Of a stretch of 64,000 bases of DNA, positions 1-64,000 are shown one piece after another. Each line of letters starts with the position of its first letter. Position 1 is the first letter of the stretch. The position numbers and the translations under genes were made by a program. The DNA is from Dehalococcoidia bacterium (GTDB lineage Bacteria > Chloroflexota > Dehalococcoidia > Tepidiformales > Tepidiformaceae). The notes beneath the pieces were generated by a model that worked only from the letters and a program-made list of their open reading frames with translations, did not search any database and was not told the origin of the DNA. The stretch spans positions 1 to 64,000 of the forward strand of contig JADZEI010000021.1 in the NCBI GenBank assembly GCA_020850615.1, given 5' to 3'.

Positions 1-43
1 CGAGGTCGAGTCCCACGGTCTGGATGCTGGTATCGTGTGTCAT
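1..43 (-). CDS. 5' end of an unidentified gene (truncated by window)
   Basis: An ATG on the minus strand at 43-41 opens a frame that stays open to the window edge, giving fourteen residues beginning MTHDTSIQ. A GAGGAG Shine-Dalgarno sequence lies just upstream, at about 54-59. The fragment is too short to identify. The gene runs in the same direction as the DinB-like gene at 166-630 and is separated from it by about 120 bases without another gene. Confidence 0.5.
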   Translation of the reverse strand, partial: MTHDTSIQTVGLDL

Positions 44-165
44 TGCCGGTCACTCCTCTTTTTTGCAGCACAGTACGTGACTGCGCCGGGTGACCGGCCT
101 TCTCATGCCATCTACGCCTGCGGCGCCCTGGCCGCGTGGCCGAATCAAGCCTTGCGGCGCCGGGC

Positions 166-630
166 CTACAACAGGGGCCAGCGGGCGCTGGCTTCGTAGG
201 CGTGGGCGATGGGGTGGTGGATCCAGATCTGGGCGACGAGCTCCGCCTTCGACATCTCGTAACCGCCGAGCGTGACGACCTTCGCCAGGTCCGCTTCGTC
301 GAGGGATTCGACGAACTGGGCGGAGGCTTCGTGGCCTTCGATGATGGCAGCGAGCAGCTCGTCCTGGGTCTTTCCGCTGAGACCTTCGATGGCCTTCTGG
401 TTGCTGGCCGCGGCTGCATCGACGTTGAAGCCGTTGAGGACGCCGGCGTCGAGCAGCGGGTAGAGGCCCTTGGCGCCACCCGCGACGGCGGCGATGTGGG
501 TGAAGGCATCGCGGGTGGTCCACTGGTGGGCGAGCTGGTGGTCCCAGTTCTTGCAGTTGCGGCCGGCCGCGACGGCGCGCTGGCCGGCGAAGCGGATGCC
601 CTGGGCGAGTTCTTGCTTCGAGATGCTCAT
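166..630 (-). CDS. DinB/maleylpyruvate-isomerase-like protein
   Basis: This 154-residue protein looks like a small DinB-superfamily four-helix bundle of the mycothiol-dependent isomerase N-terminal type. Members bind a metal through three spaced histidines and often act on thiols or have unknown substrates. Candidate ligands are His in DAFTHIAA near residue 46, His in EGHEAS near 100 and the IHHPIAH cluster near the C terminus. There is no signal peptide, so it should be cytoplasmic. The start is the ATG preceded by AGGGGA a few bases upstream; a much longer open frame upstream of it overlaps the lipoprotein gene on the other strand and is not credible. Two further DinB proteins are encoded at 59913-61090. 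The substrate cannot be predicted. Confidence 0.75.
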   Translation of the reverse strand: MSISKQELAQGIRFAGQRAVAAGRNCKNWDHQLAHQWTTRDAFTHIAAVAGGAKGLYPLLDAGVLNGFNVDAAAASNQKAIEGLSGKTQDELLAAIIEGHEASAQFVESLDEADLAKVVTLGGYEMSKAELVAQIWIHHPIAHAYEASARWPLL

Positions 631-726
631 GAGGTCCCCTCCGGAAGAGTTCGCGGGATTGTAGCAGCGCGGGAGGGACAAGGCGGCTGAACCGCCGGGC
701 GCACGCCTCGCGGTATCCTGCGACGG

Positions 727-2082
727 ATGAGACGGCTGGCGGCGAACCTGGTGGTGGGATTGCTCGGGCTGGTGGTCGCTGCCTGCAGCGAGAGCGAGGG
801 GGATGGCACCGGGCCTGACACGGCGGTCGGGCGGACGGGCACGGCCACGGCATCGCCAACGGCGACCGCGGCGCCGAAGCAGCTCGGGACCGCGACCGGC
901 GCGCCGCACACGCAGCGGCCGCCGGACTTCGAGGCGCTGCCGGGGGCGGCCGCGGACTTCGGCGTGCTCGGCGGGTCGGTGTACCGAGTGGAGATGCCGG
1001 AGGAATGGAATGGCGAGCTGGTGCTGTACGCGCATGGCGTGCGGCTCGAAGGGAACGAGCTGAGCGTGGGCAGCCCGAACCGGGCGCTGCGCGAGCGCTG
1101 GATCAGCGAGGGCTACGCGTGGGCGGCCAGTTCGTACAGCGAGAACGGCTACGTGCCGGGGCTGGGCGCGGACGCCACGAACGAGGTGCTCGACTACGTG
1201 ACGAAGAAGTACGGCGAACCGGAGCGGACGTACCTGTACGGAGTCTCGATGGGCGGGCACGTGACGGCGCTGCTGCTCGAACACTTCCCGGAGCGGTACA
1301 ACGGCGGGCTGGCCGTCTGCGGGGCCCTCGGCGGCCAGGAGCAGATTGACTACCTGGTCGCGTGGGGCATGGCCGCGGAGTACATCAGCGGGGTCACGCT
1401 GCCGACCGGGCAGGGGAGCGCAGCCATGGCCGCCGCGCTCATGAGCCGCCTGCCGAAGGCGCTGGGGAGCCTCGACGCGCCGACGGAGAAGGGGCAGCAG
1501 TTCATCAGCGTGGCGCGGGAGCTTTCCGGCGGCGAGCGGCCGTTCTTCCTGGAAGGGCTGCGGCTGAACTACCAGCTCAACTTCGGGCTGCTGTTGCTGG
1601 ACCCGAACCGGACGACGCTGGCCGGCAGCGCGGCGACGAACGAGGACACCGAGTACGACATCGACGACGCGCTGGGGATCAGCGACGAGCAGCTGAACGC
1701 GGGGATCCGGCGGCTCCCGGCCAACACCGAGGCCCGCGACGGCGACGCGCACCCGGATGCGGTGCCGACCACCGGGCGGATCGAGGACCCGCTGATCACG
1801 CTGCACAACACGGGCGACCTCTTCGTGCCGATCACGAACGAGGTTTCGTACCGGGAGAAGGCGGAGGCGGCGGGAGCCGGCGACCTGCTGGTCCAGCGCG
1901 CCATCCGCGACGCGGGCCACTGCGAGTTCAGCGACGAGGAAGTCGTGACTGCCTGGGACGACCTGGTGGAGTGGGTGGAGGACGGGAAGCGGCCGGGCGG
2001 CGATGACCTGACCGGCGACCTTTCGGACATCGGCCGCGCCTACACGAACCCGGTGCGCCCCGGAGACCCGGGCACGAAGTAG
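727..2082 (+). CDS. secreted alpha/beta-hydrolase lipoprotein
   Basis: The 451-residue product begins with a lipoprotein signal peptide ending in the lipobox VAAC, with Cys20 as the expected lipidated residue. A Thr/Ala/Pro-rich linker to about residue 60 follows, and then an alpha/beta-hydrolase domain. The nucleophile elbow is GVSMGG with Ser174. An Asp in the NTGDLF segment and a His in DAGHCEF fit the rest of a catalytic triad. It probably cleaves esters or amides outside the cytoplasmic membrane, but the substrate is unknown. There is no Shine-Dalgarno sequence; instead TATCCT at 714-719 sits seven bases before the ATG, suggesting a leaderless mRNA. The gene is transcribed divergently from the DinB-like gene. 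Confidence 0.8.
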   Translation: MRRLAANLVVGLLGLVVAACSESEGDGTGPDTAVGRTGTATASPTATAAPKQLGTATGAPHTQRPPDFEALPGAAADFGVLGGSVYRVEMPEEWNGELVLYAHGVRLEGNELSVGSPNRALRERWISEGYAWAASSYSENGYVPGLGADATNEVLDYVTKKYGEPERTYLYGVSMGGHVTALLLEHFPERYNGGLAVCGALGGQEQIDYLVAWGMAAEYISGVTLPTGQGSAAMAAALMSRLPKALGSLDAPTEKGQQFISVARELSGGERPFFLEGLRLNYQLNFGLLLLDPNRTTLAGSAATNEDTEYDIDDALGISDEQLNAGIRRLPANTEARDGDAHPDAVPTTGRIEDPLITLHNTGDLFVPITNEVSYREKAEAAGAGDLLVQRAIRDAGHCEFSDEEVVTAWDDLVEWVEDGKRPGGDDLTGDLSDIGRAYTNPVRPGDPGTK

Positions 2083-2122
2083 GCCGCTTGCCAAGCGCGC
2101 GCGGGCGTCGCAGAGTGCGCGG

Positions 2123-2524
2123 GTGAACCTGTTTTTCGATGTCGACGACACCCTGATCACGTGGGACGTGAAGCTCCGGCCCGGCGTGATGGAGGTGTTC
2201 GAGCAGCTCCGGCGGGATGGCCACGACCTCTACCTCTGGAGCGGCTACGGCCCGCGCTGGGAGGTCGTGCGGCGCTTCGAGATGCACGACCACATCATCA
2301 ACTGCTTCTGGAAGCCGCTGTACGACCATCACGTGCGGCTGGTCGAGCTGGGTGTGCCGTTCGTGCCCGACTACGTCATCGACGACCACCACCAGGTGGT
2401 CGATGCCTTCGGCGGGACGCTGGTGGAACCGGCCGGGCGGCCATTCGTGGTCGACCGGGAGATGGAACGCGTCTACGCGGAGATCACGGCCTTCGCGCAG
2501 CGAAACGCGGCGTCGCGGGCCTGA
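2123..2524 (+). CDS. HAD-superfamily hydrolase (small)
   Basis: This 133-residue cytoplasmic protein has the HAD motif I signature DVDDTL at residues 6-11, where the two Asp residues would be the nucleophile and the acid-base. A Ser in YLWSGYG near residue 40 fits motif II. Acidic residues in VIDDHHQVVD near residue 88 could bind Mg2+. It is short and lacks a large cap, so it is a minimal phosphatase-like HAD protein of unknown substrate. Translation starts at a GTG. The next gene begins two bases after its stop, so the two are probably co-transcribed. Confidence 0.75.
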   Translation: MNLFFDVDDTLITWDVKLRPGVMEVFEQLRRDGHDLYLWSGYGPRWEVVRRFEMHDHIINCFWKPLYDHHVRLVELGVPFVPDYVIDDHHQVVDAFGGTLVEPAGRPFVVDREMERVYAEITAFAQRNAASRA

Positions 2525-2525
2525 C

Positions 2526-3083
2526 GTGGCGGCGACCATTATCCTCGTCCGCCACGGGCTGCCGGCGATCGACCGGGCCGTGCCCTCGGAGGCGTGGCAG
2601 CTCGACCCGGCCGGGCTGGGCGACATCTCGCGGATGGTGGAAGCGCTGCCGGTGCCGCTCGAGCGGCAGGTGTTCCACAGCCCGTTGCCGAAGGCGGCCG
2701 CGACGGCGAGCGTGTTCTCGGTCGTGCGAGGGTTGCAGCTCGTGGCCGACGAGCGGCTGCGCGAAGCCGACCACGACGGCGGCTGGATCGACGACTATGC
2801 CGCGGTGGCACGCGCGTACGTCAGCGGCGAGCCGCTCGCGGGCTGGGAACCGCAGGCCGACGTGGTACGGCGGATGTCCGAAGCCATCGACGAGGCGACC
2901 GGCACGCGAGAGGGCACGGTCGCGTTCGTGACGCACGGGCTGGCGATGAGCCTGTTCCTGGCGTCGCGGACGCACTTCGACGCGGCCGAGTTCTGGGCCG
3001 GGCTGAGCCTGCCGGATGCGTGGCGGCTGGACCGCACGGGCGAGCTGACCCGCCTCGTGCGGACCGCGTCGCCAGGCGGCTGA
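2526..3083 (+). CDS. histidine phosphatase family protein
   Basis: The 185-residue product matches the phosphoglycerate-mutase / SixA branch of the histidine phosphatases. The catalytic phospho-accepting His10 is in ILVRHG and the second histidine, His137, is in FVTHGLA. Such enzymes remove phosphate from small molecules or phosphoproteins, and the target here is not evident. The GTG start is one base after the upstream HAD gene's stop. An open frame extends further upstream but overlaps the HAD gene completely, so this start was chosen. Pairing of two unrelated phosphatase folds suggests a joint role in processing a phosphorylated metabolite, which is an inference. It converges on the cupredoxin gene. 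Confidence 0.8.
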   Translation: MAATIILVRHGLPAIDRAVPSEAWQLDPAGLGDISRMVEALPVPLERQVFHSPLPKAAATASVFSVVRGLQLVADERLREADHDGGWIDDYAAVARAYVSGEPLAGWEPQADVVRRMSEAIDEATGTREGTVAFVTHGLAMSLFLASRTHFDAAEFWAGLSLPDAWRLDRTGELTRLVRTASPGG

Positions 3084-3084
3084 G

Positions 3085-3624
3085 TCAGGCGCGGCGGCGA
3101 AGGGCGACAGCAGCTCCACCGACGGCGAGGGCGGCAGCGGCGGCGCCAGCCGCGTACCAGGCGATGTTGCCAGCGGATTCGGACCCTTCGGCGAGCCCGG
3201 AACCCGCGGACGGCGCGGCAGGGGAGGCAGTGGTGCCGCCGCCGACCGGCGTGTTCGTGCCCGCAGCCGGAGTGTTCGCGGCTGCGGCGGCGACCGTGAT
3301 CGTGCCCTTCATCGTCGGGTGGACCTGGCAGAAGTAGGTGAACGTGCCGGCTGTGGCGAACGTGACGCTGCCCGTCGCGCCCGGGGCGATGTTGCCGGTG
3401 TCGAACGCGGGGGCGACGCCGGGGTCGGACGTGGCGGTGTGGGGCGCGGTGTCGCCGTTGGTCCATATCACGCGGTCGCCGGCGGTGATAGCGAGCGGCC
3501 CGCCGAACTGGAGGTTCTGGATCGTGACGGCGCGGTCGGCGGCGACGGCCGAACCGGGCGCGGCGATGACGGCCGCGCCGAGCAGGGCAGCTGCGATACC
3601 GGGGAGAGCGAGTCTGCGGATCAT
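3085..3624 (-). CDS. membrane-anchored cupredoxin (plastocyanin-like)
   Basis: The 179-residue product has an N-terminal signal peptide (about residues 1-28, ending near AVAA), a cupredoxin domain, a Thr/Ala/Pro-rich linker and a C-terminal transmembrane helix followed by RRRA. The type 1 copper ligands are visible: His in APHTATS and the Cys-x2-His-x2-Met set in FCQVHPTM. It should be an extracytoplasmic copper protein tethered to the membrane, carrying electrons or handling copper. The start is the ATG behind GGAGGA. A longer open frame upstream lacks a signal peptide and was rejected. The anti-sigma and sigma genes lie upstream on the same strand, separated by about 220 bases. Confidence 0.85.
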   Translation of the reverse strand: MIRRLALPGIAAALLGAAVIAAPGSAVAADRAVTIQNLQFGGPLAITAGDRVIWTNGDTAPHTATSDPGVAPAFDTGNIAPGATGSVTFATAGTFTYFCQVHPTMKGTITVAAAAANTPAAGTNTPVGGGTTASPAAPSAGSGLAEGSESAGNIAWYAAGAAAAALAVGGAAVALRRRA

Positions 3625-3846
3625 GGTGCTTCCTCCATCGCCCCCTCTGGGGGCTCGATGGGGCGGACTACGTAGCGGACGGCGGTGGCGGACGGGGGAG
3701 GGGTAAAGGGGGGTGAACCGGTGGGGTGGGACGGTTGCGGGGGTGGTCCGTAGCTGCGAGGGTCGAAGGCTACCGTGCGGCATGATCCTGGGGGCCGCGG
3801 AGCCGATGCTCCGCGACTACGCCTGCGGCGCCCCGACGGTGGCCTG

Positions 3847-4554
3847 CTACTGCCAGCGGGTGATAAGGACGTTGGGGCCTTCGGGGGTGGGGCTGCCGCC
3901 GTCCTGTTCCTTCGTGAGCCAGACGCCGCCGATGCTCTCGAAGTCCTCGGGGAGGGTGGCGATGCGGACCGAGCGCCCGTCGCTATCGGGGCGGAAGGTG
4001 AAGGCGCTGATGCGGGTGCCGTCGCGGTGCATGAACCAGAACTGGTAGACCTCGCCTTCGGGGAGCTGGGGCAGGCCCCAGGCGTTCAGCAGCGCGGAGT
4101 TGCCCTGGTGGTCGACGAGCAGGACGCCGCCGCTGTTCGTGCCCGCGGCCTCGGCGCGCTGGAGCTGCACGCGCTCGGCGCGCTCGGGGACGACGGCCAC
4201 GAAATCGCCGCCGCCGTCGCGGCCGGCCAGGTAGCCCGCGGAGCCGGCGACAACCGCGATGACGACCGCGGCGGCGATCGACGCCGGGAATACCCAGCGG
4301 GATCGGCCGGCGGGGCGGGGCGGCGCGAGACGGGCCCGGATGGCGTCGCGGACACGGGGTGATGGCGCGGCCGGGGCAGCGAGCGCGAACGGGAGCGCGC
4401 CCACGACCGCGGCGTACTCGTCGCCGATGACCCGGCAGTGGGCGCAGGATTCGCAGTGCTCGGCGATGCCGGGCCAGGGCTCGCCGCCTTCCAGGGCCCA
4501 GACCGCCATGTCGTCGCGGACTTCGTCGCAGCTCAGCGTGGCCGGGCGGCTCAT
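3847..4554 (-). CDS. RskA-type anti-sigma factor
   Basis: This 235-residue protein has the layout of a zinc-associated anti-sigma factor. The N-terminal cytoplasmic part contains the HxxxCxxC motif as HCESCAHC near residue 34. One transmembrane helix follows at about 94-116, and then an extracytoplasmic domain of the RskA family. It would hold the ECF sigma factor encoded just upstream at the membrane and release it on a signal. Its ATG overlaps the sigma stop codon as ATGA, so the two are translationally coupled and made in similar amounts. The cupredoxin downstream could be part of the response, but no shared promoter can be seen. Confidence 0.87.
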   Translation of the reverse strand: MSRPATLSCDEVRDDMAVWALEGGEPWPGIAEHCESCAHCRVIGDEYAAVVGALPFALAAPAAPSPRVRDAIRARLAPPRPAGRSRWVFPASIAAAVVIAVVAGSAGYLAGRDGGGDFVAVVPERAERVQLQRAEAAGTNSGGVLLVDHQGNSALLNAWGLPQLPEGEVYQFWFMHRDGTRISAFTFRPDSDGRSVRIATLPEDFESIGGVWLTKEQDGGSPTPEGPNVLITRWQ

Positions 4555-5168
4555 CGTGTGCCCTCCACGAGGATGGCCCGGAGCTGGTCGAGCGCGGCGC
4601 GGATGCGGCCCTTGGTGGTCCCGAGCGGCTGGCCCAGGGCGAGCGCGGCCTCCTGGTGCGTCATGCCAGCGAAGTAGACCAGCTCGACGACGGCACGGCG
4701 CTCGGGCGACAGGGCATCGAGGGCCGCGCGGACGGTCTCGCGGTTCGTCGCCCACTCCGCCAGGTCGAAGCCGTCGTCGTGGCGGGGCTGGTCGGGGAGG
4801 GGCTCGCGCTCGCGCTGACGGGCACGGTGGTGGCGCGAGCGCAGGACGTCGACAGCGCGGTTGCGGGTGATCCCGAAGAGCCAGGCGGCGACGTTGCCGC
4901 GGGCGGTGTCGAAGGTGGCGCTGCCTTCCCAGACGCGGACGAAGACGTCCTGAAGCACCTCCTCGGCGGTCTCGCGTTCACCCACCACGCGGAGGGCGAG
5001 GGCGAAGAGCAGCCGGTTGTAGCGGTCGTAGAGCTCGAGGAGGGCGGATTCGTCGCGCGCCCGGATGCGGGCAAGGATGTCGCCATCGGCGGGCGCGGCG
5101 GAGCGCGCGAGCGGGAGGAGCTGCGGCGGGGCCAGGGCCTCGGGAAGGTCCAACGCAATGCCCACCAT
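4551..5168 (-). CDS. ECF sigma factor (SigK-like)
   Basis: A 205-residue group 4 sigma factor. Region 2 includes YDRYNRLLFAL and AEEVLQDVFVRVW with the FGITRNRAVD segment (roughly residues 40-110). Region 4 (about 145-200) has LSPERRAVVELVYFAGMTHQEAA and a helix-turn-helix. Together with the overlapping RskA-type gene it resembles the SigK/RskA system of actinobacteria, which responds to envelope or redox signals. The chosen ATG at 5168 is preceded only by GGGGGA. An in-frame ATG about 23 codons upstream is possible but gives a less family-like N terminus. It is divergent from nadE. Confidence 0.87.
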   Translation of the reverse strand: MVGIALDLPEALAPPQLLPLARSAAPADGDILARIRARDESALLELYDRYNRLLFALALRVVGERETAEEVLQDVFVRVWEGSATFDTARGNVAAWLFGITRNRAVDVLRSRHHRARQREREPLPDQPRHDDGFDLAEWATNRETVRAALDALSPERRAVVELVYFAGMTHQEAALALGQPLGTTKGRIRAALDQLRAILVEGTR

Positions 5169-5326
5169 GGATTTGCCATCCCCCGGGCGGTGCAGGCGCC
5201 CAACGAGACTACGTGGCAGGGAGCCATTCTGGATCATCCGCGCGGGCAGGACGTTCAGCAATGGGAAAGCCACGCGGCCGGCGGGGCTGCGTCGTGCGCG
5301 GCGGGCTTCGCCCCTATGATTGCGGC

Positions 5327-7315
5327 ATGACGCTGGACTTCCTCGATGTACGCGGGCACGGCTATCTGCGGGTGGCGGTGTGCGTGCCACGCGTGCGGGT
5401 GGCGGACCCGGCGTTCAACGCCCGCGCGCACGTGGAGGCATTGCGCCAGGCGCATGCGCGCGGCGCCCGCTACGCGCTCTGCCCCGAGCTCGGGCTGAGC
5501 GGCTATTCGGCGAACGACCTGTTCTTCCAGGAGTCGCTGCGGCGGGGCTGCGAGGCGGCGCTGGCGGAGGTGATGCGCGAGACGGACGGCACGGGGCTCG
5601 TCGTCTCGGCCGGGATGCCATTAGCGGTGGATGGCTCGCTCTACAACTGCGCGGTGACGTTCCAGGACGGGCGGATCCTCGCGGTGGCACCGAAGTCGTA
5701 TCCGCCGAACTACCGGGAGTTCTACGAGCTGCGCTGGTTCCAGCCGGCCGCGAACGCGCGCGCCACGAGCGTGACGCTTCTCGGGCAGGAGGTGCGGTTC
5801 GGCACCGACGTGCTCATCGACGTGCCGGGGGAGCCGCGATTCACCCTGCACACGGACATCTGCGAGGACATCTGGGTGCCGGTGCCGCCGGGGACGATCG
5901 CGGCGCTTTCGGGCGCGACGGTGCTGGCGAACCTGTCGGCTTCGAACGTCACGGTGGCGAAGGCGGACTACCGGCGCGAGCTGGTCGACATGTCCTCGGC
6001 GAAGAACATCGCGGTGCAGCTCTACAGCGCGGCCGGGTTCGGCGAATCGACCGCGGACCTGGCCTGGGACGGCCACGGGATCATCGCCGACCGGGGCGAG
6101 ATCGTGACCGAGACGGGCCGGTTCGGGCTCGACGGCGAGGTGGCGGTCGCGGATGTGGACATAAACGCGCTGGCGGCCGACCGGATGCGGATGACGTCGT
6201 TCGGGCAGAACGCGGCGGCGTTCGCGCGGCCGGTGCGGCGAGTGGCGGCGAGCGCGGCCGAGGGCTCCGCGGAGCCGTACCGGGAGCTCCTGCGGCGCGT
6301 GGCGGCGCAGCCCTACGTGCCAGCCGACCCGGCGAAACGGGACGAGCGCTGCCGCGAGGTGTTCCTGATCATGGCGAGCTCGCTCGCGCGACGGCTGATG
6401 GCGCTGCCCGAACACCTGCGGCGTATGACCATCGGCGTCTCCGGCGGGCGGGATTCGACGCTCGCGCTGCTGGTGGCCGCGCAGGCGCTGGACATGCTCG
6501 CGCTGCCGCGGGAGCGGCTCATCGGCGTGACCCTGCCGGGCTTCGGCACTTCGAGCGCGACCTACAACGCGGCCGTGGCGCTGATGCAGGGGATCGGCGC
6601 CACCGTCCGGGAGATCGACATCCGAGACGTGTCGAGCGATGTGCTGCGGGCGATCGGCCACGAGTTCGAACGCCACGATGTGACCTTCGAGAACGTGCAG
6701 GCGTGGACCCGGAAGTTCCTGCTGTTCGCGATCGCGTCGGAGGAACAGGCGATCGACCTGGGGACGAGCGACCTCTCGGAGCTGGCGTTGGGCTGGACAA
6801 CGTACGGCGGCGACCACATGTCGCACTACGGCGTAAACGCGGGCGTGCCGAAGACGCTGGTCTCGCACCTGATCGCGTGGGCGGCGGAGGTGCAGTTCGC
6901 GGCCGACCGGCCGGTGGCGGACGCGCTGCGTGCGGTGCTGGCGACGCCGATCACGCCGGAGCTGCTGCCGCTCGCGGAGGATGGGACGCCGCAGCAGCTC
7001 TCGGAGGACACCGTCGGGCCGTACGAGCTGGTGGACTTCTTCCTGTACCACGTGACGCGCTTCGGGTTTGGGCCGCGGCGGGTGGCGCGGATGGCACTGC
7101 ACGCGTTCGAAGGGCGGTACACGCTGTCGGAGATCCGGCGCTGGCTGGAGGTGTTCATCCGGCGGTTCTTCGCGATGCAGTTCAAGCGGGACTGCGTGCC
7201 GGACTCGCCGAAGGTGGGGTCAGGTGGGTCGCTGAGCCCGCGGGGGGACTGGCGGATGCCATCGGATGCGACGCCGGAGGCGTGGCTGGCGGAGCTGGCG
7301 ACGATCCCCGCGTGA
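5327..7315 (+). CDS. nadE: glutamine-dependent NAD+ synthetase
   Basis: The 662-residue protein has the two domains of the long NadE. An N-terminal nitrilase-type glutaminase carries Glu54 (CPELGLSG), Lys123 (VAPKSY) and Cys179 (DICEDIW). A C-terminal adenylating synthetase has the PP-loop SGGRDS at 372-377. It makes NAD+ from nicotinic acid adenine dinucleotide using glutamine nitrogen, in the cytoplasm. The length is normal for the family. The ATG at 5327 was chosen because TATGAT (5315-5320) ends six bases before it and no Shine-Dalgarno sequence is present, suggesting a leaderless mRNA. nadB, for an earlier step of the same pathway, starts near the other end of this window. Confidence 0.95.
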   Translation: MTLDFLDVRGHGYLRVAVCVPRVRVADPAFNARAHVEALRQAHARGARYALCPELGLSGYSANDLFFQESLRRGCEAALAEVMRETDGTGLVVSAGMPLAVDGSLYNCAVTFQDGRILAVAPKSYPPNYREFYELRWFQPAANARATSVTLLGQEVRFGTDVLIDVPGEPRFTLHTDICEDIWVPVPPGTIAALSGATVLANLSASNVTVAKADYRRELVDMSSAKNIAVQLYSAAGFGESTADLAWDGHGIIADRGEIVTETGRFGLDGEVAVADVDINALAADRMRMTSFGQNAAAFARPVRRVAASAAEGSAEPYRELLRRVAAQPYVPADPAKRDERCREVFLIMASSLARRLMALPEHLRRMTIGVSGGRDSTLALLVAAQALDMLALPRERLIGVTLPGFGTSSATYNAAVALMQGIGATVREIDIRDVSSDVLRAIGHEFERHDVTFENVQAWTRKFLLFAIASEEQAIDLGTSDLSELALGWTTYGGDHMSHYGVNAGVPKTLVSHLIAWAAEVQFAADRPVADALRAVLATPITPELLPLAEDGTPQQLSEDTVGPYELVDFFLYHVTRFGFGPRRVARMALHAFEGRYTLSEIRRWLEVFIRRFFAMQFKRDCVPDSPKVGSGGSLSPRGDWRMPSDATPEAWLAELATIPA

Positions 7316-7341
7316 TTTTCGATTTTCGATTTTCGATTTCC
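7314..7341. repeat. period-7 tandem repeat (GATTTTC x4)
   Basis: Three perfect copies and one imperfect copy of GATTTTC follow one another. The first copy overlaps the nadE stop codon. It is strikingly AT-rich compared with its surroundings and is one of six heptamer repeat blocks in this window. Confidence 0.9.
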
Positions 7342-7869
7342 GCGGAGCGCACGGGCGTCGGCCGGTGAGCGGGACGTGATGCGGTGCGCGGGGCGGTGGC
7401 TGCGCGAGGCTAGGTCACCGAGGGGATGGCAGGGCTTCGCTGCGGCATCCGTTGGGCTGACGCTCGTGCCCACAAGGGGCACCGGCTACACCCGGGGTCG
7501 GCGTCCGTGGCGGTGCGCGCGGCGGTGTCGATGGGGGCGCGCGGGCGCTCGCTCACGCGCGCGCTACTGATCGCTCGTGCCCACAAGGGGCACCGGCTAC
7601 ACCCAGGGCGGCGCCTTCTTGGGAACGAGCCGGGGCCCCGCACTGGCCCCGGCCTGTCTGATGGGGGGAACATCCACCCGCCCGGGCGATGTCGAGGCCC
7701 CTCTCTGGTGATAGTCGGCTGGTGGGGCGGGGGCGTGAATGGGCGGGCGAAACCCGAAAGTGGCGTCAGCGAAACGCGGGCGTGACATCGATCTATGGCC
7801 GGGCGGGCCCGCAACAATGGGCCGAAGTGTCTAGAATCGCCCCCGAAACAGGGAACCGGGGGTACGAAT
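7342..7869. other. gene-free gap with a 33-bp direct repeat
   Basis: No convincing gene lies in this stretch. It contains an identical 33-bp sequence twice, at 7461-7493 and 7572-7604 (111 bases apart), including CCCACAAGGGGCACCGG. A diverged copy of the 7435-7480 part occurs inverted at about 59650-59710, sharing the 15-base core CCGTTGGGCTGACGC (7449-7463 here). A TAGAAT hexamer at 7832-7837 could be the -10 element for the next gene. Short open frames here translate the repeats and are not supported as genes. Confidence 0.75.
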
Positions 7870-8658
7870 GTGACGACAGAGCTGGACTGGGCGCCGAAGG
7901 AGTGTGGCATCGGCGCCGCGACGGTGCGCTACCGCAGCGCGGGGCAGGGCCCGGCGTTGCTCTACCTGCCGCACGACAACGGCTACGGCCCGAGCAAGGA
8001 CTTCCTCGCCTCGCTGGCGCGCGACTACACGGTCGTGGCGCCGTGGCTGCCGGGGTTTCACGACGGCGGGCCGCCGGAGGAGTGGGCCTGGCTGAAGGAC
8101 ACGGGCGACCTCGCGCTCGCGCTCTCGGCGTTCGTGCGCAAGCTCGGGCTGAGCGGCGCGACGGTGCTCGGGCTGGGGTACGGCGGCTGGCTGGCCGCGG
8201 AGATGGCGGTGGCGCGGCCGGACGCGTTCGCGAAGCTCGTGCTGGTGGCGCCGATGGGGCTGCGCACGGAAGGGGCGGCGATCTACGACCAGTTCCTCGT
8301 GAGCAGCGGGCACTACGCCGAGCGCGCCTACCACGACCCCGCGCGGTTCGTGCAGGCGTACGGCGAAGAGACGCCGTTCGAGCAACTCGAAGCGTGGGAG
8401 ACGGACCGGGAGATGCTCTGCCGCATCGCCTGGAAGCCGTACCTCTACTCGCCGGCGCTGGAGCAGCTCCTCGCGGGGCTGGACGTGCCGGCGGTCATCG
8501 CGCACGGCGACGACGACCGGATCGTGCCGCGCGGCATCTCCGAGCGGTACGCGGCGGCGATCCCCGGCGCGAAGCTGGTGGACCTGCCGGGCTGCGGCCA
8601 CGCCGCCGAATTCGAACAGCCGGACGCGCTGCGCGCGCTGCTGGCGCAGGCCGGTTAG
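7870..8658 (+). CDS. alpha/beta-hydrolase-fold protein lacking the nucleophile Ser
   Basis: The 262-residue product has the strand and loop pattern of an alpha/beta hydrolase. At the nucleophile elbow, where G-x-S-x-G is expected, it reads GLGYGG (residues 101-106), so the nucleophile position is Gly103. The acid loop (HGDDDRIV) and the catalytic-type His (GCGHAAEF) remain. It could be a non-hydrolytic member, a lyase-like enzyme or a partner of the downstream monooxygenase. The start is a GTG preceded by a GGGGG stretch; further upstream in-frame codons lie in repeat-like DNA. The luciferase-like gene begins 11 bases after its stop, so they form an operon. It is cytoplasmic, with no signal peptide. 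Confidence 0.75.
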   Translation: MTTELDWAPKECGIGAATVRYRSAGQGPALLYLPHDNGYGPSKDFLASLARDYTVVAPWLPGFHDGGPPEEWAWLKDTGDLALALSAFVRKLGLSGATVLGLGYGGWLAAEMAVARPDAFAKLVLVAPMGLRTEGAAIYDQFLVSSGHYAERAYHDPARFVQAYGEETPFEQLEAWETDREMLCRIAWKPYLYSPALEQLLAGLDVPAVIAHGDDDRIVPRGISERYAAAIPGAKLVDLPGCGHAAEFEQPDALRALLAQAG

Positions 8659-8669
8659 GAGGCAGGGCC

Positions 8670-9935
8670 ATGGAGATCCTCTACTTCACCGAGCAGCCGA
8701 TGTCGGCCTACCCGGAGGACAAGGCGACCGACGAGGTTCCGATCGGCGGCGGCAAGACGCAGCGCATCACCTCGCTACTGTTTTCGAACAAGTACTTCGA
8801 CCCGATGGAGGGCTCGCGGCTCTACCGGGAGCGGATCGAGGAGTGGAAGCTCGTGGACGAGTCCGGGTTCGACGGGATCATGCTGAACGAGCACCACACG
8901 GCGCCGTTCTGCATGTCGCCGCGGGTGAACCTGTTCGCGGCGATCCTGGCGACGGTCACGAAGAACGTGAAGATCGTGCTGCTGGGGAACCCCCTGCCGC
9001 TCTGGGACAACCCGGTGCACCTGGCGGAGGAGCTGTCGATCATCGACATGATCTCGCAGGGGCGGCTGGTCTCCGGGTTCGTGCGCGGCGGCGGCGTCGA
9101 GAACATCCAGGCGAATACGAACCCGTCGTTCAACCGGGAGCGGCTCGAAGAGGCGCACGACCTGTTGATGGAGGCGTGGACGAAGGAGGGGCCGTTCCGC
9201 TGGGAGGGCAGGCACTTCGATTTCCGCGTGGTGAACCCGTGGGCGACGCCGTACCACCGGCCGCACCCGCCGATCTGGATCCCGGGCGTGGCGAGCAAGG
9301 AGACGGTGATCTGGGCGGCACAGCAGGGCTACCCGTACATCGGCCTGAACACGAACTTCGACGTGAGCGCGAAGATCCGGGAGCTGTACGCGGGGGCCGC
9401 CGCCGAGGCAGGGATCACGGCGGGGCCGGAGCATTTCGGGCAGCTCCTCCAGTGCCACGTGGCCGACACCGAGGAGAAGGCGGAGCAGAACGCGAAGGAG
9501 TTCATGTGGATGCGCGGCGAGTTCACCGGGCTCGCCCACCCGGTGTGGGGTTCGCCGACGGGGTACGGGTCGCGGTCCAACCGGAATTCGCTGATCGAGA
9601 TCTCGGCCGGGCGGCGGCCGCTGGTGATGCCGCCGCCAATCAACCAGCGGCGCCTGGAGCGGACGTTCGTCTGGGGCACGCCGAAGACGGTGGTGGAGCA
9701 GCTCAAGGTCGTGCTGGAGAACAACCGGCCGGGCGTGCTCGCGCTCTGGGGGAACGATGGGCGGATCGACCACGCGGATTCGAAGCGCTGCATCGAGCTC
9801 CTGGGCAAGGAGGTGCTGCCGGAGATCCGGGAGTTCTCGCAGTCGCTCGGCATCAAGAGCCCGATGGAGACGGGCGCGGGATACAACCGGAACCTGGGGA
9901 CGACGCCGAAGGAGTACCGGAGGATCGAGTTGTAG
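8670..9935 (+). CDS. LLM-class flavin-dependent monooxygenase
   Basis: A 421-residue bacterial-luciferase-like protein. It starts with the typical first strand MEILYFTEQP, carries the LNEHHTAPF segment near residue 75, the LAEELSIIDMISQGRLVSGF core near 120, and IWIPGVASKETVIWAA in the second half. Members use reduced FMN (or F420) and oxygen to oxidise aldehydes, sulfonates or aromatic compounds; the substrate is not evident. The ATG follows a clear GGAGG. It is translated right behind the hydrolase-fold gene, which suggests the two act on the same compound. It converges on urtE across a GC-rich hairpin. Confidence 0.87.
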   Translation: MEILYFTEQPMSAYPEDKATDEVPIGGGKTQRITSLLFSNKYFDPMEGSRLYRERIEEWKLVDESGFDGIMLNEHHTAPFCMSPRVNLFAAILATVTKNVKIVLLGNPLPLWDNPVHLAEELSIIDMISQGRLVSGFVRGGGVENIQANTNPSFNRERLEEAHDLLMEAWTKEGPFRWEGRHFDFRVVNPWATPYHRPHPPIWIPGVASKETVIWAAQQGYPYIGLNTNFDVSAKIRELYAGAAAEAGITAGPEHFGQLLQCHVADTEEKAEQNAKEFMWMRGEFTGLAHPVWGSPTGYGSRSNRNSLIEISAGRRPLVMPPPINQRRLERTFVWGTPKTVVEQLKVVLENNRPGVLALWGNDGRIDHADSKRCIELLGKEVLPEIREFSQSLGIKSPMETGAGYNRNLGTTPKEYRRIEL

Positions 9936-9978
9936 GGAGGGCCCAACCGGGGGACCCGCGATTGCCCTCACCCCCCGG

Positions 9979-10004
9979 CCCCTCTCCCCTGCGGGGGAGA
10001 GGGG
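9979..10004. terminator. GC-rich hairpin between convergent genes
   Basis: An 11-bp perfect stem, CCCCTCTCCCC with GGGGAGAGGGG around the loop TGCG, lies between the convergent monooxygenase and urtE genes. It could end transcription in both directions, although no T-run follows. Similar hairpins are at 13754-13775 and 29865-29962, so it may instead be a dispersed repeat element. Confidence 0.55.
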
Positions 10005-10019
10005 AGATGGAACCGCTGG

Positions 10020-10780
10020 TTACACGGAGAGGGCTTCCTGGAGGCGGGTGGCGTCGAGCTCGGTGGGTTTGCCGCGGAGGCTGATGCTGCCGCGTTCGAG
10101 GACGTAGCACATGTCGGCGTTGGCGAGGGCGAAGCCGAGGAACTGCTCGACGAGGAGGATGGTCATCCTGCCGCGGAGGGAGCCGATCACGGCTTCGATC
10201 TCCTCGACGATGTTGGGCTGGATGCCCTCGGTCGGTTCGTCGAGGAGGAGGAGGCGGGGGCGGCCCATGAGGGCGCGGCCGATGGCCAGCTGCTGCTGCT
10301 GGCCGCCGGAGAGCACGCCCGCGGTGCGGCCGGCCATCTGCTTGAGCACGGGGAAGAGCGCGAGCACCTCCTCGAGCTGGCCGTCCTGCCGGCCACGCAC
10401 GGGTTCGAGGCCCATGAGCAGGTTCTCGAGCACGGTCAGGTAGGGGAAGATGCCGCGGCCCTGGGGCACGTAGCCGATCCCCGAGCGGGCGCGGGAGTAC
10501 GACGGCCGGCGCGTGACCTCCCGGCCCGAGAAGTAGACGTGGCCGCGGTGCGCGGGCAGCACGCCGATGATGGACTTCAGCAGCGTGGTCTTGCCCGCGC
10601 CGTTGCGGCCCATGACGCAGACGACCTCGCCGGGGGCCGCCTGGAGCGAGACATCGCGCACGACGACGCTGCGGCCGTAGGCGATCGAGAGGTCGCGGAC
10701 GGCGAGGATGCTGCCTTCGGGCGCGGGCGGGCCGGGTTCGGCACGACCGAGGAGGGTGGCGACGGGCGATGGCAGCCTGG

Positions 10781-10784
<4 letters not shown>
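10020..10784 (-). CDS. urtE: urea ABC transporter ATP-binding protein UrtE
   Basis: A 254-residue LivF-type ABC ATPase with Walker A GRNGAGKT near residue 62, the signature LSGGQQQQ and Walker B LLLLDEPTEGI. It is the second ATPase of a branched-chain-amino-acid-type importer. The assignment to urea rests on its place as the last gene of a minus-strand block containing urtABCD and the urease genes, because the sequence alone does not separate urea from amino-acid transporters. Its ATG overlaps the urtD stop as ATGA. Confidence 0.85.
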
Positions 10785-11603
<819 letters not shown>

Positions 11604-11614
<11 letters not shown>

Positions 11615-12773
11615 TACCCACCCTCGCATCCATCTCCATCCCGGCGACCGGGGCCGGGGCGCCGGCGCGGAGGCGGCTGACCCGGCTGGTCACTTCGCCG
11701 GCGACGCGGCGGTAGAACCCGACGACGCCGGCGGGGAATAGCACGACCGCGCCGACGAAGAGCGCGCCGTAGAAGTACTGCCAGGTGTCGGGGTAGGTCT
11801 CCGAGAGGTAGCTGCGGGCCCAGCTGACGAGCACCGCGCCCAGGACCGCGCCGGTAATCGTGCCGCGGCCGCCGACGGCGACGAGGAGGACGAATTCGAT
11901 CGAGGGGACGATGCCGAGGTTCGCGGGCGAGATGATGCCCACCTGGGGGACGAAGAGCGCGCCGGCCAGCCCGGCCATCGCAGCCGAAACGCCGAACACG
12001 AGTGCCTTCATGAAGCCCACGTTGTAGCCCGCGAAGCGCACGCGCTCCTCGTCGTCGCGGATTGCGACCATGAGGCGGCCGAAGGGCGAGCGGGTTATCC
12101 ATGTCGCGACGAGGAACACCGCGAGGAGGACGCCGACGGTGATGTAGTAGAGCGTGTGCTGGGTGGAGGTGTCGGCGAGGTTCATGCCGAAGAGCTCGGT
12201 GTAGTTCGTGAGCCCGTTCGTGCCGCCGGTGTACTGCTGCTGGCCGACGAAGAAGATGCTCAGGATGAGCGCGAGGGCCTGGGTGACGATGGAGAAGTAG
12301 GCGCCTTTCACGCGGCTGCGGAAGACCAGGTAGCCGAGCACGAAGCCGAGCAGGCCGGGCAGGACCATCGCGGCCGGGATGGCGAACCAGGCGTAGCGGA
12401 ACGGCTCCCAGAACCAGGGGAGGGACTCGAGTCCGCTCCAGTTCATGAAGTCGGGGATGGATTCCCCGGAGGCGTGGAGCTTGAGGTACATGGCCATGGC
12501 GTAGCCGCCGAGGCCGAACCAGACGGCCTGGCCGAGGCTGAGCATGCCGGTGTAGCCCCACATCAGGTCGATGCCGATGGCGAGGATGGCGTAGCAGAGG
12601 AACTTCGCCAGGAGGTTGAGGCGGAAATCCGAGAGGATGTTCGGGGCGACCACGAAGAGCAGGACCGCCGTGATGACGAAGGGAGCTGCTTCGCGGGCGT
12701 AGAGGAGGAGGCCCGGCTTGCCCGGGGCCGGGAGCGGGGCCGGCGGGGCGCTGAAGGCGGTTTCGCGTCTCAT
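11604..12773 (-). CDS. urtC: urea ABC transporter permease UrtC
   Basis: A 389-residue LivM-type membrane protein with about nine hydrophobic segments and the family stretch LCYAILAIGIDLMWGYTGMLSLGQAVWFGLGGYA in the first third. The conserved IRDDEERVRFAGY loop between later helices is the expected contact to the ATPases. It forms the inner-membrane channel with UrtB. Its start codon overlaps the urtB stop as ATGA. The N-terminal 30 residues are Pro/Ala-rich and probably cytoplasmic. A longer open frame exists on this strand but overlaps urtB. Confidence 0.88.
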
Positions 12774-13669
12774 CGTGCATTCCTCCGCGCGACCATGCCC
12801 GCGGGCCGCCACTGCAGGAAGGCGATGACGAGCGCGAAGACGATTACTTTCGCGAGCGAAGCGCTGGTCTGGTATTCGAGGATGGCGTTGAGCCAGCCGA
12901 CCGAGAGGGCGGCCAGGACGGTGCCGACGATCTGGCCGATGCCACCGGTGATGACCACGAGGAAGGCATCGACGATGTAGTAGGTGCCGAGCGACGGGCC
13001 GATGGGGCCGATCAGGGCGAGCGCGCACCCGGCGACGCCCGCGAGCCCGGAGGCGAGGCCGAAGGTGAACATGTCGACCTTCGGGGTGACGACGCCGAGC
13101 GCGCCCGCGACTTCGCGGTTCTGCATGACGGCGCGGGTGCGGCGGCCGGCGCTGGTCCGCGTCAGGTAGAGATAGACACCGAGGATGCAGAGCGCGACGA
13201 GGCCGATGATGAAGAGCCGGATGTAGGGCATGGTGAAGTCGCCCATGACGTCGATGCCGCCCGTGAGCCAGGGCGGGCTGGTGACCTGGACGTTGGGCGC
13301 GCCGAAGACGCTGCGAGCCCCCTGCTGGAGCACGAGGCTCACGCCCCAGGTGGCGAGCAGGGTATCGAGCGGGCGGCCGTAAAGGCGCTGGATGAGCGTG
13401 CGTTCGAGGAGCATGCCCATAGCTCCCGCGACGACGAACGCCAGTAGCAGCGCGAAGATGAAGTAGTAGCCGAGCCCGGCGGCGCCGAAGAGGTCATCGA
13501 ACCAGTTTTGGGCGACGTAGGCGGAGTAGGCGCCGACCATGATCATCTCGCCGTGGGCCATGTTGATGACGTTCATGAGGCCGAACGAGAAGGCGAGGCC
13601 GAGCGCGACCAGCAGCAGGATGGAGCCGAGGCTGAACCCGTTGAAGAGCTGCTGCAGAAAGAGATCCAT
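12770..13669 (-). CDS. urtB: urea ABC transporter permease UrtB
   Basis: A 299-residue LivH-type permease with seven or eight hydrophobic helices and the typical start GFSLGSILLLVALGLAFSFG, followed by GLMNVINMAHGEMIMVGAY. The RAVMQNREVAGALGV loop would contact the ATPases. UrtB proteins of proteobacteria often carry a long N-terminal extension; this one does not. A strong GGAGGGG lies just before its ATG. It is separated from urtA by about 170 bases holding a hairpin, which may allow more binding protein than permease to be made. Confidence 0.88.
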   Translation of the reverse strand: MDLFLQQLFNGFSLGSILLLVALGLAFSFGLMNVINMAHGEMIMVGAYSAYVAQNWFDDLFGAAGLGYYFIFALLLAFVVAGAMGMLLERTLIQRLYGRPLDTLLATWGVSLVLQQGARSVFGAPNVQVTSPPWLTGGIDVMGDFTMPYIRLFIIGLVALCILGVYLYLTRTSAGRRTRAVMQNREVAGALGVVTPKVDMFTFGLASGLAGVAGCALALIGPIGPSLGTYYIVDAFLVVITGGIGQIVGTVLAALSVGWLNAILEYQTSASLAKVIVFALVIAFLQWRPAGMVARRNAR

Positions 13670-13753
13670 GATTCCCCTCCGTGAATGGCGAAGGGGCCGG
13701 CACGATGCCGGCCCCCGCCGTGTTCCGTGGAGACGCCCTCACCCCCCGGCCCT

Positions 13754-13775
13754 CTCTCCCGCTGCGGCGGGAGAG
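13754..13775. repeat. GC-rich hairpin between urtA and urtB
   Basis: CTCTCCCGC pairs with GCGGGAGAG around the loop TGCG. The flanking bases repeat the CCCTCACCCCCCGGCC context seen at 9964-9980 and, inverted, near 29890-29940. It lies between two genes read in the same direction, so it could attenuate or stabilise the message downstream of urtA. It is part of a dispersed family. Confidence 0.6.
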
Positions 13776-13840
13776 GGGAGTAGAGTTGTCCCGTGCGGGG
13801 AGAGGGCAGGTGGCGTCCGCGAACCGTCCGTTGCCGGGGG

Positions 13841-15169
13841 TTAGGACTTCTTTTCTTTGGCGAATTCGCCGCCCCAGCTGTAGGTCTCGAGGTAGGGGTC
13901 GGGTTCGACCGGGCCGCTGGTGGCCCAGACCTCGTCGATGAGGGCGTCCTTGCGGATCTTGCCGATGCGGACCGTCTTGGAGATGTGGTGGTTGCTGGCG
14001 TGGACCTTCACGGTGCCCTCGGGGGCCTTGAACTCGAGGCCGGCCATCGCTTCCTTCACCTTCTCGACGTCCGTGGAGCCGGCCTTGTTCGCGGCCATGG
14101 CCCAGAGGTGGACGCTGATGTAGGCGGCCTCGACGGGGTCAGAGGTGGGGCGCTTCTTGCCCGACTTCGAGGTGAAGTCGTGGTAGGCGGGCACGAACTT
14201 GTCGTTCTCGGGCGTCTTCGTGGTCTGGTAGTAGTTCCAGGCGACGAGGTGGCCCTCCATGATGTCGCCGCCGATGGCCACGGCTTCCTCTTCGGCGATG
14301 GAGACCGAGAGCGTGGTGAGGTCCGCGGCCTTGATGCCGGCGCTCTGAAGCTGCTTGAAGAACGCGACGTTGGAGTCGCCGTTGAGCGTGTTGTAGACGA
14401 CGTCCGGGTTCGCCGACTTGATCTTGGAGATGACGGTCGCGTACTCGGTGTGGCCGAGCGGCGTGTACTCCTCGGCGAGCGTCTGGCCGCCGGACGCGGC
14501 GAGCTGGGCCTTGATGATCTTGTTCGCCGTGCGCGGGAAGACGTAGTCGGAGCCGAGGAGGAAGAACTTCTTCTTGTTCTCCTTCAGCAGGTATTCGACC
14601 GAGGGGACGATCTGCTGGTTGGTGGTGGCGCCGGTGTAGAAGATGTAGGGCGACGACTCCAGGCCCTCGTATTGGACCGGGTAGTAGAGCAGCGCCTTGT
14701 TCGATTCGAACACGGGCAGGACCGCCTTGCGGCTGGCGGAGGTCCAGCAGCCGAAGGTGACGGCGACCTTGTCGCTCTGGATCAGCTTCTTCGCCTTCTC
14801 GGCGAAGGTCGGCCAGTCGGACTGGCCATCTTCGACGACGGCTTCGAGCTGCTTGCCGAGCACGCCGCCGGCGGCGTTGACCTCCTGGATGGCGAGCAGG
14901 TCGGCATCGCGGACGGCCACTTCGGAGACGGCCATGGTGCCGGACAGCGAGTGGAGGACGCCGACCTTGATGGTATCGCCGCCGCCGCTGGTGGTGGTCG
15001 AGGCGCCGGACGACTCGGTGTCGTCGTCATCGTCGTCGCCGCCGCAGGCCGCGAGGAGGCCGCCCACGGCGGGGACCGCGGCGAGTGCGGCGCCGGCCTT
15101 GAGGACACGGCGGCGCGAGATGCCAGCCCGCAACCAGTAGCTCCCGCGACCCATCAGTTCTTCGTTCAC
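13841..15169 (-). CDS. urtA: urea ABC transporter substrate-binding lipoprotein UrtA
   Basis: A 442-residue periplasmic-binding-type protein of the Leu/Ile/Val family. The N terminus combines a twin-arginine motif SRRRVLK (residues 19-25) with a lipobox LLAAC, so Cys42 should be lipidated and export may use the Tat route. A short Asp/Ser/Thr-rich tether follows, then the mature domain starting [19 protein letters not shown], which is characteristic of UrtA. It captures urea outside and hands it to UrtBC. Translation starts at a GTG with GGGAG about ten bases upstream. The gene begins 123 bases after ureD and may have its own promoter. Confidence 0.9.
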
Positions 15170-15292
15170 GTGTTCCGTTCTCCCTCTTGTTCAGTCAGCC
15201 GGTGCGCGTGGTTTCCGGTGGGGTTCCGCGCCGGGCTGAGCGCACAGTAGGGGCGGAAGGTTTCGAACAGTTTCCGGGCAAATGAACAAAAG

Positions 15293-16084
15293 TTAACGCG
15301 TGACGAACTTGCACGAAGCCGCGAATTGGGGTTCGCATGTGCGCGAGCGAGCGGCGCCAACGACCGCGGCGGCGAGCGCTTCGAAGTCGGCGTAGGTATC
15401 GCAGAGGGCGCGATAGGCCGCGCCGCCGCTGCGCAGCTGGCTCGCGCCGCCCGTGACGCCGGGAAGCCCCGTGGGCCACCAGGACGGCTCCGCGGCGGGC
15501 CAATCGCCCAGGGCCAGGGCGGTGACCACGATGGGCGCGCCGGCCGAGGCGGCCGCGAACTCGGCGCCGGTGAGCACGGCGCGCTCGGCGAAGGCGAGCT
15601 GGCCGGCGACCGTCGCCCGGGTGCGGAGCTCGAGGCGGGCGAACGCGCCGGATTCCTGCATCCCCATGCGGCCCGCCGCGACCGCGGTGAGGGACAGCAC
15701 GCGCGCTCCCGGGGCGACATCGATCGCCAGGCTGGCGGCGTGGTCCGCGCCCGCGTGGGGGATGAGCATGCCGGGGACGTGGATCAGCGTGGCGCCCGGG
15801 TCCGCGCGGAGGCGGGTCGCGGAGAGCGACGGCGCCCCACCGCGCAGCGGGGTCGCGGCCACGGCATCGACCAGGAGCGCGGCGCCGGGGCCGGCACGCA
15901 CGGAGGTGACGACGGCGTCGCCGCCGAAGATGCCGTCGCCGACGAGCTGGTGGGTGACCTCGGCCCAGGGGGGCGCGGCACCGGGGCGGTTCGACCAGCG
16001 CTGCGGCGCCGCCGCGGCAAGCACCGCCGCGCGTGTGCGGCCCGCGGACGCGACCGCGACGAGCCGTGCGCGCGAGACGGTCAT
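15293..16084 (-). CDS. ureD: urease accessory protein UreD
   Basis: The 263-residue protein is the UreD/UreH scaffold that binds apo-urease and, with UreF and UreG, allows nickel insertion. Recognisable segments are [15 protein letters not shown]-like [14 protein letters not shown] in the middle and [16 protein letters not shown] before it. The protein is diverged and unusually Ala-rich, and its name is supported strongly by position. Its ATG overlaps the ureG stop as ATGA. The frame remains open upstream inside ureG, but those residues are not family-like. Confidence 0.85.
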
Positions 16085-16758
16085 CCCGCGCGCGCTGCGG
16101 CCATCTCGTCGAGCACCCAGCGGGCGACGGCGGCGACGTCCTCGTCGTCGCGCATGCTGGCGACGAAGAGGGGCCGCTCGCCGCGGGCGTGGACGGCGTC
16201 GCGGCGCATGACCTCGAGGTCGGCGCCGACGTAGGGGGCGAGGTCCTTCTTGTTGATGACGAGGAGGTCCGAGTTGGTGGTGCCGGGGCCGCCCTTGCGC
16301 GGGATCTTGTCGCCCCCGGCGACGTCGATGACGTAGATGGTGCGGTCGACGAGCTCGGGGCTGAAGGTGGCGGCGAGGTTGTCGCCGCCGCTCTCGACGA
16401 GGATGAGCGCGAGCCCCGGGTGGCGCGCGACGAGCGCGTCGATGGCGCGCAGGTTCAGCGATGCATCCTCGCGGATGGCGCTGTGGGGGCAGCCGCCCGT
16501 GGCCACGCCGGTGATGCGGTCCGGTTCCAGGGCAGAGTGGCGGAGGAGGAACTCCGCGTCCTCCTGCGTGTAGATGTCGTTCGTGACGACGGCCATGTCG
16601 ATGGACTCGCGGAGGGCACGGCAGAGCCCGAGCACACAGGCGGTCTTGCCGGAGCCGACCGGCCCGGCGATGCCGACGCGGAAGACGCCGCGGGGGTCGA
16701 TGGTGCCCGCTCGCCGCGGGGGGAGGGGCTGGGGGGCGTGGTGGTGGCCGGCGGTCAT
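16081..16758 (-). CDS. ureG: urease accessory GTPase UreG
   Basis: A 225-residue SIMIBI-class GTPase. The P-loop GPVGSGKT is near residue 31, [12 protein letters not shown] follows near 60, the nickel-binding Cys-Pro-His is in GVATGGCPH and the GTP-specificity motif NKKD is near 166. It couples GTP hydrolysis to nickel delivery to urease. The N terminus has a short His-rich stretch (GHHHAP) that could bind nickel. That may matter because no ureE nickel chaperone gene is seen. The start overlaps the ureF stop as ATGA. Confidence 0.95.
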
Positions 16759-17447
16759 GAGGCGAACATCCTGAACTGGAGTGTGGGCTGGAGCGCTGCT
16801 GCGACATCGAACAGGGGGGACCAGGCGCCGGGGCGGCGGGCCGGGGCGGCGGCCGCGGACTCCACTGCGGCAGCGAGGGCAGGGCCGGTGGCGGCGTGGA
16901 GCCGCACGGCCGCGGCCTGGCCGATGACACCGAGCCGGAGCGCCGCCTGCGTGATGGACGTGACCATCGTGGTGCCGAGCGCTGCGAGCATCGCTTCCGG
17001 CGGAGCGCCGGTGTCGTGGGCCAGCGCGGCGAAGGCGACGGCGTGCTGGCCCGGCGACCGACCCGCCGCGACCGCCGCGGCGAGGAGCTCCGTCCGCGGG
17101 CCGGCGAGCGGGGCGGCGGTGGCGAGGAGCCGTTCGCCCATCGCACGGCCGGCTTCGCGCTCGGGCGTTGGCGCGATCGAGGCGTCGAGCCAGTCGTCGG
17201 CGCGGAGGACGGCGGCGATCGACCGGGCGCGGTGGGCGGCGAGCGCGGCGGGGAACCACTGCCGGGCGGCCACCTGGCGGACGTACGTTTCGAGCACCGG
17301 CGCGAGGTCGGCCTCGCCGGTGACGCGCCGCTGGTGGACGAGCCACTCGACGCCGTGGCTGTAGGCGTAGCCACCCACCGGGAAGGCGGAATCGGCGACC
17401 TGCAGCAGGCGCAGGAGGGCCAGGTGGCCGGCCGGCGCCGCGCTCAA
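16755..17447 (-). CDS. ureF: urease accessory protein UreF
   Basis: A 230-residue, mainly helical UreF. The family hallmark near the N terminus is [24 protein letters not shown], and [16 protein letters not shown] lies further on. It bridges UreD and UreG in the nickel-loading complex. Translation begins at a TTG that overlaps the ureC stop (TTGA), an unusual coupling that should keep its level below that of the structural subunits. The usual ureE gene between ureC and ureF is missing. Confidence 0.92.
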
Positions 17448-19144
17448 AACAGGAAGTAGCGCTGGGCCATCGGCAGCAACTTCGCCGGCTCGCAGGTGGC
17501 GAGGATGCCGTCCACGGTGACCGCGAAGGTCTCCGGATCGACCTCGATCTTCGGCGTCGCGTCGTTGTGGACCATTGCGGACTTGCCGATGGAGCGTGTG
17601 TTCTCGACGGCGACGGCGGGCGTGCGGATGCCGAGCTGTTCGAACACGCCGGCGCGGATGGCAGCGCTGGAAGTGAAGATGCGGCGGGTCGAGGGGAGCT
17701 TCGCACCGAACATGTGGCGGTAGCGCACGGGCTGCGGCGTCGGGATCGAGGCGCCGGGGTCCCCCATCGCCGCGTAGGTGATGAAGCCGCCCTTGATGAC
17801 GAGCTCGGGCTTCACGCCGAAAAAAGCGGGGTTCCAGAGCACGAGGTCCGCGAGCTTGCCGGCTTCGACGCTGCCGACTTCGTGGCTGACGCCCTGGGCG
17901 ATGGCCGGGTTGATCGTGTACTTGGCGACGTAGCGCTTGATGCGGGCATTGTCGGCGCCGGCGGGGTCGCCGGGGAGCGGGCCGCGCTGCTGCTTCATCT
18001 TGTGCGCGGTCTGCCAGGCGCGGAGGACGACTTCGCCGGCGCGGCCCATGGCCTGGCTGTCGCTCGACATCATCGAGATGGCGCCGAGGTCGTGGAGGAT
18101 GTCCTCGGCGGCGATGGTGCCGGGCCGGATGCGGGATTCGGCGAAGGAGACGTCCTCGCGGACGTTGGGGTTGAGGTGGTGGCAGACCATGAGCATATCC
18201 AGGTGCTCCTGGATCGTATTCACGGTGTAGGGACGCGTCGGGTTCGTGGAGGACGGCAGCACGTTCGGCAGCGAGGCGACCCTGATGATGTCCGGGGCGT
18301 GTCCACCGCCGGCCCCTTCGGTGTGGAAGGTGTGGATCGTGCGGCCGTTGATCGCGGCGATGGTGCTTTCGACGAAGCCGGCCTCGTTCAGGGTGTCCGT
18401 GTGGATCGCGACCTGGATGTCGAAGCCGTCGGCGACGCGCAGGCAGGCGTCGATGGCGGCGGGCGTGGAGCCCCAGTCTTCGTGGAGCTTGAGCCCGCAG
18501 GCGCCGGCTTCGACCTGGGCCCAGAGCGCGGTGACGTCGGAGCTGTTCCCCTTGCCGAAGAAGCCGAGGTTCACCGGGTAGGCGTCGGCGGCTTCGAGCA
18601 TGCGGGCCATGTTCCAGGCGCCCGGCGTGCAGGTGGTCGCATTCGTGCCGGTCGCCGGGCCCGTGCCGCCGCCGAAGAGCGTGGTCACGCCGTTCGAGAG
18701 CGATTCCTCGACGATCTGCGGGCAGATGAAGTGGATGTGGCTATCGATGCCGCCGGCGGTGAGCAGCAGGTGCTCGCCGGCGATGACCTCGGTGCCCGCG
18801 CCGATGACCATGCCGGGGGTCACGCCGTCCATCACGTCGGGGTTGCCGGCGGCGCCGATGCCAGCGATGCGGCCGACGCGGATGCCGACGTCGGCCTTCA
18901 CGATGCCCCAGTGGTCGATGATGACCGCGTTCGTGATGACGAGGTCGAGCGCTTCGCCGGGGCTGGCGGCCTGGGCCATGCCATCGCGGATGGACTTGCC
19001 GCCGCCGAACGAGGCTTCGTCGCCGAGCGTGTGGTAGTCGCGTTCGATGAGCGCGTAGAGGTCCGTGTCGGCGAGGCGGATGCGGTCGCCGGCGGTGGGC
19101 CCATAGAGGTGGCTGTAACGGTCGCGGCTGATGCGGTAGCTCAC
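17444..19144 (-). CDS. ureC: urease alpha subunit
   Basis: The 566-residue catalytic subunit hydrolyses urea to ammonia and carbamate in the cytoplasm. Every active-site residue is present at the Klebsiella position plus two: His136 and His138 (DSHIHF), the carbamylated Lys219 (GLKLHED), His248 (AIHTD), His274 (HTFHTEG), the flap Cys321 (MVCHH) and Asp362 (SSDSQAMGR). The length is standard. The start is a GTG overlapping the ureB stop as GTGA. All evidence points to an active nickel enzyme. Confidence 0.98.
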
Positions 19145-19515
19145 GCGCGGGCATCCAGTTCGAAACCGAGCCCGGCCGCGCGGGCGAATGCGGCGGCGAC
19201 GCCGTCGCCATCGGCGAGGCCGTTGAACCCGAGGATGCGCCGGGCGCCGCCATAGGGGACGAGCGAGACGCGGTGCGTCTGGCCGGCTTCGAAGCGGACG
19301 GCCGTGCCGGAGGGGATGTCGAGCCGCATGCCGAAGGTGGCGCGGCGGTCGAAGCGGAGGGCGCGGTTCACTTCGAAGAAGTGGAAGTGCGAGCCGACCT
19401 GGACCGCGCGGTCGCCGGTGTTGGTGACGTCGAGCTCGATGGCGTCGCGGCCCTCGTTGAGGACCAGGTCGCCGCCGCCGTAGAGGATCTCGCCGGGTGC
19501 GCCGGGAGCGCTCAT
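19141..19515 (-). CDS. ureB: urease beta subunit
   Basis: A 124-residue small subunit with the family features [17 protein letters not shown] near the start and [17 protein letters not shown] in the middle. It packs against UreC and supports assembly. Separate ureA and ureB genes are the usual bacterial arrangement. Its ATG overlaps the ureA stop (ATGA), so translation of the structural subunits is chained. The Ala-rich C-terminal tail is slightly longer than usual. Confidence 0.95.
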
Positions 19516-19814
19516 GGGATGGGGTTGTGGAGGGTCACCAGCTTGGTGCCGTCCGGAAAGGTGGCTTCGACCTGGATGTTGTCGATCATCTCGGGGATGC
19601 CGTCCATCACGTCATCGCGGGTGAGGAACTGGCCCTGCATGGCCATGAGCTCGGACACGGAGGCGCCGTCGCGGGCGCGTTCGAGCAGGCCGCTGGTGAT
19701 GATGGCGATGGATTCGGGGTAGTTGAGCTTGAGCCCCCGCTGACGGCGGTCGCGGGCGACCATGGCCGCGACGGAAACGAGCAGCTTGTCCACCTCGCGG
19801 TCAGTGAGCCGCAT
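19512..19814 (-). CDS. ureA: urease gamma subunit
   Basis: The 100-residue gamma subunit begins [20 protein letters not shown], contains [23 protein letters not shown] and ends with LVTLHNPIP, all typical. It is the first gene of the minus-strand block ureABC-ureF-ureG-ureD-urtABCDE. A strong GAGGAGAGG lies just before the ATG. The promoter should lie in the 240 bases between this gene and the divergent CoA-transferase, but no clear hexamers or NtcA/Nur-type operator could be picked out. Confidence 0.96.
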
Positions 19815-19947
19815 GCACCTCTCCTCGCCCGCCCGCTGCCCGGGCCGGGGACGAGGGGGATGGTAGGGGAGGGAGGTTTCGGCGAGGTTTCGTTGCCGGG
19901 CGCGAGGGGTGGGGTGGCTGGCGCGGGGCGGGGGTGCTGGGGGCGCG

Positions 19948-19978
19948 CCTGCCCTCCCTCACGGGTCGGGCTACTGAT
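19948..19978. repeat. dispersed repeat ending GGCTACTGAT
   Basis: About thirty bases here (CCTGCC...CTCCCTCA, then TCGGGCTACTGAT) recur with few changes at 59820-59850. The end piece GCTACTGAT also occurs at 7562-7570 beside the 33-bp direct repeats. It lies in the divergent gap upstream of ureA and the CoA-transferase. Confidence 0.6.
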
Positions 19979-20054
19979 ACGGGGGCGGAGTTCCGGTAGA
20001 GTACGCAGCGCCGCGACCGAGGGTGGGGTGATGCGCCGGGCGGCCGGGGGAAGA

Positions 20055-21041
20055 ATGCCGGAGAGCAAGCTCATGACCGAGGGCGAGGCGATCGAGCGCT
20101 TCGTCGCGGATGGTGACAGCGTCTATGTTGGGTACACGGCAGCTGCCTACGGGCTCTGCCAGGCGATCGTGCGGGCGGGGAAGCGCAACCTGGAGGCGAT
20201 CGGCGGCTCGGTCGGGCCGCAGGGGACGTTCCTCTTCCTTGGCGGGTGTGCGAACCGGGTGCGTTCGGGGTACGTGGCCTCGGCGCTCCGCCCGGGGCTC
20301 GTCCAGGACATGATGAACGACGGGTCGCTGAAGTATGAGGACTACAGCAACCAGGGCATCGCCCTGATGCTGATGGCGGGCGCGCTTGGCGTCCCGTTCA
20401 TCCCGACGCGGTCGTTCCTGGGGAGCGACTACCTGCGCGAGGAGTACCAGGAGCACCCGGGCGGGTTCCTCGATCCGGGCCAGAAGTGGGCGCAGATGGA
20501 ATCGCCGTTCGATGGGCAGAAGTTCGTGGCGCTTCCGGCGCTCCGCCCGGACGTGGCGGTGCTCCACGCCCAGCGCGCGGACGAGCAGGGCAATGTGCAG
20601 ACCTGGGGCCACATCGGCGATGCGCGCTGGGCCTACTGGGCCGCGAAGAAGGTGATCGTCTCGGTCGAGGAGATCGTGCCCCACGAGGTGATCGCGAACG
20701 ACCCGGGGCGCACGGTCGTGCCGGGCTTCCGCGTGGCGGCGGTGGTGCACATGCCCTTCGGGGCCCACCCGAGCGGCTGCACCGGCTACTACGACTTCGA
20801 CTACGCCTTCCAGGCGGCGACGATGTCGCGGATCAACCGCACGCGAGAGGACTGGGACGCCTACGCGGCGGAGTGGATCCATGGCGTGGCGGACCGGGCG
20901 GCCTACGTGCGGCGCATCCAGGAGCTGTTCGGGAAGGACGCGCTGGAGCAGCTCCGCGTGGACCGCGGCCCCTCGCCGGAGCCGTCGGTACGGTACGGGC
21001 ACACGGCGGAGCTGCGGTTCCGGATGCCGGAGGGGGCGTGA
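20055..21041 (+). CDS. CoA-transferase subunit A
   Basis: A 328-residue class I CoA-transferase alpha subunit related to the glutaconate/acyl CoA-transferase family. Typical parts are the opening MTEGEAIERFVADGDSVYVG, the LRPDVAVLHAQRADEQGNVQTWG stretch near the middle and VVHMPFGAHPSG. With the next gene it would move CoA from a donor acyl-CoA to another acid. The ATG at 20055 follows GGGGGAAG; an in-frame ATG at 20031 is also possible. Its stop overlaps the next start (TGATG). The acid substrate cannot be told from sequence. Confidence 0.83.
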   Translation: MPESKLMTEGEAIERFVADGDSVYVGYTAAAYGLCQAIVRAGKRNLEAIGGSVGPQGTFLFLGGCANRVRSGYVASALRPGLVQDMMNDGSLKYEDYSNQGIALMLMAGALGVPFIPTRSFLGSDYLREEYQEHPGGFLDPGQKWAQMESPFDGQKFVALPALRPDVAVLHAQRADEQGNVQTWGHIGDARWAYWAAKKVIVSVEEIVPHEVIANDPGRTVVPGFRVAAVVHMPFGAHPSGCTGYYDFDYAFQAATMSRINRTREDWDAYAAEWIHGVADRAAYVRRIQELFGKDALEQLRVDRGPSPEPSVRYGHTAELRFRMPEGA

Positions 21042-21856
21042 TGGGCGAGTTCGCGGACGATTACACGCTGGCCGAGCTGATGTGCGTGGTGGCGGCGCGC
21101 GAGTTCCCGCGCGAGGGCGTGGCCATGCTCGGGATGGGGCTGCCGGTGCTGGCGGGCACCATGGCGAAGCTCTCGTATGCGCCGGAGGTGGCGCTCTGCA
21201 CGGAGGTGGGGGCGTTCGACTGGCGCCCGAAGCCGGGCCTGACGCGCGCGCCCATCGGCATCCACGACTTCAACCTGAACGACGGGTCGGTGATGGTGAC
21301 CGACATGGTCGATGCGCTGGGGACGCTGCTCATGGGCGGGAACGTCGACTGCGGCGTGCTCGGCGCGGCCCAGATCGACCGCTACGGCAACCTGAACACG
21401 CTCGTGATGGGCGACTACCGCGCGCCGGAGCGGCGGCTGGGAGGCACCGGCGGGAACACCGAGATCGCCTGCCTGGCGAAGCGCGTGCTGACGATCATGC
21501 CGCAGGAGCGGCGGCGGTTCGTCGAGCGGGTGGACTTCAACACGAGCCCCGGCTACATCGACGGGCCGGGCGCGCGGATGCGGGCGGGGCTGGCGGCGCA
21601 GGGGCCGAACGTGGTGGTGTCGACCTTCGGCGTGTTCCGGTTCGACACACCCGACGGCGGCGAGACGGGGAGCTGCGAGATGGTGCTCGAAGGCGTGTTC
21701 CCGAACATGGATCCGGAGATCGTGAAGATCGAGACGGGCTGGGAGCTCGCGGTCGCGGACAGCGTGCGGGAGGTCGAACCGCCGACCGCGGAGGAGCTGG
21801 CGCTGCTCCGGCGGCTGGACCCGCACCATTTCTACCTGGTGCCGGGGCGGTATTAG
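21041..21856 (+). CDS. CoA-transferase subunit B
   Basis: A 271-residue beta subunit of the same class I enzyme. The presumed catalytic glutamate is Glu55 in CTEVGAF, close to the known glutamate position of the glutaconate CoA-transferase beta subunit. GDYRAPERRLGGTGGN and GPGARMRAGL are further conserved-looking segments. It overlaps the alpha gene by one base and must function with it. A heptamer repeat begins four bases after the stop. The nearest CoA-linked genes are far away, so no pathway can be assigned. Confidence 0.85.
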   Translation: MGEFADDYTLAELMCVVAAREFPREGVAMLGMGLPVLAGTMAKLSYAPEVALCTEVGAFDWRPKPGLTRAPIGIHDFNLNDGSVMVTDMVDALGTLLMGGNVDCGVLGAAQIDRYGNLNTLVMGDYRAPERRLGGTGGNTEIACLAKRVLTIMPQERRRFVERVDFNTSPGYIDGPGARMRAGLAAQGPNVVVSTFGVFRFDTPDGGETGSCEMVLEGVFPNMDPEIVKIETGWELAVADSVREVEPPTAEELALLRRLDPHHFYLVPGRY

Positions 21857-21859
21857 GCG

Positions 21860-21901
21860 GGCTGTCGGCTGTCGGCTGTTGGCTGTTGGCTGTTGGCTGT
21901 T
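21860..21901. repeat. period-7 tandem repeat (GGCTGTT x6)
   Basis: Two GGCTGTC units are followed by four GGCTGTT units, starting four bases past the CoA-transferase B stop codon. The same heptamer occurs in reverse complement (AGCCAAC) at 26840-26867. Confidence 0.9.
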
Positions 21902-21932
21902 GGGGGACATGGTGGCGGCTTGCGCGGGTATT

Positions 21933-21952
21933 GTGTGAGGTAGGTCACACAG
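21933..21952. promoter_or_regulatory. CRP/FNR-family-like palindrome
   Basis: TGTGTGA and TCACACA form seven-base arms around GGTAGG. The core TGTGA-N6-TCACA equals the classic CRP consensus half-sites and spacing. A TAAGAA hexamer at 21970-21975 could be a -10 box. That would put the palindrome centre near -40 of the start point, as for class II activation. The site is about 75 bases before the lipoprotein GTG at 22024. No CRP-family gene is in the window. Confidence 0.5.
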
Positions 21953-22023
21953 GGCGTTTGGGGGCGGTGTAAGAACGGGCGGGGTGGCTGGTCTAACTCG
22001 CATCACCGAGTTGGAGCAGTCCA

Positions 22024-22956
22024 GTGCGAACCTACCTGATTCCCTTCGCCATCAGCATGGCCGCGATTTCAGTCATCACGAGCGTGGCGTGCGGCGATGC
22101 GCCGGGCCGGGCGCCAGTGGCGACGAGCACGGCGACCACGGCCACCACGACCGTAACCGCGACTTCGAGCCCTATCGCGACGCCGGAACCGAACGTCGCC
22201 ACCGTGGTGCCGGTGGCGACGGCGACGAGCACGCCGCCGGCGACCGTGACCGTCGCGCCCACCGAGCCGCCAACCGCGACCCCTGAGGCGCCGGCGGAGC
22301 TGCCGCAGGTGCTCTGGGTGCTGAGCGACCACGCCGGCCCCGGCGTCGTGACCGTGCGCTGGGCGACGAGCGTGCCGACGACGGGCGAGGTCCGGGTGAT
22401 GTCGAACCACCAGGGCGACGCCTACTCCTTCTCCGACGTCTCGGACGTGGCGGCGACGGAGCACGCGGTGAGCGTGCCCGCGAACTTCGGGCGGTACGTG
22501 GTCGTGGTCGAAGACGCGCACGGCCAGCAGGCGACGGCGACGCTGCGCTACGAGAAGGACCCGCAGGGCGTGCAGTGGGGCACGGGCGGGCTGGCGCCGC
22601 TGGTGAAGGCGGACGGTTCGAAGCACCTGCTGGTGGAGTGGGGCTTCGTGAACGGGCACCAGGGCAACGGCTTCGCGGCTTCGGCGCTCGTGTTCACGAA
22701 GGACGCGGATTGCACGACGGCGGACGCCTGCCAGGGCGAGCTCCTCGCGGCGCTGGCGGCGCAGAAAGAGCACACCCCGAACGCCGACTACTACCGCGCC
22801 TACACCGCCATCCCCGGCGCGGCGTTCGACTACCAGGTGCTGGTGGTCCAGCCGCTGACCGCGGACGAGACGGGGATCGCGTTCCTGCAGCTCGAAATCG
22901 GGGGGCACGAACTGCCCAAGACGAAGCTGACCGGCCCGGGCACGATCACGGGCTGA
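22024..22956 (+). CDS. secreted lipoprotein with Thr/Pro-rich linker
   Basis: A 310-residue product. A signal peptide ends in a lipobox-like TSVAC with Cys23 as the lipid anchor. A long Thr/Ala/Pro stretch (about residues 30-95) follows. The C-terminal domain, about 215 residues, starts near LPQVLWVLSDHAGP and may begin with a fibronectin- or Ig-like strand pattern; I do not recognise the family. Translation starts at GTG with GGAG about seven bases upstream. It is probably exposed on the cell surface. The CRP-like palindrome upstream suggests regulated expression. Confidence 0.7.
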   Translation: MRTYLIPFAISMAAISVITSVACGDAPGRAPVATSTATTATTTVTATSSPIATPEPNVATVVPVATATSTPPATVTVAPTEPPTATPEAPAELPQVLWVLSDHAGPGVVTVRWATSVPTTGEVRVMSNHQGDAYSFSDVSDVAATEHAVSVPANFGRYVVVVEDAHGQQATATLRYEKDPQGVQWGTGGLAPLVKADGSKHLLVEWGFVNGHQGNGFAASALVFTKDADCTTADACQGELLAALAAQKEHTPNADYYRAYTAIPGAAFDYQVLVVQPLTADETGIAFLQLEIGGHELPKTKLTGPGTITG

Positions 22957-23059
22957 CCACCAATGCAGGCGGGTCCTCCCCGTCCGCTGCGAGCTCCCCG
23001 GGAGTTGACCGCCCCGGGGGGCTCGCTCCCTTCGTCTACACTGTGGCGCGAGTACGACG

Positions 23060-24985
23060 ATGACCGACACCGATGCCGCCCTTGTGGAACGCGCGCGAAG
23101 CCTGGACCAGGCCGCGTTCGCCGAGCTCTACGAGCGGTACTTCGACCGGGTGTACGACTTCCTGGCGCGCATGGTGCGAGACCGGGAAGAGGCGGCGGAC
23201 CTGGCCCAGGAGACGTTCCTCCGGGCGATGAACAGCCTCGGTTCGCTGCAAAAGGGCGCGAGCTTCAAGTCGTGGATCTTCACGATTGCGCGGAACCAGG
23301 CGCTGAACCGGCTGGAACGCGCGGGGCGGACGGCGCCGCTGGGGGGCCGCGATGACGACGACGATGCGCCCGGGTTCGAGCTCGCCGACACGAGCGCCCT
23401 GGCCGACCCGGCCGCGGCCGCGGAGGCGAACGAACTGGCGGCGATCGTCTGGGAGGCGGCGAGCGCCCTGGATGCGAAGCAGTACAGCCTGCTGGACCTG
23501 CACGTCCGGCAGGGGCTCGAGAGCGCGGAGATCGCGGAGGTACTGGGCGTGACCAGGAACAACGCGTACGTGATGGTGAACCGCCTGAAGCAGGCGGTGT
23601 CCGAAGCCGTGGGGGCGCTCGTCCTGTTCCGGGCGGGGCGGGGGCGGTGCGGGGAGCTCGACGTGATCCTGTCGCGGCTCGAGGGCACGGGGCTGAACCC
23701 GGAGGCCCGCCGGACGATCGACCGGCATGCGGCGAGCTGCGATGCCTGCTCCGAGCAGCGCCGGAAGACGCTGCCGCTGGCGGCGTTCGGCGGGCTGGCG
23801 CTGGTGCAGGCGCCCGAGGGCGCGAAGGCTCACATCCTCGAGGGGCTGCTGCAGGCCTGGCCGCCTGTGGGCGCGCCCGCGGCGGGCGAGGGCGCCGCGG
23901 ACACGATGAGCCAGCCTGGCGGGGGCGCGGCCGGAAATGCTACGGGCAACGACGGCTCCGGCGCGGCGGTGGACAGCGGTGGGCCGATCGCGACCGGGGG
24001 CGGCCACGGGCCGGCGGGACACGGAGCGACGGCGGCGGGGCACCAGCGCCACCCCTGGCGGGTGCGGCGGACGGCCGCGGCAGTCGCCGGGGGCGGCGCG
24101 GTGCTGATCGCGGCGCTGTTCGGGGCGGTGGCGGTGCTCAGTGGCGGCGGCGAGACGGAGGTCGAGGCCGGACCGGCTGCGCCCGGCGGCAGTCCGACGG
24201 TCGCGGCAGCGGCGGCGAGCCCAACCCCTTCGCCCACGCCGAGCCCGACGCCCACCGCCACGGGCGGCGGCGCGACGCCGGGAAGCGCCGCCGCCGGTGC
24301 GCCAACGACGCCCGGGACCGCGCTCGCGGGGAGCTCGACCACACCATCGCCCACGACGGCGGGGACGGCGACCGCCGGGGGGCCAGTGGGCCCATCGCCG
24401 ACACCGGCGACGCCAAGCGGGGCGCCGAACACCCCAACCGAGCCGCCGATCGCGCCGGATACGCCGACGGCGACAACGGTGCCACCTACGGCGACGGCGA
24501 CGCCCACACCGACTACCCCGACCCCGACCCCGTCACCGGAGCCGAGCGAGCCGCCGGTGACCACGACCGAGACGGCGACGCCAACGGTCACCGCCACGCG
24601 CACGACGCCGCCGCTGGTGACGACGACGCCCGAGCCGACGGTCTGCGTGCCGTCGATCAGCGTTGCCCCGGGGAGCGTGACCATCGTGGGGCGGTCCGGG
24701 GTGGCGACCGTGGTGGTGTCGGACGCGAGCCGGGGCTGCGGCGGCGCGATCACGTTCACGGCGCTGCCGGGCGCGAGCTGGCTCGTCCCATCGCCGCGCA
24801 CGGGGACGGTGCCGGCGGGCGGCTCGGTGCCCATCTTGCTGTCGATCAACCCGAGCCAGGTCCCGAGTTCGACCCAGAAGACGACGCTCGTGGTCAGTGG
24901 CGGGGGTGCGAGCGCGACCGTGAGCGTGACCTACCAGGGCGGCCTCACGCCGGGCGGCCCGGGCGGGTTCACGACCGGGGACTGA
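23060..24985 (+). CDS. ECF sigma factor fused to zinc anti-sigma motif, TM helix and external domain
   Basis: The 641-residue protein joins parts normally encoded separately. Residues 1-90 are sigma region 2 (FAELYERYFDRVYDFL, ADLAQETFLRAM, WIFTIARNQALNRLE). Residues 125-185 are region 4 (SLLDLHVRQGLESAEIAEVLGVTRNNAY). His223, Cys227 and Cys230 form HxxxCxxC, the zinc-anti-sigma signature. One transmembrane helix spans about 338-361. A Thr/Pro-rich linker runs from about 375 to 550, and a C-terminal domain of about 90 residues looks like a BACON or Ig-type beta sandwich. The frame is continuous with uniform codon use, so it is not a sequencing join. It would be a membrane-held sigma factor needing proteolysis or conformational release. 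TACACT at 23037-23042 may be its -10 box. Confidence 0.85.
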   Translation: MTDTDAALVERARSLDQAAFAELYERYFDRVYDFLARMVRDREEAADLAQETFLRAMNSLGSLQKGASFKSWIFTIARNQALNRLERAGRTAPLGGRDDDDDAPGFELADTSALADPAAAAEANELAAIVWEAASALDAKQYSLLDLHVRQGLESAEIAEVLGVTRNNAYVMVNRLKQAVSEAVGALVLFRAGRGRCGELDVILSRLEGTGLNPEARRTIDRHAASCDACSEQRRKTLPLAAFGGLALVQAPEGAKAHILEGLLQAWPPVGAPAAGEGAADTMSQPGGGAAGNATGNDGSGAAVDSGGPIATGGGHGPAGHGATAAGHQRHPWRVRRTAAAVAGGGAVLIAALFGAVAVLSGGGETEVEAGPAAPGGSPTVAAAAASPTPSPTPSPTPTATGGGATPGSAAAGAPTTPGTALAGSSTTPSPTTAGTATAGGPVGPSPTPATPSGAPNTPTEPPIAPDTPTATTVPPTATATPTPTTPTPTPSPEPSEPPVTTTETATPTVTATRTTPPLVTTTPEPTVCVPSISVAPGSVTIVGRSGVATVVVSDASRGCGGAITFTALPGASWLVPSPRTGTVPAGGSVPILLSINPSQVPSSTQKTTLVVSGGGASATVSVTYQGGLTPGGPGGFTTGD

Positions 24986-25094
24986 CCAGAAAGCGAGCGC
25001 GGTGACGCGGGCGGGTTGGATGTCGTGCGGGCAGCGGCGACAGTGTCAGGAATCTGCCCGCAGGTGATTCTCTTCCCGGATGGGACATTTTACG

Positions 25095-25124
25095 TTGACA
25101 GGGGATCCCGCGCGGGCGTATGAG
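25095..25124 (+). promoter_or_regulatory. candidate sigma-70 promoter
   Basis: TTGACA at 25095-25100 and TATGAG at 25119-25124 are separated by 18 bases. The start point would lie near 25131, giving an 80-base leader to the M23-like gene at 25213. It is the best consensus -35 element noticed in the window. Confidence 0.5.
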
Positions 25125-25212
25125 GCAGGACACACTGCCGCACGGCGGTTGTCGCTACGTTATGACGCCATCGCGCGGCGGCGGAGTCGCGGCCAACACT
25201 GTGGAGGTAGGT

Positions 25213-25854
25213 ATGCCAGCGCTGTTCTTCGACGCGAGCACCGGGCTCGAGCTGCCCGTGCAGGGTGGCGTCGTCACCCAGGGCTACGGCCCCGCGAACA
25301 CGGACCCGAGCGTCCGCCACCTGTACCGCAAGGGCTACCACACCGGGATCGACATCGCCGGGGTGCCGGAGGGGACGGCAGTCCTGACGCCCCGCGGCGG
25401 GACGGTCATCAACACCGCCGAGTTCGAGGGTAAGGGCATCTGCGTCATCGTCGAGACGGTCGAGGGCGCGAAGCTGCTGTTCGGCCACCTTTCGCGGTCG
25501 AGCGTCTCGGTCGGGCAGACGGTGGCGCGGGGCGAAGAGGTCGGCGGGATCGGGACGACCGGCGTCTCGACGGGCGTGCACCTGCACTTCGAGGTCCGCG
25601 TCGCCGACGACGACGTCGACCCCGGGCCGTTCCTGGCGCCGATGGCGGACAACGGCCAGGCGCCGGCTATCCCGCACATCGTGGCGAAGGTGAAGGAAGA
25701 CCTGAACCTGCGCATGGGGCCGAGCAAGAACGACCCGATTATCCAGACGGTGCCGGCCGGGCGGCTGGTGCAGGTGGGCCGGGCCGGGTGGGTGCCGGTC
25801 ACGTTCGAAGGCCGCGAAGGCTGGATGTGGAGCGAGTTCCTGGACGCTCGCTGA
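25213..25854 (+). CDS. M23 peptidase-like protein with C-terminal SH3 domain
   Basis: The 213-residue product contains an LytM/M23 domain (about residues 15-140). It has the zinc-binding H-x3-D pattern in YHTGIDIAG, the later H-x-H in HLHFEV, and GIGTTGVSTGVHLHFE around them. A bacterial SH3 domain follows (about 150-213: NLRMGPSKNDPIIQTVPAGRLV). These enzymes cut peptidoglycan cross-links. No signal peptide or membrane helix is visible, so export is unclear or it may act on something inside the cell. The ATG follows GGAGG. A longer frame upstream lacks a signal peptide too. Confidence 0.8.
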   Translation: MPALFFDASTGLELPVQGGVVTQGYGPANTDPSVRHLYRKGYHTGIDIAGVPEGTAVLTPRGGTVINTAEFEGKGICVIVETVEGAKLLFGHLSRSSVSVGQTVARGEEVGGIGTTGVSTGVHLHFEVRVADDDVDPGPFLAPMADNGQAPAIPHIVAKVKEDLNLRMGPSKNDPIIQTVPAGRLVQVGRAGWVPVTFEGREGWMWSEFLDAR

Positions 25855-25900
25855 GCCGCGGCCTGTTACGCTCCGCACAGCCTGGTGCAGGGGCGAACGG

Positions 25901-26239
25901 ATGCGGGTGAAGGACGAAACGGCCGGCGTGGAGCTCGGCCACGCAATCGCGATGGCGGACAACCCGTGGACACGGTTCCGGGGGCTGATGCTGCGCGGCA
26001 CGCTGGCGCCCGGTGAGGGCCTGCGGATCGAACCGTGCGCTTCGATCCACATGATGTTCATGCGGTTCGCGATCGACGCGGTGTTCTACGACCGCGAAGG
26101 GCGCGTGACCGCAGTGGCGTCGCGCGTGCGGCCGTGGCTCGGGATCGCGGGCAAGCGCGGCAGTCGCGGGGTCATCGAACTGCCGGCCGGCGCCGCGGCT
26201 GCGGTGAAAGCCGGCGACCAGCTCGTCTTCGAGGAGTAG
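25901..26239 (+). CDS. DUF192 family protein
   Basis: A 112-residue DUF192 protein recognised by [15 protein letters not shown] near residue 21, followed by [25 protein letters not shown] and [18 protein letters not shown]. The family is widespread, small and beta-rich. Its function is unknown, although many members are secreted. This one lacks a signal peptide. It lies between the M23-like gene and aroQ, with short gaps (46 and 28 bases). Confidence 0.85.
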
Positions 26240-26267
26240 GGCGGGCGGTGGAGTACAATCCGGGGCC

Positions 26268-26738
26268 ATGACGCTGCCCGCACCGCTCATCCTGCTCGTC
26301 CACGGTCCGAACCTGAACCTGCTCGGGGAGCGCAACCCGGCGGTCTACGGCACGACGACGCTCGTGGACATCGAGGCGGACGTGGCGGGAGCGGCGAACG
26401 CGCGCGGCGCGACGGTGCTCGCGTTCCAGAGCAACCACGAGGGCGCGCTCATCGACTTCCTCCACCAGCACCGGAAGATCGCGGCGGGCGTGGTGATCAA
26501 CGCGGGGGCGTACACGCACACGTCGGTGGCGCTGCGGGACGCGATCGAGGCGGTCCAGCTGCCAGTGGTCGAAGTGCACCTTTCGAACACGCACGCACGC
26601 GAGGCCTTCCGGCACGTCTCGCTGATTGCGCCGGTGTGCCTGGGGCAGGTGACCGGCCTGGGCCGCGCCGGTTACGGGGTCGCGGTGCAGCTGCTGCTGG
26701 ACCACGTTGCAACGCGGGACGGCGCGGCGGCGCGATGA
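26268..26738 (+). CDS. aroQ: type II 3-dehydroquinate dehydratase
   Basis: The 156-residue enzyme dehydrates 3-dehydroquinate to 3-dehydroshikimate in the shikimate pathway and forms a dodecamer. The family signatures are [16 protein letters not shown] with the catalytic Tyr near residue 27, [29 protein letters not shown] and [17 protein letters not shown] at 26254-26259 ends eight bases before the ATG and there is no strong Shine-Dalgarno, suggesting a leaderless message. Heptamer repeats follow the stop. Confidence 0.95.
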
Positions 26739-26762
26739 CCGCGCGGGGCGTCGCTGACGGCG

Positions 26763-26783
26763 TTGTCCGTTGTCCGTTGTCCG
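26763..26783. repeat. period-7 tandem repeat (TTGTCCG x3)
   Basis: Three exact TTGTCCG units lie 25 bases after the aroQ stop. The reverse complement of this unit (CGGACAA) forms the block at 59887-59912. Confidence 0.85.
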
Positions 26784-26839
26784 GTCGCCCTTGGTCCTTC
26801 GCCTCCCGTGCTACACTCGGACGGACATGCTGACGGTTC

Positions 26840-26867
26840 GCGGCCAATAGCCAACAGCCAACAGCCC
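26840..26867. repeat. period-7 tandem repeat (AGCCAAC)
   Basis: Four successive heptamers resemble AGCCAAC, the reverse complement of the GGCTGTT unit at 21860-21901. The block ends just before the predicted T-box leader. Confidence 0.85.
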
Positions 26868-26884
26868 ATAGCCCCCACGGGCAA

Positions 26885-27143
26885 CGACCGGGACGAGTAG
26901 CCGGCCACCCCAGAGAGCTGCGCCACAGCTGAAAGCGCGGCACACGAGGCAGGCGAACACCACCCGCGAGCCCGCGCACGAAGCGCCACTGTGCGATAAG
27001 CGCGCCGGAAGGCCCCGATACCGGCCGACACGAGTCCGCGCCCCAGGCTACCTCCATGGGGGCGGAGAAGCCGGGTGGAACCACGGAGCCGCGCCCCGTC
27101 CCTGCACGCACAGGGCGCGGGCATGCATCCCGGAGGTTCACCC
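26885..27143 (+). promoter_or_regulatory. T-box leader of thrS, probably translational
   Basis: The leader shows the conserved T-box landmarks in order. GGACGAGTAG is at 26891-26900. CAGAGAGCTG is at 26911-26920, with the GCTGAAAG element after it. The specifier region GAACACCACCC has ACC, a threonine codon, at 26959-26961. The T-box sequence GGGTGGAACCACGG is at 27073-27086. There is no terminator T-run. Instead GGGTGGAACC (27073-27082) can pair with GGTTCACCC (27135-27143), which covers part of the Shine-Dalgarno GGAGG and reaches the thrS ATG. A stable 8-bp hairpin, CCGCGCCC with GGGCGCGG, lies between them. Uncharged tRNA-Thr should therefore open the ribosome site. The class is well known; the mechanism here is inferred. 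Confidence 0.88.
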
Positions 27144-28931
27144 ATGGCAGACCCTATCGATTCCCACGCCGACCTATCGTCGCTTTCGAAAGAGGAGCGG
27201 CTGAGCCGCATGCGCCATTCGGCGGCGCACGTGCTCGCCGAGGCGATGGTCGAGCTCATGCCCGAGGCGGAGCTCGGCATCGGGCCGCCGATCGACACCG
27301 GCTTCTACTACGACTTCCGCCTGCCCCGGCCGCTCACGCAGGAGGACCTTGGCTGGCTCGAAGAGCGGATGCGGCGCTCGCTGGCGGGCAAGCACGCGTT
27401 CCAGATGGCCTCGCTTTCGAAGGCGGAGGCGCAGGAGCGCTGGAAGGACCAGCCGTTCAAGCTCGACCTGCTCGCCGACATCGAGGAGGGGAACGTCACG
27501 CAGTGCACGCACGCGGCGTTCACGGACCTCTGCCGCGGCGGGCACGTGAACGACACGGGCGAAATCCCGGCGTCGTTCAAGCTTATGTCCATCGCGGGGG
27601 CGTACTGGCGGGGCAGCGAGAAGAACCCGCAGCTCCAGCGCGTGTACGGTGCGCTGTTCGAGACGGCGGAGGAGCTGGCCGGCTACGAACAGCAACTGGA
27701 GGAAGCGCGCCGCCGCGACCACCGGCGCATCGGTCGCGACCTGAAGCTGTTCGACCTGATCGAGAACATCGGGCCCGGGCACGTCATCTGGCTGCCCGCG
27801 GGCGCGACGATCCGGCGAGAGCTCACGCGCTGGATCGAGGACCTTGAGATCGAACGCGGCTACCAGCACGTCGTCACGCCCGTCGTGGGGAAGAAGGAGC
27901 TGTACGTGCGGTCGGGGCACTGGTCGCACTACCAGGACGCGATGTACCCGGCGATGGAGCGCGAGGGCGAGGTCTACGTGCTGCGCCCGATGAACTGCCC
28001 GAGCCACATCATGGTGTACGAATCAGAGCAGCATTCATACCGTGAGCTGCCGATCCGGATCGCCGAGCTGGGCAACATGCACCGGTGGGAGAAGTCCGGC
28101 CAGGTCACGGGCATGAGCCGCGTGCGGATCATGACGCTGAACGACGCCCACATCTTCTGCACGGACGAGAGCCAGGTCGAGCAGGAAGTCGAGGGCGTGC
28201 TCCAGCTGATGGAGTACGTGTACGGGACGCTCGGGCTGAAGAACTACACCTACCGGCTCTCGCTCGGCGACCCCGAGGACAAGGAGAAGTACGTCGACAA
28301 CCCGCCGATGTGGGAGCTGGGCGAAGCGCTGCTCCGGCGGGTGCTCCAGAAGGTCGGGCTCGAGTTCCACGAGGCGAAGGGCGAGGCGGCGTTCTACGGC
28401 CCGAAGATCGACGTCCAGTTCCAGACGGCGGCGGGCAAGGACGAAACGCTGGTCACGGTGCAGGTGGACTTCCACCTCCCCGCGCAGTTCGAGCTCGAAT
28501 ACGTCGCCGAAGACGGCTCGCGGCAGCGCCCGACGATCGTCCACCGGGGCGTGCTTTCGACCATGGAGCGGATGGTGGCGCTGCTCATCGAGGAGTACGA
28601 GGGGAACTTCCCGCTCTGGCTCTCGCCCGTGCAGGCGGTGGTCATCCCGATCGCGGACCGGCACGTGGCCTACGCGAACGAAGTGGCGGCGGCGCTGAAG
28701 GCGGAGCATCTGCGCGTCGAAGTCGACACCCGGAACGAGCGGATGAACGGCAAGATCCGGGACGCGCAGCTGCGCAAGATCCCGTACATGCTCGTGGTGG
28801 GCGACCGCGAGGCGGAGGCGCGCGCGGCAGCGGTACGCGTCCGCGGCGGTGGTGACCTCGGCGCGACGCCGGTCACGGAGATCGTGGCGAAGCTCAAGGG
28901 CGAGCGGGACCGCAAAGCGCTGGTGCCCTGA
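27144..28931 (+). CDS. thrS: threonyl-tRNA synthetase lacking the TGS domain
   Basis: The 595-residue enzyme charges tRNA-Thr. It begins directly at the editing domain (MRHSAAHVLAEA near residue 24, with the HxxxH site, and CRGGH near 133), so the usual N-terminal TGS domain of about 60 residues is absent. The class II catalytic core follows: VLRPMNCPSHIMVYES, the motif 2 region RIAELGNMHRWEKSGQ and motif 3 TIVHRGVLSTMERM. It ends with an anticodon-binding domain (PIADRHVAYANEVAAALK onward). The ATG follows GGAGG within the T-box leader. Confidence 0.95.
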   Translation: MADPIDSHADLSSLSKEERLSRMRHSAAHVLAEAMVELMPEAELGIGPPIDTGFYYDFRLPRPLTQEDLGWLEERMRRSLAGKHAFQMASLSKAEAQERWKDQPFKLDLLADIEEGNVTQCTHAAFTDLCRGGHVNDTGEIPASFKLMSIAGAYWRGSEKNPQLQRVYGALFETAEELAGYEQQLEEARRRDHRRIGRDLKLFDLIENIGPGHVIWLPAGATIRRELTRWIEDLEIERGYQHVVTPVVGKKELYVRSGHWSHYQDAMYPAMEREGEVYVLRPMNCPSHIMVYESEQHSYRELPIRIAELGNMHRWEKSGQVTGMSRVRIMTLNDAHIFCTDESQVEQEVEGVLQLMEYVYGTLGLKNYTYRLSLGDPEDKEKYVDNPPMWELGEALLRRVLQKVGLEFHEAKGEAAFYGPKIDVQFQTAAGKDETLVTVQVDFHLPAQFELEYVAEDGSRQRPTIVHRGVLSTMERMVALLIEEYEGNFPLWLSPVQAVVIPIADRHVAYANEVAAALKAEHLRVEVDTRNERMNGKIRDAQLRKIPYMLVVGDREAEARAAAVRVRGGGDLGATPVTEIVAKLKGERDRKALVP

Positions 28932-28946
28932 GCGCGAAGGACGAAC

Positions 28947-28982
28947 GAGGGGGCGGCGCACTGCGTGGTGCGCCGCCCCCTC
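28947..28982. terminator. bidirectional terminator between thrS and coaE
   Basis: A perfect 15-bp stem (28947-28961 with 28968-28982) encloses the 6-base loop TGCGTG in the gap between the convergent thrS and coaE genes. On the plus side it is followed by a weak T-rich tail, CGCGTTTCG. Confidence 0.85.
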
Positions 28983-29009
28983 GCGTTTCGTCACCGTGGC
29001 GGCGTGCGG

Positions 29010-29759
29010 TCAGTCGACCTCGTCGGCCATGAGGACACCGGCCTTCTTCATGCGCTCGCGGTGTTGTTCCACGATGGGGAGCCACCAGCTGTCGAACACG
29101 GACTCGCCGAGCTGGCCGGCCGTGTGCAGGGCGCGGACACGGGCGAGCTCTTCGTGGATTGCCGCGCGCAGCTCGTCGAGCGTGCCGTTGTTCAGGTGGA
29201 GCCAGTCGGCGCCGGGGGCGCGGACCTCGACCGGGACCATCGAGGCGAGCCGCTGGTCGACCTCCTCGGGACTCATCGCGCGCGTCTCGATGAGGCGCTG
29301 CTTCGCGATGGCGTCATCGACGCCGATGAGCCAGACCTGGTCGCACCAGCGGGCGTAGCCGGGCTCCATCAGGTTCACCGCTTCCATCACGGCGATGTCG
29401 TCCGGCCCGAGCGTGCGCCGCCACTCGTCGATCACGCCCTTGATCGCCTGGGCGATGGAGCCGATCGCGGTGGTCAGGCGGTTCATCTCTTCGGGCTTGC
29501 CGAAGACCTTCGCGCCGAGGATCTTGCGGTCGATCAGCCCGTCCGCGCCGACCACGTCCTTGCCGAAGGCGGCGACGATGCGGTCGAATCCGGGCGTGCC
29601 GGGGTCATAGAGGCGGTGGACGAGCTTGTCGCCGTCGCAGTGCTTCGCGCCCGCTTCGACGAGGATCTGCCCGACGGTGGACTTCCCGGCGGCGATGGTG
29701 CCCGCCAGGCCGATGACGAGCGGGCCGCGCGGGCCTGCCCCGTTCGATGGATTGGTCAC
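29010..29759 (-). CDS. coaE: dephospho-CoA kinase-like protein
   Basis: The 249-residue P-loop kinase would phosphorylate dephospho-CoA, the last step of CoA synthesis. The P-loop GLAGTIAAGKST is near residue 18, HCDGDKLVHRLYDPG near 40, and VMEAVNLMEPGYARWCDQVWLI in the middle. The glycine-rich loop differs from the common GLTGGIGSGKS. The protein is longer than the usual 200 residues because of a C-terminal tail of about 45 residues. Translation starts at GTG behind GAGGGGAG. It converges on thrS. An alternative is a related nucleotide kinase. Confidence 0.75.
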   Translation of the reverse strand: MTNPSNGAGPRGPLVIGLAGTIAAGKSTVGQILVEAGAKHCDGDKLVHRLYDPGTPGFDRIVAAFGKDVVGADGLIDRKILGAKVFGKPEEMNRLTTAIGSIAQAIKGVIDEWRRTLGPDDIAVMEAVNLMEPGYARWCDQVWLIGVDDAIAKQRLIETRAMSPEEVDQRLASMVPVEVRAPGADWLHLNNGTLDELRAAIHEELARVRALHTAGQLGESVFDSWWLPIVEQHRERMKKAGVLMADEVD

Positions 29760-29864
29760 GAACTCCCCTCTGCTGCTGTGTGAATTGGATTCGGGCGCCC
29801 CTCAGCTCACCGGGACGCCGGGTTCAATCGATACGGGCGGAACGCCACGAAAGCGAGGCCGGGC

Positions 29865-29962
29865 TCCCTCTCCCCCCGGGAGAGGGCTGGGGTGAGGGTC
29901 GCCCCTGGCCATCGCGGTCGCCGCGCCCTCACCCCTGGGCCCTCTCCCGGGGGGAGAGGGGA
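29865..29962. repeat. inverted pair of GC-rich hairpin repeats
   Basis: Two copies of the CCCTCTCC/GGGAGAGGG hairpin element face each other: GGGAGAGGGCTGGGGTGAGG on one side and CCCTCACCCCTGGGCCCTCT on the other. The whole block could fold into one long stem. It lies in the 240-base gap between the starts and ends of coaE and the ThDP lyase. The same element occurs at 9964-10004 and 13738-13775. Confidence 0.75.
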
Positions 29963-29999
29963 ACCTGCGTGCCAGCCTGGCGCTTTGCCATCGGGTCTC

Positions 30000-31658
30000 C
30001 TACCGGGTGAGCCACGCGAACGGCTGTGGCTTCCGGTTCGCCCGCGCGCTGATCATGATGTTCACGAGCGTCGGCACGTCCTGGGCCATCGCTTCGTCCA
30101 GCGCCGGCTTGAGCTGCGACGGCTCGGTGACGTAGTAGCCCTTGCCGCCGAAGGCCTCGATGACTTTCTCATAATGCGCGCTGGGGGTGTAGGCGCCGGG
30201 CGGGAGCGGCCCCTTCGCGGGGTCGAGCTCGCTCGGGCCGCCGCCGACGCCGTTGTTGTTGATGACGATGAACGTGATCGGCAGCCGGTGGCGGCAGGCA
30301 GTCTCGACCTCCATGCCGGAGAAGCCGAAGGCGGAGTCGCCTTCGACGCAGACGACCTTCTTGTCCGGGTGCACGGCCGCGGCGGCGATGGCGAAGCCGA
30401 GGCCCACGCCCATCGTGCCGAAGGTGCCGGCGTCCAGGCGGTGGCGCGGCTCGAAGTTCGGCATGATCGTGCGGCCGATGTCCATCGTGTTCGCACCTTC
30501 GCTGGCGATGATGCAGTCCCGCGGGAGGACGTCCTTGATGTCCTTGAAGACACGGTAGTAGGTCATCGGGACGGAATCGTCGGCCATCATCTCGGCGACG
30601 CTGGCGCCGTTCTCGTCGATCTTCTTGCGGAGCTGCGTCCACCACGTCGTCTCGGAGGGGTAGTGCCAGGGGTTGGACTTGAGCGAGGCGTTGAGCTGCC
30701 CGGTGATCGCCTTCGCGTCGCCGACGAGCGCGACTTCAGTCGGCACGTTCGTGCCGATCTCCTCGGCGCTGATGTCCATCTGGATGACGCGCACCTTGGG
30801 GTCGAAGCGCGGGGGCAGGCCGAAGTGGAGGATCCAGTTCAGCCGCGCGCCCATGAGGAGCACGAGGTCGGCGTTCTGGAGGGCCGTGGAGCGCGCGGGC
30901 GCGATCGAAAGCGGGTGGTCGTCGGGGACGACGCCCTTGCCCATGGGCGTCGCGAGGTAGGGGAGCTGCGTCGCCTCGAGGAACTCGCGCACCTCGTTCT
31001 CGGCGCCGGCGTAGGCCGCGCCCTTGCCGACGATGACGAGCGGCCGCTCCGCGGACTTGAGGGCGGCGAGCGCCGACTCGATGTTCTCCTGCGGGGCGAG
31101 CGTGCGCGGGGCATCCGGGCACTTCGGCGGGTAGCTGACGGTCTCCTCTTCGACGGAACCGCTGATGATGTCGCCCGCGAGGTCGAGGTAGGCGGCGCCG
31201 GGGCGGCCGTAGATGGAGGTGCGCACCGCCTGCTCGATGTAGAAGGGGAGGCGGGCGATGCTATCGGGCCGGGCCGCGTACTTCACGAAGGGGCGGGCCG
31301 CTTCGACTTGCGGGGCTTCCTGGAAGGCACCCTGGCCGTTCTGGTAGGAGTCGTTCGCGCCGCCAATCAGGATCATCGGCCAGCAGTTCGACCACGCGTT
31401 CGAAAGGCCGGCGATGCCGTGGACCATGCCGGGGCCGGAGACCGCGAGACAGACGCCGGGGCGGCCGGTCATGTAGCCAACGGCGCCGGCGGCGTAGCTC
31501 GCCGACTGCTCGTTGCGGAAGCCGATGAACTTGATGCCTTCCTTCTGGGCGGCGTAGGCGATGGGGACGACCGGGACGCCGATGACGCCGAACATATACT
31601 GAACGCCCTGCTGGGCGAGCGAGCGGGCGATGATCGTCGCGCCGTCGATAGTGGCCAT
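30000..31658 (-). CDS. ThDP enzyme, 2-hydroxyacyl-CoA lyase / oxalyl-CoA decarboxylase type
   Basis: A 552-residue thiamine-diphosphate enzyme. The cofactor-activating Glu is in RNEQSASYAA near residue 50, the ThDP/Mg motif runs from GDSAFGFSG to INNN near 450, and GVCLAVSGPGMVHGIAGLSNAWSNCWPM matches the HACL/oxalyl-CoA decarboxylase branch. Such enzymes cleave 2-hydroxyacyl-CoA or decarboxylate oxalyl-CoA, releasing formyl-CoA or CO2. It is cytoplasmic. An oxalate gene partner (formyl-CoA transferase) is not adjacent, so the lyase role is as likely. A related enzyme is encoded at 43133-44779. Confidence 0.85.
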   Translation of the reverse strand: MATIDGATIIARSLAQQGVQYMFGVIGVPVVPIAYAAQKEGIKFIGFRNEQSASYAAGAVGYMTGRPGVCLAVSGPGMVHGIAGLSNAWSNCWPMILIGGANDSYQNGQGAFQEAPQVEAARPFVKYAARPDSIARLPFYIEQAVRTSIYGRPGAAYLDLAGDIISGSVEEETVSYPPKCPDAPRTLAPQENIESALAALKSAERPLVIVGKGAAYAGAENEVREFLEATQLPYLATPMGKGVVPDDHPLSIAPARSTALQNADLVLLMGARLNWILHFGLPPRFDPKVRVIQMDISAEEIGTNVPTEVALVGDAKAITGQLNASLKSNPWHYPSETTWWTQLRKKIDENGASVAEMMADDSVPMTYYRVFKDIKDVLPRDCIIASEGANTMDIGRTIMPNFEPRHRLDAGTFGTMGVGLGFAIAAAAVHPDKKVVCVEGDSAFGFSGMEVETACRHRLPITFIVINNNGVGGGPSELDPAKGPLPPGAYTPSAHYEKVIEAFGGKGYYVTEPSQLKPALDEAMAQDVPTLVNIMISARANRKPQPFAWLTR

Positions 31659-31776
31659 GGTGCGGACTCCAGGGAGGGGATGTGGGCGGCATCCTACGGT
31701 AAGGTTGGCACCGGCGCGAACGATTCTTCATGCGTTCGTGACCGCCGGTGCGATGGCGGTGTGGTAGATTCGCCGC

Positions 31777-32472
31777 ATGGCCAGCCGGATCGGCACAGCT
31801 CGCCTTGCGGGCCTCCTCGCGTTTGCCCTGGTCGGGACGGGGCTGACGCTGGCGTTGCTGGTCCTGCGCGTCCGGCACACGGGGCTGCTGCACTTCGGCT
31901 TCCTCGCCTGGAACCTGATGCTGGCGTGGATCCCAATGGTGCTCGCGCTCGTCATCCTCGGGTTGCACCGCGCGCGGACGCACGGGGCGGTGCTCGGCGC
32001 GGTCGCGGTGCCGTGGCTGCTCTTCCTGCCCAACGCCCCTTATGTCGCGACCGACGTGATCCACCTGCAGACGGCCTGGGGCGGCGTCCCGTGGTGGTTC
32101 GACACGGTCCTGGTGGGGGCGGCGGCCGGGACGGGCATGCTCCTGGGGTACAGCGCGCTGCTCGTGGTCCAGGTGGTCGCGACGCAGCGGTACGGTTCGC
32201 TCGTGGGGTGGGCGGTGGCGCTGGGGTCGCTCGGGCTGAGCGGCGTCGGCATCTACCTGGGGCGGTTCCTGCGGTTCAACAGCTGGGACGTGGTGGCCGA
32301 CCCGGGCATCTTCGTCAGCATCGCCACGCGGCGGTTCGAAGACCCCTTCGCGAACGACTTCCTGCTCGCGGCGGTCGCGGGGTTCGCGATCGCGCTGGTG
32401 GTGGGCTACCTGGTGTTCCTCGCGGCCACATCGACGCTCGAATCGGGCTCCCGGCGCGTGCCGGCGCGGTAA
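31777..32472 (+). CDS. DUF1361 membrane protein
   Basis: The 231-residue protein has about six hydrophobic helices and the DUF1361 hallmarks FLAWNLMLAWIPMVLAL near residue 40, WLLFLPNAPYVATDVIHL near 85 and YLGRFLRFNSWDV in the second half. The family is of unknown function in the cytoplasmic membrane. There is no Shine-Dalgarno; TAGATT at 31765-31770 ends six bases before the ATG, a leaderless arrangement. It is divergent from the ThDP lyase. Confidence 0.87.
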   Translation: MASRIGTARLAGLLAFALVGTGLTLALLVLRVRHTGLLHFGFLAWNLMLAWIPMVLALVILGLHRARTHGAVLGAVAVPWLLFLPNAPYVATDVIHLQTAWGGVPWWFDTVLVGAAAGTGMLLGYSALLVVQVVATQRYGSLVGWAVALGSLGLSGVGIYLGRFLRFNSWDVVADPGIFVSIATRRFEDPFANDFLLAAVAGFAIALVVGYLVFLAATSTLESGSRRVPAR

Positions 32473-32502
32473 GCGGTAAAATACCTCCGATCGGAGGGAG
32501 CG

Positions 32503-33138
32503 GTGTTCCACTTCAGCACTACCTGGCGGATCGGCGCAGTCGCGCTGTTGCTCATGCCCGCGGCGATCGCCTGCGGCAACGACGATGCCCCATTGCGCTC
32601 GTGGGAGCTGCGCCAGCTCGAAGAGATGGCGGCGATGACGCCCTGCGCGCCGGTCGACAGCAGCGGCACCATCCTGCCGGACCCGGGCGACGACGTCGCA
32701 GGCGAAGCGTACCCGGCGCTGGAAGGCGGGTCGGTGGACGCGTCGGTCGACCTCGAGCCGTTCCCGGGGAGCGAGCTGGTCGACGGGTTCGAGAAGGATG
32801 ACGTTGGCCCTGGCACCGACCGCGGGCGGGTCCAGGTCTGGGCGGTCGAAGCACCGCTCCAGGACGTCCTCGACCACTACGCCGCGCAGTTCCTCGAGAT
32901 GGGGTGGGCGATGACGGGGATGGGCTACGGGGTGACGGGCATCGCCTGCACGTACGTCCCGTTCCGGCAGCGCCAGGCGCTCGGCGGCCCGGACGACTGG
33001 GCCATCATCGGCAACGAGTACATCCCGCGCGAAGACGTGGACTCCGAGGATGTCCCGCCCGGGTCCCGAGACAAGGGCGTGCCCTTCGCGCCGCGGATCC
33101 CCGGTAAAACCGTGTACTACCTCATCACGCCGGACTGA
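32503..33138 (+). CDS. lipoprotein of unknown function
   Basis: A 211-residue protein with a signal peptide ending in the lipobox AAIAC (Cys24), then a domain of about 180 residues. The segment DASVDLEPFPGSELVDGFEKDD and LQDVLDHYAAQFLEMGWAMTG resemble small lipoproteins of other genomes that measure a difference between two quantities, but I cannot name a family. The GTG start is preceded by GGAGGGAG. Its end overlaps the convergent HTH gene by 22 bases. Confidence 0.7.
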   Translation: MFHFSTTWRIGAVALLLMPAAIACGNDDAPLRSWELRQLEEMAAMTPCAPVDSSGTILPDPGDDVAGEAYPALEGGSVDASVDLEPFPGSELVDGFEKDDVGPGTDRGRVQVWAVEAPLQDVLDHYAAQFLEMGWAMTGMGYGVTGIACTYVPFRQRQALGGPDDWAIIGNEYIPREDVDSEDVPPGSRDKGVPFAPRIPGKTVYYLITPD

Positions 33139-33476
33139 GCTGGCCCAGGCGCGGGCACGAGCTCGGCGTCCGCCTCCGTGACCGGGGCGTCGGCCGCGCT
33201 GTCCGGCTGGGCGGCCTTGCGGCGCGGTTTGCGCGGAGCTGGCTGGCCCGTCGCGGGCCCGAAGCGCTGCTGGGCGCCCTGCTTGGACATGCCGTAGAGC
33301 GCGCCGACCTGGGACCAGGAGAACCCGGCTTTCCGCGCCGCCTCGACGCGGTCTTGCTCCAGCGCCTCGGCGGTTTCCCGGAGCCGGCGGGCGGCGTCGA
33401 CTGCCTCCAGGCCTGCAGACGCCAGCTCCAGCGCCATGAGCTCTTCGCGCAGCTGCCGGAGGTGACGTTTCGCCAT
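33117..33476 (-). CDS. small helix-turn-helix protein beside operator array
   Basis: The 119-residue protein has a helical N terminus (LRQLREELMALELASAGLEA, VDAARRLRETAEALEQDRVE), then a helix-turn-helix, AARKAGFSWSQVGALYGMSKQGAQQRFG at about 46-73, and a basic then acidic tail. The WSQVGALYGMSKQGAQQRF part resembles sigma region 4-like DNA readers common in actinobacteria. It has no Shine-Dalgarno; TACTCT ends seven bases before the ATG and TTGACG lies 16 bases further up, a near-consensus promoter overlapped by the first palindrome. It is therefore a plausible regulator of itself and of the micropeptide. Confidence 0.75.
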   Translation of the reverse strand: MAKRHLRQLREELMALELASAGLEAVDAARRLRETAEALEQDRVEAARKAGFSWSQVGALYGMSKQGAQQRFGPATGQPAPRKPRRKAAQPDSAADAPVTEADAELVPAPGPAQSGVMR

Positions 33477-33483
33477 GCCAGAC

Positions 33484-33511
33484 AGAGTACCGGCCGCCGC
33501 CCGGCCGTCAA
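33484..33511 (-). promoter_or_regulatory. promoter of the HTH gene, overlapped by operator 1
   Basis: On the minus strand TTGACG (33511-33506) and TACTCT (33489-33484) are 16 bases apart. The start point falls at or next to the ATG at 33476, so the mRNA would be leaderless. The -35 box is one arm of the first palindrome. Confidence 0.65.
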
Positions 33512-33593
33512 TCGGCCGTTGACCGAATCGTCAATGATCAGTTGACTTCTTCGTCAACATATGGTTGACTGACATCGTCAACTCACGGTTGAC
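33507..33593. promoter_or_regulatory. four tandem palindromic operators GTCAA-N6-GTTGAC
   Basis: Four 17-bp sites at 33507-33523, 33530-33546, 33553-33569 and 33577-33593 each read GTCAA, six variable bases, then GTTGAC. The arms GTCAA and TTGAC are exact inverted repeats in all four, while the middles differ. Centre spacing is 23, 23 and 24 bases, close to two helical turns, so bound proteins would line up on one face. The array sits between the minus-strand HTH gene and the plus-strand micropeptide. Confidence 0.85.
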
Positions 33594-33624
33594 CGCCGGA
33601 AGCGGCCGAGAGGAGGTGATGTTC

Positions 33625-33666
33625 GTGAGCAAGAAGAAGGACAAGAAAAAGGGCAAGAAGAAGTAG
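33625..33666 (+). CDS. 13-residue Lys-rich micropeptide
   Basis: A tiny ORF reads MSKKKDKKKGKKK from a GTG, or MFVSKKK... from an ATG six bases upstream. It is preceded by AGGAGGTGAT, an almost perfect match to the anti-Shine-Dalgarno of 16S rRNA, eight bases before the GTG. A strong terminator hairpin begins 30 bases after the TAG. Nine of thirteen residues are lysine, so it could bind nucleic acid or the ribosome; no known family is claimed. The strong signals and isolation between an operator array and a terminator argue that it is a real unit. Confidence 0.6.
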   Translation: MSKKKDKKKGKKK

Positions 33667-33696
33667 CCCGGGCCGCCGGAAAGACGACCGAAAAAC

Positions 33697-33721
33697 GCCC
33701 GCCGGGGAGTCCCCGGCGGGC
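33697..33721. terminator. terminator after the micropeptide
   Basis: An 11-bp perfect stem, GCCCGCCGGGG with CCCCGGCGGGC around AGT, is preceded by AAAAA and followed by ATTTCATT. It can serve the plus-strand micropeptide and the convergent enoyl-CoA hydratase gene. Confidence 0.85.
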
Positions 33722-33756
33722 ATTTCATTGGGCGCGGGTGCGGCGCTGTACCGCAG

Positions 33757-34563
33757 TCAGGCGTCCTGCCACTGCGGGTCGCGCTTCTCGAACCAGGCGG
33801 CACGGGATTCGCGCGAGTCGGCGGTTTGGCCGGCCATGATCTGGGTGCGGTTTTCGAGCTTGAGCGCGTTCTCCATCGAGATGCCGGTCACGGTCTCGTT
33901 CAGCACTTCCTTGCTGAGCCGGAGGCCGAGCGGGCTCGAACGGCGGATCCACTCCTCGGCCTGGGCCATGGCCGTGGGCATCAGGTCCTGGGGCTCGACG
34001 ACCTTCGAGACGAGGCCGATCTCCTTCGCCTCCGTCGCCGGGACGAGCCGGCCGGAATAGATCATGTCGGCGCTGAAAGATGCGCCGACCAGCTTCGGCA
34101 GGTGATACGAGCTGCCGACATCACAGCCGCTGAGGCCGAGGTTGATGAACGAGCAGGCGAAGACCGCCGTTGGCGTGGCGATGCGGACATCGCTGGCAAT
34201 GGCAATGCTCAGGCCGCCGCCCGTCGCGGGGCCGTTGACGGCCGCGATGATCGGCTGCGGGGCGCGGCGCATGCGGGTGACCATGTCGGCGAGGTCGCTC
34301 TGGAAGGTGTAGCTGTCCTGGACCTGACCGACGTTCGGCTGCCAGTTGCCCTGCTCGCCGGACGCCTTGAGGTCGAGGCCGGCGCAGAAGCCGCGGCCCT
34401 CGCCGGTGATGATGACGACGCGGGTCTCATAGTCGCGGAAGCGCTCATGCCAGAACTCGCGGAGCTCGCGGAGCAGCGTGTGGTTGATCGCGTTGAGCCG
34501 CTCCGGGCGGCTGAGCGTGAGGATGCCGATGGGGCCTTTGCGTTCGAACTTCATGCATTCCAT
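33757..34563 (-). CDS. enoyl-CoA hydratase/isomerase family protein
   Basis: A 268-residue crotonase-fold enzyme with the CoA-binding and oxyanion segments ERLNAINHTLLREL near residue 20, GRGFCAGLDLKASGE near 56 and AAVNGPATGGGLSIAIASDVRIAT near 106. A Cys/Gly-rich LGLSGCDVGSSYHLPKLVG covers the usual catalytic-Glu region, where the second acidic residue is Asp rather than the common Glu, so it may not be a standard hydratase. It acts in the cytoplasm on an unknown acyl-CoA. An alternative start is the ATG at 34554. It faces away from the histidine kinase. Confidence 0.83.
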   Translation of the reverse strand: MECMKFERKGPIGILTLSRPERLNAINHTLLRELREFWHERFRDYETRVVIITGEGRGFCAGLDLKASGEQGNWQPNVGQVQDSYTFQSDLADMVTRMRRAPQPIIAAVNGPATGGGLSIAIASDVRIATPTAVFACSFINLGLSGCDVGSSYHLPKLVGASFSADMIYSGRLVPATEAKEIGLVSKVVEPQDLMPTAMAQAEEWIRRSSPLGLRLSKEVLNETVTGISMENALKLENRTQIMAGQTADSRESRAAWFEKRDPQWQDA

Positions 34564-34724
34564 GGCTGCGAAGTTTGCCGCATCCGCGCGACCCGGGCAC
34601 GTCCACACGTGCGTTCGTTCGGCGGCGGTCCTTGTGGGGCCGAAGTTGCAGATCCATCGCAGAGCCATCGCCGGCGATTTGGGACCTCGTGATGGGCCCG
34701 GCAGCGCGTCATCATATCCGGGGC

Positions 34725-36143
34725 ATGGGCCTTTGCCCTGCCGAGGGTACGTTGCGCGCTCTGTTCGGGAGGCGACCCGTCTGGGCACCCTTTCTCGTCG
34801 CCGCGGTAGCGGGCGCGGCGGTGGTCGTGCTTGCCTTCGCGAGCCTCGGGTCCTACAAGCGCGCCGCGGACACGACGACTGTCTCCGCGCAGACCTATGC
34901 GAGCGTCGCCGGGATCTACACCAGCATCCTCAGCGCGGAGACGGGCGAGCGCGGCTACATCATCACCGGGGACGAGCAGTTCCTCGATTCGTACCACCAG
35001 GCGGTCGAACAGGTCGAAGCACAGTTGGCGGTGCTCGCGACGCAGGTGCGGGGCAACACCGAAGAGGAGCGACTCTACGCCGAGCTGCAGGCCCTGGTCG
35101 ACGCGCGCCTTTCGCGGCTGGCGGCGGTGATCGAGATACGCCGATCGGGCGACGCCGCCGGCGCGGCGAGCATGGTCGCGACCGGCGACGGCAAGGCGCA
35201 GACCGATGCGATCGCCGCGAACCTGGGGCGGATCGTGGTCGTGGAGGGCGAGCAACACGAGGCGGCGCGGACGACCGCCGCAGACCGCGCCTGGCAGACC
35301 CGCGTGGCGATCGGCGTGCTCGCGGTGCTTGCGGCGGCGCTGCTGTTCTGGGTGTTCCGGTCGCTTCGGCGGGAAAACCGCGAAGAAGCGCTGCGGGCAT
35401 CCAACCAGGCGAAGGACGAGTTCCTGGGGATGGTCTCGCACGAGCTGCGCACGCCGATTACGGCGGTCATGGGCCACGCGCGGCTCCTGATCCGCAACGG
35501 CGACCGGCTCTCGGAGGAGGACCGCCTGGCCTCGCTCCACGACATCGAGAACGAGGGCGAGCGGCTGCAGCGCGTGGTCGAGAACATGCTCACGCTCTCG
35601 CGGATGGAGCGCGGCGAACGCGTGGACCGGGAGCCGGTGCTGGTCCAGCGGATCATCCAGCGGGCCGTGGCCCGGCACCAGTCGCGCTTCCCGGCCCGGC
35701 AGGTCGAGGTCGACATGCCCGGAGACCTGCCGCCGGCGCTGGGCCACGAATCGCACGTCGAGCAGGTGCTGAACAACCTGCTTTCGAACGCCGAGAAGTA
35801 CGGCGACCGGGGAGCTCCGATCACGGTGCGAGCGCGGTCGCTCGGCGGCCTCCTCGAGGTCGCGGTGATGGACCGCGGCCCCGGGATCCCGGCGGCGCAG
35901 CGCGAAAGCATCTTCGATGCGTTCGTGCGGTTGGAAGGCGCGGCCCGTCGCGCCGACGGCGCCGGGCTCGGGCTGCCCGTGTGCCGCCGGGTGCTCGAAG
36001 CGATGGGCGGCGAGATCCACGTGAGCGACCGCGAGGGCGGCGGAGCTGTCTTCAGCTTCACGCTCCAGGGCATCGCCGTGGGCGAGACGGAAGACGCCTA
36101 CGAAGGCACCGCCCACCCGGCGGGCACGGGCGCCGCGCACTAG
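34725..36143 (+). CDS. membrane histidine kinase with CHASE3-type sensor
   Basis: The 472-residue kinase has a first transmembrane helix (about 20-42), an extracytoplasmic CHASE3-like domain with GERGYIITGDEQFL near 74, a second helix (about 193-212), a HisKA domain with the phosphorylated His239 in MVSHELRTP and an HATPase domain (NLLSNAEKYGD, DRGPGIPAAQ, GAGLGLPVCRRVL). It would sense an external signal and pass phosphate to a response regulator, but none is encoded nearby. The start is uncertain: ATG at 34725 or a TTG nine codons on, preceded by GAGG. Confidence 0.87.
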   Translation: MGLCPAEGTLRALFGRRPVWAPFLVAAVAGAAVVVLAFASLGSYKRAADTTTVSAQTYASVAGIYTSILSAETGERGYIITGDEQFLDSYHQAVEQVEAQLAVLATQVRGNTEEERLYAELQALVDARLSRLAAVIEIRRSGDAAGAASMVATGDGKAQTDAIAANLGRIVVVEGEQHEAARTTAADRAWQTRVAIGVLAVLAAALLFWVFRSLRRENREEALRASNQAKDEFLGMVSHELRTPITAVMGHARLLIRNGDRLSEEDRLASLHDIENEGERLQRVVENMLTLSRMERGERVDREPVLVQRIIQRAVARHQSRFPARQVEVDMPGDLPPALGHESHVEQVLNNLLSNAEKYGDRGAPITVRARSLGGLLEVAVMDRGPGIPAAQRESIFDAFVRLEGAARRADGAGLGLPVCRRVLEAMGGEIHVSDREGGGAVFSFTLQGIAVGETEDAYEGTAHPAGTGAAH

Positions 36144-36151
36144 CAACGCCG

Positions 36152-36748
36152 TCAGTGGCGGCGGCTGACCACGCGCGTGCCGGCGATGCGGTCGTGGAGG
36201 CCGCGGGCGTCGTCGCGAAGGAAGATGGGCCCGCCCACGACGAAGGCGGCGGCGAGGAACGCGGCCATACCCGCGAGGCCGGGGAGCGTGAGGAAAAAAG
36301 CAACCCACCAGCCCAGCCCGCCGAGCACCGGCACGGCCCAGGCGACCAGCCGCACGAGCGCCTGGCGGTTCCCCGGCGGGTCGAACGACTCCGCGGTCAC
36401 CACGCGCAGGCCGAGGGCGCGCTTGCCGGGGCTCCGGCCAGCGGTCCCGAGCTCGGTCGCGGCGATGTAGGCGACCGCGGCCGCGAGCCCAGCGGCGCCC
36501 GCCAGGCGGGACTCGGCGGTGTTGATGTGGGAGGCGGCAGGGTCCGGCTCGTCCACCACCGGCTCGGCGATGAGCGCGAAGAGGCCGAAGGCCACGACCA
36601 CCAGCACGACGCCCGCCAACGCCACATCGATCGCGCGCGCCAGGAAGCGGTCGACCGGGTGCGCGGGCGCCGGCTCGTCGGTGCGCAGCGCGTCGATCTC
36701 GCGGAAGAGCTGGAGGGGGTCGGGGCGGGCGGGCCGCTCGCGGTTCAT
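36152..36748 (-). CDS. RDD family membrane protein
   Basis: A 198-residue protein with four or so transmembrane helices and the RDD features VDRFLARAIDVALAG, GRSPGKRALGLRVV and LHDRIAGTRVV near the end. The function of RDD proteins is mostly unknown; some exchange ions. The first 35 residues are polar and cytoplasmic. The ATG at 36748 is preferred over the one at 36757 because TACGAT ends seven bases before it and no Shine-Dalgarno is present. It converges on the kinase with an eight-base gap. Confidence 0.8.
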   Translation of the reverse strand: MNRERPARPDPLQLFREIDALRTDEPAPAHPVDRFLARAIDVALAGVVLVVVAFGLFALIAEPVVDEPDPAASHINTAESRLAGAAGLAAAVAYIAATELGTAGRSPGKRALGLRVVTAESFDPPGNRQALVRLVAWAVPVLGGLGWWVAFFLTLPGLAGMAAFLAAAFVVGGPIFLRDDARGLHDRIAGTRVVSRRH

Positions 36749-36882
36749 CGGGCGCATCGTACGCCGTTGTTGCGGCGCCGGCGAACCCGGGCGTGCCGGC
36801 CGGCACCGCCCCACGCAAGGGGTGTTATCTGTCGCGTCAGTCGCTAGAATCCGCGCACTCTATCGAGGGAGGGAACCCCAAG

Positions 36883-37980
36883 ATGCCCACACCAGCACGC
36901 GTCGTCGTCATGCCCGGAACGCCCGGGCCGCTCCAGGTCCAGGACGTCAAGCTGCCCGATCCGGGCCCGTACCAGGTGGTCGTCAAGCAGTACGCCAGCG
37001 GCATCTGCCATTCGCAGCTGCACCAGATGCACGGGCCGCGCAGCGGCAATCCGGGCGTCCTCGGCCACGAATCCACCGGCGTCGTCATCGCCAAGGGCAA
37101 GGAAGTGACCCATGTGAAGGAAGGCGACATGGTCTTCGTCACCTGGGTGCCGCGCGACGTGGCGAACGCGACGCGCCAGGCGGAAGCTTCGACCGTGACG
37201 CTGGCGGATGGCTCGGTGGCTGCGGGCCAGGCCGCCTTCACCTGGGCGGACCACACCATCGCCGACGAGCAGTACGTCGTGAAGGTGCCCGCGGACACCA
37301 CGCGCGACGTGACCGCGATCATCGGCTGCGCGGTGATGACCGGCTCGGGCGCCGTGTACCACACCGCGGGCGTGAAGAAGGGCGAGAGCGTCGCGATCTT
37401 CGGCGTCGGCGGCGTGGGCCTCTCCGCGATCGCCGCGGCGGCGGTGGTCGGCGCAGACCCGATCATCGCGGTGGACCTCGACGACGCGAAGCTGGACTTC
37501 GCGAAGCGGTTCGGCGCGACGATTGGCGTCAACGCCCGCGAAGTGGACCCGATCGCGAAGATCCGGGAGCTCACGGCGTCGAAGACGGACTTTACGATCA
37601 TGGGCACGCAGGTCGCAGGCGTGGACTACGCGTTCGACTGCATCGGCTTCAAGGTGACGATGGAGCAGATCCTCCCGGCGGTCCGCGATGGCGCGTTCGG
37701 CAAGTCGCACGGCGGCACGGCGGTGCTCGTGGGCGTCCCCGGCACGCCGGTCGAGCTCAACGCGATGGACATGCTGCTCAACGAGAAGAAGTACATCGGC
37801 AGCCTGGGCGGGAGCTGCGTGCCGGACCGCGACTTCCCGATGTTCCTGCGCTGGTACAAGGAAGGCGACCTGGACCTGAACGCACTGGTCACGGCGCGCT
37901 ACTCGATCGACCAGATCAACGAGGCGACCGACGCGCTGGAGCACGGCAAGATCTCCGGGCGGGCGATCCTCGAGTTCTGA
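36883..37980 (+). CDS. zinc-type alcohol dehydrogenase without structural zinc site
   Basis: A 365-residue medium-chain dehydrogenase. Catalytic zinc ligands are present: Cys42 (SGICHSQLH), His62-Glu63 (LGHEST) and Cys149 (IIGCAVMTGSG). The Rossmann fold has GVGGVGLSA near 175 and an acidic residue after it (VDLDDA), favouring NAD. The lobe at about residues 88-105 that normally holds four cysteines for the structural zinc has none. The GAGGGAGGG Shine-Dalgarno precedes the ATG; TAGAAT at 36845-36850 may be the -10 box. The substrate alcohol is unknown. Confidence 0.87.
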   Translation: MPTPARVVVMPGTPGPLQVQDVKLPDPGPYQVVVKQYASGICHSQLHQMHGPRSGNPGVLGHESTGVVIAKGKEVTHVKEGDMVFVTWVPRDVANATRQAEASTVTLADGSVAAGQAAFTWADHTIADEQYVVKVPADTTRDVTAIIGCAVMTGSGAVYHTAGVKKGESVAIFGVGGVGLSAIAAAAVVGADPIIAVDLDDAKLDFAKRFGATIGVNAREVDPIAKIRELTASKTDFTIMGTQVAGVDYAFDCIGFKVTMEQILPAVRDGAFGKSHGGTAVLVGVPGTPVELNAMDMLLNEKKYIGSLGGSCVPDRDFPMFLRWYKEGDLDLNALVTARYSIDQINEATDALEHGKISGRAILEF

Positions 37981-38095
37981 GCGGCCCTGCGACGTGTTCG
38001 AAAGCCGGCTGCACGGGCTGTGCGGCCGGCTGCAACGCGCGCGCGACTAGCGTGGGATCAGCCCCCCACCCCACACCGGGGGCCGCGAGATACCC

Positions 38096-38326
38096 ATGCC
38101 CAACCACGACCTCGACAAGAAGGCACCCTCGACCAACACCTTCCCGGACCCGGAAGAGAAAGAACGGATGGACGAGGCGGTCGACGAGCAGTCTGAGGAA
38201 TCATTCCCCGCGAGCGACGCACCCTCGTTCACGCCGGTGACCAGCATCGCGCCGCCGAAGGAAGCCGACACCAGCGACGCGGACGAGGAGCAGCTCTTCC
38301 CGATGCGGAAGGCGAGCGGCCAGTAG
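38096..38326 (+). CDS. small acidic protein with SEESFPASD motif
   Basis: A 76-residue, strongly acidic, probably disordered protein. It contains VDEQSEESFPASDAPSFTP at about residues 26-44, a short motif found in many small proteins of unknown role in diverse bacteria. It has no membrane segment. It stands alone between the alcohol dehydrogenase and the ATP-binding protein. The Shine-Dalgarno is weak. Confidence 0.7.
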   Translation: MPNHDLDKKAPSTNTFPDPEEKERMDEAVDEQSEESFPASDAPSFTPVTSIAPPKEADTSDADEEQLFPMRKASGQ

Positions 38327-38458
38327 CGGCGACCGGCCCGGGCAGGCGTAGCCGCTACGGGAGAGAAGCGGGAACTGCTTACAATCGCCTCCCGACGAGC
38401 GACGCGAGCTCCAGCGCCGAGCCAGTCCCGTGCCCCCCGGGGTCGGCCGCACAGAGGA

Positions 38459-38974
38459 ATGAGGCCGTTGCAGACTGCACAACCGACCGCCCACCTGGTT
38501 TGCGGGTTCATCGGCGCCGGTAAGACGACGTTCGCCCGGGAGATCGAAGCCGAGACCGGGGCAATTCGCATCACGAAGGACGAGTGGGTGGTGCGGATCT
38601 TCGGACGCGGCATAGCCAGTGATGCGGAGTTCGAGGATTACGACAGCCGCGTAACCGAACTGGCTACCGAGCTGGCGTTCAAGCTGCTGGAGGCTGGTGT
38701 CGACGTCATCCTCGACGAGGGCTATTGGACCAGAGATCACCGCGATTCCATAAAGGAGAAGGTGGCAAGCGCCGGAGCGAAGCCGGTTCTCTATTGGGTT
38801 GATTGCCCTGTCGAGCTCATGCGGGAGCGCACGGTGAAGCGCAGCAGCGGGCCGTCGACCGATTCGTTTGAAATCGACGAGGAGATGTTCGACCGATACC
38901 TGCGGTACTGGGAACCTCCGACCGCGGCCGAGACCTTCGTGAGAGTGGACGCGTCGGCCGGCTCGCGCGGCTGA
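38459..38974 (+). CDS. P-loop kinase-like ATP-binding protein
   Basis: The 171-residue protein has a P-loop GFIGAGKTTF near residue 16, TKDEWVVRIFG after it and VILDEGYWTRDHR at about 81, which looks like a Walker B / acceptor region of small AAA-type kinases related to zeta toxins. It is probably a nucleotide or antibiotic-type kinase of unknown substrate. Its base composition is visibly less GC-rich than its neighbours and AT-rich codons are common, which suggests recent transfer. TACAAT at 38380-38385 may be a -10 box; the ATG is two bases after GAGGA, so the nearby TTG could be the real start. Confidence 0.7.
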   Translation: MRPLQTAQPTAHLVCGFIGAGKTTFAREIEAETGAIRITKDEWVVRIFGRGIASDAEFEDYDSRVTELATELAFKLLEAGVDVILDEGYWTRDHRDSIKEKVASAGAKPVLYWVDCPVELMRERTVKRSSGPSTDSFEIDEEMFDRYLRYWEPPTAAETFVRVDASAGSRG

Positions 38975-39079
38975 GGTTCGCCAGAGCCCGGCGGCGTGAA
39001 GCGAGTCCCTGTAAAGGCGCACCGGGGGCGTGCCAGCGCGGCATCGGATGTCGCGAATGCGCCAGCATAGGCTCGCTGC

Positions 39080-39979
39080 ATGCGCGTGGAGTACCGCGAA
39101 GAGCCGTGTAAGACCGCGTTGAGCCGCTCGCCGTCGGGGCGATTCGGGTTCGCGTGGTCGTTGAACCCGTACACGGGCTGCGCACACCGCTGCACGTTTT
39201 GCTACGTCCGCGGGTTCGAACGGCGCGCTGACCGGCCGTCGGGCGAGGCCTACGGGACCTCGATCTGGGTGAAGACGAACGTGGTCGCGGTGCTGCGCCG
39301 GGAGCTCGGACGAGCGTCCTGGAAGCGCGAGGTCGTGGCGATCGGCACGGCCACGGACCCGTACCAGCCGGCGGAGGGCCGCTACCGGCTCACGCGCGGC
39401 TGCATCGAAGCGCTCGGTGCGGCGCCGACGCCGTTCAACCTGATCACGCGCGGCCCGCTCATCGTCCGCGACATCGACGTGCTGGCGGCGGCGGCGGCGC
39501 GGGCGGAGGTCAGCGTGAGCGTCTCGATCGGCACGCTGGACCGCGACGCCTGGCGCACGACCGAGCCCGCGACCGCGCCACCGCACCAGCGGCTCCGGGC
39601 CGTGCGGGCGCTGGTCGATGCGGGGATCCGGTGCGGCGTAAGTATCGCGCCAATCCTGCCCGGGCTGACCGATGCGCCGGCGCAACTCGAGGCGGTCGTG
39701 CGGGCGGCGCGGGATGCCGGCGCGACGCATCTCTGGTGCGCGCCGCTGAACCTGCGGCCGGGGACGCGCGAGCACTTCCTCGAGCAGCTCGCGCGCGACT
39801 GGCCGGAGCAACTCCCGCGCTACGCCGCACTGTACGAGCGGCCGTACCTGGCGCCCGGCGACGCGGCGCCAATGTTCGACGCCGTGCAGGCGCTGCGCGA
39901 CGCCGTGGGCATCGCGGACCGGCGGGAACGGCCGATCGTGCCCGCGCCGGCGCCGCGGCAACTCACCCTGTTCGGCTGA
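39080..39979 (+). CDS. radical SAM protein (SplB/Rv2578c-like)
   Basis: The 299-residue protein has the iron-sulfur cluster motif CAHRCTFC at about 35-42 (CxxxCxxC), preceded by WSLNPYTGC, and ATDPYQPAEGRYRLTRGCIEAL near 91. These are hallmarks of the SplB-like group that includes Rv2578c. The members are DNA-lesion or unknown radical enzymes. It has a proline/arginine-rich C terminus. TAGGCT at 39068-39073 ends six bases before the ATG, without a Shine-Dalgarno. Its stop is directly next to the stop of the convergent next gene. Confidence 0.85.
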   Translation: MRVEYREEPCKTALSRSPSGRFGFAWSLNPYTGCAHRCTFCYVRGFERRADRPSGEAYGTSIWVKTNVVAVLRRELGRASWKREVVAIGTATDPYQPAEGRYRLTRGCIEALGAAPTPFNLITRGPLIVRDIDVLAAAAARAEVSVSVSIGTLDRDAWRTTEPATAPPHQRLRAVRALVDAGIRCGVSIAPILPGLTDAPAQLEAVVRAARDAGATHLWCAPLNLRPGTREHFLEQLARDWPEQLPRYAALYERPYLAPGDAAPMFDAVQALRDAVGIADRRERPIVPAPAPRQLTLFG

Positions 39980-41137
39980 TCAGATCATGCCGAGCACGTG
40001 CTGGCCGATGCGCTCGTAGTGCTGCTCGGCGATGGCGATGTGCTGCGAGGCGGCGTGGACATCGCGCCAGCACTGGTCGATCGCGCTGTCTCCGGCGAGC
40101 GTGGAGCTCCCCGCGAGGCGATGGACGACGTCGACGGCTTCGACCGAGCAGGCCGCGGAGCGGACGTAGGCGGCGCGCAGGCGCGTGAGCTCGGCCGTGC
40201 CGACCGGGCGGCCGGAGGCGAACGCCTCGCGCAGGTTCGCACCGGCGAACTGGAGCGACGCGCGGGCGGCATCGACCAGCGCCCAGGCGCGGCCAATCTC
40301 GACCTGCGCCAGCGGCCGTTCGCGCAGCGGCTTCGTCGTGCCGAAGGGCTGCTTCGTGTTCGCGAGCTCGACGAAGGCGTCGACGGCGTGGGCGGCGCCG
40401 CCGAGCGCGACCGAGGCGACGCCCGGGCCCAGCTTCGAGACGAGCGGCACGCCCGGGAAGGGGTCGCCCGGGCGGGGCGTCGTGTCGTCGATGTCGAAGG
40501 TGAGCCGCTCTTCGACGAACATGCGCGGGATCGCGACGTCGTGGCTGCCCGTGCCCGCCAGGCCCGAGGGCGCCCAGTTGTCGACGATGCGGCAGCGCTC
40601 CATCGGGAGGACGGCGCAGAGCACGAGCGGGAGGCCGTTCGCCTGGCGCCGATAGCCGCCCGCTTCGAGCACGACGCCGCCGGCGACGATCCAGTGCGCG
40701 ACATGGCAGCCGCTGACGAACTTCGCGAGCCCTTCGACTTCGAACCCGCCCGCGACGGGCGTGAAGTGGATGCCCGTCGGCTGGATGGAGCCGCAGGCGC
40801 GGACTTCGGGGTCCGCCAGGAGCTCCGCCGTGACGGCCGGGTCGAGCATCGTCGTGAACATCGTGGTCGAGGCGACGAGCGCGAGCGACCAGGCGGAGGA
40901 CGCGTCGACGCGGGAGATGACTTCGAACGCGCGCGCGGCTTCGAAGACGGTGAGCGCGCCGCCGCCGAGCTCGACGGGCAGCTGGATACGGAAGAGGCCG
41001 GCGTCCTGGAACGCGTCGCGCGCCTTCGGGGCGAGGTGGCGCAGGCGGCGCGATTCCTCCGCGGTGTCGCGCACCACGGGCAGCACGGATTCGGCGCGGG
41101 CGATGTATTCGGCGACAGACGGGACGGCGAGCGTCAT
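39980..41137 (-). CDS. acyl-CoA dehydrogenase-fold flavoprotein (possible monooxygenase)
   Basis: The 385-residue protein has the acyl-CoA dehydrogenase fold, starting with an N-terminal helical part (APKARDAFQDAGLFRIQLPVELGGG). It best resembles the HsaA/DszC type, with IVDNWAPSGLAGTGSHDVAIPRMFV in the middle, and I see no clear catalytic glutamate of the dehydrogenases. It may be an FMN-dependent hydroxylase or an atypical dehydrogenase. A good GGGAGG Shine-Dalgarno precedes the ATG. It is divergent from the two MaoC genes, which fits a shared acyl-substrate pathway. Confidence 0.75.
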   Translation of the reverse strand: MTLAVPSVAEYIARAESVLPVVRDTAEESRRLRHLAPKARDAFQDAGLFRIQLPVELGGGALTVFEAARAFEVISRVDASSAWSLALVASTTMFTTMLDPAVTAELLADPEVRACGSIQPTGIHFTPVAGGFEVEGLAKFVSGCHVAHWIVAGGVVLEAGGYRRQANGLPLVLCAVLPMERCRIVDNWAPSGLAGTGSHDVAIPRMFVEERLTFDIDDTTPRPGDPFPGVPLVSKLGPGVASVALGGAAHAVDAFVELANTKQPFGTTKPLRERPLAQVEIGRAWALVDAARASLQFAGANLREAFASGRPVGTAELTRLRAAYVRSAACSVEAVDVVHRLAGSSTLAGDSAIDQCWRDVHAASQHIAIAEQHYERIGQHVLGMI

Positions 41138-41251
41138 GGGGGACCTCCCTGCGAGCGCGGGCAGTATAGCGGCTACGACGGGCGGGGTGGCGCGTTTGCG
41201 AGCGACCGGGCCCGGGCCTACCATCGGCTCACTTTTCCGAGGAGGCCGGCG

Positions 41252-41719
41252 TTGCCCGATAAGGAGTTCACGTTCCCGGTCGACCGGACGGCGATCATGT
41301 TGTTCGCGCGGTCCGTGCTCGATAACCGCCCGGAGTTCACCGACCCGGATTCGCCCGAAGCGAAGGCGCTCGGCGGCGTGGTCGCGCCGCCGACGTTCAC
41401 GTGGGCGGGTTCGCACTACGAGCCGAACTACAATCTCGACATGACGCGGCCGGGCTGGAAGCCGCCGTCGAGCTCGGGTGGCGGCAGCCTTGGCCGCGGG
41501 CTGCACGGCGAGCAGCACTACGAGTACTTCCACCCGATCCACGCGGGCGACACGCTGAACGTGACGATCAGCCCGGGCAACTCGTGGGAGAAGGACGGGC
41601 GGCGCGGCGGCAAGCTGCGGTTCGCGGAGAACATCTACGAATACACGAACCAGGACGGCGTGCTTTGCGTGCGCGTGCGGATGGTGGGCGTGACGACCGA
41701 GAAGGCGGTGGAGCAGTAG
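41252..41719 (+). CDS. MaoC-like N-terminal hotdog protein
   Basis: A 155-residue protein of the MaoC_dehydratas_N type, recognised by FTFPVDRTAIMLFARSVLDNRPEFTD at the start, PPTFTWAGSHY near 47, and GGSLGRGLHGEQHYEYFHPIHAGDTL. It lacks the full hydratase motif and would pair with the next gene's product to make one hydratase. The TTG start was chosen because GAGGAGG precedes it; the open frame upstream overlaps the divergent gene. Two bases separate it from the next gene's ATG. Confidence 0.8.
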   Translation: MPDKEFTFPVDRTAIMLFARSVLDNRPEFTDPDSPEAKALGGVVAPPTFTWAGSHYEPNYNLDMTRPGWKPPSSSGGGSLGRGLHGEQHYEYFHPIHAGDTLNVTISPGNSWEKDGRRGGKLRFAENIYEYTNQDGVLCVRVRMVGVTTEKAVEQ

Positions 41720-41721
41720 CC

Positions 41722-42123
41722 ATGGCGGACGTGAAGGTTGGCGACAAGCGCGACCAGGTGGTCATCGAACGCGTGACGCGGACGCACATCGTGAAGTACG
41801 CGGGCACGAGCGGGGACTACAACCCGCTGCACCACGACGACGAGTTCGCGCAGAAGGCGGGCTACCCGTCGGTGTTCGCGCACGGGATGCTCTCGATGGG
41901 CCTCACCGGGCGGATGCTGACGGACTGGTTCGGGGCGGTGGCGCTGCGAAAGTACGGCGTGCGCTTCACGAAGCAGGTGTTCCCGGGCGAGCAGCTCACG
42001 GCGCACGGCGAAGTGACCGCGATCGCCGAGGAGAACGGCGAGAAGCGCGCCGTCGTCCACGTCTGGACGACGAACAGCGCTGGCGAGACGGTGGTGGACG
42101 GGGAGGCCGTGGCGGCGGTGTAG
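41722..42123 (+). CDS. MaoC-type (R)-enoyl-CoA hydratase subunit
   Basis: The 133-residue hotdog protein has the hydratase signature YAGTSGDYNPLHHDDEFAQKAGYPSVFAHGM (about 26-56), with the catalytic-type Asp and His present. It would hydrate an enoyl-CoA together with the preceding gene, as in two-subunit MaoC enzymes. The two lie in one operon facing away from the acyl-CoA-dehydrogenase-fold gene. A heptamer repeat begins ten bases after the stop. Confidence 0.85.
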   Translation: MADVKVGDKRDQVVIERVTRTHIVKYAGTSGDYNPLHHDDEFAQKAGYPSVFAHGMLSMGLTGRMLTDWFGAVALRKYGVRFTKQVFPGEQLTAHGEVTAIAEENGEKRAVVHVWTTNSAGETVVDGEAVAAV

Positions 42124-42132
42124 GGGCGTTAG

Positions 42133-42167
42133 CGGTTATCAGTTATCAGTCGTCAGTCCTCAGTTTC
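42133..42167. repeat. period-7 tandem repeat (CAGTTAT-like x5)
   Basis: Five heptamers, CGGTTAT, CAGTTAT, CAGTCGT, CAGTCCT and CAGTTTC, follow the MaoC stop by ten bases. The units drift along the array. Confidence 0.8.
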
Positions 42168-42248
42168 CGGTTCGCCGGGCTGGGGATTGGGCGGCTGAGC
42201 CGGCGGGGGGCGCCCCCGGTCGTCGCCGAGAGGGTGCTGTGGCGAAGA

Positions 42249-42590
42249 TCAGCGCCAGGAGCGGGGCGGGAACTGCGTGTTCCCGGACGATTCCGCGGTG
42301 TCGGAACGGCCGGACGCCGCTATCCCGATGCTCAGCGGCGCGGAAACCGGCGGGACCGGCTCCTCGTCGACGGACAGCTGCGCGAGGTTGGAGTCCCCCG
42401 AATCGGCGATGCCGACGCTCAGGAAGCGGCGAGGATACGCAGCAACGCCGGGCGCTTCGGGCTCGACCGTGCGTACGGAATCGGCGGTCAGCAATTCGCG
42501 AAGGACGGAGGCCAGGCTTACGCCGCGCCGGTTGGAGGCGGCCTCGAGCTCGTCGAGAGTTGCTTCATCGAGGACGAGCGAACGGGACAT
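42249..42590 (-). CDS. orphan VapB-like ribbon-helix-helix antitoxin
   Basis: The 113-residue protein begins MSRSLVLDEATLDELEAASNRR, then GVSLASVLRELL, the ribbon-helix-helix pattern of CopG/VapB antitoxins. Its C terminus has FLSVGIADSGDSNLA and then LSIGIAASGRSDTAE, two versions of the SxGIxxSGRSDL tail motif used by VapB to bind its toxin. No PIN-domain VapC toxin gene is next to it, so it is an orphan, perhaps fused or degenerate. TACAAT ends six bases before the ATG (a leaderless start). An upstream Shine-Dalgarno is absent. Confidence 0.75.
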   Translation of the reverse strand: MSRSLVLDEATLDELEAASNRRGVSLASVLRELLTADSVRTVEPEAPGVAAYPRRFLSVGIADSGDSNLAQLSVDEEPVPPVSAPLSIGIAASGRSDTAESSGNTQFPPRSWR

Positions 42591-42638
42591 GGTGCCATTG
42601 TACGATGTCCCGCCCCGGCCGGGCGGCCTGGGCCGCGG

Positions 42639-43055
42639 TCAGTCGCAGCCGCCGTCGAAGCGGGGCCAGGCTTCGATGTGCGAGGGGCTGTGCACATAGA
42701 CGGCGGTGTACGGGTCGCTCGGTGAGACGTAGAGGGTGCGGCGCCCATTGCGGTAGCCGGTATCGATGGCGTCAGCGGGGAGGGCGTCGAGCCGGGTGAA
42801 CGCGGCGGCCATGTAGACGAGGAGGTCATCCGGGTCGCGCGCGAAGAAGGTATACGCCGTCGCGGGCGGTTCGATGCCGATCTGCGACCAGAAGTCGTCG
42901 GTGACCGCGAGGAAGCGGACGGACTCCCAATCGCAGTGGGCATCGCCCTCGACTTCACGGAGGTCGGCGCCGGGGCCGCGCCACGTCTCTTCGCCGTCGC
43001 AGGCCACGGCCAGCAGCGCCACAGCGGCGGCGGCGATACCAAGCAGGATTCGCAT
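42639..43055 (-). CDS. small lipoprotein
   Basis: A 138-residue protein with a signal peptide and lipobox LLAVAC (Cys about 19), followed by a short domain containing VRFLAVTDDFWSQIGIEPPATAYTFFARDPDD. No family is recognised. The start ATG at 43055 has GGGGGA a few bases before it and was preferred over an ATG six bases upstream. It lies close behind the antitoxin gene on the same strand but with an independent leader. Confidence 0.65.
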   Translation of the reverse strand: MRILLGIAAAAVALLAVACDGEETWRGPGADLREVEGDAHCDWESVRFLAVTDDFWSQIGIEPPATAYTFFARDPDDLLVYMAAAFTRLDALPADAIDTGYRNGRRTLYVSPSDPYTAVYVHSPSHIEAWPRFDGGCD

Positions 43056-43132
43056 CAGCATCCCCCGGTGGCCCGGCGCGTGGGGCGGCGCGCGCCTATA
43101 CTGCGGCCACGACGAGCACGGAGGCAGCATAC

Positions 43133-44779
43133 ATGGGCAACATCATCGACGGCGGCGAGATCATCGCGCGGATGATCAAGCGGGAGGGCATCGAGCATGT
43201 CTTCACGCTTTCGGGCGGACACGTCCAGAACATCTACGAGGGCTGCCTCAACAACGGCATCGAAGTCATCGATACGCGCCACGAGCAGTCGGCCGGGCAC
43301 GCCGCGGACGGCTATTCGCGGATCACGTTCAAGCCGGGCGTGGCGATCGTCACGGCGGGCCCGGGCGTCACGGATGTCGTGACCGCCGTCGCGAACGCGT
43401 ACCAGGCGTCGAGCCCGATGGTGGTCATCGGCGGGCGGTCGCCGCTGCGGCAATACGACATGGGTTCGCTGCAGGACATCGAGCTGCTGGACGTGATGAA
43501 GCCGATCACGAAGTGGTCGCAGGCGGTCTACGAGACGAACCGCATCCCTTACTACATGGCGATGGCGTTCCGGGAGGCGATGACCGGCCGGTTCGGGCCC
43601 GTGTTCCTCCAGATCCCGTCGGACGTGCTCTTCGGACGGGTCGACGAGGACCGCATCCAGTGGCCCACGAACTACCGGACGAGCGGCGAGATCATGGGCG
43701 ACCCGGCACTCATCCGGCAGGCGGCCGAGGCGATCGCGAAGGCGGAGCGCCCGATGATCATGGCCGGCTCGGGCGTGTTCTGGCACCGCGCGCACAAAGA
43801 GCTGGCCGAATTCGCGAAGGCGGCGGACGTGCCGGTGTACACGAACGCGATGGGCCGCGGGACCATGCGCCAGGAGAACCCGAACTTCTTCAACCTCTCG
43901 CGCAAGCCGGCGTTCGCGCAGTCGGACTGCATCGTGGTGCTGGGGACGCCGATCGACTTCCGGCTGAAGTACGGGCAGTCGCCGGCCTGGAACCCGGAGG
44001 CGAAGATCATCCAGGTCGACACGGACCCGGGGGACATCGGCCGCAACCGGGACTTCACCATCGGCATCGAAGCGAACATCCGGCAGGCGCTGCTCCAGCT
44101 TACCGGCGAAATCGGCAGCTCCTCGCACCGCGACTGGATGCAGACGCTGCGGAACATGGAGAGCGGCGCGGACGCCCAGCGCGAGGTGTTCATGAACTCG
44201 AACTCGATGCCGATCCACCCGCTGCGGCTCTGCAAGGAGATCGCGCAGTTCGTCGACGACGACACGATCGTCATCGGCGACGGCGGCGACATTGTGGCTC
44301 AAGCGGCGGGCGTGCTGCCGATCAACAACCCGGGCCAGTGGATGGACCCGGGCCCGTTCGGGACGCTCGGCGTGGGCACGGGGTTCTGCATGGCCGCCAG
44401 CGTGGCCGCGCCGAACAAGAAGGTGCTCATGGTGAACGGCGACGGCACCTTCGGGCTGAACGGCTTCGACTTCGACACGTTCGTGCGGTTCAAGATGCCG
44501 ATCGTCTCGGTGGTCGGGAACGACCGCTGCTGGCACCAGATTTATGTCGGGCAGAAGGCGCAGTACGGCGAGGGGCGGACGCCGGCGACGAAGCTCGGGG
44601 ACAACGCGCGATACGACAAGGTGGTGGAGGGCCTGGGCGGCCACGGCGAGTTCGTGGAGCACCCGGAGCAGATCCACGCGGCGATCGCGCGCGCATTCGA
44701 CAGCGGCAAGCCGGCCTGCGTGAACGTGATCATGGACCCGGACCCGGAGGGCGTGAAGGGCGGGTACGAGTTCAAGTAG
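43133..44779 (+). CDS. ThDP enzyme, acetolactate synthase-like
   Basis: The 548-residue thiamine-diphosphate enzyme has the activating Glu in DTRHEQSAGHAADGYSR near residue 51, GPGVTDVVTAVANAYQASSPMVVIGG near 78, and the cofactor motif GDGTFGLNG...GNDRCWHQ near 440. It is more like acetolactate synthase and 2-hydroxyacyl-CoA lyases than pyruvate oxidases. No ilvN regulatory subunit or ilvC is adjacent, so a true ALS is unlikely. A TATACT at 43097-43102 and GAGG Shine-Dalgarno precede the ATG. A related enzyme lies at 30000-31658. Confidence 0.83.
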   Translation: MGNIIDGGEIIARMIKREGIEHVFTLSGGHVQNIYEGCLNNGIEVIDTRHEQSAGHAADGYSRITFKPGVAIVTAGPGVTDVVTAVANAYQASSPMVVIGGRSPLRQYDMGSLQDIELLDVMKPITKWSQAVYETNRIPYYMAMAFREAMTGRFGPVFLQIPSDVLFGRVDEDRIQWPTNYRTSGEIMGDPALIRQAAEAIAKAERPMIMAGSGVFWHRAHKELAEFAKAADVPVYTNAMGRGTMRQENPNFFNLSRKPAFAQSDCIVVLGTPIDFRLKYGQSPAWNPEAKIIQVDTDPGDIGRNRDFTIGIEANIRQALLQLTGEIGSSSHRDWMQTLRNMESGADAQREVFMNSNSMPIHPLRLCKEIAQFVDDDTIVIGDGGDIVAQAAGVLPINNPGQWMDPGPFGTLGVGTGFCMAASVAAPNKKVLMVNGDGTFGLNGFDFDTFVRFKMPIVSVVGNDRCWHQIYVGQKAQYGEGRTPATKLGDNARYDKVVEGLGGHGEFVEHPEQIHAAIARAFDSGKPACVNVIMDPDPEGVKGGYEFK

Positions 44780-44906
44780 CGGGTTGGGCGTGGTCCGTTG
44801 CCTTCCGCGTTGACAGGACGACGCAGACTGCCGATACTGAAAGTAATCCTCCCCGCCCTCCCGGTACTGCCGGGGCTGGCGGGGTTGTTGCTTTCCGGGG
44901 CGGCAC

Positions 44907-45500
44907 ATGAAGCGGGTAGTGGTCTTCATCGACGCACAGAACTTCTACCGCGGCGCCCGCCGGGCCTTCTTCGATTCGAATGCCAGCTTTGTGGCTGGCC
45001 AATACCACCCGACGTCGCTTGGCGAGTTGCTGGCCAGTCGCGATCCCGGCCGGGAATTGACCGAGGTCCGGTTGTACACGGGCAGGCCGGACCCCCGCTT
45101 CCAGCCGAAGTCCCACCACGCCAACGTGCGCCAGTGCGCGGCGTGGGAGGCCAGCGGGTGTTTCGTTTCTCACCGACCCGTCCGGTATCTCCCCTCGGAA
45201 TCAGCGGGGGGCCGTCCGGTGCCAATGGAAAAGGGCATTGACGTCGCACTGGCCGTGGATCTGATTTCCCTCGCCATCCGGGGTACGTACGACATCGGCG
45301 TTCTCTGTACGGCCGACAGTGACCTCGGACCAGCGGTGGAGGCCGTCCTCGATACCACGGATTGCACGGTCGAGGTCGCTGCGTGGCGCGGGCCGGGGCC
45401 GCCCCAGAGACTGTCGCTTCCGGACCGCAATGTCTGGTGTCATTGGCTGCGCCGGGCGGACTACGACCAAGTCTGCGATGAGACGGACTACACCGTGTGA
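44907..45500 (+). CDS. NYN domain protein (PIN-like nuclease)
   Basis: The 197-residue protein is an NYN/LabA-type PIN-fold. The first catalytic-type Asp is in VVFIDAQNFYRGARR, near residue 9, and KGIDVALAVDLISLAIRG (about 109) and LCTADSDLGPAVEAVL (about 133) carry the other acidic residues. Such proteins are putative metal-dependent RNases. Its context gives no partner. Cytoplasmic. Confidence 0.85.
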   Translation: MKRVVVFIDAQNFYRGARRAFFDSNASFVAGQYHPTSLGELLASRDPGRELTEVRLYTGRPDPRFQPKSHHANVRQCAAWEASGCFVSHRPVRYLPSESAGGRPVPMEKGIDVALAVDLISLAIRGTYDIGVLCTADSDLGPAVEAVLDTTDCTVEVAAWRGPGPPQRLSLPDRNVWCHWLRRADYDQVCDETDYTV

Positions 45501-45538
45501 AGGCCGCCGGGCTGGTTGGTTTCGGTTAGCCTTGGGGC

Positions 45539-46015
45539 ATGGCGCCGCTGGTGTTCGTGCGTGACCCGTGGCAGGCGGGGAGCTGGTGGCTGGGTTTCGA
45601 GGCCGCCCTTGCGGGCGGTGTAGTTGCGATTGCGAGCGTAGTCGGCGCGGGGCCGTGGTGGCTCTTCGCCCTGGGGCTGGTGGTCGCCGTGGGCGCGGGG
45701 GTGTGGGCGATGCGGCGGGTGCGGCGGGCTACGCGGGTGCCGGCGCTCGTGGTCGCGGCCGAGGGGATCCAGATGCGGGGCCGCCACGGGCTGCGGACCA
45801 TCCCGGCGGGGGAGATCCGGGCCATCGAGCGGTTCGCCGGGCGGCCGCGGCCCTATTCGCTGGCGCACCGTCCGGCCGCGCGGGTGTGGCTGGCCGATGG
45901 CAGCAGCGTGGCGGTCGACGGGCGCATCCGGGACGTGGAGGCGGCGTGTGACGCGATTGGCGAGCTGATACGGCAGCGGGACGCGAGCAACGCCGGCCTG
46001 GTCGAAGCACCGTAG
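45539..46015 (+). CDS. small membrane protein with PH-like C-terminal domain
   Basis: A 158-residue protein with two transmembrane helices (about 18-37 and 43-58) and then a basic linker RRVRRATRVPA. Residues 75-145 look like a bacterial PH-type beta domain (GIQMRGRHGLRTIPAGEIRAIERF). The function is unknown. TAGCCT at 45527-45532 ends six bases before the ATG, indicating a leaderless start. It lies close upstream of mfd. Confidence 0.65.
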   Translation: MAPLVFVRDPWQAGSWWLGFEAALAGGVVAIASVVGAGPWWLFALGLVVAVGAGVWAMRRVRRATRVPALVVAAEGIQMRGRHGLRTIPAGEIRAIERFAGRPRPYSLAHRPAARVWLADGSSVAVDGRIRDVEAACDAIGELIRQRDASNAGLVEAP

Positions 46016-46061
46016 ACGCGCGATTCCGGTACACTCGTTCCTGAGCCCACGCCGATTCCCG

Positions 46062-49000
46062 GTGTGGGCCGAACGGTGTTGTGTGGCTGGTGAACTCGCT
46101 GGCGTGACCGCGGCCCTCGCTGCAGTCCTCGATGGCACGGACGGCGCCGCCGGCCGGCGGATCGGTGTGCCCGAAACCGCGCGCCCGGCCGTCGCGGCGG
46201 TGCTGGCGGGCAACCGCGATGCGCCCACGCTGGTGCTGGCGCCGACGCCGGGCCGGGCGCAGGCGCTCAGCGAGGAGCTGGCCATCTTCGCGCCGTCGAT
46301 CCCGGTGGCGCGGCTGCCCGAACGTGAGGGGCTGCCGTACGAATTCGCGCGGACCGACCCGGTTGTGGCCGTCGAGCGCGCGCGGGCGCTGGACCTGCTG
46401 CGCGGCGACGAGCCCGCGATCGTGGTCGCCTCGTGGGCGGCACTCTCGGAGCGCACCGCCGGCCCGGAGACCGAGGGCGCGGGCACCGACGTCGCGGCCG
46501 GCGAGGGGCGCGGGCCGGACGGGCTCGCCGCGGCGCTGGAGGCGACCGGCTACGAATACGTGCACATGGCCGACCGGCCGGGCACGCTCTCGCGCCGGGG
46601 CGGCATCGTCGACGTATTCCCGGCGGGCACGGACGCGGCCTACCGGGTCGAATTCTTCGGCGACGAAGTGGAGAGCATCCGCGAGATCGACGTCGCGACG
46701 CAGCGTTCGAAGCGGCGGCTGCAGCGCGTGCACCTGCCGCCGGCGGCGACGGGCACGCGCCAGGCTCGCGAGGCTGCCGCGGAGCTGCTTGGCCGCCTCG
46801 AAGCCGAGGGCGACGGCGCCGAGAAGGTGCTCGAAGAGCTGGAACTGGTCGCGGGCGGCGACCGCACGGACTACGAGTCGTTCTTCGAGCCGCTGCTCTA
46901 CGAAACGACCGCGCTCGAACACCTGTCGCCGCGTGCGCTGCTGATCGTCGAGGACGTCGAAGAGGGCGCGGAGGCGCTGGCGAAGCTGATCGAGCACCAG
47001 GGCCGCGGGCGGGCGGAGCTCGAACGGCGCGGCGACATCCCGCGCGGGCTGCCTGGGCTGAACGTGGCGCCCGAACGGGTCGTCGAGGCGGTCGACTCGC
47101 ATCCGGATGCGGTCTACCTGCAGCGCTTCGGGACCGAGGAGCTGGGCTCGCGGCGGCTGCCGCTGAAGGTGACGCCGAGCTTCGCGGGCAAGCTGAAGCC
47201 GCTCACGCAGCAGGCGACGCGCTGGGCCCGCGACGGCCAGGCGGTGGTCATCGCGTCGCAGCAGGCCCTGCGGCTGGCGGACATCATGGAGGCGGACGGC
47301 ATCCACCCGGCGATGAAGCGCACGCTCGGCGAGGCCCCGGTGCCCGGCACGCTCACGCTTGTGCCGCTCGCGGTCACGGGCGGGTTCATCGCGGGCGAGC
47401 ACCTCACGCTGATCACGGACGCCGAGATCTTCGGCTTCCGGAAGCGGCGGCGGGCGACGCGCTCGCGCCAGGGCATCCGGCCCGACATCGTTTCGACGCT
47501 GGAGGTGGGCGACTACCTGGTGCACGCCGACCACGGCATCGCGCGGTATGGCGGGCTCATCCGGCGGTCGGTCGAGGACGTGGAGCGGGAGTACCTGGAG
47601 CTGCAGTACGCCGAGGGCGACCGGCTCTACGTGCCGGCTGACCAGCTCGACGCGGTGTCGCGCTACGTGGGCCCGGCGGATCACCCGCCCGCGCTGACGC
47701 GGCTGGGGTCGGGCGAATGGACGCGGGCGAAACGGCGCGTGAAGCAGGCCGTGCTCGAAATGGCCCAGGAGCTGCTCGAGTTCTACGCTCGGCGGGAGCT
47801 GGCGCGCGGCCACGCTTTCAGCGCGGACTCGGCGTGGCAGATGGAGATGGAGGCGGCGTTCCCGTTCGTCGAAACGGCGGACCAGCTCCAGGCGGTCGCC
47901 GAGGTGAAGGCGGACATGGAGTCGGAGCGGCCGATGGACCGGCTCATCTGCGGGGACGTGGGCTACGGTAAGACGGAAGTGGCCGCGCGGGCCGCGTTCA
48001 AGGCCGTGGGCGATGGCAAGCAGGTAGCCGTGCTCGTGCCGACGACCGTGCTGGCCGAGCAGCACGGCAACACGTTCCGGGAACGGACGGCGGGCTTCCC
48101 GGTGCGCGTGGAGGTGCTTTCGCGCTTCCGGAACGAGCAGCAGCAGCGCGAGATCATCAAGGCGGTCACGGCGGGCGAAGTCGACATCGTGGTCGGGACG
48201 CACCGGCTGCTGCAGCGCGACGTGGTGTTCAAGGACCTCGGGCTGGTCATCGTCGACGAGGAGCAGCGGTTCGGCGTGAGCCACAAGGAGCGGCTGCGGC
48301 AGCTGCGCGAGGAGGTCGACACGCTGGTGATGTCGGCGACGCCGATCCCGCGGACGCTGCAGATGTCGCTCGTGGGGATCCGGGACATGAGCACGATCAT
48401 GACGCCGCCGGAGGAACGCCTGCCCGTGCGGACGTACGTGCTGCAGTGGGACGACGAGATCATCCGGGAGGCGATCGACCGGGAGATGCAGCGTGGCGGG
48501 CAGGTCTACTTCGTGCACAACCGCATCCACAACATCGAGCGCGTGGTGTCGCGGCTGCGGAACATCGTGCCGGATGCGCGGATCACCGTGGGGCATGGGC
48601 AGATGCCGGAGGAGCAGCTCGAGCGCGTGATGATGGAGTTCGGCGCGGGCGACCACGACATCCTCGTCTGCACGACGATCATCGAGAGCGGGCTCGACAT
48701 CCCGAACGTGAACACGATCGTCATCAACCACGCCGACCGGTTCGGGCTGGGGCAGCTCTATCAGCTGCGCGGGCGCGTGGGGCGCGGGGCGAACCGGGCG
48801 TTCGCGTACCTGCTCTACGAAAAGGACACGACGATCACGGAGCAGGCGCAGAAGCGCCTCGAGGCGATTTTCGAGGCCTCGGAGCTTGGTGCCGGGTTCC
48901 AGATCGCGCTGCGCGACCTCGAGATCCGCGGCGCCGGCAACGTGCTGGGGACGGAGCAGAGCGGCCACATCGCGGCGGTCGGGTTCGAAATGTACTCAAA

Positions 49001-49499
49001 ACTGGTGTCGGAGGCGGTGGCCGCGCTGAAGCAGGCGCACAAGGGCGAATCGGGGCCGCCGCGCCTGCCGCCGCCGCCGGTGGTCGACATCCCGCTGAGC
49101 GCGCACATCCCCGAGGGGTACGTCGAGGACATCCACGACCGACTGGCGCTCTACCAGCGGATCGCGCTGATCGAATCGATCGAGGGCGTGGCCGACATGC
49201 AGGCGGAGTTGCGCGACCGGTTCGGCGAGGTGCCGCCATCGGTCGAGAACCTGCTCTATGTCTCGCTGGCGAAGTCGCAGGGGCGGCGCGCGAACGTGGA
49301 GTCGATCAAGACGGACGAGCAGATGTTCCACCTCCGCGTGCGCGGCGGCGTGCCGGACGACATGCGCCAGCGCGTGCAGGCGCTCGGGCTGCGGAGCGTG
49401 CTCATCGGGCCGAACCAGGTGCGGATCGACCGGATCGGCACCGCGCGGGACTGGCAAACCGTGCTAGTGAAGGTGTTGCGGGCGATGGCCGGGCGGTAG
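46062..49499 (+). CDS. mfd: transcription-repair coupling factor
   Basis: The 1145-residue Mfd removes stalled RNA polymerase and recruits UvrA. Visible parts include the UvrB-like region (PEREGLPYEFARTDP), SRRGGIVDVFPAG, the RNA-polymerase interaction domain (GDYLVHADHGIARYGGL near 480), the translocase motor with Walker A GDVGYGKTE near 630 and DEEQ in VIVDEEQRFG near 730, and the C-terminal D7 domain (LPPPPVVDIPLSAHIPEGYVED). The length is typical. The GTG at 46062 is used; a GTG at 46083 is also possible. TACACT at 46030-46035 may be its -10. Confidence 0.95.
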   Translation: MWAERCCVAGELAGVTAALAAVLDGTDGAAGRRIGVPETARPAVAAVLAGNRDAPTLVLAPTPGRAQALSEELAIFAPSIPVARLPEREGLPYEFARTDPVVAVERARALDLLRGDEPAIVVASWAALSERTAGPETEGAGTDVAAGEGRGPDGLAAALEATGYEYVHMADRPGTLSRRGGIVDVFPAGTDAAYRVEFFGDEVESIREIDVATQRSKRRLQRVHLPPAATGTRQAREAAAELLGRLEAEGDGAEKVLEELELVAGGDRTDYESFFEPLLYETTALEHLSPRALLIVEDVEEGAEALAKLIEHQGRGRAELERRGDIPRGLPGLNVAPERVVEAVDSHPDAVYLQRFGTEELGSRRLPLKVTPSFAGKLKPLTQQATRWARDGQAVVIASQQALRLADIMEADGIHPAMKRTLGEAPVPGTLTLVPLAVTGGFIAGEHLTLITDAEIFGFRKRRRATRSRQGIRPDIVSTLEVGDYLVHADHGIARYGGLIRRSVEDVEREYLELQYAEGDRLYVPADQLDAVSRYVGPADHPPALTRLGSGEWTRAKRRVKQAVLEMAQELLEFYARRELARGHAFSADSAWQMEMEAAFPFVETADQLQAVAEVKADMESERPMDRLICGDVGYGKTEVAARAAFKAVGDGKQVAVLVPTTVLAEQHGNTFRERTAGFPVRVEVLSRFRNEQQQREIIKAVTAGEVDIVVGTHRLLQRDVVFKDLGLVIVDEEQRFGVSHKERLRQLREEVDTLVMSATPIPRTLQMSLVGIRDMSTIMTPPEERLPVRTYVLQWDDEIIREAIDREMQRGGQVYFVHNRIHNIERVVSRLRNIVPDARITVGHGQMPEEQLERVMMEFGAGDHDILVCTTIIESGLDIPNVNTIVINHADRFGLGQLYQLRGRVGRGANRAFAYLLYEKDTTITEQAQKRLEAIFEASELGAGFQIALRDLEIRGAGNVLGTEQSGHIAAVGFEMYSKLVSEAVAALKQAHKGESGPPRLPPPPVVDIPLSAHIPEGYVEDIHDRLALYQRIALIESIEGVADMQAELRDRFGEVPPSVENLLYVSLAKSQGRRANVESIKTDEQMFHLRVRGGVPDDMRQRVQALGLRSVLIGPNQVRIDRIGTARDWQTVLVKVLRAMAGR

Positions 49500-49514
49500 G
49501 CGCGGGTTCGAAGG

Positions 49515-50987
49515 CTACGGGAGCGGCGGGAGGATGAAGTCGGCCGCGGGCACGCCCGCGGTGTAGTAGTCAGCAGCGAACCCGCAGCCCAGCTCGACGC
49601 CGACGATGCGGCCGTTGTCGAGGCGCCACGCGGAGTTGCCGCTGTCGCCCGAAATCACGACGGTCACTTCGCCGGCGGGCAGCCAGTCCGTGAAGTATTG
49701 CGGCGGCTGCGAAGGGAACACCGCATAGACGTTGTGCGGGAAGGCGAACGACGGCCGGAGCAGGCCCTCCCACTGGCCGGGGCTGTCGCCGAGATAGGCG
49801 CGCTCGCAGGTGGCGACCCGGGCGGTCTGGACCGAGCCGCCATCCGGCACGCCATCCGGGCACCGCGGCGGGGAGCCGACGCCCTGTGGATCGGCGGCGC
49901 AGGGCTCGGGGAAGAGCTGGACACGGCCCGCGAGCGCGGCGTAACTGTTGGTCACGAGCGCGATGATGATGGGGTCGATCTCCGGATTGCCGGTAAGGCG
50001 CGGGACCTCGACCGGGATCGGCGCCGGGATGCCGCCCGGCGGTTCGAGCACGAAGTCCGAGGCCGGGACGCCGTCCGTGAGCAGGTTGGGGAACGGGCCG
50101 CAGAGGAAGTCGGCGAGGACGATCTGGCCCGCGTCGACGTGGAGCGCGAAGCCGCGCCCAAGCTGCGTCACCGTGAAGAGGACGACGTACTCGCCCGCGG
50201 GGAGGGCCGGTGGCGCGGGATTGGCGGCGGACTGGCGGTAGACCGCGTAGAGCTGCGGGCCGCGGTTGAAGACGCTATCCGTCCAGGCGGAGTTCGGCCG
50301 CGACCACTGGGGCGAGCAGCTCACCAGGGGCAGCGCCGTGATCGGCGTCCCCTCCGGCGTGCCAGACGGGCATTCGGGCACGATCGGCTCCGCCTGCGGG
50401 TACAGCACCGGGCCGCAGGGGACATCCGCGGTGCGGATCAGCGCCTGGACGCGGGCGTCGTCGCGGTCGAGCACCGCATCGATGACGGCGTCGAGCGCGG
50501 CGTCGCCGGTGCTCGTGCCGGCGGGCCAGGGCGTGCCCGCGCCGGGTACCGTCCGGGAGGTTGCCGGCGAGGCGGTCATCGTGGGAGGCGGCGTGGGCGT
50601 GGGCGTCTCCGTGGGGCTGGCTGGTTCTTCGTCCCGGGTGAACCCGGCGACCGCGACCACGAGCACGACCAGCGCCCCCGCGGCCACCACCGCCGCGATC
50701 CCGGCGAGGACCGGCCCTGCCCGGAGCGCGACGAACAGCCGCGCCAGGCGCGCGGTTGGCCGCTGGCGTTCGCGCCACCAGCGCGCCGCCTCTTCGCGCG
50801 AAGACACGCCGAGGATGGACATGACCTCGCTGACGTGCCACTTCGCGCCGTCGAGCGAGATGCCGAGCTCCCCGGCGATTTCCGGGTTCGTGCGCCCCCG
50901 CGCGAGCAGGTCCAGCACTTCGCGCTGGCGCGGCGAGAATTCCGGCTGTGCACCGGCCCGGTGCGTTCCGCCCTGCGTTGTCGTCAT
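49515..50987 (-). CDS. membrane-anchored LuxR-type HTH protein
   Basis: The 490-residue protein has a LuxR/GerE helix-turn-helix at its very N terminus (FSPRQREVLDLLARGRTNPEIAGELG, residues 17-42, and the recognition helix to about 65), one transmembrane helix (about 92-116), a Thr/Pro linker, and an external C-terminal part with two similar segments of about 150 residues, each ending in V-P-A-(A/S)-D-F-(I/V)-L. It would be a one-component regulator that binds DNA while tethered in the membrane. TATGCT ends six bases before the ATG (50994-50999), a leaderless start. It converges on mfd. Confidence 0.83.
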   Translation of the reverse strand: MTTTQGGTHRAGAQPEFSPRQREVLDLLARGRTNPEIAGELGISLDGAKWHVSEVMSILGVSSREEAARWWRERQRPTARLARLFVALRAGPVLAGIAAVVAAGALVVLVVAVAGFTRDEEPASPTETPTPTPPPTMTASPATSRTVPGAGTPWPAGTSTGDAALDAVIDAVLDRDDARVQALIRTADVPCGPVLYPQAEPIVPECPSGTPEGTPITALPLVSCSPQWSRPNSAWTDSVFNRGPQLYAVYRQSAANPAPPALPAGEYVVLFTVTQLGRGFALHVDAGQIVLADFLCGPFPNLLTDGVPASDFVLEPPGGIPAPIPVEVPRLTGNPEIDPIIIALVTNSYAALAGRVQLFPEPCAADPQGVGSPPRCPDGVPDGGSVQTARVATCERAYLGDSPGQWEGLLRPSFAFPHNVYAVFPSQPPQYFTDWLPAGEVTVVISGDSGNSAWRLDNGRIVGVELGCGFAADYYTAGVPAADFILPPLP

Positions 50988-51159
50988 GGGTCGAGCATAG
51001 GTTCGCGCGGCCGGTTGGCGCACTACCCGATTGGATCCATGGTCAAGGCCCATCGGGGCCCGGTGCAGCGACCACTGTCCCGCGACGAAGTTGCCGCCAT
51101 GGGACGTGCCTGCGAGAGTTCGCCGGCGGCTTCGCCGACACAACCCGGAGGACTCCCCC

Positions 51160-52452
51160 ATGACGCAGATCTTCGAAGAGCGCGAGCGCGTACGCCGGCT
51201 ACCGTTCGCCTTCACCCACCTCGACCCGGCGGTGCGCCGCGACGTGGTGTACCTGGAGGCGACGGACACGGCCCAGAGCTTCGGGATCCTCTACCGGCCG
51301 GCGATCCATGAACCGAAGACCTGCGTGTACCTGATGCACCCGCGGGGCGAGTTCACCCGGCACTACGTCGTGCCGGGGCTGACGGCGCGCGGGTATGCGG
51401 TCTTCGGGCACAACAGCCGCTACCTGAACAACGACACGCACATGATCCACGAGCGGCTGCTGTTCGATATCGCGGCCGGGATGCGCTACCTGAAGGACCA
51501 GGGCTTCGAGCGGATCGTGCTGCTCGGGAATAGCGGGGGCGGGTCGCTGCTCGGGTTCTACCAGTCGCAGGCGGGGCGCGCGCCAGGCGAGCGGCTGACC
51601 CACACGCCCTCTGGCGAGCCGGTGAACCTGAAGGACGAGCTGATGCCGCCGGGCGACCTGTACATCGCGGTGGCCGCGCACCTGGGCGAAGGCCGCTTCA
51701 TGCTGAACGTGCTCGACCCCAGCGTGACGAGCGAAAGCGACCCCACGAGCTACGACCCCGAGTGGGACATGTACAACCCGGCGAACGGCTACCGCCCATA
51801 CCCGGAGGCGAGCAGCTACGACCCGGCCTGGGTGGCGGAGTACCGCGTGCGCCAGCGGGAGCGGAACCGGCGGCTCGACAGCCTCGCGCGGGAGTGGATC
51901 GCTGAGCAGGACTACTTCCGGCAGCAGTTCCGCGCGCCGGGCTATGGCGAACTGCCCGATGCCACGCGGTCGCTGATCGCGCGGCGGCGCTGGCTGGGGC
52001 GGTACATGGTCATCTATCGCACGCTCGCGAACCCGGCCTACCTGGACCCGGCGATCGACCCGAGCCGGCGGCCGCTCGGGAGTATCTTCGCACCGGCGGA
52101 CCCGATCGCGGGGAACTACGGGCCTGGCGGGCTGGCGCGGATCATGACCCCGGCGGCGTGGCTTTCGACCTGGAGCGGGCTGAGCTCGCAGGCGGACCTG
52201 CCGGACACGATCCAGCACGTCCACGTCCCGACGCTCATCGTCTACGCCGACGGAGACTGCGACATCTTCCCTGCGGAGCAGCAGGAAATCCTCGACAAGT
52301 GCGCGGCGGCGGACAAGCAGCTCGTGTACCTGCCCTGGGCGGACCACTACCTGCACCCGGTGGGCGCGGAAGGCGCGAAGCTGGCGGACCCGCGGGAGCG
52401 GATCATCGACCTCATCGTGCCGTGGATGGAGGAGCGCCTGGGCGCGCCCTGA
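51160..52452 (+). CDS. alpha/beta-hydrolase family protein
   Basis: A 430-residue cytoplasmic protein with an alpha/beta-hydrolase core. The nucleophile Ser is in LLGNSGGGSLLGF near residue 127. The acid loop is VYADGDCDIFP and the catalytic-type His is in WADHYLHP near residue 406. A large insertion after the nucleophile (about 150-310) forms a lid. It resembles bacterial esterases/dienelactone hydrolases but is not assigned. The ATG follows CGGAGG. The neighbouring HicAB pair is on the same strand. Confidence 0.8.
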   Translation: MTQIFEERERVRRLPFAFTHLDPAVRRDVVYLEATDTAQSFGILYRPAIHEPKTCVYLMHPRGEFTRHYVVPGLTARGYAVFGHNSRYLNNDTHMIHERLLFDIAAGMRYLKDQGFERIVLLGNSGGGSLLGFYQSQAGRAPGERLTHTPSGEPVNLKDELMPPGDLYIAVAAHLGEGRFMLNVLDPSVTSESDPTSYDPEWDMYNPANGYRPYPEASSYDPAWVAEYRVRQRERNRRLDSLAREWIAEQDYFRQQFRAPGYGELPDATRSLIARRRWLGRYMVIYRTLANPAYLDPAIDPSRRPLGSIFAPADPIAGNYGPGGLARIMTPAAWLSTWSGLSSQADLPDTIQHVHVPTLIVYADGDCDIFPAEQQEILDKCAAADKQLVYLPWADHYLHPVGAEGAKLADPRERIIDLIVPWMEERLGAP

Positions 52453-52497
52453 TGTGCTACTACGGGTAGTTGCAATCTCCGCGCGGAGGGGAGTAGG

Positions 52498-52749
52498 TTG
52501 GACGACGATAAGCGAATCGCACGGATCCGGCGGCAGGTACATGACGTGGCGCCGGAAGAGCTCCGAGACGCCCTGTTCTCTGCAGGGTTCACACTCGACG
52601 GGATCCATGGGAGTCACTGGATCTACCATCACGACCGGCTGCCTCGGAACCTCTCCATCCCATACCGCCGTCCGCTGCGGGCGGCGTACGTGAGAATGGC
52701 ACTCAAGGCAATCGCGGAGGTGCGCGACGATGAACCAGATGTCCCTTGA
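52498..52749 (+). CDS. hicA: HicA-type mRNA interferase toxin
   Basis: The 83-residue protein is a HicA-like dsRNA-binding-fold toxin. The active-site-type His40 is in GIHGSHWIYHH, and the earlier LRDALFSAGFTLDG and later LSIPYRRPLRAAYVRMALKAI fit the family. It would cut mRNA unless held by HicB. Translation begins at TTG behind GGAGGGGAG. Its last 20 bases overlap hicB. Confidence 0.85.
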   Translation: MDDDKRIARIRRQVHDVAPEELRDALFSAGFTLDGIHGSHWIYHHDRLPRNLSIPYRRPLRAAYVRMALKAIAEVRDDEPDVP

Positions 52750-53149
52750 TGACTACCTGAACCTGCCCTACCACATCGTGATGGTGCGGGACGATACCGG
52801 GGGCGATCCCGGTTGGGTCATCTGGGTTGATGAGTTGCCGGGCTGCATCTCGCAGGGCGATTCGCCGGAAGAGGCCACCGAGATGATCCGGGACGCCATG
52901 GAAGGCTGGCTCAGCGTCGCACTCGAGTACGGGGACGACATCCCGCTTCCGCGGGAAGAGACGGAACACAGCGGCAAGTTCATGGTCCGCCTCCCCCGCA
53001 GCCTCCACCGCGAGCTGGCGGACGGGGCTCGGCACGAGGGCGTAAGCCTGAACCAGTACGTGAGCACCCTGCTTGCCGGGGCCGTGGGTTGGAAGCAGCC
53101 CAAGGCGGCGGAGAAGAAGCGGACGCGGCGTGAGAAAGCCGCAGTCTGA
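52730..53149 (+). CDS. hicB: HicB-type antitoxin
   Basis: The 139-residue antitoxin has a HicB/RNase-H-like N-terminal half (GGDPGWVIWVDELPGCISQGDSPEEATEMIRDAMEGWL) and a C-terminal ribbon-helix-helix (GKFMVRLPRSLHRELADGARHEGVSLNQYVSTLL). It blocks HicA and represses the operon. It ends in a basic tail. It overlaps hicA at its start and the next gene at its end. Confidence 0.88.
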   Translation: MNQMSLDDYLNLPYHIVMVRDDTGGDPGWVIWVDELPGCISQGDSPEEATEMIRDAMEGWLSVALEYGDDIPLPREETEHSGKFMVRLPRSLHRELADGARHEGVSLNQYVSTLLAGAVGWKQPKAAEKKRTRREKAAV

Positions 53150-53720
53150 CGCCGGGTTGCGCCGCGAGCGGAAGCTGCGCAACTGGATCCGGCGAGCAGG
53201 CGACCGCGCGCCGGAGTTCCCGCCGGTACTCTACTCGCCCGCGTGCAGCGAACCGTACCTGGAACGGCTGCACTCGGCGTTGGTGCAGCCCGAGCTGCTC
53301 CGCGAGCTACCGATGGGGGCCCGTGACCGGTTCGTTTGGAACGCCGGGTACGACCTCGAGTGGGTCATATCACAGTCCCACGACGCGTCCCCGGAACTCC
53401 TGCGGGTCCTGGCAGCGGTGCCGGCCGCCTTTCATGCCGCCTTCCGCGGCGAGCCGGACGAGTCGGCGGGGCTCTACATGTTCTGGGACGACGTCACCTG
53501 CTTCGCGTTCGACCGGCCCCTGGTCCAGCAGGCCATCTTCGACGCGCTGGTCGAACAACTTGGCAGCGACGATCGGTCTTGCCAGCGAAGCGCGCTCCAC
53601 GGGTTCAACCACCTCGAAGATCCGCGGTGCCGGCCGGTGATCGAAGCCTTCCAGGCGACCTGCCGGGACCCGGACACGGTGGCCTACGCAGAGGTGTCGA
53701 AGAACTTCGCCACACCGTGA
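53130..53720 (+). CDS. unidentified protein translationally coupled to hicAB
   Basis: A 196-residue protein from a GTG that overlaps the hicB end by 20 bases, matching the overlap of hicA with hicB. It has a basic N terminus (RRERKLRNWIRRAG), then ARDRFVWNAGYDLEWVISQSHDASPELLRVL and PVIEAFQATCRDPDTVAYAEVSKNF, with no signal peptide, membrane helix or known motif. No family is recognised. It could be an extra immunity or regulator component of the toxin-antitoxin operon. Confidence 0.55.
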   Translation: MRKPQSDAGLRRERKLRNWIRRAGDRAPEFPPVLYSPACSEPYLERLHSALVQPELLRELPMGARDRFVWNAGYDLEWVISQSHDASPELLRVLAAVPAAFHAAFRGEPDESAGLYMFWDDVTCFAFDRPLVQQAIFDALVEQLGSDDRSCQRSALHGFNHLEDPRCRPVIEAFQATCRDPDTVAYAEVSKNFATP

Positions 53721-53767
53721 GCGGGTTCGAGCTCAACGCCACCGGCGTCTGTGCCGCCCCACCTGAC

Positions 53768-54388
53768 TCAGTTGAACGGGCAGACGGCGGCCATGGTGGC
53801 GGCGGTCTCGGTATCGCGGCCGGTGGCGCGTTCGGTGAGCTGTCCGGCGATGGCGGCGCGTTTCCGCTTCGGGAGGTTCTGCCCGAACTTGAACTTGGCG
53901 GTCATGTCCGTCAGCGGGATGGCGATGACGGCCGTGGTGTCGAGGCTCTTCGCGTACTTCGGGTCGGTCGCCGTGATCGGGCGGTGGCCGCCTTCGGGCT
54001 GCAGCTTCTCCATGAGCGACTGGAGCGCGGCCGCCTTCTCCTCGCGCGTCTCAACGATGCGCGCCTCGCCGTGGACGACCACCGCCTTGTAGAACTGCGT
54101 CGCCGGGCAGGCGAGCTCGGGGTCGCGCCAGGTGCTGGGGATGAGCGAGAAGCCGTCCGCGACCATGAACGTGACGCGCGGGTCGGCAGCGAAGGAGGCC
54201 ATCTTCTCGCCTTCGGTGGCGCCGTGGAAGTAGAGGCACGCGCCCACGCGGGTGTAGTTCACCGCGACCAGGCCGGGCGAGCCGTCGGGGCGGATGAACG
54301 AGAGGAAGCCGTGGGGCATCGCGTCGAGGAAGTCGAGCAACTCCGCGCGGTCGGTATGTTCGTAGTCCTTGCGGCGGACGTCAGCCAT
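53768..54388 (-). CDS. pyridoxamine 5'-phosphate oxidase family protein
   Basis: The 206-residue split-barrel flavin protein has LLDFLDAMPHGFLSFIRPDGSPGLVAVNYTRVG near residue 16, YFHGATEGEKMASFAADPRVTFMVADG and YKAVVVHGEARIVETREEKAAAL, features of PNPOx-like proteins that bind FMN, F420 or haem. It is divergent from a MocR-type regulator, so it is probably its target. The ATG follows GGGAGG. It may act on vitamin B6 or on another flavin substrate. Confidence 0.85.
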   Translation of the reverse strand: MADVRRKDYEHTDRAELLDFLDAMPHGFLSFIRPDGSPGLVAVNYTRVGACLYFHGATEGEKMASFAADPRVTFMVADGFSLIPSTWRDPELACPATQFYKAVVVHGEARIVETREEKAAALQSLMEKLQPEGGHRPITATDPKYAKSLDTTAVIAIPLTDMTAKFKFGQNLPKRKRAAIAGQLTERATGRDTETAATMAAVCPFN

Positions 54389-54501
54389 GGTGCGCCTCCC
54401 GGAGCCATTGCATCGCGTCACCTCGTGTGTGGTCGAAGCCACGGTACGGCGAGAGGTGGCCCTTCTCATCCGCCAATTCGCGCTGCTAGAGTGGAACCAC
54501 T

Positions 54502-55971
54502 TTGGACATCGTGCTCGAGCTCCCCCACGAGCCCGGCGCCCCGGCGTACCGCCGCCTCGCGGAGGCGATCCGGGACGGGATCCTCGACGGGCGCTTCCGC
54601 CCGGGCGAGAAGCTGCCCCCGACGCGGTCGGTCGCGGCGAGCCTGAAGCTGGCGCGCAACACGGTCCTGGAGGCGTACGAGCAGCTCACGGCGGAGGGCT
54701 ACCTGACCGCGCGGCACGGCTCCGGGACGTACGTGGCGGCCGATCTGCCCGAACGCGCGCTCCATGCGCCCGCGCCGGCATCGAGCGGGCCCGCGAAGCC
54801 TGAGCCGGCGCGCGAGGCGCCGCTCTCCGCGTTCGGGCGGCGCGTGGTGAGCGGCGAGGTGCCGCTCCAGATGCGCCGCGAGGACGGCGGACACGTGTAC
54901 GAGTTCCGCTACGGGACGCCGTCGTTCCAGGAGTTCCCGATGGACGCGTGGCGCACGCTGACGAAGCGGGTGCTGGACTACCCGCCGCGGGAACTGCTCG
55001 GGTACGGCACCGCCGAGGGGCTGCCGGCGCTGCGCGAGGCGCTGGCACGCTACCTGCAGCGGTCGCGCGGCGTGCGGTGCAGCGCGGACCAGGTGATCAT
55101 CGTGAACGGCTCGCAGCAGGCCCTGGACATGGCGGCGCGCGTGCTGCTCGACCCCGGCCAGACCGTGGCACTGGAGGAGCCCTGCTACCCGGGCGCGCGC
55201 GTCGTGTTCACAGCCAACGGCGGGCAGCTCGCTCCGGTGCCGTGCGACCGGGAGGGCATCATCGTGTCGGCGATGCCGGCGGACGCGCGCCTGGCCTACG
55301 TGACGCCGTCGCACCAGTTCCCCACAGGGGCGGTGATGTCGGCGGCGCGGCGGCTGGAGCTGCTGCGCTGGGCAGAACAGGCGGACGCGATCATCATCGA
55401 GGACGACTACGACAGTGAGTTCCGGTACGAAGGGCGCCCGCTGGCGGCGCTCCAGGGGCTCGACGAGGGCAACCGCGTCCTCTACACCGGCACCCTTTCG
55501 AAGGTGCTGCTGCCGGCGCTGCGGCTGGGGTACGTGGTCGCGCCGCCGGGTCTGCACGGCGCCATCGCGGGCACGAAGTGGCTGACGGACCGGCATGTGG
55601 CGCTGCTCTACCAGGCGGTGCTGGCGCTGTTCATCGAGGAGGGGCACTTCGAGCGGCACCTGCGGCGGATGCGGAAGGTGTACGAACGGCGGCGGGCAGT
55701 GCTGCTTGCTTCGTTCCACGAGCACTTCGGCGAGCGCGCGGTGGTGACTGGCACGGAGAGCGGGATGCACGTGCTCGTGCACATCCAGGACGTCGCGGAC
55801 CCGGCGCAGTTCATCGAGGAGGCGCGGCAGCTCGGCGTGGGGATCTATTCGGCGCAGCCGTACTACACGCTCACGCCGCCGCCGGGAGCCTCATTCCTGA
55901 TGGGGTATTCGAGCGTGACCGAGGACGGGATCCGGGAGGGGATCCGGCTGCTTTCGAAGATTCGGGCGTAG
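54502..55971 (+). CDS. MocR-family transcriptional regulator (GntR + aminotransferase)
   Basis: The 489-residue protein joins a GntR winged helix at residues 10-80 (YRRLAEAIRDGILDGRFRPGEKLPPTRSVA) with an aminotransferase I fold that binds PLP. The Schiff-base Lys is in TGTLSKVLLPALRLGYVV. MocR proteins such as PdxR sense PLP and often regulate divergent genes, here a PNPOx-family gene. The start is a TTG; TAGAGT at 54487-54492 ends nine bases before it and there is no Shine-Dalgarno, so the mRNA may be leaderless. Confidence 0.88.
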   Translation: MDIVLELPHEPGAPAYRRLAEAIRDGILDGRFRPGEKLPPTRSVAASLKLARNTVLEAYEQLTAEGYLTARHGSGTYVAADLPERALHAPAPASSGPAKPEPAREAPLSAFGRRVVSGEVPLQMRREDGGHVYEFRYGTPSFQEFPMDAWRTLTKRVLDYPPRELLGYGTAEGLPALREALARYLQRSRGVRCSADQVIIVNGSQQALDMAARVLLDPGQTVALEEPCYPGARVVFTANGGQLAPVPCDREGIIVSAMPADARLAYVTPSHQFPTGAVMSAARRLELLRWAEQADAIIIEDDYDSEFRYEGRPLAALQGLDEGNRVLYTGTLSKVLLPALRLGYVVAPPGLHGAIAGTKWLTDRHVALLYQAVLALFIEEGHFERHLRRMRKVYERRRAVLLASFHEHFGERAVVTGTESGMHVLVHIQDVADPAQFIEEARQLGVGIYSAQPYYTLTPPPGASFLMGYSSVTEDGIREGIRLLSKIRA

Positions 55972-56027
55972 GGGCCAGGGGCGGTGGGTCGACGGCGGGA
56001 GTGGGCGTGGGTGGCGGGGGTTGGCAC

Positions 56028-56296
56028 GCGCTGGCGCGGGGCGGTGTGCCGGGGCGCGGCGGAGCGCTCCGTGTTGGTCGCGCCACTGATGGTGCCGCTG
56101 ATCCGGCGGGTGGGTTCGCGCTGGCGCGGGGCGGTGCACCGGGGTGCGACGGAGCGCTCCCTATTGGTCGCGCCACTTATAGGACCGCTGATTCGGCGGG
56201 TGGTTCGCGCTGGCGCGGGGCGGTGTGCCGGGGCGCGGCCGAGCGCTCCCTATTGGTCGCGCCACTGATGGTGCCGCTGATGGTGCGCCACTGATG
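56028..56296. repeat. three tandem copies of a 90-bp repeat
   Basis: Copies begin at about 56028, 56118 and 56207 (periods of 90 and 89). Each starts GCGCTGGCGCGGGGCGGTG, includes GAGCGCTCC...TTGGTCGCGCCACT and ends in CCGCTGAT. They diverge by some single-base changes. The region lies between the MocR gene and the convergent PH-domain membrane protein gene. No gene is supported in the 330-base gap. Confidence 0.85.
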
Positions 56297-56301
56297 GGGC
56301 G

Positions 56302-57237
56302 TCAGGATTGCTGGATGGCGGCGACGGCGGCGGCGAGGAGGACGAGCTGGAGCAGGCCGCTCGACGCGAGCAGCCATAGGCCGGCCGCGCGCTCGCGGGC
56401 GTGGATTGCCACGCCGACGACCGAATTCGCCGCGAGGATGCCGGCGCCGAGGTAGGCGATCCGCAGGATCTCGTCCTTCTCGCCGATGCGGACGACGCCG
56501 CCGAGCGCGGGGAAGTTGAGCTCGATCACGCGCGGCAGGTCCGGGTATTCGGCCATCAGGTAGCCGCAGAGGACGACGCAGGCGACGGTCGAGAGTGCGA
56601 GCGTGGCGATGGCGACGCGGTCGCGCCAGAATGGCCAGGCGGCGAGGCCGACCGCAACCGACCGCTGGGGGACGCGCTGCACGGCGCCGACGACCGCGCG
56701 GGCCTGGACCTCCTCGGCGAAGGCGGCCTGGTCCAGCACGGTGATCGCGTAGGACGCCTCGCTGGTGACCAGGTAGAGGAGCTCCTCCGGCGCGCCGTGG
56801 GTCGAGTAGAACATCGTGTAGCCCACGCGCTTCACGTCCGCCGTGCCGACGTGGCAACCCCACCAGTTCAGCCCGCCGATGTCGGCGGTGTCGATCGTGC
56901 GGCCGGGGATCATGCGCTGGATGGAAGCGATGGGGACGACGACGCGGCGGAAGCCCCACTCAATCGTGAGGTTGTCGGAATCGATGACATAGGCGAGGGA
57001 GGCGACGCTATAGGTCCAGTTCGCGAAAGCGAGCGCAAGCACGGCCATGCCGACGGCCCCGACCCACGCGAGGAGGGTCTTGAACTCGGGCTCGGCGCCG
57101 ATGGCGATGTTCGCGAGGATGCCCGCGAGGACCAGCGCCCAGGCCACGAAGCCGCCCCCGGTGATCACACCGAGGGCGCGCGGCGGCCGGAAGGCGACCG
57201 GTTCTAGCTCGTGACGCGTGCGCGTACCGGGGTGCAC
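56302..57237 (-). CDS. membrane protein with PH-like domain
   Basis: A 311-residue protein with two N-terminal helices (about 23-45 and 55-78), a beta-rich PH-like part (YVIDSDNLTIEWGFRRVVVPIASIQRMIPG), another hydrophobic helix near 208-228 and two at the C terminus. The segment after residue 80 is like bacterial PH domains of YdbS/DUF304 type. The function is unknown. It starts at GTG overlapping the end of ilvE by 34 bases, so they form one operon. Confidence 0.7.
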   Translation of the reverse strand: MHPGTRTRHELEPVAFRPPRALGVITGGGFVAWALVLAGILANIAIGAEPEFKTLLAWVGAVGMAVLALAFANWTYSVASLAYVIDSDNLTIEWGFRRVVVPIASIQRMIPGRTIDTADIGGLNWWGCHVGTADVKRVGYTMFYSTHGAPEELLYLVTSEASYAITVLDQAAFAEEVQARAVVGAVQRVPQRSVAVGLAAWPFWRDRVAIATLALSTVACVVLCGYLMAEYPDLPRVIELNFPALGGVVRIGEKDEILRIAYLGAGILAANSVVGVAIHARERAAGLWLLASSGLLQLVLLAAAVAAIQQS

Positions 57238-58130
57238 CAGTGGGCGTACTTCTGGCTCTTGCCGCGAATGGTGTCGTAGAAGAGGTCGCTGAGCTTCTTC
57301 GTGATCGGCCCCGGCGTACCATCGCCGACCTTGCGCCGGTCGACTTCGACGACGGGGGTGAGGTGGGCGGCGGTACCGGTCATGAAGACCTCGTCGGCGA
57401 TGAAGAGCTCGGTGCGGTCGATCTCGCGTTCGACGGTCTCGATGCCGAGCTCCTCGCGGGCGAGCTCGATCACGCTGGCCGCGGTGATGCCTTCGAGCAC
57501 GTTATCCGCGGGTGTGGGCGTGATGAGCTTGCCCTTGCGGATCATGAAGATGTTCTCGCCGCTGCCTTCGGAGACGTGGCCGTTCTCGTTGAGCATGATG
57601 GCCTCGTCGAAGCCGTTGAGGTTCGCTTCGGTCTTCGCGAGGGCACTGTTCACGTAGATGCCGGTGACTTTGGCGCGCGGAGGGATGCCGGTGTCCTGCA
57701 CGCGGCGCCAGGTGCTGGTGTGGCAATGCGCGACTTCGGGCAGATAGGCCGGGAAGGGCGCGAGGAAGATCAGGTTGTCGACTTCGACGTTGTGGAGCCG
57801 GACGCCGAGCACTTCGCCGGAGAGGTAGACCATCGGGCGCAGGTACACGTCCTCGGTGTAGCCCGAGCGCTCGGTCAGCTCGACCGCGATCTCGCAGAGG
57901 CGGTCGACGGTGTCGGGCTGGTCCATCTTGAGGATCTTGGCGCTCTGGGCGAGGCGCTCCATGTGCTCGCGAAGGCGGAAGAGGTAGGCGGTCTGGTGCT
58001 CTTCGTTCCAGTTGCCGCGGATGCCTTCGAATACCGCAGTGCCGTAGTTGAAGGCGTGCGTCATCACGCCCAGCTTCGCCTGCTCCAGGGGGACGATCTC
58101 CCCGCGAAGGTACGCGTACGGTTGCGGCAT
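57204..58130 (-). CDS. ilvE: branched-chain amino acid aminotransferase
   Basis: The 308-residue PLP enzyme transaminates the 2-oxo acids of leucine, isoleucine and valine. The Schiff-base Lys is in PRAKVTG and is followed by NSALAKTEANLNGFDEAIMLNENGHVSEGSGENIF, with ITAASVIELAREELGI and DEVFMTGTAAHLTPV later, all standard for IlvE. Its AAGGAG Shine-Dalgarno is near the ATG. It is followed by an overlapping membrane protein gene. Confidence 0.93.
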   Translation of the reverse strand: MPQPYAYLRGEIVPLEQAKLGVMTHAFNYGTAVFEGIRGNWNEEHQTAYLFRLREHMERLAQSAKILKMDQPDTVDRLCEIAVELTERSGYTEDVYLRPMVYLSGEVLGVRLHNVEVDNLIFLAPFPAYLPEVAHCHTSTWRRVQDTGIPPRAKVTGIYVNSALAKTEANLNGFDEAIMLNENGHVSEGSGENIFMIRKGKLITPTPADNVLEGITAASVIELAREELGIETVEREIDRTELFIADEVFMTGTAAHLTPVVEVDRRKVGDGTPGPITKKLSDLFYDTIRGKSQKYAHWCTPVRARVTS

Positions 58131-58211
58131 CGGGTTCTCCTTATGTCCCGGTGAGTCCGGGCTCGGGCCAGTATACGGCGGGCCGCCGGTTCGGACATGC
58201 CTCGCCGGGCG

Positions 58212-58673
58212 TCAGCGCTTCTCCCCGAGGAAGGTCGGGTACTTGCACTCCGGCACCTCCGGCACCTTGTTCGCGAGGCGCTGGCGGACGTCGTCGTCGG
58301 GCATCGGGGGAGCTGTGGTGAGCAGCGACGTCGGCTCTTCGACGGCGTCTTCGAGATACTTCACGAAGCCGGCCTGCCAGTCCTGCAGGTCTTCGGGCGG
58401 CGTGACGGCCTTCATGTCGGCCGCGAAGTCTTCGACCACCTTCGCGATCTCGTCCGGGTCCGGCGTCGAAAGGACGGACTCCTGGTAGGCGGTAAGCCCG
58501 CTGCAAAGCGTCTTCAGGTACTCGGTGTCGGAAAGGGGCGTGCCGGTCGCCTGGGAGTCGCCGCCGCCGTCGCCGCCATCCGCGGTTTCGTCGTCATCGC
58601 CGCCGCCGCAGGCAGCCGCGACGAGGAGGACGGGCGGGAGCAGGGCGGCGGAGAGCCAGCGCAGTCTGAGCAT
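58212..58673 (-). CDS. small lipoprotein
   Basis: A 153-residue protein with a signal peptide and a lipobox VAAAC (Cys22), followed by a Gly/Asp-rich tether and a short helical domain (LSDTEYLKTLCSGLTAYQESVLSTPDPDEIAKVVEDF, then FVKYLEDAVEEPTSLL). No function is evident. TAGCAT at 58680-58685 ends six bases before the ATG, a leaderless start. Confidence 0.7.
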   Translation of the reverse strand: MLRLRWLSAALLPPVLLVAAACGGGDDDETADGGDGGGDSQATGTPLSDTEYLKTLCSGLTAYQESVLSTPDPDEIAKVVEDFAADMKAVTPPEDLQDWQAGFVKYLEDAVEEPTSLLTTAPPMPDDDVRQRLANKVPEVPECKYPTFLGEKR

Positions 58674-58714
58674 GCTCGGATGCTAGCACCGGATGCGGTA
58701 AGGAGCGGGCGAGG

Positions 58715-59566
58715 TCAGAGCAGGACGCGCTTCGGCGCCGCGCCGGACTGGCGGCGCCAGTTCGAAACCAGGTAGCGCGTCTCGCCGCCCAGCTCGGTGG
58801 TTTCCATGCGGCAGCGGTCCCGGCCGGCCGCGAGCGCACGCGCGGAGGCAGCGTGCGCCTCCAGGGCGGCGGCGTCCGGCAGGTTGAACACGGCTTCGAA
58901 CTCGCGGAGGGTGTCGCCCTGGACGGCGCCGAGCGTCAGCAGGAAGCCGAGGGCGAGCTCGGCCAGCCCGAGGTGGAAGTCGCGGTCGCCGAAGGTCATG
59001 AGCACGCGGTCGGGCGTGGATTCGTTCCCGGCGAGGAGCAGCGTGGTCCCGAAGTGCGAGAGCGCGAGGTCGCTGGCCTGGCGGTAGAGGGCGCCGAGCT
59101 CGGGCAGCGAGGCAAGGGACTCGGCCGAGCGGAAGGCGTGGAGGCGGAACTCCATGGCGTGCGCTTCGGGCGCCTGGGCGATGCCGCCGGTGTCGAGCCA
59201 CCCCTGCCACTCGGCCGCGCCGGTGCGAAGGAGGGCGACCTCGGCGGCCAGGTAATCAGCGGCGGCGCGTACGAGCGGGAATGCGGCGGCGTAGTTGCCG
59301 GACTGGACCGCGTGGAGGGCCTGCTGGCGGCAGAGCCACGACCGCGACCACTGGCCCATGCCGGCGGCGAGCTGCTGCGTCCGGTGCTTCGCATCGGCTG
59401 AGGCGGCGGCGACCGCGCCCTCCAGCGTGAGGCCGTCGAGGATGAGCGCGGTATCGCCGCCAAGGACAAAGCCGGCCTGGCGGTAGGCGTCGGCGCCGGG
59501 CGCGCCCATAGGCGGTTTTGGCGCGGGCGTGGGATCCGGGGTGATGCGCGGCGGCGAGACTCTCAT
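58715..59566 (-). CDS. helical protein of unknown function
   Basis: A 283-residue protein without signal peptide or membrane helix, rich in Ala and Leu with long amphipathic helices (HRTQQLAAGMGQWSRSWLCRQQALHAVQSGNYAAAFPLVRAAADYLAAEVALL). The pattern is like tetratricopeptide-style helical repeats or DUF-like helical bundles, but I cannot assign it. TACCCT ends eight bases before the ATG. It is followed by a small lipoprotein gene on the same strand. Confidence 0.6.
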   Translation of the reverse strand: MRVSPPRITPDPTPAPKPPMGAPGADAYRQAGFVLGGDTALILDGLTLEGAVAAASADAKHRTQQLAAGMGQWSRSWLCRQQALHAVQSGNYAAAFPLVRAAADYLAAEVALLRTGAAEWQGWLDTGGIAQAPEAHAMEFRLHAFRSAESLASLPELGALYRQASDLALSHFGTTLLLAGNESTPDRVLMTFGDRDFHLGLAELALGFLLTLGAVQGDTLREFEAVFNLPDAAALEAHAASARALAAGRDRCRMETTELGGETRYLVSNWRRQSGAAPKRVLL

Positions 59567-59886
59567 CGCGGGGAAGGGTAGCAGGGGTGGGGCTACGAGT
59601 GGACGACCCCTCCCCGGCGGTGACGCCGGAGCGGCGCCGCAGGCGCAGTCGCGCCCCTCGTGGGCGCTGGCGTCAGCCCAACGGCAGCCTCGCGGTAGCC
59701 CCGACGGAGGGCGGGAGCGCAGCAACCGCCCGGCTGGTGGCGCGAGGCGCGTCGCACGGCAGTGCAGCGGTGGCGTGTGGCGTGGTGCCGGAAGGGGGCA
59801 GCGCCGAGCTCAGGGCACACCTGCCCGTCCCTCATGGTCGGGCTACTGATGGCCGGCACGCCGGAAGTGGCAATCGAACACGCCCG
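59567..59886. other. repeat-rich gene-free gap
   Basis: No gene is seen. At about 59650-59710 lies an inverted, diverged copy of the repeat at 7435-7500; both contain CCGTTGGGCTGACGC (on the minus strand here, 59684-59670). A second dispersed repeat, ending TCGGGCTACTGAT, lies at 59820-59850 and matches 19948-19978. Confidence 0.7.
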
Positions 59887-59912
59887 ACGACGGACAACGG
59901 CGAACGGACAAG
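59887..59912. repeat. period-7 tandem repeat (ACAACGG-like)
   Basis: ACGACGG, ACAACGG, CGAACGG and ACAAG lie directly beyond the stop codon of the minus-strand DinB gene. The units match the reverse complement of TTGTCCG at 26763-26783. Confidence 0.8.
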
Positions 59913-60488
59913 TCAGCTCGGGTTCATCTGGCGCTGGTAGCCCTGGACCACGGGGTCGGCGAACCACTCGGCGACCTCGGGGGTGATCGCCTCCGGGATG
60001 GCGCGGGACATGTCGACCGCATGCATGGGGTCGTGCTTGCACCAGCCGCGCAGGTACTGGCCGAGCGGGAACTCGGCGGGCGGGCGGCGCGAATCGCCGC
60101 CGAACTTCATCGTCCTCGCGCAGTCCTCGTCCGTCAGCGCTGCGAGGTGCTGGCGCAGCTCGGCGCGAGAGGTGGCCGCTTCGGCGAGCAGCTCCTCCAC
60201 GGTGCGCTCGCGGCGTTCCAGCACGCGGCGGTCGTTCCAGTTGTCGACGTCGAACCTGCCGCCGTCGCTGTCGCGGATGCCCGGGTCCTGGCCGGCGTGG
60301 ACCGTCCGGAACATCTCGCCGACCGGGCCATCGATGGTCGCCAGGTGGGCGATGAAGTCGCGGACCTTCCAGGTGCTCTGGGGCACGTCGCGGTTGAGCT
60401 GCTCCTCCGAGAGCGAGCGGCAGAACTGCTCGAAACGCACGCGATGCGCATCGAGCTCGGCGATGACCTCGGACACGGTCGTGCTCAT
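59913..60488 (-). CDS. DinB-superfamily protein
   Basis: The 191-residue four-helix protein has TWKVRDFIAHLATIDGPVGEMF near residue 40 with a His at the usual metal position, and LRGWCKHDPMHAVDMSRA near the end with two further histidines, so a metal-binding triad is plausible. Related to mycothiol/bacillithiol transferases and other DinB proteins; its substrate is unknown. It overlaps the next gene's stop (ATGA), so the two DinB genes are coupled. Confidence 0.8.
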   Translation of the reverse strand: MSTTVSEVIAELDAHRVRFEQFCRSLSEEQLNRDVPQSTWKVRDFIAHLATIDGPVGEMFRTVHAGQDPGIRDSDGGRFDVDNWNDRRVLERRERTVEELLAEAATSRAELRQHLAALTDEDCARTMKFGGDSRRPPAEFPLGQYLRGWCKHDPMHAVDMSRAIPEAITPEVAEWFADPVVQGYQRQMNPS

Positions 60489-61090
60489 TCTTCGTCCTCC
60501 TCGTCCGGTTCCGGGAGGCGGTCGCCGTAGCGGTCCCGGGCTTCGGTTGCGAGCTTCTGCTGGCGGGCGAGCAGGGCCGGACGATACGTCATGTCGGCGT
60601 AGAGGATCCAGTTCAGGACCATCGGGTCGAGGCGCAGCTTCGGGAGCGCGTCGGCGAGGTCGAGGGAGTGCTCTTCGAAGTGCGGCAGCCAGGAGCGCAG
60701 GACGCCGCGGACGGTCCCCTGGCCCGGCACGACGCGGTCGAGCTGCTCGTCCGTGAGGTCTGCGGCGGCGGCGATGCAGCCGTCGCGGGCTTCGGACATG
60801 CGGGCGAGGATGTCGGGCAGCGGCATGTCCGCGGATTGCGCGGCGAACCCGGCGTTGCGCGCGTCCCGGTCGATGGGCGCGGCCTCCGCGGACGGTTCGG
60901 CGAGCCCGGGGATCGCCTGGGCGCTGGCTTCGAGGGCGAAGGCGAGGTGGCCGAGCACCTGCCGGACGGTCCATTCGCCGCCCGGGACGCGCGCCTCCAG
61001 CCCGCGCTTCCCGGCCATGGCGGCGACGTACTGCACGTTCGCCACGTCCAGGATGAGCTTGTCCGCGAAGGCGCGCATCTCGGGGGTCAT
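60485..61090 (-). CDS. DinB-superfamily protein (second of pair)
   Basis: The 201-residue protein has WTVRQVLGHLAFALEAS near residue 40 with a candidate metal His, and SWLPHFEEHSLDLADALP near 137, another HxxxH pair of the DinB fold. It may form a heterodimer with the coupled upstream gene product, which is inferred only from the four-base overlap. It begins 17 bases after the end of enolase. Confidence 0.78.
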   Translation of the reverse strand: MTPEMRAFADKLILDVANVQYVAAMAGKRGLEARVPGGEWTVRQVLGHLAFALEASAQAIPGLAEPSAEAAPIDRDARNAGFAAQSADMPLPDILARMSEARDGCIAAAADLTDEQLDRVVPGQGTVRGVLRSWLPHFEEHSLDLADALPKLRLDPMVLNWILYADMTYRPALLARQQKLATEARDRYGDRLPEPDEEDEE

Positions 61091-61106
61091 GCGGACGTCC
61101 CGGGGC

Positions 61107-62525
<1,419 letters not shown>

Positions 62526-63020
62526 TCAGCGCCGGACCTCCGGTGCGTCGCTCAGCGAAACGAGCGCATCGGGGCTTTCCAGGTAGTCGATGTAGAGGAT
62601 GCCGTTGACGTGGTCGATCTCGTGCTCGAGGGCCTCGGCGAGGAGGTTGTCCTCCGCCTTGATCCGGACTTCCTTGCCGGTCGCGGGGTCGATGCCCTTG
62701 GCGAGGACCTTCACGGAGCGGGTGATCTGGCCGCGGAAGCCGGGCACGGAGAGGCAGCCTTCATCGAGGACGCGCTCGCCCGAGCGCTTCACGATCTCGG
62801 GGTTCACGAGCGCGAAGGGGTTGTCGTCGCCGACATCGATGACCACGACGCGGAGGCCGACGCCGATCTGCGGCGCGGCGAGGCCGACGCCGGGAGCGTC
62901 GTACATCGTCTCCCACATGTCTTCGATGAGTTTGTGGATGGAGCTGTCGATCGTGCGGACGCGCCGAGCTTTTTCGCGCAGGACGGGGTGGCCGGCGCGG
63001 ACGATGGGGAGGATGGCCAA
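62526..63020 (-). CDS. def: peptide deformylase
   Basis: The 164-residue metal enzyme removes the formyl group from nascent proteins. Its three motifs are GVGLAAPQIG (about 45), EGCLSVPGF (about 89) with the metal Cys, and HEIDHVNG (about 132) with two metal His and the catalytic Glu. It starts at TTG behind GGAG, an uncommon start for an essential gene. It is divergent from nadB. Confidence 0.95.
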   Translation of the reverse strand: MAILPIVRAGHPVLREKARRVRTIDSSIHKLIEDMWETMYDAPGVGLAAPQIGVGLRVVVIDVGDDNPFALVNPEIVKRSGERVLDEGCLSVPGFRGQITRSVKVLAKGIDPATGKEVRIKAEDNLLAEALEHEIDHVNGILYIDYLESPDALVSLSDAPEVRR

Positions 63021-63102
63021 TGCGGGTCTCCGGCGGATTCGGTGTGCGGCGCAACCGCGTGCGGTAGTGTACCGCGGAAGTGTGATATACCGCTTGCTTA
63101 CG

Positions 63103-63129
63103 GACTTAGTGTCTCAGGTACACTAAGTC
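63103..63129. promoter_or_regulatory. palindrome upstream of nadB
   Basis: GACTTAGTGT and ACACTAAGTC are exact 10-base inverted arms around CTCAGGT. The site is 34 bases before the nadB GTG and overlaps a TACACT hexamer that could be the -10 box. It is a good candidate for an NAD-biosynthesis repressor site (NrtR/NiaR-like), but the factor is not known. No copy was seen upstream of nadE. Confidence 0.6.
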
Positions 63130-63162
63130 GGCGAGGGGCAGGGAGCCCGGGAAGGACAGCAT

Positions 63163-64000
63163 GTGAGCATCCCGCGGGGATACCGGGTCATCGTCATCGG
63201 CAGCGGCATCGCGGGCCTGTTCGTCGCGCTGGAGGCGCGGCGGCTGGGCCCGGTCCTGGTGCTCACCAAGGGCAGCATCGACGACTGCAATACGCGCTGG
63301 GCCCAGGGCGGCATCGCCGCGGCCGTGGGCGCGCTCGATTCGGCCGAGCAGCACTACCGCGACACCATCGCCGCTGGCGCCGGGCTGGTCGACGAAGAAG
63401 CGGCCCGCGTGCTCACGACGGAAGCGCCCGGGCGCATCCGCGACCTGATCGCCTACGGCGTCGCGTTCGACGAAGTCGGCGGGGAGGTGGCGCTGGGGCG
63501 GGAGGCCGCGCATAGCGCCTCGCGGATCCTTCACGCGGGGGGCGACCGCACCGGGGCGGCAATCGAAACGGCGCTTTCGGGCGCGGCCCGGCTCCCCGGG
63601 ATCACGATCCTGGACCACACGATCGTGACGCGGCTCGTCGTCGAGCGCGGCGCGATCACCGGCGTCGAAGCGGTAGACCTGGCGAGCGGCGGCGTCGAGG
63701 CGTTCGAGGCGCCGGCGGTGGTCCTCGCGACGGGCGGCGCCGGGCAGCTCTTTTCGCACACGACGAACCCGGAGGTCGCGACCGGCGACGGCGTGGCGCT
63801 CGCATACGACGCCGGTGCGGAGATCGGCGACATCGAGTTCTACCAGTTCCACCCGACGGCGCTGCGGTTGCGCGGCGGGCCGCCGTTCCTGATTTCGGAA
63901 GCGGTGCGGGGCGAAGGCGCGGTGCTGCGCAACGCCGGGGGCGAGGCGTTCATGCCGCGCTACCACGAGCTGGCCGACCTGGCCCCGCGGGACGTGGTGG
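63163..64000 (+). CDS. nadB: L-aspartate oxidase, 5' part
   Basis: The frame starts at GTG after AAGGA and runs off the window after about 279 residues. The start YRVIVIGSGIAGLFVALEA is the FAD Rossmann motif, with TRWAQGGIAAAVGALDSAEQHYRDTIAAGAGLVDE typical of NadB, and EFYQFHPTALRLRG near residue 223 holding a substrate-binding His. It oxidises aspartate to iminoaspartate, the first step to NAD. The 3' half is outside the window, so nadA/nadC context is unknown. Confidence 0.93.
   Translation, partial: MSIPRGYRVIVIGSGIAGLFVALEARRLGPVLVLTKGSIDDCNTRWAQGGIAAAVGALDSAEQHYRDTIAAGAGLVDEEAARVLTTEAPGRIRDLIAYGVAFDEVGGEVALGREAAHSASRILHAGGDRTGAAIETALSGAARLPGITILDHTIVTRLVVERGAITGVEAVDLASGGVEAFEAPAVVLATGGAGQLFSHTTNPEVATGDGVALAYDAGAEIGDIEFYQFHPTALRLRGGPPFLISEAVRGEGAVLRNAGGEAFMPRYHELADLAPRDVV

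Follow-up and report, generated by a model that had tools for sequence, protein, structure and literature searches.

A probable self-controlled unit of a small helix-turn-helix gene, a ClpC2-type operator array and a lysine-rich micropeptide gene

Introduction

A contig of a Dehalococcoidia bacterium carries four closely spaced palindromes between a small helix-turn-helix (HTH) gene and a very short lysine-rich open reading frame. Which protein reads such an array, and which genes does it control? The first-pass annotation of this DNA, a stretch of 64,000 nucleotides referred to below as the window, proposed a self-regulating switch that also controls the micropeptide.

Two mycobacterial proteins bear on this question. 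ClpC2 (Rv2667), a stress protein, was found by EMSA and reporter experiments to repress its own gene through CGTCAAC-n5-GTTGACG (Taylor et al. 2023, PMC10030653). This operator overlaps the -35/-10 region, and the clpC2 mRNA is predicted to be leaderless (PMC10030653). The DNA contacts of ClpC2 were placed at R185 and R189 in its C-terminal domain, and the text uses neither HTH nor helix-turn as a term (Taylor et al., PMC10030653). RelI is a bona fide antitoxin of the RelS-RelI pair (Rv2664-Rv2663); no inverted repeat was reported upstream of relS-relI (PMC13284704).

Results

The exact site GTCAA-N7-TTGAC occurs four times in the window, in palindromes 1 (GTCAATCGGCCGTTGAC, 33507-33523), 2 (GTCAATGATCAGTTGAC, 33530-33546), 3 (GTCAACATATGGTTGAC, 33553-33569) and 4 (GTCAACTCACGGTTGAC, 33577-33593), listed without strand and spaced by 23, 23 and 24 bp. 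A G stands directly 5' of TTGAC in all four, and both the GTTGAC arm and the spacings given in the first-pass annotation proved exact. By chance 0.01 such sites are expected in the window, against four observed, and no shuffled sequence reached four. The rest of the 4.17-Mb genome holds one further exact site, which is solitary, and among 197 genomes of the same class a multi-site array with this type of spacing was found only in the window genome. The half-sites alternate at steps of 11-12 bp, so that the array can also be read as eight phased half-sites rather than as four isolated operators.

The HTH gene (33117-33476, minus strand) encodes a protein of 119 amino acids with a ClpC2/RelI-type HTH and the recognition helix SKQGAQQRF. 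Its -10 element TACTCT (33484-33489, minus strand) and -35 element TTGACG (33506-33511, minus strand) are separated by a spacer of 16 nt. The -35 element is the outer half-site of palindrome 1; the overlap noted at first reading is thus borne out, with TTGACG at 33511-33506 sitting inside the palindrome. The mRNA is predicted to be leaderless, since only 7 nt lie between the end of the -10 element and the ATG. A TANNNT sequence ending 6-7 nt upstream of the start codon of the HTH gene was found in 13 of 14 family loci, compared to 0.6% in the background, and also in 5 additional loci. In the AlphaFold2 model the protein has helices at residues 2-18, 22-49, 54-60 and 65-72, the last of which is the recognition helix (codons 33261-33284, minus strand). 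A sensor domain is absent: a ClpC2-type protein gives a Clp_N match at E 7.6e-28, while the window protein gives none. Pfam and NCBIfam searches returned no significant family for the HTH protein, and a Foldseek search of this small helical protein against the PDB gave no informative match. A convergent ORF (32503-33138) without Pfam match adjoins the 3' end of the gene. The window genome contains one homologue of the window HTH at E 1e-6, and among 37 genomes of the same family none was found at E 1e-3. Because the HTH is rare near home and the multi-site array is unique among the 197 class genomes, the unit was probably acquired horizontally. A sample covering the phylum Actinomycetota had no genome in common with the class of the window, which is therefore probably not actinobacterial; its gene content hints tentatively at Chloroflexota.

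The micropeptide gene (MSKKKDKKKGKKK, 33625-33666 including the stop codon, plus strand) is divergent from the HTH gene and encodes a lysine-rich peptide of 13 amino acids. It has a GTG start, with an in-frame ATG at 33619, and is preceded by the Shine-Dalgarno sequence GAGGAGGT (33610-33617, plus strand). An intrinsic terminator with 11 all-GC pairs follows (33697-33721, plus strand); to this strong hairpin in the window corresponds a stable predicted fold 3' of the gene in the relatives tested. A convincing sigma-70 promoter for the micropeptide gene was not found in the window. Across loci the last half-site lies 17-64 nt from the start codon, so the promoter is most likely located in or beside the array; a candidate -10-like TATGTT is present within palindrome 1 of several relatives. 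The genomic neighbours differ between loci and are often convergent with the micropeptide gene, as is the downstream gene in the window.

Sixteen loci, one of them the window, keep the lysine-rich pattern, Shine-Dalgarno sequence, start codon and open frame, over lengths of 13-85 codons. Family members have 13-36 amino acids and a net charge of +8 to +16, most of them with hardly any alanine. The exception is L228 (ORF start at 1834 of the locus, plus strand), which encodes 85 amino acids with 42% lysine, 24% alanine and APKKVAAKK repeats, presumably resembling a histone H1 tail. Its location in the micropeptide position suggests a series running from micropeptide to H1-like protein. Lysine is encoded by AAG 181 times and by AAA 5 times, a preference that is expected where genomes are GC-rich. 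No family match was obtained for the micropeptide in Pfam and NCBIfam, and literature searches for lysine-rich micropeptides yielded nothing relevant. The micropeptide is probably a low-complexity, histone-H1-like polycation, and the H1-like look of the 85-residue version suggests that it binds nucleic acid or another polyanion.

Conservation of the unit was analyzed along two routes. GTDB contigs were scanned for two tandem palindromes, and the matches listed were mostly from Actinomycetota. Among these matches two spacing classes were distinguished: a commoner class of 28-29 bp, located upstream of larger genes, and a rarer class of 21-26 bp, which includes loci with an HTH gene, an array and a divergent lysine-rich micropeptide. 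Window-like loci were present in Tessaracoccus lapidicaptus (L075), Trujillonella endophytica (L115), a Streptosporangiaceae MAG (L026), an Actinomycetota MAG (L079) and genome G427 (L164); having been found through the motif, these five are no independent evidence for it. The 28-29-bp actinobacterial pairs were considered as members of the HTH-micropeptide unit and rejected, as they belong at least partly to ClpC2-type genes.

The second, unbiased route used a profile of seven HTH sequences (A1) and no DNA motif. It yielded twelve further close relatives whose flanks could be read (L198-L203, L205, L223, L224, L226, L227 and L228); L225, cut at a contig end, was left out. All twelve have at least one exact palindrome upstream of the HTH gene, and ten have the divergent lysine-rich gene. 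The expectation of the first-pass annotation that the array accompanies the HTH gene in relatives therefore held in profile-only searches. L200 and L202, like L121, have the array and lack the peptide. Counting the window, the complete unit is present in 16 loci. In 1.23 Mb of scanned sequence, with some redundancy, lysine-rich micro-ORFs with a Shine-Dalgarno sequence occurred only at 32-71 bp from arrays, apart from one in L020 that is a lysine-rich fragment within a longer gene. The HTH proteins of the unit, including that of the window, form one clade (support 99/96), of which the inner branching is weak because of the few alignment columns. Many unrelated bacteria share this arrangement; the unit is real, conserved and portable.

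Several lines of evidence indicate what reads the site. The window palindrome matches the ClpC2 operator, and a profile of the window HTH matched RelI (9sdc) at E 2.9e-11 and the ClpC2 N-terminal domain (8ada) at E 6.2e-5. The protein shares the four-helix HTH homology and the [KR]QxAxxRF recognition helix of the ClpC2/RelI-type superfamily, and its gene has GTCAA-N6/7-TTGAC upstream, as does that of ClpC2. Such a site was found within 260 bp upstream of 39 of the 51 profile-found superfamily genes, whereas 9,824 control windows taken from these loci contained none. The C-terminal parts in the superfamily vary (Clp_N, DUF3887, other, or none). Since the HTH is the element shared while the C-terminal domains differ, it is the likely reader of the palindrome. 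Among relatives of RelI, L204 (a DUF3887-fused HTH), L173 and L187 are preceded by the GTCAA/TTGAC operator or by its central pair. In Erythrobacter (L020, 6006-6069) the gene for a 187-aa HTH protein is immediately preceded by three palindromes at intervals of 25 and 22 bp; this locus being alphaproteobacterial, the operator extends past Actinomycetota and the phylum of the window.

The C-terminal domain of ClpC2 that bears R185 and R189 is absent from the window HTH protein. The published ClpC2 crystal constructs cover residues 4-72 and 94-252 (PMC10030653). The 8ada chain ends with ...SDIGKSMGV, just short of where TKQAAQKRF lies in the close ClpC2 relative L176. The window unit suggests that ClpC2 reads DNA via its N-terminal HTH, with the predicted recognition helix outside both constructs. 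With the HTH shared and the predicted recognition helix in neither construct, the assignment of the DNA contacts to R185 and R189 may be incomplete.

Repeats of related or other kinds were noted elsewhere. A Bacteroidota contig (Tannerella MAG, L111) has four GTCAA-N7-TTGAC palindromes at 369-454 with exact 23-bp spacing and near-identical centres; no HTH relative was recognised. Four viral contigs have similar arrays, and no HTH relative was recognised on them. In L150, L151 and L153 of these, dense GTCAA/TTGAC repeats lie inside coding sequence resembling phage replication genes and look like iterons within an origin. A phage or plasmid origin of the unit was rejected: tblastn against phages and plasmids gave weak partial HTH matches only, and a viral profile scan gave none. 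Genome G131, of the class of the window, contains the same 26-bp sequence GTCAATTATATATTGACTTAAGTCAA three times (C1:241539, 263581 and 811309; L139, L143 and L145), perhaps as part of a mobile element. At 29800-29960 of the window, translations in several frames such as PHPSPLPGGEG and LTPGPSPGGRGE suggest an extragenic REP-like repeat.

Discussion

The reading that we consider probable is that of a self-contained repressor unit, in which a shared array lets a sensor-less HTH protein repress both its leaderless gene and the divergent micropeptide gene. The array and its conserved surroundings, the homologies, the promoter pattern of a leaderless gene and the terminator are observed; that the protein binds and represses, that it controls the peptide gene and what the peptide does are what we infer, as follows. 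The ClpC2/RelI-type HTH protein would bind the GTCAA-N7-TTGAC palindromes as dimers. As palindrome 1 provides the -35 element through its outer half-site, occupancy of the array should shut the HTH gene, and the protein would thus be an autorepressor. Coverage of the array would also keep expression of the micropeptide gene low, which is divergent and has its own terminator, and the phased half-sites would accommodate several dimers next to each other, giving a steep response. The micropeptide would be a translated polycation that binds nucleic acid or another polyanion. That the arrangement recurs, and that its site is the operator bound by ClpC2, makes a real, portable, self-controlled switch very likely. 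Of the switch proposed in the first-pass annotation, self-regulation is supported by the array kept in twelve of twelve relatives and by the ClpC2 operator match; control of the micropeptide is deduced from geometry, as no clear promoter was identified in the window. Its remark that no such system had been described stands in part: the unit appears undescribed, but operator and autorepression have a precedent in ClpC2. Regulator type and operator are known, while the architecture and the micropeptide family appear to be new. A tentative extension, to which we give a low probability, is that the unit represents a new class of minimal regulatory modules. The micropeptide would then act as the signal: by binding acidic helices of the sensor-less HTH protein or competing for DNA it would reset the array, in place of the ligand-binding Clp domain that ClpC2 has, and the H1-like versions would act on the nucleoid as well.

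Other explanations can be weighed against this repressor unit. A toxin-antitoxin-like module, in which the micropeptide is a cationic toxin both neutralised and repressed by the HTH protein, would agree with the relation to the antitoxin RelI (PMC13284704), with a small gene pair sharing autoregulatory DNA and with neighbours that vary by locus, as for a portable unit. We regard it as unlikely: the two genes diverge, each with a promoter of its own, instead of forming an operon, the peptide lacks similarity to RelS-type toxins as well as any family match, and the array persists without the peptide in L121, L200 and L202. It is more improbable that the short terminated RNA is the product and the ORF spurious. 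The transcript is short and terminated, the ORF is of low complexity and its promoter was not found, but a good Shine-Dalgarno sequence, start and open frame with a lysine-rich pattern are kept across the 16 loci. Slightly less credible again is a reading of the array by another cellular regulator than the adjacent HTH protein. Palindromic operators are used by many families and HTH binding is predicted here; against this, the genome has a single HTH homologue at E 1e-6 and just one additional exact site, and across phyla the motif goes with this HTH superfamily irrespective of the C-terminal domain.

The lysine-rich ORF might also be the leader peptide of an attenuator sensing lysine supply, as a terminator hairpin comes right after its run of lysine codons. 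This role is strongly disfavoured, and we give it very little weight, because the downstream gene is not conserved and is often convergent, in the window as in several relatives; moreover, the ORF is always paired with the HTH gene and the array. That the array is a coincidental repeat without function has a negligible probability and was rejected on the expectation of 0.01 in the window and on the conservation in relatives. The self-contained repressor unit is therefore the reading that we retain.

The analysis ties one searchable operator to a large, mostly unnamed HTH superfamily. As any genome can be searched for the operator, regulons of this superfamily become predictable. ClpC2 sponges the antitubercular compound cyclomarin, and the data suggest its N-terminal HTH as its DNA reader. 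In addition, a conserved family of near-poly-lysine micropeptides emerges, each with its own repressor, which gene callers easily miss.

Comparison with known systems

In composition L228 is similar to histone H1-like and HupB-tail lysine-alanine proteins, which we take to be its nearest likeness, whereas most of the micropeptides are short, alanine-poor and without family match. RelI and the window protein share the HTH, and both are small and stand alone. However, RelI lies outside the clade of window-type HTHs and is operonic with a RelE-like toxin, while the partner of the window HTH is a divergent 13-aa lysine-rich peptide and no RelE-like toxin gene. ClpC2 carries a C-terminal ClpC1-NTD-like domain binding cyclomarin, which the window HTH lacks; its sites are 28-29 bp apart, compared to 21-26 bp in the window-type unit, and unlike in that unit no lysine-rich peptide partner was found beside the fetched ClpC2-type loci. 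Common to ClpC2 and the window are the homologous HTH, the same operator (often in tandem in ClpC2), its overlap with the -35/-10 region and a leaderless gene.
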